From: an uncultured Pseudomonadota bacterium
GTDB lineage: Bacteria; Pseudomonadota; Alphaproteobacteria; RF32; CAG-239
Direction: 5' to 3'
Assembly (NCBI GenBank): GCA_902793695.1
Contig: CADBEI010000006.1
Coordinates: 38,978-79,263 of the forward strand
Length of the DNA: 40,286 bases
Shown: positions 1-40,286 of the stretch, piece after piece
Numbering within the stretch: position 1 is the stretch's first letter
How the letters are laid out: the number at the start of each line of letters is the position of its first letter
Notes under the pieces: generated by a model
Told to the model about the DNA's origin: nothing
Database searches by the model: none
The model's input: only the letters and a program-made list of their open reading frames with translations
Program-made: the position numbers and the translations under genes

Positions 1-40
1 CTCTGTTTCGAGTTCGCTTCTTCCGATACCTACACTTTAA

Positions 41-77
41 AATAAAATAAAGCACCATAACGGTGCTTTATTTTATT
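41..77 (-). terminator. Rho-independent terminator after tRNA-Leu
   Basis: A perfect 16-bp inverted repeat (41-56 with 62-77) encloses a 5-nt loop and has a GGTGC core flanked by A/T tracts. It lies 3 bases beyond the tRNA 3' end on the minus strand, so it most likely ends the tRNA transcript. The symmetric A/T tracts would let it work on either strand. The first 40 bases of the window beyond it show no gene that I can support. Confidence 0.8.
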
Positions 78-80
78 TGA

Positions 81-165
81 TGGTAGGGCCGGAGAGAATC
101 GAACTCTCACTCCCGAAGGAACCAGATTTTGAGTCTGACGCGTCTACCAATTCCGCCACAACCCC
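81..165 (-). tRNA. tRNA-Leu, anticodon CAA
   Basis: Read on the minus strand, this 85-nt sequence folds as a class II tRNA. The acceptor GGGGTTG pairs with CGGCCCT, with G-U pairs at three positions. The D-arm carries GGTAGACGC, and the anticodon loop CTCAAAA gives anticodon CAA. A long variable arm follows, then a T-arm GAGAG-TTCGATT-CTCTC. The CCA end is encoded (complement of 81-83). The long variable arm and the anticodon identify leucine (UUG codons). It has its own promoter upstream and a strong terminator downstream, so it is a single-gene unit. Confidence 0.95.
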
Positions 166-179
166 ATCGACAATCAAAG

Positions 180-208
180 TTAATAACCTATTTATTTTCA
201 TTCGTCAA
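180..208 (-). promoter_or_regulatory. Promoter of tRNA-Leu
   Basis: On the minus strand, TTGACG (208-203) is followed after exactly 17 bases by TATTAA (185-180). The -10 box lies 14 bases before the tRNA 5' end, so the 5' leader would be only about 7 nt. Spacing and match to the sigma70 consensus are good. Confidence 0.7.
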
Positions 209-272
209 TAGTTTTTTTGCATTATTTTTATAAAAATGTGTTTATTTTTTACTTTTATTTAAGATAAATATA

Positions 273-281
273 TGGTATAAT
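273..281 (+). promoter_or_regulatory. Extended -10 promoter of the TPR-methyltransferase gene
   Basis: TATAAT at 276-281 is preceded by TG at 273-274, an extended -10 element. The -35 region is only T-rich, without a good TTGACA. The start codon at 312 leaves a short leader that carries a GAGG ribosome binding site at 303-306. Confidence 0.6.
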
Positions 282-311
282 CCGCTTTAGTTTATAAAAA
301 TCGAGGTTATC

Positions 312-1844
312 GTGGAAAATTTAGAGCAACAGGCATCTTTGTTATTTGGCGAAAAAGAATATGCCAAAGCCCTTGAAATATACCTGTTGTTGCTGCAAGG
401 AAATCCGAAAAACGAAAAATATGCGATTTCTTGCGGCAACTGTTATGATGCGTTGGGGGATAAGGAAACTGCCGTCAGCTATTATATTGAGGCTCATAAA
501 ATAAATCGCAATTCCGAAGCCGCCATTATTAACCTTTCCACCATCAGTTACGAATTGCAGGATTATGAAAGCGCGGAGGAATACGCCCGCAAAGCTCTCA
601 ACCTTAATGAAAAAAATATAGCCGCTTGGCAAAACTTGGCCAATATTGCCTTTTGCCAAGGCAAGTATGAAGAAGCGTTAGAATACTATCAGAAAATGTA
701 CGATCTTAATCATAACAGTTATATTGCTATGATTAATTTGGCCAACACCTATTATTACCTCGGTAAATACGTTTTGGCGCTTGATTTTGCTAAAAAGTCG
801 ATGGATAAGCACCCTTCCAGCGTAACCGCGCATATTTTGGCCGGAAATACCCTCAATGCCATGGGAAAATACGAAAAAGCCATTGATATGTATTTGCGCG
901 CCTATGAATTGGATAATAATAATCTGGAAATGCTTAATTCTTTGAGCGACGCTTATCGTTCCAATAACGATTGGGAAAATTGTATGCTGTTTGCATGGCG
1001 CTATATGAAAAATATGGCAGAACCTTCTAATGCGGCACACTTAAACTTCGGATATTTGTTGTACGAATGTTATTCCGAAAAAAGTCAGGAATTGGCGCAG
1101 AAATATGCCGTGAAATGGCTAAAATATTATCCCAATAACAAAATTACCCAGCATTTAGGGTTGGCTCTGACCAATGGTAAGGCCATGCAAAGTTCCGACG
1201 CCGATTTTATTAAGGAAACATTCAACTCCTTTGCACCGGAATTTGAGACCACTCTTGCCGATTTGGAATATCAGGCTCCGGATTTAGTAGCTGAAGCTTT
1301 ATCCAAGAATTTAAAAAAATCCATTTTTAAGCGTTATCATATTCTGGATTTGGGTTGCGGTACCGGATTATGCGGACAGAAGGTCAAACCGTTTGCTTCA
1401 AGCCGTGGTTTAATCGGAGTCGATTTATCGGATAAAATGTTGGAAATCGCCGAGCAAAAAGGCATTTACGCTCAACTTATCTGTGATGATATCTGCCATT
1501 ATATGGAAAACAGCGATTATTTCTTCCATATTATGGTGGCTGCCGATGTGCTGACATATTTCGGCGACTTAACCAAAGTGTTTGTACGTATTTGGCGCTC
1601 GCTGACACCGGATGGATTGTTTGTCTTTACCTTTTCGGAAAATGAGCTGAATAACGAAGATTTCTATATGGCACCGAGCGGACGCTTTGTGCATACGTTT
1701 TCTTATGTGGAAAAAGTGCTGAAAAGTGTTGGATTTAAGCTTATATCGGCCGAAAAGCACATTTTGCGCAACGAGGCGGAAGTACCGGTCTACGGCTATA
1801 TTATAGTGGCGCGCAAGCCGGATTTGAATAAACCGCAGCAATAA
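312..1844 (+). CDS. TPR-repeat SAM-dependent methyltransferase (COG4976-like)
   Basis: This 510-residue protein has two parts. Residues 1 to about 290 form a run of tetratricopeptide repeats with A-x-N-L-A-N and Y-x-x-A-L-x-Y patterns, a protein-docking solenoid. Residues from about 300 hold a class I methyltransferase: glycine loop LDLGCGTGLCG near residues 345-355, acidic end of strand 2 in GVDLS, and a D-V-L-T-Y motif near residue 415. This matches the family described as predicted methyltransferases containing TPR repeats. The substrate is unknown, and no signal peptide is seen, so it is probably cytoplasmic. The start is GTG at 312, supported by GAGG five bases upstream. It is a single-gene unit ending at the terminator at 1884-1923. 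Confidence 0.85.
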   Translation: MENLEQQASLLFGEKEYAKALEIYLLLLQGNPKNEKYAISCGNCYDALGDKETAVSYYIEAHKINRNSEAAIINLSTISYELQDYESAEEYARKALNLNEKNIAAWQNLANIAFCQGKYEEALEYYQKMYDLNHNSYIAMINLANTYYYLGKYVLALDFAKKSMDKHPSSVTAHILAGNTLNAMGKYEKAIDMYLRAYELDNNNLEMLNSLSDAYRSNNDWENCMLFAWRYMKNMAEPSNAAHLNFGYLLYECYSEKSQELAQKYAVKWLKYYPNNKITQHLGLALTNGKAMQSSDADFIKETFNSFAPEFETTLADLEYQAPDLVAEALSKNLKKSIFKRYHILDLGCGTGLCGQKVKPFASSRGLIGVDLSDKMLEIAEQKGIYAQLICDDICHYMENSDYFFHIMVAADVLTYFGDLTKVFVRIWRSLTPDGLFVFTFSENELNNEDFYMAPSGRFVHTFSYVEKVLKSVGFKLISAEKHILRNEAEVPVYGYIIVARKPDLNKPQQ

Positions 1845-1883
1845 TAAAATTTATGTTTGATACATTCAATTAAGTTAATAACA

Positions 1884-1923
1884 CAAAAAAGAGGAGGCTT
1901 TCGGACCCCCTCTTCTTTTTTTC
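1884..1923. terminator. Bidirectional terminator
   Basis: An A-tract, a G-rich arm (AAGAGGAGG), a short loop and the complementary CCCCCTCTT arm run into a T-tract. It sits between two convergent genes (ending at 1844 on plus and 1952 on minus), so it can serve both. Confidence 0.75.
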
Positions 1924-1951
1924 AGAAAATTTTACCAGATATGTAAGTAAA

Positions 1952-2359
1952 TTACATCGGACGACGACTTACCAAAGCCGGAGTACCACAATTTCCGCCT
2001 TCGCAAACTTCCGCTCTGTTGTACGGACGAGTTTCAAAAGAAGTGGTTTGGAAAGTACGCGGCTCATACACTGTACGGTATGTTGTATTTTGATATACAA
2101 CTTTAACCGGTGTTCTTACAGTATATTCTCTTGCCGGACAACCGCAATCCATTGCAGGTGATTGGCAAGGGCAAGCTTGAGCAACAGGAGCCGGAGCAAC
2201 CGGAGCCGGTCTCGGGGCAACTTGTTGCATTACGTTGGTTCCGCAATTCTCTTCGCCGGCGTAACGATAGTTACGACCTTCGTTGTTTACTTCATCGCTG
2301 GCACATGCTGCTAATCCGGCAGTCAACACCAACACTGATAAATAAAATAAGTTTTTCAT
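1952..2359 (-). CDS. Small Cys/Pro-rich lipoprotein
   Basis: This 135-residue protein begins with a lipoprotein signal peptide whose lipobox LAAC places the lipidated cysteine at residue 19. The mature part has a Pro-Ala stretch near residues 48-60, then a cysteine cluster (CPCQ and CGCP, near residues 63-75), then a Thr/Tyr/Arg-rich tail with two more cysteines. The cysteine-rich middle could bind metal or form disulfides; this is inference. A GGAGG site lies five bases before the ATG. It is probably anchored in the outer membrane facing the periplasm. I do not recognise the family. The start and lipobox are clear. Confidence 0.8.
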   Translation of the reverse strand: MKNLFYLSVLVLTAGLAACASDEVNNEGRNYRYAGEENCGTNVMQQVAPRPAPVAPAPVAQACPCQSPAMDCGCPAREYTVRTPVKVVYQNTTYRTVYEPRTFQTTSFETRPYNRAEVCEGGNCGTPALVSRRPM

Positions 2360-2699
2360 AAATACCTCCAGTTAATTTCCTGAAAATTTGTATATTCACA
2401 ACTCTGCTTTCATTATTAACAGAAAATTAATAAAATGTTAAGTATTTTTTCAATTTTTCTTAATAAATAGACAGAAAATAAGGTTTTTGCTGTGTTTTTA
2501 GACATAATCGTTAGATTTTTATTTTTAAACGTTTTTTCCCCTTTATTCACTCTATTTTAGATAACATACTGAAAATGCTACATTTTATTAAATTTTCCCG
2601 ATTCGCAATTATTAAGATAAATCCGATTGTTTAAGATATCTTTAAATAAATTAATTTCAAGTTATTAACAAGTTTGTTATTAAATACAAATTGACGATT
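2360..2699. other. AT-rich intergenic region
   Basis: About 340 bases lie between two minus-strand lipoprotein genes. Apart from the ribosome binding site of the downstream gene (complement of about 2365-2370), I see only A/T-rich sequence with no convincing ORF, hairpin or consensus promoter. Confidence 0.5.
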
Positions 2700-3203
2700 T
2701 TATTTATTAAATTCAGCCAGTTCTTCGGTCGTAAAATCGTTTTGTTCACCGTTAACCAGCGCAAAACCCGACACCGGCTCGCCGTTATTGAACACGATTT
2801 CCACCCGCAATTCCCCTTCTTTATCGTAAATATGCTGCACTCCGTCCAGTTTGCCGGCAGTATAATGCATTTCATTATGCACATTACCGTTCTGATAATA
2901 TTGATACAAAGTTCCTACCGGCACACCGTTTTCAAAAGTTCCTTCATATATCAGCTTGCCGCGTTCATTATAAAACTTGCCGGAACCGTTCGGCTTGCCA
3001 TCGCGACTGTAAACCGTCATTTTGACATTTCCGTTCGGGAAATAAGTTTTATAAAGGCCGTTAATCGGCTTTTCTTCCGTATCATAAACCACACCGTCAA
3101 TAACCGAAGTGTTATTTTCGTTATAAATTTCTTTTTTATCTGTTTTTTTGCAAGAGCCGATTGCAATCAGCACACACCAAAATATAATTATTGCGAGTCG
3201 CAT
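2700..3203 (-). CDS. MORN-repeat lipoprotein (YwqK-like)
   Basis: The protein has 167 residues. A short signal peptide ends in IGSC, so the lipidated cysteine is at residue 18. The body from about residue 40 to 150 consists of MORN_2-type repeats: G-x-Y-K-x-Y-F-x-N-G-N, G-K-F-Y-N-E-R-G and Y-Q-Y-Y-Q-N-G-N, each about 22-24 residues long. Such proteins are often annotated as antitoxin YwqK family, but no toxin partner is seen here, so that name should not be read as function. It is likely a periplasm-facing lipoprotein. A second protein with the same repeat type lies at 27788-29443. Confidence 0.8.
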   Translation of the reverse strand: MRLAIIIFWCVLIAIGSCKKTDKKEIYNENNTSVIDGVVYDTEEKPINGLYKTYFPNGNVKMTVYSRDGKPNGSGKFYNERGKLIYEGTFENGVPVGTLYQYYQNGNVHNEMHYTAGKLDGVQHIYDKEGELRVEIVFNNGEPVSGFALVNGEQNDFTTEELAEFNK

Positions 3204-3348
3204 ACATTTTCCCCTGATTCTGTTTCAAAAGATAAGGGATTCGGCGCAAAATGTCAAATATGAATACGACTGACGCACAATTTATGTTAAAATTATATTA
3301 AAAATCTGCGCAAAATGTATTATTTTCGGGGTTTTCAGCAATTTTTGT

Positions 3349-3378
3349 TTGACATCGAAGTTTTATTAATACTACTAT
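3349..3378 (+). promoter_or_regulatory. Promoter of the HU gene
   Basis: TTGACA at 3349-3354 and TACTAT at 3373-3378 are separated by 18 bases. The predicted start of transcription near 3386 gives a leader of about 50 nt that contains AGAGGA just before the ATG. Confidence 0.6.
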
Positions 3379-3434
3379 ACGAAACGAGAAGATGCTTCTC
3401 ATATTGCAATTATAACTTTAAGAGGAATTATAAA

Positions 3435-3716
3435 ATGAATAAAAATGAATTGATTAACAGCATTTCTGCTACTTCCGGTTTGACCAAAACAGACAGTGCC
3501 AAAGCTTTGGATGCTTTCATTTCTACTGTTTCTACCGCTTTGAAATCCGGTAACAACGTTCGTTTGGTAGGTTTCGGTACTTTTGCCACCACTAAAAGAT
3601 CTGCCACAACCGCCATTAACCCGCGCACTCGTCAAACCGTAAAGGTTCCGGCTCGCAATGTTGCTAAATTTAAGGCTGGTAAAGCTTTGCAAAATGTTGT
3701 TAACAACAAAAAATAA
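3435..3716 (+). CDS. hup: HU-family histone-like DNA-binding protein
   Basis: This 93-residue protein has the typical HU/IHF length and layout. It starts MNKNELI, followed by the two helices of the dimer body, then V-x-L-x-G-F-G-T-F near residues 43-51, and the beta-arm with the RNPRT-like sequence INPRTRQ near residues 61-67, whose proline intercalates into DNA. The C-terminal FKAGKAL is also typical. It compacts and bends DNA as a homodimer. The open frame extends upstream to 3315, but the true start is ATG 3435 because AGAGGA lies eight bases before it. It is a single gene with its own promoter and terminator. HU and IHF subunits cannot be told apart with certainty; HU is more likely. Confidence 0.93.
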   Translation: MNKNELINSISATSGLTKTDSAKALDAFISTVSTALKSGNNVRLVGFGTFATTKRSATTAINPRTRQTVKVPARNVAKFKAGKALQNVVNNKK

Positions 3717-3737
3717 TTTGCAATAGAATATCCGATA

Positions 3738-3770
3738 AATGTCCCTCGAGCAATCGGGGGATATTTTTTT
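3738..3770 (+). terminator. Terminator of the HU gene
   Basis: An 11-bp stem with G-U pairs (ATGTCCCTCGA with TCGGGGGATAT), a GCAA loop and a run of seven T's. It lies 21 bases after the HU stop codon. Confidence 0.85.
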
Positions 3771-3861
3771 AATCCCTTATTTTATAATTTGCCCAAAATT
3801 TGTGCATATACTTATTTTCGCCTATCAGAGCACTATTCGCATATTTTCTGAATAAAACAGC

Positions 3862-3890
3862 TTGACAATTCAAATTATACAGGGTATCAT
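3862..3890 (+). promoter_or_regulatory. Promoter of the 3917 gene
   Basis: TTGACA (3862-3867), 17-base spacer, TATCAT (3885-3890): a near-consensus sigma70 promoter. The leader to the ATG at 3917 is about 20 nt, A/T only near the start codon, with no Shine-Dalgarno. The same format appears at 24.7 kb and in the 33-36 kb cluster. Confidence 0.7.
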
Positions 3891-3916
3891 TAGACAAAAT
3901 CAAATTTTTTATATAT

Positions 3917-4768
3917 ATGAAAAAGTTCTATCTTATCGCACTGTGTGCGATGTTCTGCCTCGGCTCAGCCGCGCAGAATGAAGTTGAGGTTTCCGATTCT
4001 GCAAACGTTGAGGAGACAAGCCCTACAATGGAAACAACCGGCTCCATGTTTGACATGGTGTCCGAATATTCTTCTTTTACGGCGGCTAATCTGACCCAAC
4101 GTAAGGATATGATCTATCCGCTGAAACGTGGCGGCGGTCTGTTCAAAAAACATCATATTGAGCAGTCGATTGAGATTTGCCCGACCATATCCACGGATAA
4201 AGCCTCGCAGGCGGAGTTGATATCAAATGTTAATTCAGATGATGTCAATAACACCGGTTTGGGACTGAACTTCGGGTATTCCGTGAGTTTCATCCCCTGT
4301 TATGAGGATAGCGGTAAGTTGCACATGAATAAGCCGGGATTTGCGTATAGTCTTGGCTTAGTCACTTCCATCACCCGCAGTGACAGGTACGGTACGACCT
4401 GCGATTTCTTGGGTAAGATTGGATTGGAAACCTGCCGCAATCGCAAGTTGGGAATCGGCGGAGATTTTCTCTGCGGCTATGGTAAAGCCGGCGGAGATGT
4501 CTTTTGGTTTGATGACATAGCCACCGATACGGCACCTAAATCATCAGCACCGTATAATGCTTGGACTTTCAAGTATGGCGGACAGATTTGGGTAAAAACC
4601 GGATTATTGGGAAATTCATTTAAGAGCAACACTGATATTCTGTTGTTTGCACGATTGATTTCCAATAAAAACCCACATATGGTGGACGGAGAAATGTCTA
4701 AAATCCACTTTAATTTGTGGAGAACGGAAACTTGGAGTTTCGGTGTAATTCTTCGCTATCGAATGTAA
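3917..4768 (+). CDS. Secreted protein of unknown function, foreign-looking
   Basis: This 283-residue protein has a clear signal peptide (hydrophobic core, then GSAAQ near residues 16-20). An acidic, Ser/Thr-rich linker follows to about residue 45. The rest is rich in Gly, aromatic residues and alternating polar/hydrophobic stretches such as the C-terminal TWSFGVILRYRM, which would suit beta-strands of an outer-membrane or periplasmic barrel. The N-terminus is of a style common in Bacteroidota secreted proteins. It has no Shine-Dalgarno, unlike most neighbours; its promoter and a strong terminator enclose it alone. I do not recognise a family. Horizontal acquisition is inference from leader type and composition. 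Confidence 0.75.
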   Translation: MKKFYLIALCAMFCLGSAAQNEVEVSDSANVEETSPTMETTGSMFDMVSEYSSFTAANLTQRKDMIYPLKRGGGLFKKHHIEQSIEICPTISTDKASQAELISNVNSDDVNNTGLGLNFGYSVSFIPCYEDSGKLHMNKPGFAYSLGLVTSITRSDRYGTTCDFLGKIGLETCRNRKLGIGGDFLCGYGKAGGDVFWFDDIATDTAPKSSAPYNAWTFKYGGQIWVKTGLLGNSFKSNTDILLFARLISNKNPHMVDGEMSKIHFNLWRTETWSFGVILRYRM

Positions 4769-4769
4769 T

Positions 4770-4805
4770 AAAAAAGCGTTTCTCTTAGTTGAGGAACGCT
4801 TTTTT
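4770..4805 (+). terminator. Terminator of the 3917 gene
   Basis: A 15-bp stem with one G-U pair (4770-4784 with 4791-4805) whose outer part is an A6/T6 tract and whose core is GCGTT. It starts one base after the stop codon region. Confidence 0.9.
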
Positions 4806-4820
4806 GTTGTAATAAGAAAA

Positions 4821-4845
4821 CAGGGAAGAACATAATTCTTCCCTG
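4821..4845 (-). terminator. Hairpin, probable minus-strand terminator
   Basis: A perfect 10-bp stem (CAGGGAAGAA with TTCTTCCCTG) with a 5-nt loop. On the minus strand it is followed by TTTTCTTATT. It lies about 200 bases behind the oxidoreductase stop codon and could be the final terminator of that transcript after the structured element at 4896-5045. Confidence 0.6.
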
Positions 4846-4895
4846 TCAAAATTTTAAGTTCTTAGAATTAGGTTAATGCGTGATGATTTTTCGAC

Positions 4896-5045
4896 GCAGT
4901 GTACAAAGAGGTACACCCTTCCCTAAAAAGAAGTTAAAAACCACGGATAGCGTGTAAATACGCCGAAAGCCTGTTTGTGCAGTGTACAAAAAAGGTACAT
5001 AAACAAACAGGCTTTCTAGTAGATACCAGTTAAACGTGGTTTTTA
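4896..5045. repeat. Nested inverted and direct repeat element behind the oxidoreductase gene
   Basis: Two near-identical copies of GCAGTGTACAAA-A-GGTACA occur at 4896-4915 and 4979-4999, differing by one indel and one substitution; each is itself a small hairpin (GTAC arms). The second copy sits inside a perfect 14-bp stem (4965-4978 with 5003-5016). That stem in turn sits inside an 11-bp stem (4935-4945 with 5035-5045). The outer arm ends one base from the oxidoreductase stop codon. On the minus strand the closing arm runs into a T-rich stretch, so it may act in termination or protect the mRNA 3' end. Confidence 0.75.
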
Positions 5046-5046
5046 C

Positions 5047-8000
5047 TTACTTATATTGAGCGAGGTGTTCTAACAACGCTCTCTTTTCATCCACATTAGC
5101 TTGAGCCTTATTCAAGAGCATATTGTAACGCTCCGGATTGGCTTTATTGACTACTTGGAAGCGGGTTTCGCTGGCCATAAATTCGGCAAGCGGTTTGCTC
5201 GGAGCTTTAGAATCCAGAGTGAGCGGAGCTTGACCTTCCCTCATATTATCCGGATTATAGCGATAGAGCGGCCAAGAACCGGTTTCAACCGCATTCTTTT
5301 GGTGACCCAAACCTTCTGCCATATTCAAGCCTTGGTTAATGCACGGACAATAAGCAATAATGATGGACGGACCGTTATAAGCCTCCGCCTCGTTCATTGC
5401 TTTGATTACCTGCATATCGTTGGCGCCCATAGCCACTTGTGCAACATAAACATTACCGTAAGACATGGCAATCATACCCAAATCTTTTTTCGGTAATTCT
5501 TTACCGGCAGTGGCAAATTTAGCGGATGCACCCATCGGAGTAGCCTTTGATTGTTGACCGCCGGTGTTGGAATATACGCCGGTATCAACCACCAAGATAT
5601 TGACGTTGCGACCGCTGGCAATAGCGTGGTCAACGCCGCCGAAACCGATATCATAAGCCCAACCGTCGCCGCCGATAATCCATACGGATTTCTTAATCAG
5701 ATAGTCGGCAACTTCGCTTAAATGCTTGGCTTCATCGCTATTGATGGCAGCCAATTTGGTACGCAAAGCGGCAACATTATCACGTTGAGCATCAATTTCC
5801 ACATCGTTTGATTGCGGATTAGCCAAAATTTTATCGGCAATATCGCCCAATTTATCTTTCATTGCCTCAAGCAAAGATTTTGCGGTTTCAGTTTCGTGGT
5901 CGATAGAAATTCTCATACCCAAACCGAATTCGGCATTATCCTCAAACAAAGAATTGGCCCAAGCCGGTCCGTGACCTTTTTCATCCTTGCAATACGGAGT
6001 AGTCGGCAGGTTACCGGAATAAATTGAAGAACAACCGGTTGCATTGGCAATAACCATACGGTCGCCGAACAACTGTGTCAGCAATTTAATGTACGGAGTT
6101 TCGCCGCAGCCTGCGCAAGCACCGGAATATTCAAACAGCGGTTGAATGAGTTGAGTTGTCTTCGGCATATTCTTAACCACATCGGTACGTTTAACATACG
6201 GTAAAGTTTCAAAGAACTTCCAGTTAGCTTTTTCAACCTCAAGATGATTTTCAATGTGGTCCATATTGATGGCGTGCAATTCCGGATTTTCCTTATTCTT
6301 GGCCGGACAAGCGGTGACACATACGCCGCAACCGGTACAATCTTCCGGAGAAATTTGCAAAATAAATTGCTTACCGGCAAATTCCTTACCCTTATAATCA
6401 ACATGTTTCAAAGTAGCCGGAGCGCCTGCAAATTGAGCATCGTCAGCCACTTTCATTCTGATTACGCCGTGCGGGCATACGATTGAGCATTTACCGCATT
6501 GAATACAAGTGTTCGGATCCCAAACCGGAACTTCGGTAGCGATACAACGCTTTTCAAACTGCGTGGTAGCGGTCGGCCAAGTGCCGTCAACAACTGTCTG
6601 CAATTCCGATGTTTTAATGCTGTCACCCTTGTCGGCAATCAATTTTGCGGTCAAACCCTGAACAAATTCAGGAGCGTTGGCCGGAACCGGTGCCAAACGA
6701 TGGAAGGTGGAAGTAACGTGATCCGGATACTTAACTTCAAACATATGTTCGAGTGAAGCATCAACCGCGGCATAGTTCTTTTGAACAACCGCATCACCCT
6801 TCTTGGAATAAGTCTTTTTAATCGCGGCTTTAATTTGTGCAATAGCCTCATCTTTCGGCAAAATATTGGAAATTGCAAAGAAACAGGTCTGCATAACCGT
6901 GTTAATGCGTTGTCCCATACCGGTGGCACGCGCAACTTCCACTGCGTTAATTGTGTAGAACTTCAGGTGCTTAGCCAAGATTTGTTCTTGTACTTCAATC
7001 GGCAGCTGGTCCCAAACTTCTTCTGCTTTATACGGAGCATTCAATAAGAATGTGGCACCGTCTTTGGCAATATGCAGAATGTCAACTTTTTTCATAAATT
7101 GGAATTGGTGACAAGCCACAAAATCAGCCTGATTAATCAAATAAGCCGAGCGAATCGGATTATCCGAAAAACGCAAGTGAGATGTAGTCATAGAGCCGGA
7201 TTTACGAGAGTCGTAAACAAAATAGCCCTGACCGTATTTACCGGCATCTTCGGCAATAATCTTAATTGAGTTTTTGTTGGCGCCGACCGTACCATCTGCA
7301 CCTAAACCGAAGAATACGGCACGAACCACATCATTCGGCTCAACGTCAAACGACGCATCATAAGCCAGAGATTTATGAGTCAAATCATCTTCAATACCGA
7401 CGGTAAAGCCGTTAATCGGCGCAGCCGCAACCGCATTGTCAAATACAGCCTTAGCCATAGCCGGTGTAAACTCTTTGGAAGACAAACCGTAGCGACCGCC
7501 GTAAATCTTTGGCAACGCGGCGATTTTGCCGTTGCTGTAAGCTTGCGACAAAGCGGTAACCACATCCAAATACAACGGTTCACCGAGGGAGCCTGCTTCT
7601 TTGGTTCTATCCAAAACCGAAACAACTTTTGCGGTTTTCGGCAGAGCTTTTAAGAAAGATTCTGTCGGGAACGGACGATATAAATGAACTTTCAAAACGC
7701 CGAGTTTGGCACCGTGTGCATTGAGGTATTCAATGGCTTCCTCCACTGTTTCGGCACCTGAGCCCATAACTACGACAACATTTTCGGCATCAGCCGCACC
7801 GGTATAGTCAACAACGTGATATTGACGGCCGGTAATCTTGGCAAACTTATCCATTTCTTCCTGAACAATGCCTTCAACTTTGGCATAATACGGATTTGCC
7901 GCTTCACGGCCTTGGAAAAATACATCCGGATTTTGGGCCGTACCGCGAACAACCGGATTTTCCGGGCGCAGTGCGTGTTCGGCATTGAACTTGTAGTTAA

Positions 8001-8595
8001 CGCCGTCAAGCATAGCTTTCAAATCATCATCGGAAAGCAATTTAACTTTTTTGATTTCGTGCGAAGTGCGGAAACCGTCAAAGAAATGCATAAACGGAAC
8101 GCGCGAACGCAAAGTAGAGGTTTGCGCAATAGCGGCCATATCGCCGGCTTCTTGCACCGAATTGGAACACAACATGGCAAAACCGGTCTGACGGCAACCC
8201 ATAACATCGGAGTGATCGCCGTAAATCGATAAAGCATGATAAGCGAGCGAACGAGCCGCAACATGCATAACAAACGGCATCAATTCGCCGGCGATTTTAT
8301 ACATATTCGGAATCATTAACAGCAAACCTTGCGAAGCCGTAAAGGTGGTGGTTAAAGCACCGGCCTGTAACGAACCGTGGCAAGCACCGGCAGCACCGGC
8401 TTCGGATTGCATTTCCTGAATGGTAGGAGAAACTCCCCAAAGATTCTTTTGTTTGGCGGCAGACCACGCATCAGCCCACTCACCCATCGGAGACGACGGC
8501 GTAATCGGGTAAATCACGCAGACTTCATTCATACGATGTGCTACGGAAGCACAGGCTTCGTTGGCATCCATCATTTTCATTTTTACATCTGACAT
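5047..8595 (-). CDS. nifJ: Pyruvate:ferredoxin (flavodoxin) oxidoreductase, single chain
   Basis: At 1182 residues this has the usual length of the homodimeric enzyme. It oxidises pyruvate with CoA to acetyl-CoA and CO2 and reduces ferredoxin or flavodoxin. The N-terminus (DANEACASVAHRMNEVC, then YPITPSSPMGEW) is the typical pyruvate-binding domain I. Two 4Fe-4S ferredoxin motifs follow: CIQCGKCSIVCP near residue 697 and CTGCGVCVTACP near residue 751. CAGCGET near residue 825 supplies cysteine ligands of the third cluster. The thiamine diphosphate site is GDGWAYDIGFGG with a downstream DTGVYSNTGGQ, from about residue 977. The start has AAGGA eight bases upstream. It is a single-gene unit with its own promoter and a structured 3' region. 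It implies anaerobic pyruvate metabolism. Confidence 0.96.
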   Translation of the reverse strand: MSDVKMKMMDANEACASVAHRMNEVCVIYPITPSSPMGEWADAWSAAKQKNLWGVSPTIQEMQSEAGAAGACHGSLQAGALTTTFTASQGLLLMIPNMYKIAGELMPFVMHVAARSLAYHALSIYGDHSDVMGCRQTGFAMLCSNSVQEAGDMAAIAQTSTLRSRVPFMHFFDGFRTSHEIKKVKLLSDDDLKAMLDGVNYKFNAEHALRPENPVVRGTAQNPDVFFQGREAANPYYAKVEGIVQEEMDKFAKITGRQYHVVDYTGAADAENVVVVMGSGAETVEEAIEYLNAHGAKLGVLKVHLYRPFPTESFLKALPKTAKVVSVLDRTKEAGSLGEPLYLDVVTALSQAYSNGKIAALPKIYGGRYGLSSKEFTPAMAKAVFDNAVAAAPINGFTVGIEDDLTHKSLAYDASFDVEPNDVVRAVFFGLGADGTVGANKNSIKIIAEDAGKYGQGYFVYDSRKSGSMTTSHLRFSDNPIRSAYLINQADFVACHQFQFMKKVDILHIAKDGATFLLNAPYKAEEVWDQLPIEVQEQILAKHLKFYTINAVEVARATGMGQRINTVMQTCFFAISNILPKDEAIAQIKAAIKKTYSKKGDAVVQKNYAAVDASLEHMFEVKYPDHVTSTFHRLAPVPANAPEFVQGLTAKLIADKGDSIKTSELQTVVDGTWPTATTQFEKRCIATEVPVWDPNTCIQCGKCSIVCPHGVIRMKVADDAQFAGAPATLKHVDYKGKEFAGKQFILQISPEDCTGCGVCVTACPAKNKENPELHAINMDHIENHLEVEKANWKFFETLPYVKRTDVVKNMPKTTQLIQPLFEYSGACAGCGETPYIKLLTQLFGDRMVIANATGCSSIYSGNLPTTPYCKDEKGHGPAWANSLFEDNAEFGLGMRISIDHETETAKSLLEAMKDKLGDIADKILANPQSNDVEIDAQRDNVAALRTKLAAINSDEAKHLSEVADYLIKKSVWIIGGDGWAYDIGFGGVDHAIASGRNVNILVVDTGVYSNTGGQQSKATPMGASAKFATAGKELPKKDLGMIAMSYGNVYVAQVAMGANDMQVIKAMNEAEAYNGPSIIIAYCPCINQGLNMAEGLGHQKNAVETGSWPLYRYNPDNMREGQAPLTLDSKAPSKPLAEFMASETRFQVVNKANPERYNMLLNKAQANVDEKRALLEHLAQYK

Positions 8596-8693
8596 TTATA
8601 TATCCTTATAAGTTAGTTTTAGATGAGTATAACGTATTGAAAATAAATACATTTTACTTTATTACTGCAGTAAACAAAAATGTTTATGGCGCT

Positions 8694-8721
8694 TTTATAC
8701 CACACAATATTGAAAAATCAA
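8694..8721 (-). promoter_or_regulatory. Promoter of the oxidoreductase gene
   Basis: On the minus strand TTGATT (8721-8716), 16-base spacer, TATAAA (8699-8694). This would give a leader of about 90 nt. A second TTATACT closer to the gene is an alternative -10. Confidence 0.45.
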
Positions 8722-8761
8722 GTTTTATTCGGCAGGGTGTGCAATATTTTGCAGATTAGTT

Positions 8762-9241
8762 TTAATGAGCCATTATACGGGCTTTTTCGCGTGCCCAATC
8801 ACGTTCTTTAGATGTTTCGCGCTTATCATACAACTTTTTACCGGTACCGAGACCGATAAGCAGTTTAGCACGGCCGTGATTATCAAAATAAAGTTTCAAC
8901 GCCACTAAAGTCGTGCCTTTGCGACTGAGCGAATTTATGATTTTTACGATTTCTTTATGTTGTAACAACAACTTGCGATTGCCGCGTTCGGCGTGGCTGG
9001 AATAGCCTTTGTATTCATAGGCGGCAATAAACATATTAGATATATACAACTCGCCGCCCTCGATAATCCCGTAAGCATCGCGAATATTGGCGTGTCCGAG
9101 CCGAAGCGATTTAACCTCCGTACCGGTCAGTACCAAGCCGGCGGTATAAGTATCGCCGATGAAATAATCAAACCGCGCCCGCGGATTTTCCGCTACGGTT
9201 CCATTTGAAATATAATCTGATTTTTTAACTTTCTTAGCCAT
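8762..9241 (-). CDS. smpB: SsrA-binding protein SmpB
   Basis: This 159-residue protein has the family's standard length and motifs: the N-terminal N-P-R-A-R-F-D-Y-F-I, the GTEVKSLR loop that binds tmRNA, G-E-L-Y-I-S-N-M-F-I, and the basic C-terminal tail with KKLYDKRE and ARIMAH. It carries tmRNA to stalled ribosomes for trans-translation. Its ATG shares one base with the stop codon of the upstream bactofilin gene (TAATG), so the two are translationally coupled. The tmRNA gene itself is not in the window. Confidence 0.97.
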   Translation of the reverse strand: MAKKVKKSDYISNGTVAENPRARFDYFIGDTYTAGLVLTGTEVKSLRLGHANIRDAYGIIEGGELYISNMFIAAYEYKGYSSHAERGNRKLLLQHKEIVKIINSLSRKGTTLVALKLYFDNHGRAKLLIGLGTGKKLYDKRETSKERDWAREKARIMAH

Positions 9242-9672
9242 TATTTTACGGCTTTAAGCTCGCCACTGGATTTTGTTTCCGGCTCTGCGGATTTAGCGGC
9301 CTTGGCGCGCGGAATACAACTGCCCTCGACATAAGCCCCCGGTTCCAACGCAATTTTGGTATAGCAGGCATTACCGATTACGCGGGCATTGTTGGCCACA
9401 AACAATTCTTCGGTATCAATGGTACCGTTAATCGTGCCGTAAACACTCAATGATTTAGCTTTGATATCGCCCAAAATATAACCGCGTGTGCCGATAATAA
9501 CCTCGTTACACATAATATTGCCTTCGAGTTTGCCGTCAATATGAATGGTATCGCCGCCCCAAATATCGCCTTTGATTTTGGTATCATAGCTGATAATGCT
9601 CGGCACCGGCGTACTCGATTTACGGCTCATCCGTGCTATTTTTAAATAGATTAAACGTTTTAAACTGCGCAT
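9241..9672 (-). CDS. Bactofilin (polymer-forming cytoskeletal protein)
   Basis: The protein has 143 residues. Residues about 25-110 form the DUF583/bactofilin right-handed beta-helix, seen as repeated short strands: I-K-G-D-I-W, H-I-D-G-K-L-E-G-N, V-I-I-G-T-R-G, G-D-I-K-A-K-S-L, V-Y-G-T-I-N-G-T. The basic N-terminus and charged C-terminal tail are typical. Bactofilins polymerise without nucleotide and localise cell-wall enzymes. The start chosen is ATG 9672, with GGGAG seven bases upstream; GTG 9678 is also in frame but too close to that site. It lies between an M23 peptidase gene and smpB; pairing with an M23 peptidase is known for alphaproteobacterial bactofilins (BacA with LmdC). Confidence 0.93.
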   Translation of the reverse strand: MRSLKRLIYLKIARMSRKSSTPVPSIISYDTKIKGDIWGGDTIHIDGKLEGNIMCNEVIIGTRGYILGDIKAKSLSVYGTINGTIDTEELFVANNARVIGNACYTKIALEPGAYVEGSCIPRAKAAKSAEPETKSSGELKAVK

Positions 9673-9683
9673 TTTCACACTCC

Positions 9684-10934
9684 CTATGATTCATTCATAC
9701 TCATAATATTTACAAATGTCAACGGGTTCACATTATGTCCGTTGTATAAAACTTCATAATGCAAATGACAGCCGGTGGCGCGACCGGTACGTCCCACCTC
9801 ACCTATGGCTTGATTATACTCTACGTCTGCCCCTTTTTTTACATACATTTTATTAAGGTGCGCATATCGGGTAACAAATCCGTTGCCGTGGTCGATTTCC
9901 ACTAAATTACCGTATCCGCCGCCGTTATATTCGGCTTTGACCACTCTTCCCGCGGCCGGAGCCGAAATTCGACTGCCTTTGGCTGCGCTGAAATCAACAC
10001 CTTTATGACGGGCAATTCGCTTTTCGAGCGGATCAGAACGATTGCCGAATTCCGAACTTAAACGATATCTGTATACCGGTTTACCGAGCGGAACCTTGCA
10101 CATTGCGGTCTTATATCTGTCCAACATTTCTATGCGATCGAACGTCGACGACATTTTATCTTGCAATTCTTTGCTGATTTCCACATTTTTCAACGGAATA
10201 TAAACTCCGCCCTTGCCGTTATTATTGTCGGCAAGCGGGTTAAAATATTGTTTTTGCTTACGCAGAGAATTATTAATTTCACTCAAAGATTTTTTGATGT
10301 TTTCAATTTCTTTGCCTGACATTTTTTCAATCTTATCCAGAATAGCAATCTCCGCTGTTTCCAAACCTTTAACCGTTCGTTGCAAACTTTCCAGTTTTTC
10401 GCTTAAGTTGCCGATTTTCATTTTCAGGACATCATTTTCTTTTGATACAATATCTTTTTGAATCAGGGCTTCTTTTTTAGTGATTTTATCTTCGACTTTA
10501 TCGGCATCTATCCAGTATTCGGTTCTCGTAATCTGTTTGATTTTATCTTCCACTTCCGAAGCTTTTTCTTTATATTCTTTTATCTCGTTCAACCCGTTTC
10601 CGGCCTCCTCGACCGCCGCCACGACATCTTTGAGATTGTTTTGCAAAGCCGAAACATCTGACATCAAATCAATATACGCATCACGGGTTTTACCGAGTTC
10701 ACGTTCTTTTTTATTAATCACGTGTGCCGAATGATGATAGGCATAATAATTGTAGCCGGACCAGCAAAAGATTGCTGCCGTCAGCATCAAAAACCACACT
10801 TGTAACCGATGCGAAATATTAAACCCTTTTGCCCTGCCGCCGCTACGGAAAATAATTTCCTTATCTGCCAAAAACGGCTTTTTCTCGGTATATTGCACCG
10901 GTTGTTTTTTGAATTTATACTTGTTTTTTCTCAA
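9684..10934 (-). CDS. Membrane-anchored M23 (LytM-type) peptidase
   Basis: The protein has 416 residues from the start chosen. A basic cytoplasmic N-terminus is followed by one membrane segment near residues 44-64, then a coiled coil rich in Lys, Glu and Leu (about 70-260), then the M23 domain. Zinc ligands are visible as H310 and D314 in HKGVDF and H392 in HLHYE, with H390 as catalytic partner; none is missing, so it should be an active endopeptidase on peptidoglycan cross-links. The frame is open to a TTG at 11024 without a ribosome site. I prefer TTG 10934, which has AAGGA eight bases upstream. The adjacent bactofilin gene follows after 11 bases, suggesting the two act together in localised wall growth. 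Confidence 0.9.
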   Translation of the reverse strand: MRKNKYKFKKQPVQYTEKKPFLADKEIIFRSGGRAKGFNISHRLQVWFLMLTAAIFCWSGYNYYAYHHSAHVINKKERELGKTRDAYIDLMSDVSALQNNLKDVVAAVEEAGNGLNEIKEYKEKASEVEDKIKQITRTEYWIDADKVEDKITKKEALIQKDIVSKENDVLKMKIGNLSEKLESLQRTVKGLETAEIAILDKIEKMSGKEIENIKKSLSEINNSLRKQKQYFNPLADNNNGKGGVYIPLKNVEISKELQDKMSSTFDRIEMLDRYKTAMCKVPLGKPVYRYRLSSEFGNRSDPLEKRIARHKGVDFSAAKGSRISAPAAGRVVKAEYNGGGYGNLVEIDHGNGFVTRYAHLNKMYVKKGADVEYNQAIGEVGRTGRATGCHLHYEVLYNGHNVNPLTFVNIMSMNES

Positions 10935-10978
10935 AAACTTTGTCCTTTTTGCGAATAATTCTGCCCCCTGTATATAGC

Positions 10979-11002
10979 AAGACTTTGCAAAAATAAAGTC
11001 TT
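10979..11002. repeat. 8-bp inverted repeat upstream of the M23/bactofilin/smpB unit
   Basis: AAGACTTT and AAAGTCTT are separated by 8 A/T-rich bases, 45-68 bases before the preferred start of the M23 gene. It could be an operator or a hairpin in the leader. If translation began at the upstream TTG 11024 it would lie inside the gene. Confidence 0.4.
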
Positions 11003-11121
11003 TTTTCAAGGTTATACCAAACAATATACATACTTAATTATCAATTTTAAGCTGATAACCTGTTATTTTATATAGACTTTTTATTTTAGTTGCTTATCTT
11101 AATCCCCAGGGAGAGGTAACA

Positions 11122-12309
11122 ATGAATATGAAATTTGATCCGAAAAAAATCACGTTAAAACACATCACATACATTATTTTGGCCGCATTGGTTATTTATG
11201 CGGGACAAAAGATTATCGGCGGAAAGAAGGCCGTTGCGGACTATAAGACTCAGCCGCTTACTCTCGGCAATATTGTGGAAAGCGTCACCGCATCAGGTAC
11301 CATTAAGCCGCTTTCCACCGTTTCCATCGGCACTCAGGCTTCGGGGCGTATTGCCGAAATATATGTCGATTACAATTCCGAAGTTAAACAAGGACAACTT
11401 TTGGCGCTGATTGATCAGGATAATGCCAAAGCCAATGTAGCACAACGCGAAGCAGCACTGGAAATTGCCAAAGCACAGGTTGAGGTTGAAGAAAATAATA
11501 TCAAATATTTCAAAAAGGTTTTAGATAGAATTTCCAAATTAAATGCCTCTAAATATTCCACCGAAAAGGAACTTGAGGCGGCCGAACGCGATTATGACAA
11601 TGCCACGGCTCAACTGGTGTTGGAAAAAGCACAGGTAAAACAAGCCGAAGCTTCTCTCAATTCGGCACTGACCGAGTTATCTTATACCGAAATCAAATCG
11701 CCGGTGAACGGTATTGTAATATCTAAAGCGGTTGAAGTCGGACAAACCGTTGCTGCCAGCTTTTCCACTCCGGAACTGTTTTCGGTGGCAGAAGATTTAA
11801 CCAAAATGCAAATTGAAGCCTCGGTGGTGGAAGCTGATATTGCTAAAGTAAAAGAAGGCCAAATCGTACGTTTCAGTGTTGACAGTTATGCCGATGAATA
11901 TTTCTACGGCAAAGTCGTACAAGTGCGCAACGAAGCGGTTACCACCTCAAATGTTGTTTCTTATACCGTAGTCATCGAAATCAATAATGCCGATATGAAA
12001 TTAAAACCGGGGATGACTGCCAACGTCGAAATTATTACCGCCGATATCAAAGACGCGTTGCTCGTACCGAATCAGGCTTTGCGCTTTTATATGGAAGACG
12101 GCGATAATGCCAAACGCTATCAAGACCGCGGTATTTGGGTTATTCGTGACGGCAAACCGCAACGTATCAGCATAAAACTCGGTGTCAGCGACGATGCCAA
12201 CACCCAAATTATTACCGATGAAATCAAAGACGGCGATATTGTCATTATCTCCAGAGCCGGAGGTTTTGACAAAGCTCAAAGCCAGATGAGAATGAGGATG
12301 CCGCGTTAA
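11122..12309 (+). CDS. macA: MacA-like periplasmic adaptor of an ABC efflux pump
   Basis: A 395-residue membrane-fusion protein. One N-terminal membrane segment (about 10-27) anchors it; then the first half of the lipoyl domain with VTASGTIKPLSTVSIG, an alpha-hairpin coiled coil (about 105-180), and the second lipoyl half with Y-T-E-I-K-S-P-V-N-G-I-V near residues 192-203. A beta-barrel and a membrane-proximal domain complete it (LKPGMTANVEI near residue 295). It links an inner-membrane transporter to an outer-membrane channel. The start has GGGAGAGG nearby. Its stop overlaps the start of the ATPase gene by one base. No TolC-type channel gene is in the window. The substrate cannot be read from sequence. 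Confidence 0.9.
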   Translation: MNMKFDPKKITLKHITYIILAALVIYAGQKIIGGKKAVADYKTQPLTLGNIVESVTASGTIKPLSTVSIGTQASGRIAEIYVDYNSEVKQGQLLALIDQDNAKANVAQREAALEIAKAQVEVEENNIKYFKKVLDRISKLNASKYSTEKELEAAERDYDNATAQLVLEKAQVKQAEASLNSALTELSYTEIKSPVNGIVISKAVEVGQTVAASFSTPELFSVAEDLTKMQIEASVVEADIAKVKEGQIVRFSVDSYADEYFYGKVVQVRNEAVTTSNVVSYTVVIEINNADMKLKPGMTANVEIITADIKDALLVPNQALRFYMEDGDNAKRYQDRGIWVIRDGKPQRISIKLGVSDDANTQIITDEIKDGDIVIISRAGGFDKAQSQMRMRMPR

Positions 12310-13013
12310 TGAAACCGTTAATTCAGCTGAAAAATATCCGCAAAAGCTATCCGCTTGATGGCTTTGATTTGGAAATTCTCAAAGGTATTGATTTAGAAAT
12401 CAATGCCGGCGAATTTGTGGCGATTATGGGACCGTCCGGCTCGGGTAAATCAACGCTGATGAATATTCTCGGATGCCTTGATACCCCTACTTCCGGCAGC
12501 TATTTATTGGAAGGGCAAAATGTCGAAAATTTAACCCCCGATGAATTAGCTACCATTCGCAACCGTAAAATCGGTTTCGTATTTCAAGGTTTTAATCTGT
12601 TATCCCGCACTTCAGCGATTGAAAATGTCGAATTGCCGATGGTATATGCCGGTATCAATGATGCCCAACGATTAGAAAAAGCCAAGGCGGCATTAACCAA
12701 AGTCGGTTTGGCCGAGCGAATGTATCATCAGCCGAATCAACTTTCCGGCGGTCAACAGCAACGTGTAGCGATTGCCCGTGCCGTTGTCAATGATGCGCCG
12801 ATTATTTTTGCCGATGAGCCTACAGGTAATCTTGATACCAAAATGAGTGTCGAAATTATGCAACTTTTTTCCGACCTCAATACCGAATTGAAACGCACTA
12901 TCATTTTGGTAACGCACGAAGAAGACATTGCTCTTTATGCCAAACGCATCATCAAAATCGTCGACGGCGAAATCCATTCCGATATCATTAATAAAACAAG
13001 GAAAAGCAAATGA
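12309..13013 (+). CDS. macB: MacB-type ABC transporter ATPase subunit
   Basis: This 234-residue ATPase has all motifs: Walker A GPSGSGKST near residues 41-49, Q-loop in FVFQGFNLL, signature LSGGQQQR near residue 146, Walker B IIFADEPTGNLD near 162-173, and H-loop in VTHEED. The sequence fits the LolD/MacB subgroup that powers mechanotransmission at the periplasmic face. In classical MacB, ATPase and permease are one chain; here they are separate genes overlapping by 4 bases (ATGA at 13010), so the name covers half of the protein. Confidence 0.92.
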   Translation: MKPLIQLKNIRKSYPLDGFDLEILKGIDLEINAGEFVAIMGPSGSGKSTLMNILGCLDTPTSGSYLLEGQNVENLTPDELATIRNRKIGFVFQGFNLLSRTSAIENVELPMVYAGINDAQRLEKAKAALTKVGLAERMYHQPNQLSGGQQQRVAIARAVVNDAPIIFADEPTGNLDTKMSVEIMQLFSDLNTELKRTIILVTHEEDIALYAKRIIKIVDGEIHSDIINKTRKSK

Positions 13014-14239
13014 TTGAGCTTAAAACCATATTTAAAATTGCCGTCAGAGCGATTGAAGCCAACAAAATGCGTTCGGTTTTGACCAGTCTCGGTATTATCA
13101 TCGGCGTAGCGGCGGTGATTATTTTGCTTTCCATCGGCAACGGTACCCAACAATCCATTCAAAACGAAATGCGCAGTATGGGTACCAATCTGATTATGAT
13201 TCGTTCGGGAGCATCTACTTCCGGTGGTGCCAGAATGGGACGCGGCTCACAACCAACCTTAAAAAACGGCGATGCCGACGCCATTCAAGAGAAAGTCAAT
13301 ACCATAAATTTGGCCGTACCGGTAGTTAATGACAGCGGACAGCTTGTATATGGCAGTACCAACTGGTCTACAAGCATTGTTGGTACCGATAATCGTTATT
13401 TTGAAATCAAAGAATGGGATTTGGCTTACGGCCGTTTTTTCAGTGAAAATGACATTCGTGCCGCCAATAAGGTTGTGATTTTAGGGCAAACCGTTGCCAC
13501 CGAATTGTTCGGTGATGTTGACCCTTTAGGTAAAACCGTGCGTGTTAAAGGCTTGCCGTTTGTAGTTATTGGTACTTTAACCGCCCGCGGCCAAAGCGGT
13601 CCCGGACAAGATCAGGATGATATGGTTTATATTCCGCTCTCAACGGCACAGAAAAAAGTTTCCGGCACCCAGTTTCCGGATATGGTAAATCAGCTGATGT
13701 TACAAGCCAGAACTGCCGAAGATACCTACACTTCACAGGAAGAAATCAAAGCATTGTTACGCCAGCGCCATAATCTCGGCATAAACAAAGATGACGACTT
13801 TACGATTATGAATTTTACGCAATTTATGGAAATGATGCAGAATTCCTCCCAGACCATGACGATTTTCCTCGGCTTTATTGCCTCAATCTCGCTAATTGTC
13901 GGCGGTATCGGTATTATGAATATTATGTTGGTATCGGTTACCGAACGTACGCGTGAAATCGGTATTCGTATGGCTATCGGTGCCAAAAGTTGGGATATCC
14001 GGTTGCAATTTTTAATGGAAGCGTTGATTTTATCGCTTATCGGCGGTTTAATCGGTGTTTTATGCGGAATTGCCGGTGTGATTATATTGCCGAAAATCAC
14101 TTCGATAACAGCGGTACTGTCAACATTTTATGTTCTGTTACCGTTTGGATTTTCCGGAATTGTCGGACTTATTTTCGGTTTCTTTCCGGCATACAAAGCC
14201 TCGCTCTTAAACCCGATAAACGCCCTCCGCTACGAATAA
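13010..14239 (+). CDS. MacB-type ABC transporter permease subunit (FtsX-like)
   Basis: The protein has 409 residues. A first membrane segment near residues 20-42 (TSLGIIIGVAAVIILLSIG) precedes a large periplasmic MacB_PCD domain (about 45-240). Three C-terminal membrane segments (about 285-310, 335-360, 370-395) form the FtsX domain; the conserved TERTREIGIRMAIGA lies between the first two of them. It is the membrane half of the efflux or lipoprotein-release-like transporter made with the two preceding genes. It overlaps the ATPase gene by 4 bases. Its end is only 3 bases from the convergent DHH gene, with no evident terminator between. Confidence 0.92.
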   Translation: MIELKTIFKIAVRAIEANKMRSVLTSLGIIIGVAAVIILLSIGNGTQQSIQNEMRSMGTNLIMIRSGASTSGGARMGRGSQPTLKNGDADAIQEKVNTINLAVPVVNDSGQLVYGSTNWSTSIVGTDNRYFEIKEWDLAYGRFFSENDIRAANKVVILGQTVATELFGDVDPLGKTVRVKGLPFVVIGTLTARGQSGPGQDQDDMVYIPLSTAQKKVSGTQFPDMVNQLMLQARTAEDTYTSQEEIKALLRQRHNLGINKDDDFTIMNFTQFMEMMQNSSQTMTIFLGFIASISLIVGGIGIMNIMLVSVTERTREIGIRMAIGAKSWDIRLQFLMEALILSLIGGLIGVLCGIAGVIILPKITSITAVLSTFYVLLPFGFSGIVGLIFGFFPAYKASLLNPINALRYE

Positions 14240-14242
14240 CGT

Positions 14243-15124
14243 TTATTTTCCTTGAGGCTTAGTCCACGGTTTACCGTTCAATAAAAAGTCGGGAAGTTTT
14301 TCCAAAGAAGACGCACCGGCCGCTTTAGCATGACCGCCGCCGCCGAATTCGGCCGCTATTTTGGAAACATCCACATCGTTTTTATAAGTGTAAAAAGTCA
14401 AATTCCAGCGATTTTTCTTGTTCATAAAGAAGTTGACCATAAAATCAAAATCGCGATTATTTTCCAATGAATCAAAAAATTCCGATTGTCCCTGCGCCAT
14501 ATTCGAACAAATGCATCTCAAGCCCTTATATTCGCTTTCAAAACCCATACCACGCACCAGACGATAGTTACGATGGCGCACCCACGAAAGAATGGCGTTC
14601 CCCTTCTCCACCATTTCTTTGATATTAACTTCGTTATTAATCAGCTGAGTCCAGATTTTATCAGTCGGACGATTAACTCCGAAAGTTTGTACCGCATATT
14701 CAAACGGACGCACGCGCCGGTCGCGCAAATCATAAATATCATTCAAGCCGAGCAAACGCAAACCCTCCGGTAATTCCTTATCCGGATAAAAATATTGCCA
14801 AGTCAACACCAATGCCGCCGTTCCGATTTCGCGTTTACCTTTAATCGGCTCATATTCTCCGCTTTTTATCAGTTCTTCATATTCATTGATAACCGAAACG
14901 TGATGGTCAATCCAAGTGAGGTCGATTTTTTTATTCAGCTCAAGCATATATTTTACCGGCAGGGCAATATCGCAAATCACTATTTTATCGTGTTTTTCTA
15001 TTTCCTCATACGGAATTTCCATATCATGATTAAGCCCCATCAATTCCGTTTCCGGAAATTTAGACTTCACGATTGCGGCGGAACCTTTTCCGTCGTGGTC
15101 TGCAATATGATATATACAAAGCAT
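14243..15124 (-). CDS. DHH-family phosphoesterase
   Basis: This 293-residue protein shows the DHH phosphoesterase motifs: HIADHDGKG near the N-terminus, DIALP near residue 52, the DHH triad in TWIDHHV near residues 71-77, and the C-terminal DHHA1-like glycine motif GGGGHAKAAG near residue 265. Metal-dependent phosphodiesterases of this group act on short oligonucleotides, cyclic dinucleotides or polyphosphate; which one applies here cannot be told. An in-frame TTG at 15145 overlaps the preceding gene; ATG 15124 is the better start because GAGGAG lies six bases before it. The upstream hydrolase gene ends 10 bases away, so it belongs to the long minus-strand unit. Confidence 0.85.
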   Translation of the reverse strand: MLCIYHIADHDGKGSAAIVKSKFPETELMGLNHDMEIPYEEIEKHDKIVICDIALPVKYMLELNKKIDLTWIDHHVSVINEYEELIKSGEYEPIKGKREIGTAALVLTWQYFYPDKELPEGLRLLGLNDIYDLRDRRVRPFEYAVQTFGVNRPTDKIWTQLINNEVNIKEMVEKGNAILSWVRHRNYRLVRGMGFESEYKGLRCICSNMAQGQSEFFDSLENNRDFDFMVNFFMNKKNRWNLTFYTYKNDVDVSKIAAEFGGGGHAKAAGASSLEKLPDFLLNGKPWTKPQGK

Positions 15125-15134
15125 ATTTTTCTCC

Positions 15135-15923
15135 TCACAGTTCAATGGTTAATCCGTCATACGCCGGTTGCATAAACGGCAAGCATTGCCGCATAACCGC
15201 ATCATAATCGCAATCAGGCCCCAAATGCGTAAAATATACCGCTTTCGGCCGTATCTGACGAATATAATCAAAATCGATTTCAATACCCGCATGATACAAA
15301 GTGGGTTCAATAGTCGTCAAGGGCATAATCAAAACATTAACATCAATTTTTTGCAAATAAGCCAAAGTTTGCGGTGGAATAATCTTATAATCAGGTATCA
15401 ATACAACCCTGCCCCGATTAAAAGAATAGCCCGTAGTCGGCACCGGATGTCCGGCAAATTCCAGCGGCATCACTTCGATATTGCCGATTTTGAAGGCTTT
15501 ACCGTATTCGATGGTATTGGATATAAGTTGCGGGCGCGCCGTTCTTTCCTCAGATGGAATATCCGTAAACACATATCCTAAACGTTTCCGCAATTCATCA
15601 ATATGCTCAACCATAGCATATATATTCAACCCTTTATGCGTACTATAACTGAAAGCGCGTAAATCATCAATTCCCATAATATGGTCGGCATGCGCATGTG
15701 TATACAATACTCCGTCAACTTTTTGGATGTTATTGTTTAGCATTTGATTGCGAAAATCGGCGGAAGTATCAATAACAACGCCGGTATTGTCAATTTCGAT
15801 ATATACTCCGGCTCGCCCGCGACGGTTCTTCGGATTCTGCGGATTGCATCCGCACCATCCGTCGGAAATCGTCGGTACTCCGGGTGCCGCCCCGCTACCT
15901 AATATAATTACCCTATCCGTCAT
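15135..15923 (-). CDS. MBL-fold metal-dependent hydrolase (PhnP-like)
   Basis: The protein has 262 residues. The metallo-beta-lactamase metal motif THAHADH lies at residues 75-81, with D54 earlier, and GHP, PDY and THLG motifs later. WCGC at residues 23-26 resembles the extra zinc site of PhnP, a cyclic phosphodiesterase. In Alphaproteobacteria a hydrolase of this type usually follows tatD, as here. Its start overlaps the end of tatD by 11 bases. The role is probably phosphodiester hydrolysis; the natural substrate is not evident. There are no phosphonate genes nearby, so a phn function should not be assumed. Confidence 0.85.
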   Translation of the reverse strand: MTDRVIILGSGAAPGVPTISDGWCGCNPQNPKNRRGRAGVYIEIDNTGVVIDTSADFRNQMLNNNIQKVDGVLYTHAHADHIMGIDDLRAFSYSTHKGLNIYAMVEHIDELRKRLGYVFTDIPSEERTARPQLISNTIEYGKAFKIGNIEVMPLEFAGHPVPTTGYSFNRGRVVLIPDYKIIPPQTLAYLQKIDVNVLIMPLTTIEPTLYHAGIEIDFDYIRQIRPKAVYFTHLGPDCDYDAVMRQCLPFMQPAYDGLTIEL

Positions 15924-16695
15924 TTTTCACCTTATCAAACAAAGTCAGAAAATTATCGGTGGTTATTACCGCAATTTCCTCTATACTTTTATTTTTTATC
16001 TCTGCCAAAACCTGTGCGGTATTCACCACATAAGCCGGTTCGTTGCGTTTACCGCGATGCGGCGTCGGTGCCAAAAACGGCGCATCGGTCTCTACCAACA
16101 ACCGTTCATCCGGCACAACGGCAAATATTCGCCGTAATTCTTCGCTCTTTTTGAAAGTAATGATTCCCGATGCCGATATGTAAAAGCCTAAATCCAGAGC
16201 TGTCCGACATAATCTCTCGGAAGATGAGAAACAATGCAATTCCCCTCTAAACGGCTGTTTTTTATAATTCTCCGTCAGCATTTTTATCATCTCGTCATCG
16301 GCATCGCGACTATGCACAATCAGTGGCAATCCGCTTTGTTGCGCTGCCTCAATATGGCTTTGAAACACCTTAAGCTGTTGTGCTTTTATGTCGGCATTAT
16401 AATAAAAATCCAAACCGCACTCGCCCACACCAACCACATACGGCGATTGTAACTGCTCCAAAATCATTTCAACCTTGAAGTCATCGTATTTATCAGCCAA
16501 CTCCGGATGTAATCCCGCAGTGGTATATATATTTCTATGCTTACGGCAGAATTCAATAATTTCCGGTGTTTTGGCCACATCGTCGCTTACATCGAGAATA
16601 TATTTAACCTTCATTTCGCGTGCCCGTAAAACAGTTTCTTCGCGGTCGCCGGCAAAATCTTCGGAATTTATATGACAATGGCTGTCCGTAAACAT
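15913..16695 (-). CDS. tatD: TatD-family metal-dependent deoxyribonuclease
   Basis: This 260-residue TIM-barrel amidohydrolase has the family's standard length. Metal-binding residues are seen in order: DSHCH at residues 4-8, the glutamate in GVGECGLDFYY near residue 92, histidines in IVHSRDADDE and GELHCFSS, and the aspartate in VETDAPFLAP near residue 207. TatD proteins are 3'-5' exonucleases linked to DNA repair. It starts one base after the holB stop codon. In many Alphaproteobacteria metG lies between holB and tatD; here it is absent. Confidence 0.95.
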   Translation of the reverse strand: MFTDSHCHINSEDFAGDREETVLRAREMKVKYILDVSDDVAKTPEIIEFCRKHRNIYTTAGLHPELADKYDDFKVEMILEQLQSPYVVGVGECGLDFYYNADIKAQQLKVFQSHIEAAQQSGLPLIVHSRDADDEMIKMLTENYKKQPFRGELHCFSSSERLCRTALDLGFYISASGIITFKKSEELRRIFAVVPDERLLVETDAPFLAPTPHRGKRNEPAYVVNTAQVLAEIKNKSIEEIAVITTDNFLTLFDKVKNDG

Positions 16696-16696
16696 T

Positions 16697-17752
16697 TTAT
16701 AACACCTTGCATATCTCGGTTAACAACGTTATCAGCATAAAACGCTTATCCATATTTACGCCTGCACAATCACTAAATCCCTGTTGTGTTTTTTGCCAAC
16801 ATTGATAAAGCGCCTCTATATCTTTACACTCATTGACGTGTTCTTTTAAAAATCGCAAAATCAAGCCCTGCAACACATTGAATTTTTCGGTGTCTTTGGC
16901 AACTTCCGCCGTAAAATCAAGCATTTTACTCATGGAATATCTGTTGCCGGCACACAAAATTGCACACATTTCTTCGTAAATACTTACCGCATCGACATCG
17001 GCATATAAAATTGCCTTACCGATACTGCCGTCGCTCATTTCCGTCAGTTTCTGTACCATAGCCGAACTTAACTCCGGACGATAGCGTCTGAGCAGACTGG
17101 CGACTGTGGTGTTATCCAATGTGTGTATCGGCAGACGAGCACAACGCGAGCGTATAGTCGGCAACAAACTTCCTGTATTGTGGCTGATAAGCAATAAAAT
17201 TGTGCGTGCCGGCGGTTCTTCCAATATTTTGAGTAGTGCATTTGCCGCATTCTTATTCATATCATCGGCGCTGTCTATAATAACCACGCGCCAACCGTCA
17301 TTAAATGAGGTTTTAGCCAGAAACTCATTAACTTTACGCACGTCGTCCACTCTGATGAAAGCCGAGCGTTTATATGTTGCCAATTCGGCCTCATCCGGCG
17401 CCTCTCCGTGCTTAATGGCGCTGATAATCTTCTTTTTATCGGTCTCGGTAAAATCGCGCTCAATCACCATTAAATCCGGATGCGAACCATTGGCAACCTG
17501 TTGAAAAATCGTCGAATTTTCCGATATATTAAGTGAAGTATATTCTTGCTTTTTTTTATCATCGGCCGCCAGCAAAAAACGAGCAATTTTATACGCCAAA
17601 GTTGCCTTACCCACGCCTTGTGGCGCGTTTAAGATAAAAGCGTGGTGCAGAGTATCGGTTTTATAGGCACGCAAAAAAAGTTCCTGAGCCTCATCCTGTC
17701 CCAGTAAAAAGTTATTGTTACGCGGTGTTATATACTGTTCTTCTTCCGCCAT
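16697..17752 (-). CDS. holB: DNA polymerase III delta' subunit
   Basis: This 351-residue AAA+ clamp-loader subunit has a P-loop-like NAPQGVGKATLAYK near residues 43-57, a sensor region with D-D-M-N-K-N-A-A-N-A-L-L-K-I-L-E-E-P-P typical of delta', and the IRSRC arginine-finger-type motif near residue 208. I do not see the usual zinc-binding cysteines between the P-loop and the DDVR motif. It helps load the sliding clamp. ATG 17752 shares one base with the tmk stop codon (TGATG), making it translationally coupled; TTG 17755 is a weaker alternative. Confidence 0.93.
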   Translation of the reverse strand: MAEEEQYITPRNNNFLLGQDEAQELFLRAYKTDTLHHAFILNAPQGVGKATLAYKIARFLLAADDKKKQEYTSLNISENSTIFQQVANGSHPDLMVIERDFTETDKKKIISAIKHGEAPDEAELATYKRSAFIRVDDVRKVNEFLAKTSFNDGWRVVIIDSADDMNKNAANALLKILEEPPARTILLLISHNTGSLLPTIRSRCARLPIHTLDNTTVASLLRRYRPELSSAMVQKLTEMSDGSIGKAILYADVDAVSIYEEMCAILCAGNRYSMSKMLDFTAEVAKDTEKFNVLQGLILRFLKEHVNECKDIEALYQCWQKTQQGFSDCAGVNMDKRFMLITLLTEICKVL

Positions 17753-18396
17753 CAAACACCTAATCTTTCCTCAACAATCCGCAAAATTTGTCGGTGTACC
17801 GTTTCAATATCGGCATCGGCATTAATGACGACACATCGTTCCGGCTCTCGCGCGGCAATTTCTAAAAAACCGCGCCGTAAATTTTGATGAAACTCCATCT
17901 GTCTACTCTCAAAACGCAGTTCTTTAACTTCCATGGTTTCGGCCTTGGCAAACGAACGCCGCATTCCCACTTCGGGCTCAATATCCAAAATAATTGTCAA
18001 ATCCGGCTTAAAATCTCCGGCTACAATTTTATATAAACCGTTGAGTACGGAAATATCCACCCGTTTATCGTAACCGTAATATTGATACGCTTCGGTAGAA
18101 TCCGCATAACGGTCGGAAATTACCCATTTATCCGCTTTAAGTGCCGGCCACACCACCTTATTTAAGTGATTACGCCGATCGGCATAATACAACAGACATT
18201 CACTTATGGCATCGAATTTATCTTTATCACCGGTTACCAAAAGCTGTCGCAAGACCTGCCCTTCGGGCGTTCCCCCCGGTTCTTTGGTCAACACCGGCAT
18301 AATCCCTTTGCTTTGTAAATATTCGGCTAAAAGCTTTACTTGCGTTGATTTACCGCAACCGTCTCCGCCTTCAAACGTAATGAAACGTCCGCTCAT
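17752..18396 (-). CDS. tmk: Thymidylate kinase
   Basis: This 214-residue enzyme phosphorylates dTMP to dTDP. The P-loop EGGDGCGKST lies at residues 9-18, the dTMP-binding EPGGTPEGQ at 39-47, and the DRYADSTEAYQ motif near residue 95. The lid region has E-x-R-F-E-S-R. Overlaps of one base on both sides (with the carboxypeptidase and holB genes, both by TAATG/TGATG) show a tightly coupled operon. Confidence 0.96.
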   Translation of the reverse strand: MSGRFITFEGGDGCGKSTQVKLLAEYLQSKGIMPVLTKEPGGTPEGQVLRQLLVTGDKDKFDAISECLLYYADRRNHLNKVVWPALKADKWVISDRYADSTEAYQYYGYDKRVDISVLNGLYKIVAGDFKPDLTIILDIEPEVGMRRSFAKAETMEVKELRFESRQMEFHQNLRRGFLEIAAREPERCVVINADADIETVHRQILRIVEERLGV

Positions 18397-19541
18397 TACT
18401 TGGCTCCGAACAAAAAGTATTTAACATTGGTCCAAAATCTGCCCCAAAGCCCGACTTTTTGCACATCTGCGGCCGCAACCAACGGTACTTCCAACGCACT
18501 TTGCCCTTCGGCTTCAATTTTCAAAATGCCGATTTTATCGCCGGCACTGATTGGTGCTTTAATCGGCTCATCAAATTCGGCCGAGGCCTTCATATTGTCT
18601 TTTTGACTGGCATGAACGGTTTTAATCACATCGTCTTCAACCGTTAAATCAACTGTTTTATCTTTGCCGTACCAAACTTTGGCCGTTGCCACGCTTTGTC
18701 CTTTTTCAAACAGTTTAAGGTTGGTAAATTCACGGAAGCCCCAACTCATCAAACGCTCGCTTTCTTCCGAACGCTCTTTATTGCTGTTCATACCACTCAT
18801 AACTTCAATCAAACGTCTGTCTTCCTTGGTTGCCGAAGCCGCCAGACAAAATCCGGCTTCTTCCGTATGTCCGGTTTTTAAGCCGTCGGCACCGCTCATG
18901 GTATATAACAGCGGATTGCGATTGCCCTGTTTGATATTGTTGTAAACAAACTCTTTTTCTTTGAAATAATGGTATAAATCCGGAAATTCTTTAATTATAT
19001 GGCGCGATAATATTGCCAAATCCTCAACCGACATTCTCTGATCCGGATGCGGCAAACCGGTGGAATTGGCAAAACTGCTGTTCTTTAAGCCGATTTCCGT
19101 CGCGGTTTTATTCATCAATGCCGCAAAATCTTCCTCCGAGCCGGAAATATTTTCCGCCACCACAATACAAGCATCGTTACCCGATTGTATAACAATGCCT
19201 TTGATGATGTTTTCAACGCTGACGTTATCGCCGATGGATAAAAACATGGTAGAACCGCCAGTAGCCGCTCCGCCTTTGCGCCATGCGTTTTCACTCACGG
19301 AAAACGTATCGTCCAGTTTGATACTGCCGTCTTTGATTTTGCTCATCAAAATATAAACCGTCATCAATTTACTCATAGAAGCAGGCGGTACCGGCTCCTC
19401 AATATTTTTTTCAAACAGATATTCGCCGGTATCATAATCCATCAAAATCGCATTACGCGCCGCCGTTTCAAAAGCATTTGCCTCAAATCCGCACAGCAAA
19501 GCCGCTGTCAAAATTCCCAAACCATATTTATTTACTTTCAT
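18396..19541 (-). CDS. dac: D-alanyl-D-alanine carboxypeptidase (S11, PBP5/6-like)
   Basis: The protein has 381 residues with a signal peptide ending near FEANA (residue 23). All three penicillin-binding motifs are present: SxxK at S55-K58 (SMSK), SGN at 120-122 and KTG at 222-224. The C-terminal PBP5-like domain follows (about 270-350), and the extreme C-terminus (LWGRFWTNVKYFLFG) is amphipathic and suits attachment to the membrane surface. It removes the terminal D-Ala of peptidoglycan pentapeptides. It follows rlpA after 8 bases and overlaps tmk by one base. Confidence 0.95.
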   Translation of the reverse strand: MKVNKYGLGILTAALLCGFEANAFETAARNAILMDYDTGEYLFEKNIEEPVPPASMSKLMTVYILMSKIKDGSIKLDDTFSVSENAWRKGGAATGGSTMFLSIGDNVSVENIIKGIVIQSGNDACIVVAENISGSEEDFAALMNKTATEIGLKNSSFANSTGLPHPDQRMSVEDLAILSRHIIKEFPDLYHYFKEKEFVYNNIKQGNRNPLLYTMSGADGLKTGHTEEAGFCLAASATKEDRRLIEVMSGMNSNKERSEESERLMSWGFREFTNLKLFEKGQSVATAKVWYGKDKTVDLTVEDDVIKTVHASQKDNMKASAEFDEPIKAPISAGDKIGILKIEAEGQSALEVPLVAAADVQKVGLWGRFWTNVKYFLFGAK

Positions 19542-19549
19542 AATCTCTC

Positions 19550-20674
19550 CTATTTTTGTTCTATAACCGTGTCTTTAAAACCATAATATTTAATTTTTGC
19601 TTGCGCCACTTGAGCTTCTTCCCGTCGGCTGTACGGTCCCATTGATACGCGATAGTATTTAGCACCGTCTTTAGTGTATGGCACAATGTGTCCGCTACCG
19701 TATTCTTTCAAGCGTACGAGTTGTTGATGTGCCAACGCATAGTTGCTGAACGCGCCGGTATGAATATAATAATACCCTTTAAGATATTGGTATGTATTGG
19801 AGGTTGAAGCCTTGGTGTTTTCCTTTTTCGGATTAGCCGCCGCCGTACCGTAAATTCCCTTATTTTCTGCGGTTTTAACTTCTGCCGGATTAATTATACC
19901 GATAGAGCCGGATTTAGTCTCGCCGTCAGCTGAAGCGGCACTGCCGTACACTACGGGTTCTGCCGTTTCTCCGGTAGGCTTATATGTTCCGGTTGCTACT
20001 TTTTTACCACCGGATTCGGCATATATTGCCGCCTCATCGGCTTTTTGTACTTCGGCCGAAATTTTACGCCGTTCTTCCGACGACTCATACAACGAATGAG
20101 CCGGCTCCTGCACGATATCCGGAGCGGCGGTACTCACTTTACCGGTCAACATAGCCTCTTTAAGCTCTTTACTTTCTTTGGCCATAATTTCCACCCGTAC
20201 TCTGGTTGTGCCATGCCCCATATATCCGAGCAGTTGCGCTCCGCGTTTGGATAAATCGATAATCCGGTCTTTAACATATGGTCCGCGGTCGTTTACCCGC
20301 AAAACCACTGAACGTCCGTTCTGCAAATTGGTCACTTTTACGATACTCGGTAACGGCAATGTCCGATGCGCCGCCGTCAGCGTATTCATATTATAACGCT
20401 CGCCATTGGCGGTCTTCTTGCCGTTAAAATCCTCGCCGTACCACGAAGCCATGCCTTCTTCTTTGTAATTATAATCTTCTTTCGGATAATACCAACGACC
20501 GGCTACTTTATACGGATTACCCACCTTATAAATCCCGCCGTAGTCTTTGATTATGCGCGCTTGAGCTTCCGGCGACATCCCCGAAAGTTCCGGAGTTCCG
20601 GTAGTACATGAACTCAACAGCGACATAATACCGCAAAGCAATAAAATATGTTTCAATAAATGTTTCGTATTCAT
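19550..20674 (-). CDS. rlpA: RlpA-like septal lytic transglycosylase lipoprotein with SPOR domain
   Basis: The protein has 374 residues. The signal peptide ends in a lipobox LSSC with the lipidated cysteine at residue 23. The double-psi beta-barrel lies at about 75-165, with EGMASWYGEDFNGKKTANGE and the conserved VNDRGPY. A low-complexity Lys/Ala/Thr linker follows (about 180-290), then a C-terminal SPOR domain (about 298-374) with YYIHTGAFSNYALA and YRVSMGPY. SPOR domains bind denuded glycan at the septum. The start at 20674 is preferred over TTG 20692: it removes a short polar extension in front of the signal peptide. It heads the group rlpA, dac, tmk, holB, tatD. Confidence 0.93.
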   Translation of the reverse strand: MNTKHLLKHILLLCGIMSLLSSCTTGTPELSGMSPEAQARIIKDYGGIYKVGNPYKVAGRWYYPKEDYNYKEEGMASWYGEDFNGKKTANGERYNMNTLTAAHRTLPLPSIVKVTNLQNGRSVVLRVNDRGPYVKDRIIDLSKRGAQLLGYMGHGTTRVRVEIMAKESKELKEAMLTGKVSTAAPDIVQEPAHSLYESSEERRKISAEVQKADEAAIYAESGGKKVATGTYKPTGETAEPVVYGSAASADGETKSGSIGIINPAEVKTAENKGIYGTAAANPKKENTKASTSNTYQYLKGYYYIHTGAFSNYALAHQQLVRLKEYGSGHIVPYTKDGAKYYRVSMGPYSRREEAQVAQAKIKYYGFKDTVIEQK

Positions 20675-20741
20675 CTCATATCCAACAATCAAATTTCATT
20701 CAGCCCCGACGGGCTTAATTTTCTTCAAACATAATTATTGT

Positions 20742-22037
20742 TTATTTATTCCGCACTTTTTTGCTCGGAACCGGAACCTTAAAACCATGACCGGCATCAT
20801 AATTTTGAATTTTGTTCAAAAGACGATAATCCGGATATCCGTCTTCCGGCAAACGGGCTTTATGCTGCAAAAATTTTACACATTCGCGGGTTTGTGGCCC
20901 CAAACGTCCGTCTTCTTTAATTTTTTTGGAAGATACTTTGTTATAGAACTTCTGAATTTGCAGAATTTCATCACTGTTCATGGTATATTGTTGCTCGGCC
21001 GTCAACGGTGTCCATTTTTTATTGCTGTCGGCAATATAATCAGCCAACGTCACAACCGCAATTGCATAATTATCGGAACGATTCCATATCATCACCCGAT
21101 TAAAGTTGGAAAATACCATATAAGCCGGACCTTTGCGCCCGTCAGGCAAAATTATTGCCCCTTTCATATCGTCATCATAAGGCAACTTGTCGCCGGCATA
21201 AGTGGTAACCCCCAATTTTTTCCATTCGCTGATTTTCTTGGTATTTTTGCGTCCGGTATTTTTCAAATCGAAATCCCACGGCAACTGAATCCGCATTCCC
21301 CACGGCTCATCGTGCTTCCACCCAAGTTTGGTCAGATAGTTCTCGGCTGAAGCCATAGCATCAGGGAAAGAGTTCCAAATATCAGGCACTTTATCGCCGT
21401 CATAGTCAACCGCATAATTGTTATAGGTTGAAGGCATAAACTGGAAATGCCCCATTGCACCGGCCCACGAACCCAGCATTTTATCTTCGCTTAAATTGGT
21501 TTTATCCATTATTTTCAACACATTATACAATTCTGATTTAAAAAATTCGGAACGGCGATTTTTATAACTCAAATTGGTCAAACTATCAATAAGATTATGC
21601 TTGCCTTTGTTTTGCCCGAAATTGGTTTCAACCCCCCAAAACGCCACGATATAATTGAGCGGAACATTATATTCTTCCTCCATTTTGGCGTATTTTTTCT
21701 TGATGTCTTTATAGTGTTTGCGCCCCTGTTCAACCCGTTGTTTATTGACCAAGCGATTAACATAAGTACAGGTTGTCAACACAAATTCGGCCTGTTTTTT
21801 ATCCTGCTTAACCACATCCGGCGCTTTATGGTAATAATTTTTACCCTTATAGGCTTTATCCAGAGTTTTCTGTGAAATTCCTTTTGCCAACATTTCCCGT
21901 TGTAAATTTTGTATGTATGTATTCCATTCTTCCGGAGGTTGCGTTGTATCTTGCGGTGTCGCCGCACAAGCCGGTGTACTTATAATTGCGCAAAACAAAA
22001 CAAAAACGTAAAATATGTGGTAAAAAGTTTTTCTCAT
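20742..22037 (-). CDS. Lytic murein transglycosylase (MltB-like) with peptidoglycan-binding domain
   Basis: The protein has 431 residues with a signal peptide ending in ACAA (about residue 26). The SLT_2/MltB domain carries the catalytic glutamate E137 in FWGVETNFG, and GAMGHFQFMPSTY near residue 195 is the typical substrate-groove motif. A C-terminal PG_binding_1 domain lies at about 360-415 (G-R-L-G-P-Q-T-R-E-C). It cleaves glycan strands with anhydromuramic acid formation. GAGGAGC precedes the ATG. The cysteine in TPACAA could make it a lipoprotein, but the box is not ideal. Confidence 0.93.
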   Translation of the reverse strand: MRKTFYHIFYVFVLFCAIISTPACAATPQDTTQPPEEWNTYIQNLQREMLAKGISQKTLDKAYKGKNYYHKAPDVVKQDKKQAEFVLTTCTYVNRLVNKQRVEQGRKHYKDIKKKYAKMEEEYNVPLNYIVAFWGVETNFGQNKGKHNLIDSLTNLSYKNRRSEFFKSELYNVLKIMDKTNLSEDKMLGSWAGAMGHFQFMPSTYNNYAVDYDGDKVPDIWNSFPDAMASAENYLTKLGWKHDEPWGMRIQLPWDFDLKNTGRKNTKKISEWKKLGVTTYAGDKLPYDDDMKGAIILPDGRKGPAYMVFSNFNRVMIWNRSDNYAIAVVTLADYIADSNKKWTPLTAEQQYTMNSDEILQIQKFYNKVSSKKIKEDGRLGPQTRECVKFLQHKARLPEDGYPDYRLLNKIQNYDAGHGFKVPVPSKKVRNK

Positions 22038-22106
22038 AAGCTCCTCTTTATTTCTAAACGATCATTTTAAGGCAAATAAATTTTAAAGCTATTAAAACCA
22101 CATAAT

Positions 22107-22137
22107 TATCCCCTGTTATATTGCACACAGGGGATAA
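22107..22137. terminator. Hairpin terminator
   Basis: A perfect 11-bp stem TTATCCCCTGT with ACAGGGGATAA (22107-22117 with 22127-22137). It follows the 22161-22814 minus-strand gene and precedes mltB. The better T-tract is on the plus strand (AATTTTTGTTTT), but the position suits the minus-strand gene. Confidence 0.65.
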
Positions 22138-22160
22138 AATTTTTGTTTTATGAAAACCGA

Positions 22161-22814
22161 TTATAAATTATTTTGCAATGTGTCGGCCATAATTTTATTG
22201 GCAAGCGAATCTTTAAACATACTTGATGAACCATCAACCGTGTCTTTTTCGGCACTGTCGGTTGATAAGATATTCTCTTTAACCGATTTTGCCGTCTTCT
22301 TTTCCGGTATAGTTTTTTTGATGGTTTTAGTTTTTGGTAATATAAGCTTGGCCGCATGTTTACCAATATGTTTATTCAGATTTTCATTACCGACAACCAC
22401 TACATTATATCCGTCCAAAAACAGCCCGCAAGCACCATCTTTTGCCAAAATTGCATTATTAGCATCAACCTGCACATAACATTCTTCGGTATTGTCATTC
22501 AGATACGCACGCCGCGTTTTAAGCAACGATACATCTTCTTCATATTTGCTTCCGACAACACCGCGCGTTGTCACCCATCTGTCTTTCAAGCGATTACCCT
22601 CGCCGTCATATATCGGAATATCCACTTGTGAAAGCGTAACTTTAGCACCGTAATAATCCTTTGTTTCCACCGGAGTCGGATCCAATAAACCTTCTCGTGC
22701 GCCGTCTTCATAATTACCTTTATATGTCTTGCCGCAACCGGTCGGCAACATCATCATTGTCGCAAACATTACCGAGCCGAACGCTTGTTTAAAATGTTTT
22801 TCCTTAAATGTCAT
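22161..22814 (-). CDS. Lipoprotein of unknown function
   Basis: The protein has 217 residues. A signal peptide ends in a lipobox-like LPTGC with the cysteine at residue 27. The mature part to about residue 145 has several strands and three cysteines (EECYVQVD, DGACGLF). The C-terminal 70 residues are Lys/Thr/Ser-rich and probably unstructured. ATG 22814 is preferred over 22832 because AGAGG lies eight bases before it. I do not recognise the family. It is probably a periplasm-facing lipoprotein; it stands alone in front of a hairpin terminator. Confidence 0.75.
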   Translation of the reverse strand: MTFKEKHFKQAFGSVMFATMMMLPTGCGKTYKGNYEDGAREGLLDPTPVETKDYYGAKVTLSQVDIPIYDGEGNRLKDRWVTTRGVVGSKYEEDVSLLKTRRAYLNDNTEECYVQVDANNAILAKDGACGLFLDGYNVVVVGNENLNKHIGKHAAKLILPKTKTIKKTIPEKKTAKSVKENILSTDSAEKDTVDGSSSMFKDSLANKIMADTLQNNL

Positions 22815-22954
22815 TTTTAACCTCTTTTCCATATTGTCTAAAATATAACACCCTCTCCCGATTTTGTCAATATTATTTTCAAAAATATTGTATAAGCCCG
22901 TAAAAATAATTGCATCATAATTTATAACGGTTAATATACAAGGTCATAAAAAGG

Positions 22955-24196
22955 ATGGATAATATGCTTAATATTCTATGGACTTCGTTTTTCTTAATCA
23001 GTTTTATTGCCGCCGCCGTGCAGAGTTTTTGGTTTGGCAACAGCGGTATTTGGAGTGAAATCAGTAATCAGCTTTTTGCCGCCGCTACCAATGCTTTTCA
23101 ACTTTCGCTTAATCTGACCGGTATGCTTTGTTTATGGTTAGGATTGTTGAAAATCGCCGAAAAATCAGGTTTAACCGAGTTGTTAGCTAAGGCTTTGCGC
23201 CCGCTGTTTAAGGTAATTATGCCGGAGGTACCGACCGACAGTCCGGCCATCGGCTCTATTGTGATGAATATGGCCGCCAACATTTTAGGACTGGATAATG
23301 CGGCAACGCCGATGGGATTGAAGGCTATGGAACAGTTGCAAACACACAATAAAAAGAAAGATACAGCTTCAAACGCCGAAATTATGTTTATTGTGATTAA
23401 TGCCTCGGCAATTACGGTTTTGCCGATTTCCATTTTAATGTATCGGCATTTGCAAGGCTCTGTCAATCCGAGTGCGGTATTTGTACCGATTCTGTTGGCA
23501 ACCTCCTGTTCTACCGTTGCCGGATTTTTGGCGGTCGCCTTTACGCAAAAGCTCAAAATTTTCAACCGCACCGTATTGGCTTATTTAGTCGGGCTGATGG
23601 CGCTTGTCGGCGGCATGTGTGCTTATTTTTATCATTTGTCGCCCGAAGCTCGATTGCAATATTCGGAAACTTGCGGTAATGCTTTAATTTTATTCTTTAT
23701 CTTCTTGTTTTTGCTTGTGGGTTTTATAAAAAAACTCAATCTTTATGAAACTTTTATTGAAGGTGCCAAAGAAGGTTTCCAAATTGCCGTGCAAATTATC
23801 CCGTATCTGGTGGCAATGCTGACGGCAATTGCCGTTTTACGCTACTCCGGCGTATTGGACGGCATTGTTTGGTGTTTTAGCCAATTATTTGAATTTATCG
23901 GGGTTGATACCGGCTTTATTCCGGCTTTACCGACCGCATTGATGAAACCTCTTTCCGGTAACGGTGCTCGTGCCATGATGCTTGAAACTATGCAAAATTA
24001 CGGCGCCGACAGTTTTCCGGCATTTGTGTCATCGGTAATGCAGGGTTCGACCGAAACCACATTATATGTAATTGCCCTTTATTTCGGTGCGGTAAAAATC
24101 GCCAAAACCCGCCATGCCGTACCGTGCGCTTTGTTTGCCGACTTTGTGGGAATTACGGCGGCGATTGTCTTTTCGTATTTGTTTTATGAGGGATAA
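22955..24196 (+). CDS. SpmA-SpmB-type nucleoside-recognition (Gate) membrane protein
   Basis: A 413-residue polytopic membrane protein, with two halves corresponding to SpmA and SpmB. The first has the signature NILGLDNAATPMGLKAM near residues 110-126; the second has a Gate domain with P-L-S-G-N-G-A-R-A-M near residue 331 and QGSTETTLYVIALYFG near 365-380. In Bacillus the two are separate spore-maturation proteins; fused forms occur in Gram-negatives that do not sporulate, and their transported substrate is unknown. A second in-frame ATG at 22964 has AAGGA eight bases before it and may be the true start. The dtd gene follows after three bases. Confidence 0.88.
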   Translation: MDNMLNILWTSFFLISFIAAAVQSFWFGNSGIWSEISNQLFAAATNAFQLSLNLTGMLCLWLGLLKIAEKSGLTELLAKALRPLFKVIMPEVPTDSPAIGSIVMNMAANILGLDNAATPMGLKAMEQLQTHNKKKDTASNAEIMFIVINASAITVLPISILMYRHLQGSVNPSAVFVPILLATSCSTVAGFLAVAFTQKLKIFNRTVLAYLVGLMALVGGMCAYFYHLSPEARLQYSETCGNALILFFIFLFLLVGFIKKLNLYETFIEGAKEGFQIAVQIIPYLVAMLTAIAVLRYSGVLDGIVWCFSQLFEFIGVDTGFIPALPTALMKPLSGNGARAMMLETMQNYGADSFPAFVSSVMQGSTETTLYVIALYFGAVKIAKTRHAVPCALFADFVGITAAIVFSYLFYEG

Positions 24197-24199
24197 ACC

Positions 24200-24637
24200 A
24201 TGAAAGTTTTGGTGCAAAAAGTATTATCGGCTTCGGTCACGGTGGAAAATAAGATTGTGTCGCAAATCGGCGACGGTTTTCTGCTGCTCGTCGGGATAGA
24301 AAAAGGTGATACGGCAGATAAAGCTGATTATTTAGCTAAAAAAATAGTAAATTTTCGTATTTTCAACGATGAAAATGATAAAATGAATTTATCACTTCAA
24401 GATGTCGGCGGCGAAATTTTAGCAGTATCGCAATTTACGTTGGCGGCGGATTTGAGCCGCGGCAACCGTCCGGGATTTGACTCGGCGGCCGCACCGCAAG
24501 AAGCCGAACCGTTGTATGAGTACTTTGTGCAAAAACTGCGTGAATATAATATTCCCGTACAAACCGGTATTTTTCAGGCCTATATGCAAGTTGCTCTCAT
24601 CAACGACGGCCCCTGCACATTTATTTTACAAAAATAA
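24200..24637 (+). CDS. dtd: D-aminoacyl-tRNA deacylase
   Basis: This 145-residue enzyme hydrolyses D-amino acids wrongly attached to tRNA. Both active-site motifs are seen: SQFTL at residues 77-81 and a Gly-cis-Pro-like NDGPCTF near residues 134-140, where most homologues have V in place of C. GNRPGF is also typical. The length is standard. It is close enough to the preceding SpmA-SpmB gene to be cotranscribed. Confidence 0.95.
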   Translation: MKVLVQKVLSASVTVENKIVSQIGDGFLLLVGIEKGDTADKADYLAKKIVNFRIFNDENDKMNLSLQDVGGEILAVSQFTLAADLSRGNRPGFDSAAAPQEAEPLYEYFVQKLREYNIPVQTGIFQAYMQVALINDGPCTFILQK

Positions 24638-24649
24638 TCTAAAATTTTC

Positions 24650-24679
24650 TTGACAATTTATACAAAAAAAGCGTAAACT
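24650..24679 (+). promoter_or_regulatory. Promoter of the 24723-25946 pair
   Basis: TTGACA (24650-24655), 18-base spacer, TAAACT (24674-24679). The predicted transcript starts near CAGTTTATCAATTATT (24685-24700), a stretch that recurs just behind the promoter of the 35687 gene. Confidence 0.6.
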
Positions 24680-24722
24680 GGTAACAGTTTATCAATTATT
24701 ATTTCAAAAAAATTATTTGCTT

Positions 24723-25493
24723 ATGATTCTAAATTACATTACCTGTTCGGGAACCAATGAGTTTACGGACATTGAGGACTTGGTGTCTATGATGAGAGAC
24801 TTTCCGCTCGGTGAAATCGGAGTTCAGGTTTCTGAAAAACAATCGCCGGCCGGAGGTGCACGAATCGAGTGGATAAAGGAGTTGACTTCTTATCTGCGCG
24901 ACCATCACATCTCCATCAATGCTGCACTCCACATCAACCGCAAGTGGGCGGAAGCACTCTGTCGCGGTGTCGTGATGCCGGAATTGCAAGAGCTTATCGA
25001 CCTGCAAGATGTTGACGGGCTGCCGCTTTTCAAGCGTTTACAGCTTAACTTCAAGCTGGGCCGTGATGATGTGAATGATGATTGCAACGAAACTCTGATT
25101 AAGTTGCAGCACCAAATCAAGCGCCGATTTATACTCTCTTGCAACGAGAGCAATGAGGCTTTGATTCATCAGCTTTATCTTGAAGGATTGCGTTTTGACT
25201 GCCTGTACGATTCATCATTCGGCGCCGGAATTGCACCCTCTTCTCGAAAGGCTCCTCTCTTTGCCGATATTCTGCAAGGGTACGCCGGTGGAATTACCCC
25301 CGAAACTGCCCCTTCGGAATTAAGCAGGATAGCTTATGCCGTAGACCATGCACCTTCTGTGGGTAATGTTTACATTGACGCCCAGAAAGGCTTGGAAGAC
25401 GAAAACTCGCACTTATCCCTTTATAAGTGCTACAGTTATCTCTCCAATGCAACCTATTGGTATAAGCGGTATCGCTATGTAAAAGGCTGTTAG
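24723..25493 (+). CDS. Unrecognised protein, possibly TrpF-like TIM barrel
   Basis: The protein has 256 residues and no signal peptide or membrane segment. Alternating strands and helices suggest a (beta/alpha)8 barrel. The C-terminal part YAGGITPETAPS (near residue 190) and VYIDAQKGLEDEN (near residue 220) resemble the phosphate-binding end of phosphoribosylanthranilate isomerase (GGLxPENV and DVSSGVE). No other trp gene is nearby and the N-terminal catalytic cysteine cannot be assigned, so this is a fold guess only. There is no Shine-Dalgarno; the leader reads ATTATTTGCTT directly before ATG. Codon use (AAG, CTG, CTC) differs from neighbours such as dtd. Confidence 0.7.
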   Translation: MILNYITCSGTNEFTDIEDLVSMMRDFPLGEIGVQVSEKQSPAGGARIEWIKELTSYLRDHHISINAALHINRKWAEALCRGVVMPELQELIDLQDVDGLPLFKRLQLNFKLGRDDVNDDCNETLIKLQHQIKRRFILSCNESNEALIHQLYLEGLRFDCLYDSSFGAGIAPSSRKAPLFADILQGYAGGITPETAPSELSRIAYAVDHAPSVGNVYIDAQKGLEDENSHLSLYKCYSYLSNATYWYKRYRYVKGC

Positions 25494-25517
25494 TTGAACC
25501 AAAAAAACATCAAAAAA

Positions 25518-25946
25518 ATGGAATTTTTACAAAGATGTGAGTTTCTCTGCTACTTGTTCTTGGCTGTTTCGACTATTTGCTTTTTAGTCGTGTCATTTTC
25601 CAGCTGGTACGGAAGCGAACGTCCGCGCCGTTTCTGGCTTGCACGTCTGACTTACAAGGAAGACAAAGAAATGCAAAGTTTTGTCCGCGTTGCGTGGTTG
25701 TTGGCATTAATCTTTGGTCTGATCAGCTCGTTCTGCCTGATGCTGTGTATGAATCTTGAAGGTTTCTGGCTCGGTTTGGCACAAACGCTCTACGGATTTG
25801 TCGTCGCATGGCTCCTTGCAAAAGTCATTTTGGCGGCAGTTATTGTGTTTCAATACGTCGGTTATACCTTTATCCGACTTAAAAATTGGATATTGCACGA
25901 CAAACCATTGTTTCCGAAATACGAAAAGATATCAGCACGTCACTAA
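25518..25946 (+). CDS. Small unrecognised membrane protein
   Basis: The protein has 142 residues. Three or four hydrophobic segments are visible (about 8-30, 58-82, 88-125, the last perhaps two helices), with a charged loop (about 34-55, GSERPRRFWLARLTYKEDKE) and a basic C-terminus. ATG 25518 is chosen; an in-frame TTG at 25494 abuts the previous stop codon, and neither has a Shine-Dalgarno, only an A-rich run. It lies 24 bases after the possible TIM-barrel gene and shares its terminator, so both form one unit. I do not recognise a family. Confidence 0.7.
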   Translation: MEFLQRCEFLCYLFLAVSTICFLVVSFSSWYGSERPRRFWLARLTYKEDKEMQSFVRVAWLLALIFGLISSFCLMLCMNLEGFWLGLAQTLYGFVVAWLLAKVILAAVIVFQYVGYTFIRLKNWILHDKPLFPKYEKISARH

Positions 25947-25950
25947 AGAT

Positions 25951-25980
25951 AAAACCGTCGGTTTAATTACCGGCGGTTTT
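25951..25980 (+). terminator. Terminator of the 24723-25946 pair
   Basis: A 12-bp stem with one G-U pair (AAAACCGTCGGT with ACCGGCGGTTTT), 6-nt loop, followed by GCTTTTT. It begins five bases after the stop codon. Confidence 0.88.
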
Positions 25981-25998
25981 GCTTTTTATGCGGTATAA

Positions 25999-26373
25999 TT
26001 ATATTGCAATCGACCATAAACCGTGCAAATTACAATATTCATAGACCTTCAGCAGTTTATCGCCGTCGGCCACATAAAAATCCGCGGCAGGCTTTTCTTC
26101 CGGTTGTAAATATTTAATCTGTACGCCGTTTTGAGTTTCCAACGCAATCCATTGAATAAAGTGCGCCGCAATCATCGGATGGTCAACACTGCCGATGTTG
26201 ACGTGAATTTTGTTCCCCTCGCGGCTCCAAACCGGCACATGTTTTTCTGTCGCGGCATCGACGGTATTTTCGGTTAAACACTCCATTTCTTCGCCGCAAC
26301 AAATCATCGGCACACCGGATTTATGCATCATCATAACCAGATTGCCACAGTGTTTACATTTATAAAATTCCAT
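25999..26373 (-). CDS. dfx: Desulfoferrodoxin / superoxide reductase
   Basis: This 124-residue protein carries both iron centres. The desulforedoxin-like N-terminal centre has C6, C9, C25 and C26. The superoxide reductase centre has H45 in EKHVP, H65 and H71 in VDHPMIAAH, and C114 and H117 in CNLHG, the full His4-Cys set. It reduces superoxide to peroxide without making oxygen and is typical of anaerobes. Its ATG overlaps the stop codon of the upstream periplasmic-protein gene (TAATG); GGAGAA within that gene's end serves as its ribosome site. Confidence 0.95.
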   Translation of the reverse strand: MEFYKCKHCGNLVMMMHKSGVPMICCGEEMECLTENTVDAATEKHVPVWSREGNKIHVNIGSVDHPMIAAHFIQWIALETQNGVQIKYLQPEEKPAADFYVADGDKLLKVYEYCNLHGLWSIAI

Positions 26374-27356
26374 TAATTTTCTCCTTCCGACTGTTGTTTA
26401 TTATTTTTAGCGCAATAATCGTTTTGCTGCAGATAATACATCAAAGCAATATCGGCATCGCGCACCTCTTTCGGCCGCTCATCAAGCGGTATATCGTCCT
26501 CATTGTGCTTGGCTACGATATCTTTAAAATACGGCAACAATTCATCGACGGTTTCTTGCGGCAAACGACAGGTATAACCGTAATCTTCCGTCACATCCTC
26601 AAAATCGAGCCGTAATTTATTTTGCAAATAAATAAAGCAGATATTGTCATTATATTCTGCATTCAAACCGCGTGTAACCGATGCATCCGGCAGTCTTTCG
26701 TCTTCTTCAAGCCCGAAATATTCTTCTTTGCGTGAGCAACTGTCCAGTGCATAAATTAATCCGTCATACACATACTTCGGTAAATATTTATAATGCGCCA
26801 CATCCTTGTTTTTTACCAAAATTTCCAAATCATCAAACCCGTGAATATTATTAAGCAAGGTCTTCGGTACATTAAGTTCATAATTACCGTATTTCAAACG
26901 ACAGTTTTTATCGCGCTCTCCGATAATTTTCAGTTCCATTCTTTCGCGTACTGCTCTATCCGGACGACAGGCAATAAGCGCTTCCATAAATTCCGGCTCA
27001 AATACTTCAACTTTAACTTCCGGTTCCTGTTCATTTACGTTCAATGTCGGCTGTTGCAATTCATCAGATTGTTGACTTTCACTCGGTGACACGATTATGT
27101 TACCCGCAGGAGTATCGTTGGTATTTTGTAATTTATTGATTTTCGGCATTTCTTCGGTATCAACATTCTGCATCTGCTCGATTGTACTTTCGTCTGCTTC
27201 ATTATTGACCTCGGGGCTTGCAACCACCGCCAAACTTTTAACATCTGCCGGATCATCACCCAACATTTTCTGCGGTATTTGCGCTTGTGCCGAAAATGCA
27301 ATCACTCCCGCACAAAACAACAACCATATTACTGTTTTACCGTACATTTGCCGCAT
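26373..27356 (-). CDS. Periplasmic protein of unknown function
   Basis: The protein has 327 residues with a signal peptide ending in AQA (about residue 25). An acidic, Gln/Asn-rich low-complexity region follows (about 30-125), then a folded C-terminal part with paired cysteines. Two stretches resemble each other loosely (near residues 140-190 and 215-290, each ending in a P-x-T-L-L or P-x-E-T-V-D-E-L-L helix), which hints at a duplicated domain. The true start is 27356, with GGAGG five bases upstream, although the frame is open to 27533. It is translationally coupled to dfx. I do not recognise the family. Confidence 0.78.
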   Translation of the reverse strand: MRQMYGKTVIWLLFCAGVIAFSAQAQIPQKMLGDDPADVKSLAVVASPEVNNEADESTIEQMQNVDTEEMPKINKLQNTNDTPAGNIIVSPSESQQSDELQQPTLNVNEQEPEVKVEVFEPEFMEALIACRPDRAVRERMELKIIGERDKNCRLKYGNYELNVPKTLLNNIHGFDDLEILVKNKDVAHYKYLPKYVYDGLIYALDSCSRKEEYFGLEEDERLPDASVTRGLNAEYNDNICFIYLQNKLRLDFEDVTEDYGYTCRLPQETVDELLPYFKDIVAKHNEDDIPLDERPKEVRDADIALMYYLQQNDYCAKNNKQQSEGEN

Positions 27357-27787
27357 TTTATCCTCCTTAAGATGTTTTATCTCAAGCGACAGTATAATAA
27401 ATATATCATAAAAATAAAACATTTTTATTATTTTATACATAAAAAGAAAGGAGCCGTCATAAATAAACGCTCCTTCCTTCCGCCTTGTTGCGAGTGTTTC
27501 AACGGCAAAAAATAATACGCAAACATTGAACAATCCGACAACACAGGCCTGACACGCAGCATATCCGGTAAAATAATTATTGTAATTATTTAATCTGTTA
27601 CGATGCTTATGTGCCGATTCTCCCCGATTGTTTAGAGTTTAATTGCTTAAAAACATCACAATCCGTCAAGAACAGCATAGATATATAGCAACAACCGGCG
27701 TTTTCAATCATTCCCCGACCAAAGAACATATTTTGCTTGCAAGATTGTGGCGGATATGGTATATTTCGGTCTGCAGAAAGGAAAGAA
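27357..27787. other. Divergent intergenic region
   Basis: About 430 bases lie between the divergent genes starting at 27356 (minus) and 27788 (plus). It holds the plus-strand promoter at 27737-27765 and a 7-bp hairpin AAGGAGC/GCTCCTT near 27449-27476. An A/T palindrome lies around 27571-27592. I see no ORF with a ribosome site and no recognisable RNA. Confidence 0.5.
27737..27765 (+). promoter_or_regulatory. Promoter of the MORN-repeat protein gene
   Basis: TTGCAA (27737-27742), 17-base spacer, TATATT (27760-27765). The leader to ATG 27788 is about 15 nt and contains AAGGA. Confidence 0.65.
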
Positions 27788-29443
27788 ATGTCGGTTGCTT
27801 ATAAGGAAACAATCAAAAAAGAAGGTTGGGGTCATAAAGAAGTTGTCCGTCGTTATGATAACGGCGACATTGAGGAGCTTTCGACCGAATACGACCAACG
27901 CCGCCAATGCGATAAAATACTCCATCGCACCGTTAAACATTCCGACGGCTCCACGGAAAGCTATAATCAATGGAATCAACTGGAACATCGGACTTTGAGT
28001 GACGGCACCACACTCAATTATAATAATGGTATTTTACATACCAAATGTTTATCCGACGGCACAAGAGAAGAATATTTCGACAACGGGCAGATTTCTTTAT
28101 ATAAAAATTCCGACGGATCATTGATAATGAGCTATTATGAAAATGGCGAAAAGTCTATGACAGCAGACTATAAAAACAAACATTTTATCGCCTACTCCGC
28201 CGATGGCGAGATCAAATTTAACTTAACGCCGGAGCAATCTTTTATAAATGAAAAATACTACCCGATTATAAAACTCGGAATAAAAGACCGTAATTATGAA
28301 AATCACTGGCGTGAAGATATTGTACTTAATCCGCATAAAAAAACAATACTGTTCTTTGGCGGACATGCCACTTATAACGGCAAAGACGCCAACGGTTATC
28401 TTAACTCGGTGATTGATATTTTCGGTATGTCCGGCGCACAGATTGCCGACACGCAACTTGTATCCGCTTATCGTTCTCTAAAACACGAAACACTTGGACA
28501 CTATATATCTTTGACCGACAACGGATTTGATATAAGAGAATATAAAAAACAAACATATAAAAAAGAGATTTTATCAAAACTTATGCCGTTTATGGCGCAA
28601 CAATACAACGGCGTTTGGGAGCGTATTCCGCCGCAGCAATTATATGCCAATTTCCGTAACCTTATGCTGATGTGTCACTGCTACGGCGCCCAAGATATCT
28701 GCACGGTAGCTGATGTTTTGCGGCAGACTATGACCAAACTAGGTTACAATCCCGAGGTACAAAAGCACGCCTTGCGGCAAGTTGTTTGCATAACCAACAA
28801 CACTCCGCGCGAGTTTAATGACAACACCGGATTTACCACATTTCATCGCTATTCGGTTTTTGACGGACAATGGAGAAAACAGTATGATAAGCAATACTCC
28901 GACGATTATCCTGTATTTTTGGAGAATTATCCGGCGTTTCATCATTATAAAAAATCAAAAGCCGCTTTCGTTAACTTAAATAAAAATGAGATATTGTTGG
29001 TCTTTAACAAAGTTTTGCGTTATAAATGCGATATGGATGAGCATAATTCCGCCTTTTGGACAGTTGATAAAAAAATATTGACTTCCGCCGGCAAAATGCA
29101 AGCCGAGCTTATCAAAAGTATCGGTCGGCGTTGGCTTGAGAATAACAACGAAATAACTGGCGCCGCCGATTTTATGAAACAAAGCACACAAAATCTGAAA
29201 CTGCGCCAACAAGTCTCCGCCGCTCTCATCAACGGGCGTAAGTTACAAAAAGATAAAATCAATCCGCTGCATAATCACTCGATTTTAAGTTCAGCATATG
29301 AAAAATACAAAAGCATGGGATTTTCTCCGGAAAAACACGGCGTCTGGAAACTGCTGTCCGAACAGGCAAAAAAAGATACTCCGCAAGAAACATATACAAG
29401 AATGTATATGGATGTGCTGCTTAACCTTAAGGCGCGCAACTAA
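27788..29443 (+). CDS. MORN-repeat protein with a large unrecognised C-terminal domain
   Basis: This 551-residue protein has no signal peptide or membrane segment. Residues about 15-150 carry MORN_2-type repeats (Y-F-D-N-G-Q-I, Y-Y-E-N-G-E-K, S-D-G-T/S-x-x-x-Y). Residues about 180-551 are a separate domain with a hydrophobic strand and glycine turn KTILFFGGHATYNG, and a later LMLMCHCYGAQDI that looks like a nucleophile elbow with Cys or Tyr in place of Ser. An alpha/beta-hydrolase-like or papain-like fold is possible but not shown. ATG 27788 is chosen for AAGGA before it. The 3' end overlaps the convergent acetyltransferase gene by 17 bases. Confidence 0.75.
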   Translation: MSVAYKETIKKEGWGHKEVVRRYDNGDIEELSTEYDQRRQCDKILHRTVKHSDGSTESYNQWNQLEHRTLSDGTTLNYNNGILHTKCLSDGTREEYFDNGQISLYKNSDGSLIMSYYENGEKSMTADYKNKHFIAYSADGEIKFNLTPEQSFINEKYYPIIKLGIKDRNYENHWREDIVLNPHKKTILFFGGHATYNGKDANGYLNSVIDIFGMSGAQIADTQLVSAYRSLKHETLGHYISLTDNGFDIREYKKQTYKKEILSKLMPFMAQQYNGVWERIPPQQLYANFRNLMLMCHCYGAQDICTVADVLRQTMTKLGYNPEVQKHALRQVVCITNNTPREFNDNTGFTTFHRYSVFDGQWRKQYDKQYSDDYPVFLENYPAFHHYKKSKAAFVNLNKNEILLVFNKVLRYKCDMDEHNSAFWTVDKKILTSAGKMQAELIKSIGRRWLENNNEITGAADFMKQSTQNLKLRQQVSAALINGRKLQKDKINPLHNHSILSSAYEKYKSMGFSPEKHGVWKLLSEQAKKDTPQETYTRMYMDVLLNLKARN

Positions 29444-29978
29444 CCTTTATATTCGGATTTGAGCTTTGATCGGTCGGCGAAGTTCTGTCTTGCCGCAAAA
29501 TGCCGTCGAGATGATATCCGGCCCGCTTTGCCACATTGACCGAACGGGTATTGCGTGTGTCGTTAAGAATAGTAATACGGTTAAAGTCGCGGGCAAACAC
29601 CTCTTTTTCGAGCAATCTGACCGCCTCTTGCATATAGCCGTGCCCTACTTCCGAGCTGCGCAACCAATAGCCGATTTCCCCACTTTTCCATTCTTTATTA
29701 ATCTTCATAAAATCAACCGAGCCGAGTAACTTTCCGCCGTCTTTTTTTCTGATGATATAGGCATATCCGACATTTTCTTTACGGTTTTTTTCACACCAAT
29801 TCAACAGCCAGCCGAATTCATCTTCCGCCGTTTTATTATTAAGCGCCCACGGCAACCACGGCAACAAATCTTTGCGGGATTCATCTACCGCCGTAACCAA
29901 TTCCTCGGCCAACTTAAAAGTAGCGTCGGCACGTTTTAATACAATTTTTTCTCCTTGAATGATGCGCGGAAAATTCAT
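29427..29978 (-). CDS. GNAT-family N-acetyltransferase (RimJ/RimL-like)
   Basis: This 183-residue acetyltransferase follows the RimJ/RimL pattern: I-V-L-K-R-A-D at the start, E-I-G-Y-W-L-R-S near residue 102, then the acetyl-CoA loop E-V-G-H-G-Y-M-Q-E-A (usually G-x-G-x-A/G), and NTRSVNVAKRAGYHLDG near residues 143-160. It may acetylate a protein N-terminus or an aminoacyl group; the substrate is unknown. ATG 29978 is preferred because GGAGGT lies before it. Confidence 0.9.
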   Translation of the reverse strand: MNFPRIIQGEKIVLKRADATFKLAEELVTAVDESRKDLLPWLPWALNNKTAEDEFGWLLNWCEKNRKENVGYAYIIRKKDGGKLLGSVDFMKINKEWKSGEIGYWLRSSEVGHGYMQEAVRLLEKEVFARDFNRITILNDTRNTRSVNVAKRAGYHLDGILRQDRTSPTDQSSNPNIKVSCAP

Positions 29979-30101
29979 TTTTACCTCCATATTGTTTTAG
30001 CATGCTTATTGTATTTCAAATTCGCGACATTGACAACAAAAAATTTACCGAATATTGATATTTATATGCCATAATAGTGCTGTTTAAATAAGGAGACTGA
30101 T

Positions 30102-30995
30102 ATGTCGGAACATCATCATGAAATCTGCGACCATCATCACGAAGTCAGTGCAAAATCCGTAAAATTGCTGATATTTTCTTTTGCCATCAATATGCTGTTG
30201 TCGTTGGCCGAGATTATCGGCGGGATTATCGCCGGCAGCGTGGCTCTTATCGGCGATGCTCTGCACAACACCTCCGATGCGCTGTCTATTTTGATTGCGG
30301 TAATCGCTTATAAAATCGGACATCGCAAAGCCTCGGTAAAATACACCTACGGTTTCAAGCGTGCGGAAATTATCGGCGGCTTTGTTAACCTTATTTTGCT
30401 GTTTATCTCCGGTTGTTATTTGCTGATTGAAGGTATCGAACGCCTGATAAACCCGCAAACAATCGACGGTATGCTGATTGTGATTATCTCGGTTTTGGCG
30501 CTGATTATCGACACGGCAACTGCCAAAATATCGCATCATCACGCCCACCACAATACCAATATGCGTATGGTATTCATTCATAATCTGGCCGATGCGTTGG
30601 GTTCAATCGGTGTGATTGTTTCAGGGTTGTGTGTAATGTGGTTCGGTATTTATCGTCTTGACGGGATAATTGCCCTACTCATTGCGGCATACATGATTTT
30701 TCAGGCGGTGGTATCGTTTCCGAAAATCGTTAATATTTTGATGAATGCGGCGCCGGAATATCTCAATCGGGACGAAATTATTAAAGCCGTTTGCGCCGTA
30801 AAAGGAGTGCGCAACGTTCATCATATTCATCTTTGGAGTGTGAGTGAACACGAAGTTTCGTTGGAATGTCATGTGGAAACCGATAATCCGGATGCGATTA
30901 AAAAAATATCACATTTGTTGGCGGAAAAATTCGACATTCATCACAGCACCATCCAAATCGAAAGCGACCACAATTGCCACGATTGCGAGCTCTAA
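30102..30995 (+). CDS. Cation diffusion facilitator (CzcD/ZitB-type Zn2+ efflux)
   Basis: This 297-residue antiporter has six predicted membrane segments. The metal site is visible as H55/D59 (HNTSD) in helix 2 and H159/D163 (HNLAD) in helix 5. A histidine-rich N-terminus (MSEHHH, DHHHE) and a His loop (HHHAHH near 144-149) between helices 4 and 5 fit zinc handling, and the cytoplasmic C-terminal domain has HHIHLWSVSEHE. It exports Zn2+ or a similar ion in exchange for protons. AAGGAG precedes the start. It is a single-gene unit facing a minus-strand gene. Confidence 0.95.
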   Translation: MSEHHHEICDHHHEVSAKSVKLLIFSFAINMLLSLAEIIGGIIAGSVALIGDALHNTSDALSILIAVIAYKIGHRKASVKYTYGFKRAEIIGGFVNLILLFISGCYLLIEGIERLINPQTIDGMLIVIISVLALIIDTATAKISHHHAHHNTNMRMVFIHNLADALGSIGVIVSGLCVMWFGIYRLDGIIALLIAAYMIFQAVVSFPKIVNILMNAAPEYLNRDEIIKAVCAVKGVRNVHHIHLWSVSEHEVSLECHVETDNPDAIKKISHLLAEKFDIHHSTIQIESDHNCHDCEL

Positions 30996-31029
30996 AAATT
31001 ATTGCGCTCCGCCTTTAGTTACATCGGCA

Positions 31030-32004
31030 TTAATCATCTTCTGAAGAACTCTGCTCCGTATCATCGGTTTTGTTATAATATATATCGAGCCGCTCTTTCA
31101 TTTTATCGGCAAATTCTATATAATCATATGCCTCATCATAACCATTATTTACTTTGCCTTGGCTCGCTTCCTCCTCAATTTCAGATTTTTTGTTACCGTT
31201 TTCATCTGCTCGATAACTGTATTCCCAATAATACAATTTATCAGCAACGTCATCAGGCTCTTTTCCGTAAGAAAAAGGATCTTGAACTCCAATCTCTTCA
31301 AATAAATCTTTCAAATATTCTTTTGTACAGTCAATCTTATTTATATTTTTCGCATCAAATTCTCTGCATGATATAAGTGCGTTTCTGAAGCCTTGTAAAT
31401 AATAAGCACCAGAATAAGCACCAGAACATTTCCCTTCTTCGTTCAGAAGAAAAATCACATCTTCTTCTTTTTTTCTCTTTATATTATTGCCAAACACACT
31501 GCTTTGATTATATTTTTGTGCGAAAATACTCGGAATATATGAGATATCCAAAGCATTGCGGGACATAACCAATTCTGTATTATAAACACTGTTGGTACAT
31601 GCAAAATATCTCAGAACAGGAACGGCAAAATAATCAGTAAATATCGAATATTTTTGAACATCCAATGCATCAAGGAAATCAACCAAATCATCGTGTGAAT
31701 AAGAATATTGCAAAACTTTTCTGTCGGTTCCGTAATTTTTCCGCCAATACGGAGCTATAACATAATAATCATCTCCCAGTTTTTTAAGAATTAAATTGAT
31801 TAAAACGTGATTATCTTTTGTCATATGCGCCGGATGGTTACGCAAAACCAACAACACCGGATTTGCCTTATCTCCGGCTTCCTGATATTGCATTTCATAA
31901 CCGTTACTTAATTCAACAGATTTTACATATATTTCCGCACCTTGTGCCGATTTATGGAAACAGCATAAAGTTATAATAAACAGATATCTCAAAAACCTAT
32001 ACAT
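31030..32004 (-). CDS. Periplasmic alpha/beta-hydrolase-like protein lacking the nucleophile
   Basis: The protein has 324 residues with a signal peptide ending near AQGAE (residue 23). The order ELSNGYEMQYQEAG, then PVLLVLRNHPAH, then VIAPYWRKNYGTDR and S-H-D-D-L-V-D-F-L-D-A-L, is that of an alpha/beta hydrolase of the epoxide-hydrolase type. However, the nucleophile elbow position reads FTDYFAV, so Tyr125 stands where Ser or Asp is expected. It may therefore be a non-enzymatic relative. The C-terminal 70 residues are acidic and Tyr-rich. ATG 32004 has AGGA before it. It starts 7 bases after nagB ends, so it is likely cotranscribed with nagB. Confidence 0.75.
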   Translation of the reverse strand: MYRFLRYLFIITLCCFHKSAQGAEIYVKSVELSNGYEMQYQEAGDKANPVLLVLRNHPAHMTKDNHVLINLILKKLGDDYYVIAPYWRKNYGTDRKVLQYSYSHDDLVDFLDALDVQKYSIFTDYFAVPVLRYFACTNSVYNTELVMSRNALDISYIPSIFAQKYNQSSVFGNNIKRKKEEDVIFLLNEEGKCSGAYSGAYYLQGFRNALISCREFDAKNINKIDCTKEYLKDLFEEIGVQDPFSYGKEPDDVADKLYYWEYSYRADENGNKKSEIEEEASQGKVNNGYDEAYDYIEFADKMKERLDIYYNKTDDTEQSSSEDD

Positions 32005-32011
32005 TTTTATC

Positions 32012-32803
32012 CTAAAAATTATTGCGTTCCACATCCAAAAAATAGTTTACGGTTGCTTCTTGCAAAGCCCCTGTTGCCGGCTTATCACAGACAATGATTC
32101 CGTGCGGATGACGCTGTAAGGCAGAAATTGTCCATACATGGCTGACACCACCTTCAATTCCGTGTTTTAAGGCCTGTGCTTTATTGGCGCCTGTGGCCAG
32201 AATCATTACTTCTTCCGCATCCATTATTGTAGCCACTCCCACCGTCAGCGCCATGGTCGGCACTTTGGATAAATCACCGTCAAAAAAGCGAGAATTAGCC
32301 TTAATTGTACTTTCGGTCAAAGTTTTTATTCTGGTACGCGATTCTAATGAAGAAAACGGCTCGTTAAAGGCGATATGCCCGTCTTCGCCCACACCGCCGA
32401 TAAACAAATGCACACCGCCGGCTTCTTTAATTGCCAATTCATAATTGCGACATTCTTTGGCAAAGTCCTTGGTCATACCATCGAGAATATGAATGTTTTT
32501 GTGCTGAATATCAATATGATTAAAGAAATTTTCAAACATAAAATAATGATAACTTTGCGGATGCGACGGCTCCAAACCGATATATTCATCCATATTAAAC
32601 GTAACCACGTTTGCAAACGAAACTTTACCGGCCTTGTTTAGTTTAATCAACTCGGCATACATTCCGAGCGGAGTTGAGCCGGTCGGAAGCCCCAACACAA
32701 ACGGCTTTTTCGCCGTCGGCCGAAAATGATTAATTTTATAAGCCACATATTGTGCCGCCCATTCGGCAACATATTGTTTATCTTCTTTAATAATTACTCT
32801 CAT
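32012..32803 (-). CDS. nagB: Glucosamine-6-phosphate deaminase
   Basis: This 263-residue enzyme converts glucosamine-6-phosphate to fructose-6-phosphate and ammonia. The known catalytic residues align without gaps to E. coli numbering: D72 (FNMDEYIGL), D141, H143 and E148 ([11 protein letters not shown]). The phosphate loop [13 protein letters not shown] is at 37-49. The neighbouring pathway gene nagA lies 3.5 kb upstream in the same orientation, separated by four unrelated plus-strand genes. Confidence 0.97.
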
Positions 32804-32901
32804 GGCACTATCCTTATAATGTTTAATACCATAATCAATAACATCAAAATAAGCAAAAGTAAACAGCTAATCATGAATACATAAAATTTTCGATTTTCGT
32901 A

Positions 32902-32930
32902 TTGACATTTTTTTGGCAAAATAATATAAT
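32902..32930 (+). promoter_or_regulatory. Perfect consensus sigma70 promoter
   Basis: TTGACA (32902-32907), exactly 17 bases, TATAAT (32925-32930). Both boxes match the consensus at all positions. It points into the four-gene plus-strand cluster and away from nagB. The first supported start codon is 220 bases downstream. Confidence 0.85.
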
Positions 32931-32936
32931 ATCCCT

Positions 32937-33156
32937 GTTTTATGTATAATGATATTCTATAATTGATTTATTATTTATTGAATTGGGTTTATAGTGGCCT
33001 GATGATAAATGTAAGATAAGTCAAGCTTGATGTTCGTTAGAGTAAAGCAGATTGTCTGTCTGGCGGCTGCTTTACGGCAGTTGTTATGTTTCCTTAGACA
33101 ATCTTCACTAATTTTTGCCTACGGGAAACAGGGCGAGACTTCCAAAATTTTACATT
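32937..33156 (+). promoter_or_regulatory. Long structured 5' leader with mutually exclusive stems
   Basis: Between the perfect promoter and ATG 33157 lies about 220 nt. GTAAAGCAG (33042-33050) pairs perfectly with CTGCTTTAC (33067-33075). AGATTGTCT (33049-33057) pairs perfectly with AGACAATCT (33096-33104). Both stems need bases 33049-33050, so both cannot form fully at the same time. That layout is typical of attenuators or ligand- or protein-controlled leaders. I do not recognise a known riboswitch class. The stretch before the ATG has no Shine-Dalgarno. Confidence 0.5.
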
Positions 33157-34206
33157 ATGGATTCTACAAAAATGTTCGCACCGAAAATGGTGCCGGTTTC
33201 CACCGTGTGCAGTTACATTGTGTATTACACCGGTGCAATCTTCTGGTTTTTAGTGCTTTTCAACCCACTCTCGATTTTCTTGATTAATCTCTTCAAACCT
33301 TCTTTGTCGGCCAAAATGGCGCACAGCAAAACCTATTGCGGCGACACAATCTGCGGGTTCTACACTTATTTGGCTCTCAAATGGCCTTTTAAGTGGGCAA
33401 AATGGTGGATTCCGCTGGATAAGCTGCATGAATACACCGTGCGCGAGCAGGAAATCTATTTCAATGAAATAGATCGCCGCAAGGAAGTTCTGTGGGCTTT
33501 GAGTCCGGAGGCTTGGGCAAGTCTGATGAAAAACATCTACGTCTACCCGTTCAAGATGTTGGCCGAGGGCTTGAGAGAACACAACGATTTGTTTGCGGCA
33601 CTTATTAATCTGACTTCCGAAGAAGGTAAGGAACGCGAGCTCTTAAAGCAGTATATGCATTACGGAGCATTGCCGAAACCGCAGATGGAAATTCTGGTTG
33701 ACAAAGTACGCGAAGAAAGCTCTCAAGGCAAGCACGAGGTGTTGTTCCGCATTTTGTGTGATTACATCGTGCGTTGCGGTTTCAGCAGGGAGATGACGGA
33801 GCGAATTATCAATGACGATGCGGTATCGCAGTTGCTCAAAGATAAGGTTGCCGACAGCATCACGGCTCATAACCAGCGCGTTCAGACCAGAAATCTCTCT
33901 GACTTAGCCACTCTTGAACAGGTTGAATTATGGCAGAAATTCTGCCAAACCAACCAGAAAATTCATCCGATAGCCCAGCAGGAAATGAGCCTCAACCAGT
34001 ATGCCATGTTTCACAAGTACGGTCACGAGCTTGATGCCGGTGCAATCTCCTATCTGTTGTGGCACGGCGATGAGAAAATGGCTGAGCATATTTTCCGCAA
34101 TGAGCCGAAGTTCGGTATTCTGAATAAGAATATCGAGTTTGTGCTGGATAAGCACGAATACTTGCGTCCGCTGTTGCAGAAGGTTATGGCTGAAGCAACA
34201 AATTAA
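33157..34206 (+). CDS. Unrecognised membrane-anchored helical protein
   Basis: The protein has 349 residues. One long N-terminal hydrophobic region (about 16-46, enough for one or two helices) is followed by a mainly helical, charged body. In that body, units of about 30-40 residues recall HEAT-like repeats (L-x-x-Y-x-x-Y-G-A-L, L-F-R-I-L-C-D-Y-I-V, I-S-Y-L-L-W-H-G-D-E). No catalytic motif is seen. ATG 33157 is the start chosen; the frame is open to TTG 33115, which lies within the structured leader. There is no Shine-Dalgarno. Codon use favours AAG and CTG, unlike nagB next door. I do not recognise a family. Confidence 0.7.
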   Translation: MDSTKMFAPKMVPVSTVCSYIVYYTGAIFWFLVLFNPLSIFLINLFKPSLSAKMAHSKTYCGDTICGFYTYLALKWPFKWAKWWIPLDKLHEYTVREQEIYFNEIDRRKEVLWALSPEAWASLMKNIYVYPFKMLAEGLREHNDLFAALINLTSEEGKERELLKQYMHYGALPKPQMEILVDKVREESSQGKHEVLFRILCDYIVRCGFSREMTERIINDDAVSQLLKDKVADSITAHNQRVQTRNLSDLATLEQVELWQKFCQTNQKIHPIAQQEMSLNQYAMFHKYGHELDAGAISYLLWHGDEKMAEHIFRNEPKFGILNKNIEFVLDKHEYLRPLLQKVMAEATN

Positions 34207-34218
34207 AAACCTGATTAC

Positions 34219-34254
34219 AAAAAAGCTGTTGGAGTAAAATCCGACGGCTTTTTT
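34219..34254 (+). terminator. Terminator of the 33157 gene
   Basis: A 15-bp stem with two G-U pairs (34219-34233 with 34240-34254), outer A6/T6 tracts and 6-nt loop, followed by GTTTTT. Confidence 0.9.
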
Positions 34255-34424
34255 GTTTTTAAATAGTATAAAAAACCTTGACTTTTGGTAATATTCGTCC
34301 ACAATAATTCTTATCAGTAATATTATGAAGTTATCATTAGAAAATGTTTTTCTGCTTAGGCAGGAAATACATATATATTGTTTCACAAATAGCCGGTGCT
34401 CGTAAAAGCCGGGAAAAATTATTT

Positions 34425-35162
34425 ATGAGAAAAAACATCTATGGCGTGTTCCGCTCATTGCGTCATTTCGGCGTTTCGGAAAAGGAAGTGGAGAAGATTG
34501 CCGATGCTTACAAAACATGGCTTTCATTCCCCATTGAAGAGAAAAGCCCGTACAGTTGGGTTTATTACCTCAACGGCAGGTTGATTTCCATACCCTTCTC
34601 TGTCAAGCAGTTGTTTGAAGATCATTTGATCGGTTATGCTGTCAGGAACAAAGTATTTATGTTCTTGCACGCCGAAGATGTCCGCTGGAATGAGGTTGAG
34701 GCTCAGTTGCAAGATCTGAAGCGTTTGCTCGACGCCCGAATGCTCGGTGCTGACGGAAATGCCGACCTTAAGGTGCATCTCCCGACGGCTAAAGAGGCAT
34801 CCATGTTCTTCACCACGTTTGCCAACAACTGGTTGGAAAATGTTAAGGCTACCGCCGGAGAGATTATCGAGCAGTTACCGGATGACGACGCTTATGAGCT
34901 GCAGTTCCCCGTCACCAACCAGATTCCGAAGATGTGGATTGCACCGTCTGCCGATGAACCCGAGATGACAGCCATCAAGTTTGGGTTCAACGCCTCCGGA
35001 CCATACTGCAAGAAGTACCGTCCGAGTGCCAAAGCCAAGATGGCGCTTACCCTGATTACAGATCTCCGTGAGGGAGATTTCGTCGGAAAACTCACCAAAT
35101 ACGGTGTACCAACTAAGGCGACCATAGACATGTTCTATGAGTTACTTTCTAAAAGGTATTAA
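34425..35162 (+). CDS. Unrecognised soluble protein
   Basis: The protein has 245 residues, with no signal peptide or membrane segment. The N-terminal 40 residues form helices (FRSLRHFGVSEKEVEKIADAY) and may be a small helix-turn-helix-like domain, followed by mixed alpha/beta sequence. ATG 34425 is chosen because ATTATTT directly before it matches the leader type of the neighbours; the frame is open further up to 34344. TTGACT at 34278 is a possible -35 box, but its -10 partner is poor. CAGT-AT-ATTATGAAGTT at 34315-34332 recurs in front of the 35687 gene. Function unknown. Confidence 0.7.
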   Translation: MRKNIYGVFRSLRHFGVSEKEVEKIADAYKTWLSFPIEEKSPYSWVYYLNGRLISIPFSVKQLFEDHLIGYAVRNKVFMFLHAEDVRWNEVEAQLQDLKRLLDARMLGADGNADLKVHLPTAKEASMFFTTFANNWLENVKATAGEIIEQLPDDDAYELQFPVTNQIPKMWIAPSADEPEMTAIKFGFNASGPYCKKYRPSAKAKMALTLITDLREGDFVGKLTKYGVPTKATIDMFYELLSKRY

Positions 35163-35169
35163 AAAAAAG

Positions 35170-35196
35170 ACGCTTGAGGCTAATCACCTCAGGCGT
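35170..35196 (+). terminator. Terminator of the 34425 gene
   Basis: A 10-bp stem (ACGCTTGAGG with CCTCAGGCGT, one T-G pair) with a 7-nt loop, preceded by A's and followed by TTTTTGTGT. It begins eight bases after the stop codon. Confidence 0.85.
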
Positions 35197-35224
35197 TTTT
35201 TGTGTCTAAATTTAAAAATAATTC

Positions 35225-35253
35225 TTGATTTTTTAAAAATTACAATTTATATT
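35225..35253 (+). promoter_or_regulatory. Promoter of the 35290 gene
   Basis: TTGATT (35225-35230), 17-base spacer, TATATT (35248-35253). The following leader has CAATTATTTATTTAT and then GGCTT directly before ATG, close to the leader of the 24723 gene. Confidence 0.65.
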
Positions 35254-35289
35254 CGCCTCCAAATTCAATTATTTATTTATTTTTGGCTT

Positions 35290-35493
35290 ATGAAAAATGT
35301 AAATGCAATTCTTCTCTGTATGATGAGAAAAAAGCGCGGAAACTGGGAAAAAACTCAAGAAATTATCGGTCATGAAATTATGACGAAGTTTGAAACTGCC
35401 GGCTATTTGAGTCGTATCGGTAACGACTGGCAAATCAACCCGCAAGAACGAGCTATGGCCGTGCGAGCCATGTTTTCCCGCAGTTGTTTTTGA
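35290..35493 (+). CDS. Small unrecognised protein (67 residues)
   Basis: This is a basic, helical protein: residues about 18-45 (WEKTQEIIGHEIMTKFETAG, then Y-L-S-R-I-G) suggest a helix-turn-helix or winged-helix core, which would suit DNA binding, but no family is recognised. ATG 35290 is chosen because it follows a complete promoter and a leader of the same type as its neighbours; the frame is open to 35137, which would overlap the previous gene and its terminator. There is no Shine-Dalgarno. Confidence 0.6.
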   Translation: MKNVNAILLCMMRKKRGNWEKTQEIIGHEIMTKFETAGYLSRIGNDWQINPQERAMAVRAMFSRSCF

Positions 35494-35550
35494 ATTTGCA
35501 ATAATCGTCGTCGTTATTTATTACATTTAGCTTAAACTTTGAAAAGAAAC

Positions 35551-35584
35551 CGTCTGAAGTACATCGCTTCAGACGCTTTTTTTT
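35551..35584 (+). terminator. Terminator of the 35290 gene
   Basis: A perfect 9-bp stem CGTCTGAAG with CTTCAGACG (35551-35559 with 35567-35575) followed by CTTTTTTTT. Confidence 0.88.
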
Positions 35585-35602
35585 GATATATGACAAAAAA
35601 TC

Positions 35603-35631
35603 TTGACTTTAACGTATTTTAGTATGATATT
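35603..35631 (+). promoter_or_regulatory. Promoter of the 35687 gene
   Basis: TTGACT (35603-35608), 17-base spacer, GATATT (35626-35631). Four bases later begins CAGTTATTTTAATTATGAAG (35636-35655), which matches the region behind the 34278 -35 box and partly that behind the 24650 promoter. Confidence 0.55.
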
Positions 35632-35686
35632 GAAACAGTTATTTTAATTATGAAGTTTTTTTTATTATTATCCAAAATATTTATTT

Positions 35687-36286
35687 ATGAATCAAAGTAT
35701 TGAGCAAAATGGCAAAAACCGCTGGTTTACGCCGGAAATTACAACAATGATGGACAACATTATGAAAGAAAAATGGTTTGTCCGTGAGGTGATATACCCT
35801 AAAAAAATCAAAGGGTGTGAAATCTTTGACTATAACGGCTGTATGCGGTTGTATCACAATTCTGCTCGCTTTTTTGCCCTCGACGGCGAAAAGTTGAATT
35901 CTGAGGCCGGTAAATACTGCAATTTGAATGTTGACTTTTTCAGCGCCGAAAAAATCATTATTCAACAACGTGATGAAACGGCGTTTGATCATTGGTGCAA
36001 CAGCGACCCGTTTGAGTTGACGTCGCTTTGGCCGGAAAGGCAGTTGGTTATTGCCGCCCGCCACGATACTAAACAGCTTATTGCTTTTGCCCCGATATTT
36101 GTGGTGTGCACTCCCGAGCTTCATACCACCGGAGATATGAGAAAATCCTTTAGTTTTGAAAAGGAGTTCAATACCTATCGGAATCGCGCAGAAAAGATAC
36201 TCGGTAAAAAAGACTCTTCGGAATCTCTGTCATTTCTGAAAAATTCGTATGATTTATCGAATTGGCTCAGAATCCATTGTTACTAA
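35687..36286 (+). CDS. Unrecognised soluble protein
   Basis: The protein has 199 residues, with no signal peptide or membrane segment. It is of mixed alpha/beta character, rich in aromatic residues, with four cysteines spread over the chain (CEIFDYNGC, KYCNLN, HWCNSD). No catalytic motif is recognised. The leader ends in ATATTTATTT directly before ATG, with no Shine-Dalgarno. It is the last of the four-gene block; its terminator overlaps the end of nagA. Function unknown. Confidence 0.7.
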   Translation: MNQSIEQNGKNRWFTPEITTMMDNIMKEKWFVREVIYPKKIKGCEIFDYNGCMRLYHNSARFFALDGEKLNSEAGKYCNLNVDFFSAEKIIIQQRDETAFDHWCNSDPFELTSLWPERQLVIAARHDTKQLIAFAPIFVVCTPELHTTGDMRKSFSFEKEFNTYRNRAEKILGKKDSSESLSFLKNSYDLSNWLRIHCY

Positions 36287-36294
36287 ATTCGGAA

Positions 36295-36327
36295 AAACCG
36301 CTTAAAGACAATGTCTTTAGGCGGTTT
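36295..36327. terminator. Bidirectional terminator between the 35687 gene and nagA
   Basis: A 15-bp stem with one wobble pair (36295-36309 with 36313-36327) and a 3-nt loop. Its right arm includes the last codons and stop codon of nagA. On the minus strand it runs into TTTTT, a good terminator for nagA; on the plus strand the T-tract is weaker. Confidence 0.75.
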
Positions 36328-37465
36328 CTTTGCCTTTTTGATAAATTCTGCCTTGAATGATGGTATACAATACATTAAGCTTTTCGCTCAAAATCGTAAT
36401 GTCAGCATCATACCCCGGAGCAATCACTCCCAAATGGTCCTGTTTCATAATACGCGCCGGATTGGTTGAAGCCATATGTACTGCTTGTTCCAAATTAAAC
36501 CCGTATGATACGATATTACGCACACTGTCGAGCATAGTCAGTGCCGAACCGGCAATGGCATTATCCGATTTACGATAAAAACACTGGTCTAAATACACTT
36601 CCTCCCCGTTGGCTATCAGCGGTTTGGTTTTCTGCTTGGTCGGTTTTAAGGCATCAGTTACCAGCACCACCTTATCCAGTGACTTACAAGTCAGCAAAAA
36701 CTTGATAATTTCGGGATTGATATGAATCCCGTCGGCAATAATTTCGCACGATAATTCCGGATGAATAAACACTGCTCCCACCGTCCCCGGATCGCGATGA
36801 TGCATACGGCTCATGGCGTTGAACAAATGCGTAACATGCATAATCCGTGCCTGCATGGCCTCAATCATCTGCTTATAATTGGCATTGGTGTGTCCGGCCT
36901 GTAATACAATGCCTTTGGAAAGACAATAAAGTGCCAGTTCGCGCATATTGTGTAACTCCGGTGCTACCGTCATGTTGATAATATGTCCTTCGGAAGCTTC
37001 CCATAAGGCATCCATCAAATCCAAATCCACCGGACTGACACTTTCCGGCGATTGTACGCCCAAACGCTGCGGTGAAATAAACGGACCTTCGAGATGAATA
37101 CCCAAAATCCGCGCTCCTTTTTCTCCGCGTATCATCTGCACTTTGTTGCCGGAATACAGCGTCGGAATAAACGAAGTCACGCCGTAGTGCAACAAACCTT
37201 CCGACATTTTAAGTATGGATTTATCCGAGCAATCTTCGGTACCGTATCCGCCAAAACCGTGAATATGCGTATCCACAAACCCCGGCATTACATTGGCCCC
37301 CTTGGCGTCAATAAAGTTTGTATCCGCTTTGAAAATCTTTTTATTGAAACGTTCTTCGTTAAAAACATCAATGATTTTATTCTGTTTAATCAGCACGGCG
37401 CAATTTTGCATACGCGAATATCCGTTAAACACCGTGGCGTTATGAATACAAGTTGCGGCAACCAT
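36317..37465 (-). CDS. nagA: N-acetylglucosamine-6-phosphate deacetylase
   Basis: This 382-residue amidohydrolase removes acetate from GlcNAc-6-phosphate, giving the substrate of NagB. Motifs in order: GFVDTHIHG with H67 and H69, the metal-binding E126 in GIHLEGPF, H-x-N-A at about 196 in AGHTNA, H-L-F-N-A-M near 214-220, and the catalytic Asp in VLVTDAL near residue 270. The start has GGGAGG upstream. It is upstream of nagB on the same strand but separated from it by the four-gene insertion, so the two cannot share a simple transcript past the terminator at 36295-36327. Confidence 0.96.
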   Translation of the reverse strand: MVAATCIHNATVFNGYSRMQNCAVLIKQNKIIDVFNEERFNKKIFKADTNFIDAKGANVMPGFVDTHIHGFGGYGTEDCSDKSILKMSEGLLHYGVTSFIPTLYSGNKVQMIRGEKGARILGIHLEGPFISPQRLGVQSPESVSPVDLDLMDALWEASEGHIINMTVAPELHNMRELALYCLSKGIVLQAGHTNANYKQMIEAMQARIMHVTHLFNAMSRMHHRDPGTVGAVFIHPELSCEIIADGIHINPEIIKFLLTCKSLDKVVLVTDALKPTKQKTKPLIANGEEVYLDQCFYRKSDNAIAGSALTMLDSVRNIVSYGFNLEQAVHMASTNPARIMKQDHLGVIAPGYDADITILSEKLNVLYTIIQGRIYQKGKETA

Positions 37466-37601
37466 AAAAACCTCCCGTTTTATAAGTGTTTTATAACACC
37501 CAAAATTTTAATTTACAACCCCTTTATTTTTTTGCCGATTTAACTTTATGTTAACACTAAAAAAATATACTTACGGAAGTAATTACTAAAAGGATATAGC
37601 C

Positions 37602-40286
37602 ATGAAGTATACCCGTACTGCCTTGGGATTGCTCACGCGTCAATACCGTAGTGTTTTGAAAAAATGTTTATTAATCAACTTAGGCTTATTTATGTCGGCG
37701 GCTCCGGCAAACGCAGCGACTACTGTCACTACGTATGATGCTTTGTTGGCGGCTCTGAATGCGTCATCGACGGCAGATGTGATATTAAACCGTAACGGCT
37801 CCGGAATAACTATTACCGGCGACGGCTTTGAAATATCCGCCAATCAAAAAGTGGCATTAAAAAACATCGGCACTGCCGGTTCTTCTTCTTGGACTAACGG
37901 CAGCGGTACGGACTACGAACACAGAATTCCGTCAAATATGTTTGTTTGGAACGTCGGCGGCACATTATCTATGGACAACGTTATAATTGATAATCCTTAT
38001 ATCAGTTTCAATGATGACGGTAATACCTCCGTCGGAATTATCCGTAACAAAGGCGGACATGTAAAAGGCATTACCAATACAAGTATCACTAACGCCTATA
38101 TCACCACCTACGACCCGGGCTTCGGACCATTCGGCGGCGTTATTTTGAATTATAACGGCGGTACTGTTGATTTAATTCAAAACGTAACCATAAAAAACAT
38201 AACCGTCGCTCCGAAATCAAACGCCCCGCACGGCGGAGCCATTGAAAATACGGGTTATACATCCCTAATCAAAAAAATAGATAACGTAACCATAGAAAAC
38301 GTTACCCTGATTACCCACAATGCCATAAATGATGACGATAAAAACCGCGGTGGCGGCGGAAATCACGGAGTTCTGGAAAATCAAACGGCGGCCGGTATGG
38401 GAGATATATCCAATCTCACCATGAAAAACAACTTTCTTTATCGCCCCGGAAATTATGTACCGGGAGACTACGCGAATAACCACGCTTCGGCGGCCGGTCT
38501 CTATAATTTGGGCGGAATAAATTCCATTACCGATTCCATATTCCAAGGTAATCATACCAAAACCGAATGGAATAAAGCCAATGCCAGTGACGGTGCTTTA
38601 CTTAACCTGTCTATGGGTACGAATGACCAAACATCTACCCGTCGCGGTCGTATTGAAAAGATAGATAATGTACAATTTATCGGCAATTATACGGAAAGTG
38701 CCGCTTCGTCTTCCGGCGGTGCCATGGGCAGCGGTGTAAACAGAAACGGCTATTCCTATTTATTTACTCCGTATATCGGCGAAATGACCAATGTTACTTT
38801 TGAGGGTAACTATGCTCACGGATACGCGGATGCGGTTGCCGGCGCACTTTCCAATACGGGTTATATCGGAAAAATAAGCGGCGAATTTACCCGCAATTAT
38901 GCTAAATCCGACACATCGTACGCCTATGGCGGTGCACTGAAAAACAGCGGTATACAACTTGAAGACGGCTTGACAATTTCTTCCACCATCGGAGAAATAA
39001 TTGCCGATTTTACCGAAAACTATACACTTGCCATGCAAGATGCATACGGCGGCGCCATATATAATGTATCCGGCGTAAACGGTATTACGGCAATAACTTC
39101 CGTTACAGCCAAACAAAACGGCTTTACCGGCAATTATACAAAATCCACCGGAGTCGGTTATTATGCCGCCGGCGGAGCAATTTATGGCAGTCGGTCCACA
39201 ATCGAGAACATTAACGCAAATTTCTCGGCAAACTATGCCGAAGCAAAAGGAAGAGCTGCCGGTGGTGCCATCAATGTTAACAGGGATGCAGCCATCAATA
39301 CCATCACCGGAAATTTCAGCAACAACTATGCCAAATCCGTCGGTACCGGTCTCGGTGAAGGGGATAAAACCTATGCCCGCGGCGGAGCCATATTCAATGT
39401 CGGTTATATCAAAAAAATATCCGGTAACTTTACTCAAAACAGTGCTCAATCCGCAGGCATTGAAGCGTACGGCGGTGCTGTTTATCAAATGTACAGCGAC
39501 GCTTATTCTTTGGGAATTGATGAAATTTCCGGTACATTTCAGGGCAACTACGCTCTTGCCACCAATTCAGCCGGACTTGCCAAAGGCGGTGCGATTTATA
39601 ACGGCGAAAATATGCAGATTACCGTTACCGGTTCAAATTTTATCGACAACTATGCGCAAGCAGGCTCTTCTGCTTTAGGCGGTGCGATTTATAATGTCGG
39701 AAATATTACTTTCAGCGGCACCAATACTTTTTCAAATAACTATCAACAAGTCGGCTCAACCAAAACCTTTAACGATATATATAATGAAGGCACGATTACC
39801 GTCAGCGCCAACGGTACACTCACTATCAACGACGGCATTACCGGCGATAACGGTGCCGTTACGCTGAACAGCAGTTCCAAAATCAACTTGAATGCCGTAC
39901 TCAGCGGAAATATCATAACCTTAAACAGAGCCGGAATAATTTACGGTTCTTATACCCCAACAGGTGGTAGCAAAACTTATGGCAATATGAACATATTGGC
40001 TTTAACCGTCGGTTCCGCTGCCGGCAGTGCTCTTAACAGTGCCAATTCATATATTGCCAATTCGACACTCGGTACGGTAAATTTAAGCTCTGATTTAAAT
40101 TACACTCTTGATATTAACGCCGCAAACAAAACAGCGGATAAGTTGATTGTAAGCGGGGTTGCTTCCGGCTCGAGCGGTAAAGTAAGCATCAACAGCTTTA
40201 ATGTTTTGGGAAGCACTTCTTTTGCCGACATTACCGACAAGAATTTCAAAGTACAGATATTGCAGGCTCCGAATGCCAATATTCAA
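37602..40286 (+). CDS. Pmp-like autotransporter/adhesin passenger, 3' end outside the window
   Basis: One frame is open from ATG 37602 (AAGGA nine bases before it) to the last base, 895 codons without a stop. The protein starts with a long signal peptide (about 39 residues, ending PANAA) with a basic, extended N-region common in autotransporters. The rest is a beta-helix passenger. About a dozen units carry GGA-I/L/V (GGAIYNV, GGAIFNV, GGALKNS) and F-x-x-N (FTRNYA, FSANYA, FTQNSA, FQGNYA), the hallmark pair of chlamydial polymorphic membrane proteins. From about residue 720 the sequence changes to a Ser/Gly/Asn-rich helix typical of autotransporter stalks. The beta-barrel would lie beyond the window. 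A possible -10 (TATACT) is at 37566-37571. Confidence 0.88.
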   Translation, partial: MKYTRTALGLLTRQYRSVLKKCLLINLGLFMSAAPANAATTVTTYDALLAALNASSTADVILNRNGSGITITGDGFEISANQKVALKNIGTAGSSSWTNGSGTDYEHRIPSNMFVWNVGGTLSMDNVIIDNPYISFNDDGNTSVGIIRNKGGHVKGITNTSITNAYITTYDPGFGPFGGVILNYNGGTVDLIQNVTIKNITVAPKSNAPHGGAIENTGYTSLIKKIDNVTIENVTLITHNAINDDDKNRGGGGNHGVLENQTAAGMGDISNLTMKNNFLYRPGNYVPGDYANNHASAAGLYNLGGINSITDSIFQGNHTKTEWNKANASDGALLNLSMGTNDQTSTRRGRIEKIDNVQFIGNYTESAASSSGGAMGSGVNRNGYSYLFTPYIGEMTNVTFEGNYAHGYADAVAGALSNTGYIGKISGEFTRNYAKSDTSYAYGGALKNSGIQLEDGLTISSTIGEIIADFTENYTLAMQDAYGGAIYNVSGVNGITAITSVTAKQNGFTGNYTKSTGVGYYAAGGAIYGSRSTIENINANFSANYAEAKGRAAGGAINVNRDAAINTITGNFSNNYAKSVGTGLGEGDKTYARGGAIFNVGYIKKISGNFTQNSAQSAGIEAYGGAVYQMYSDAYSLGIDEISGTFQGNYALATNSAGLAKGGAIYNGENMQITVTGSNFIDNYAQAGSSALGGAIYNVGNITFSGTNTFSNNYQQVGSTKTFNDIYNEGTITVSANGTLTINDGITGDNGAVTLNSSSKINLNAVLSGNIITLNRAGIIYGSYTPTGGSKTYGNMNILALTVGSAAGSALNSANSYIANSTLGTVNLSSDLNYTLDINAANKTADKLIVSGVASGSSGKVSINSFNVLGSTSFADITDKNFKVQILQAPNANIQ

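Follow-up and report, generated by a model that had tools for sequence, protein, structure and literature searches.

In chlamydial polymorphic membrane proteins (Pmps), the tetrapeptide motifs GGA and FxxN form the buried packing of the beta-helix rungs, with loops projecting from one face, and the middle region of these proteins carries an Asp at rung 0 (PMC10715098, in part). The Pfam family that represents the repeat, Chlam_PMP (PF02415), is present in over 100 non-chlamydial species (PMC10715098, in part), and chlamydial proteins account for 443 of the 1448 PF02415 proteins, i.e., less than one third (PMC11166332, in part). The motif pair can therefore not be regarded as the defining repeat of chlamydial Pmps, which is how it had been treated in a reading of the present DNA made from the sequence alone (hereafter, the sequence-only reading). 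Long signals of autotransporters have been described by an N1-H1-N2-H2 scheme (PMC2805444, in part); signals of the ESPR type exceed 50 residues and include an extension of 25 residues (PMC8151025, in part).

The locus described here lies at the end of the window, which is the whole stretch of DNA that was analysed (40,286 nucleotides). We consider it very likely that its reading frame covers the first third, or up to half, of a giant type Va autotransporter with an expected length of about 2000-2800 aa. The passenger belongs to a known kind of protein; the variant part is the extension of the signal peptide.

Results

The frame spans 895 codons without a stop (37602-40286, + strand) and was annotated, based on the ORF, the contig end and relatives, as the 5' portion of a gene for a type Va autotransporter that runs off the contig. 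According to the ORF list, the frame is open up to the window edge, which agrees with the sequence-only reading of a protein of more than 895 residues. The window occupies positions 38978-79263 of contig C6. Because this edge is also the end of contig C6 (position 79263), the gene is truncated by the assembly and not merely by the window. A probable ribosome-binding site, AAAAGGA, was identified by eye at 37588-37594 (+ strand), and the frame starts 136 bases from a divergent neighbour, a gene named nagA-like by eye (36317-37465, - strand), which serves as synteny anchor. A sigma-70 scan of positions 37300-37800 found one site, located on the opposite strand, which is fewer than in shuffled sequences. 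In the source genome, the 3' ends of three contigs (C6, C3 and C17) each cut through a signal-bearing frame, which suggests that the assembly tends to break at large, repetitive adhesin genes.

Gene order across 24.6-37.5 kb of the window is collinear with contig C51 of a sister genome (G001), and the gene found there at the corresponding place is divergent from the nagA-like gene and encodes 2541 aa from its ATG. The signal types of the two proteins are alike (61.5% identical across the first 65 residues of the alignment), and the later part of the window protein shows 44-48% identity to the G001 protein; residues 65-260 are without a good counterpart, so that this relative is not colinear throughout. 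The last 350 aa of the G001 protein contain a PF03797 barrel (Pfam, E 3.3e-35). As whole-length Pfam and NCBIfam scans of the 2551-aa G001 frame had missed the barrel that the 350-aa end piece shows, whole-length negatives were distrusted, and the proteins of G001 and of another relative, G003, were scanned in pieces. The G003 protein has 2252 aa and carries PF03797 at E 9.9e-31. Residue 895 of the window protein aligns with residue 633 in G001 and with residue 1185 in G003, suggesting that about 1000-1900 residues are missing from the window protein. A linker-like module at the end of the frame (aa 740-895; 39819-40286, + strand), delimited by alignment to relatives, has four matches within the protein of G001, three within that of G003 and a single one within that of G009.

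Contig C43 of the source genome was found to encode an 85-aa barrel piece that runs off the contig end. In a search of four genomes, the best non-self match of this piece was the G001 gene (81%), followed by the G003 gene (55%); the next best match in G001 reached 40%. When ranked by passenger, the same three genes (G001:C51, G003:C11 and G009:C2) also come first, but with G003 ahead of G001. Since barrel and passenger both rank these three genes first, C43 probably carries the 3' end of the window gene. The genes beyond the barrel on C43 differ from those beyond the G001 gene, which counts against the link, and a comparison of contig ends showed no overlap between C6 and C43 other than chance short matches. 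The sequence-only reading, in which a large surface protein of the autotransporter type follows an extended signal, is well supported by the barrel in G001 and by the matching barrel end on another contig of the source genome; the PF03797 barrel is present in relatives and, as a fragment, on C43, and the window contig ends inside the gene.

Residues 1-38 (37602-37715, + strand) resemble a Sec signal by eye and are conserved across a family with the consensus MKYTRTAIGLLTxQYRSVLKKCxLINxGLFAL. The extended signal peptide that had been proposed was thus recovered, with 38 residues up to a plausible A-x-A cleavage site (after ANA), a conserved positively charged extension and a charged/hydrophobic/charged/hydrophobic layout, the site and the layout being assigned by eye. 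A signal profile was built from 19 copies, of which the source genome supplied 9 and 10 further genomes of the genus one each, and indicated that the signal is lineage-specific. In the source genome, the profile found 12 copies; a thirteenth hit (E 0.5) was set aside. Within the genus, the signal was found in 25 of the 26 genomes searched, and in all 15 of those of good quality; 11 of the 25 positive genomes had themselves supplied profile rows. In a sample of the class, 8 of 385 genomes were positive, including the source genome itself; the remaining seven fall into two different families, and the signal was found in none of the four same-family genomes of other genera in this sample. Only the source genome was positive among 398 genomes in a sample of the phylum. 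A more distant form of the extension was observed in another alphaproteobacterial family (loci L116, L117, L118, L123 and L124), where five of the ten loci examined were positive with the pattern used.

The ESPR family (PF13018) was not found at any of the 12 signal copies, and its single match in the genome, on C8, was below the cut-off (E 0.23). The signal heads PF03797 proteins on contigs C2, C24 and C16 of the source genome and, in relatives, YadA-anchor proteins (G001:C23 and G009:C19); a PF03797 protein on C10 of the source genome is without it. In a comparison of 17 codons, 11 synonymous and 0 nonsynonymous changes separate the window copy from the copy in the C42a gene; the corresponding numbers are 10 and 1 for the G001 gene and 6 and 8 for the copy on C16. 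All 91 pairs of 14 signal sequences give 706 synonymous and 397 nonsynonymous changes. The extension thus seems to be conserved at the protein level and not to result from copying of the DNA, which is clearest in the close pairs. It appears to represent a second family of extended autotransporter signals, distinct in sequence and concentrated in one genus; a limited literature search found no description of it.

Downstream of the signal, the passenger begins with an N-terminal part that has few canonical motifs (aa 39-210; 37716-38231, + strand; delimited in the AlphaFold2 model), followed by a GGA/FxxN beta-helix repeat region (aa 211-715; 38232-39746, + strand) that was defined by motif counts, shuffles and the model. 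Strict counting found 10 GGA[ILVM] and 13 FxxN motifs in the 895-aa frame. In 2000 composition shuffles of residues 40-895, the GGA[ILVM] count averaged 0.3 and never exceeded 3, and the FxxN count averaged 2.9 and never exceeded 10. Eight pairs of the form GGA[ILV]-x(12-23)-FxxN were observed, a count that did not exceed 1 in any of 5000 shuffles. After every one of the 10 GGA motifs, the next motif is FxxN (in one pair at a distance of 99 residues), and consecutive FxxN motifs without a strict GGA between them occur twice, with DGAL and AGAL seen by eye in those places. The sequence-only reading had counted at least 12 units; serial GGA/FxxN motifs far above the shuffles are indeed present, but 12 units are reached only with the near-variants AAGL, DGAL and AGAL.

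The AlphaFold2 model of residues 39-895, which was based on an alignment of four sequences, is a long all-beta rod with half of its residues in strands (mean pLDDT 81.6, pTM 0.86). In this model, the fourth residue of GGAx lies within a strand in 10 of 10 cases, the F of FxxN lies within a strand in 12 of 13 and its N outside strands in 12 of 13; these positions agree with the published buried rung packing. No sequence relatives of the window protein were found in the PDB at 0.1, and a Foldseek search against the PDB gave no matches at E <=0.001. Ag43 and pertactin were among the weak Foldseek matches (E 1.5-1.8), and the best 50 of the 226 weak matches are mostly beta-helix proteins. In a VIA second look, 186 of 339 chains had Z >=8; the best 50 matches, at Z 15.8-19.8, were mostly glycan lyases, glycan hydrolases and phage tailspikes with 7-17% identity, proteins with a parallel beta-helix fold. 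Fewer than one fifth of the VIA rows span model residues beyond 589. Based on the AlphaFold2 model and the VIA second look, the passenger is predicted to form a long parallel beta-helix.

Three unannotated fecal phage records (MT836501.1, MT838037.1 and MT836116.1) match the repeat region with 29-37% identity over 16-33% of the query; these matches are read as shared beta-helix repeats. A phage origin of the locus was rejected, as there was no PHROG match at 0.01.

The proposed alphaproteobacterial source agrees with 18 relatives of the nagA-like protein (73-94% identical to it in their best segment), the titles of which name Alphaproteobacteria in 14 cases, Rhodospirillaceae in 3 and a proteobacterium in 1. 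A sheep or roe deer gut site is named in 7 of the 18 titles, and the source is probably a gut-living alphaproteobacterium. Elsewhere in the window, a pyruvate:ferredoxin oxidoreductase gene was identified with Pfam at 5047-8595, which fits anaerobic life. The segments 26373-29443 and 33115-36286 contain five ORFs for which Pfam gave no match at 1e-5; four of these five are matched in the same G001 region with approximately 59-90% identity, and for the ORF at 34344-35162 no G001 match was listed in the corresponding region.

Outside the window, the source genome contains tandem signal-bearing truncated genes with differing heads, located on C42 (6516 to the contig end at 11550) and on C29 (1-3638). 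The heads include YadA_head repeats in C42a and C29a and PF02415 repeats in C29b. Common 5' blocks of 99-118 nt, comprising the ribosome site and the signal, are 80-93% identical among these cassettes, and the two C29 genes have a common block of 274 nt with 92% identity. The cassettes on C42 and C29 also share a connector encoding NNYYTK, a pattern that occurs five times in the source genome and a single time in G013; a search of 21 other genomes did not find it. On C42, the first two cassettes each give way to the next start, and the third is continued by a long stalk frame; neither of the signal-bearing genes on C29 is joined to a stalk. Two frame breaks on C42, at about 8400 and 11000, affect the last cassette and the stalk; they sit, as seen by eye, at short tandem duplications and may represent assembly error, decay or phase variation. 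The two loci look like N-terminal head cassettes of a trimeric autotransporter, a lead that comes from one fragmented assembly; a limited literature search found no head cassettes of this kind. It is conceivable, though we regard it as unlikely, that the signal extension marks an interchangeable-head system in which recombination swaps the N-terminal heads of one adhesin, with GGA/FxxN as one head type.

Discussion

As a type Va autotransporter, the window protein would be directed through Sec by its 38-residue signal, and the positively charged extension would probably slow or tune export, as ESPR is thought to do. A C-terminal PF03797 barrel, lost at the contig break and expected from the sequences of relatives, would insert into the outer membrane, and the passenger would then emerge and fold as a long parallel beta-helix. 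GGAx and FxxN would hold the rungs together, with variable loops facing outward, if the positions in the model are combined with the role assigned in published Pmp models. The exposed rod would most likely act as an adhesin or self-association rod in a gut community. The analysis directly supports the frame, the motifs, the signal family, the genomic place, the barrel in relatives and the predicted fold; the barrel of this gene on C43, its export behaviour and adhesion are the parts that we infer.

Many of the structural matches of the passenger are alginate lyases, GH110, polygalacturonases and pectate lyases, and the beta-helix could accordingly be that of a surface enzyme, i.e., a polysaccharide lyase or glycoside hydrolase directed against plant or host glycans. 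This appears improbable, since no Pfam or NCBIfam enzyme family was found in the window protein and matches with identities as low as those of the best 50 VIA matches would be expected of any beta-helix. The contig end inside the gene, together with the broken frames that related signal-bearing genes show on C42 and C29, could alternatively indicate a broken or phase-variable gene that, in this strain, yields only a secreted, unanchored passenger. However, the 895 codons present show no break, the start and the ribosome site appear normal, and C43 carries a close barrel end, which makes a broken gene quite improbable.

The presence of both tetrapeptide motifs, largely alternating, in a predicted beta-helix passenger would also be compatible with a true member of the chlamydial Pmp family that was acquired by horizontal transfer, and the PF02415 cut-off is reached by two other genes of the source genome, on C16 and C29, though it was also reached in one of 14 control genomes, Escherichia coli. 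A Chlam_PMP search listed no PF02415 match for the window protein, which has no Pfam match above cut-off; in the best relatives, where the family was listed at all, it scored 12.0-15.0 bits versus a cut-off of 20.6. Pmp-specific Pfam domains were listed neither for the window protein, in which the part that would correspond to the Pmp middle region is missing, nor in the piecewise scans of the G001 and G003 proteins. In addition, the gap from GGA to FxxN is 14-18 residues in 3 of 10 pairs of the window protein versus 75% in Pmps, and the gap from FxxN to GGA is 4-5 residues in 0 of 10 pairs (9-18 in 9 of 10) versus 57% in Pmps (PMC11166332, in part). Because PF02415 is not reached, the spacing differs and the motif is a known beta-helix rung motif outside Chlamydia too, Pmp membership is not supported, and transfer of a Pmp gene seems very improbable indeed. 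The window protein works like a Pmp passenger, yet is not filed as a Pmp; it represents one more non-chlamydial case of the known spread of this repeat and cautions against naming proteins as Pmps from tetrapeptides.

Read as a giant type Va autotransporter, the window protein resembles Ag43 and pertactin in its putative Sec signal, its predicted beta-helix passenger and the C-terminal PF03797 barrel seen in its relatives, but is much longer and has GGA/FxxN rungs and a linker module that is recurrent in the G001 and G003 proteins. With chlamydial Pmps it shares the serial GGA[ILV] and FxxN motifs, the predicted beta-helix passenger and, in relatives, the PF03797 barrel; by comparison, it stays under the PF02415 cut-off, has a longer gap from FxxN to GGA, shows no Pmp-specific Pfam domain in the scans, and has another signal and comes from another bacterial lineage. 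Non-chlamydial GGA/FxxN beta-helix proteins (PF02415; PMC10715098, in part) likewise use the motif pair as rung packing, whereas the window protein is read as a large autotransporter, and its signal extension is lineage-specific. This extension is similar to ESPR in being a conserved charged N-terminal extension with an N1-H1-N2-H2 layout (by eye) that is common to PF03797-type and YadA-type autotransporters. Unlike ESPR, it places about 21 residues (by eye), rather than 25, ahead of the hydrophobic core, is part of a signal of 38-48 aa (19 peptides cut by eye) rather than more than 50, and is undetected by PF13018. The signal family could therefore be used to test for convergence with ESPR on the role of the extension, i.e., slowed Sec export and periplasmic hand-over.
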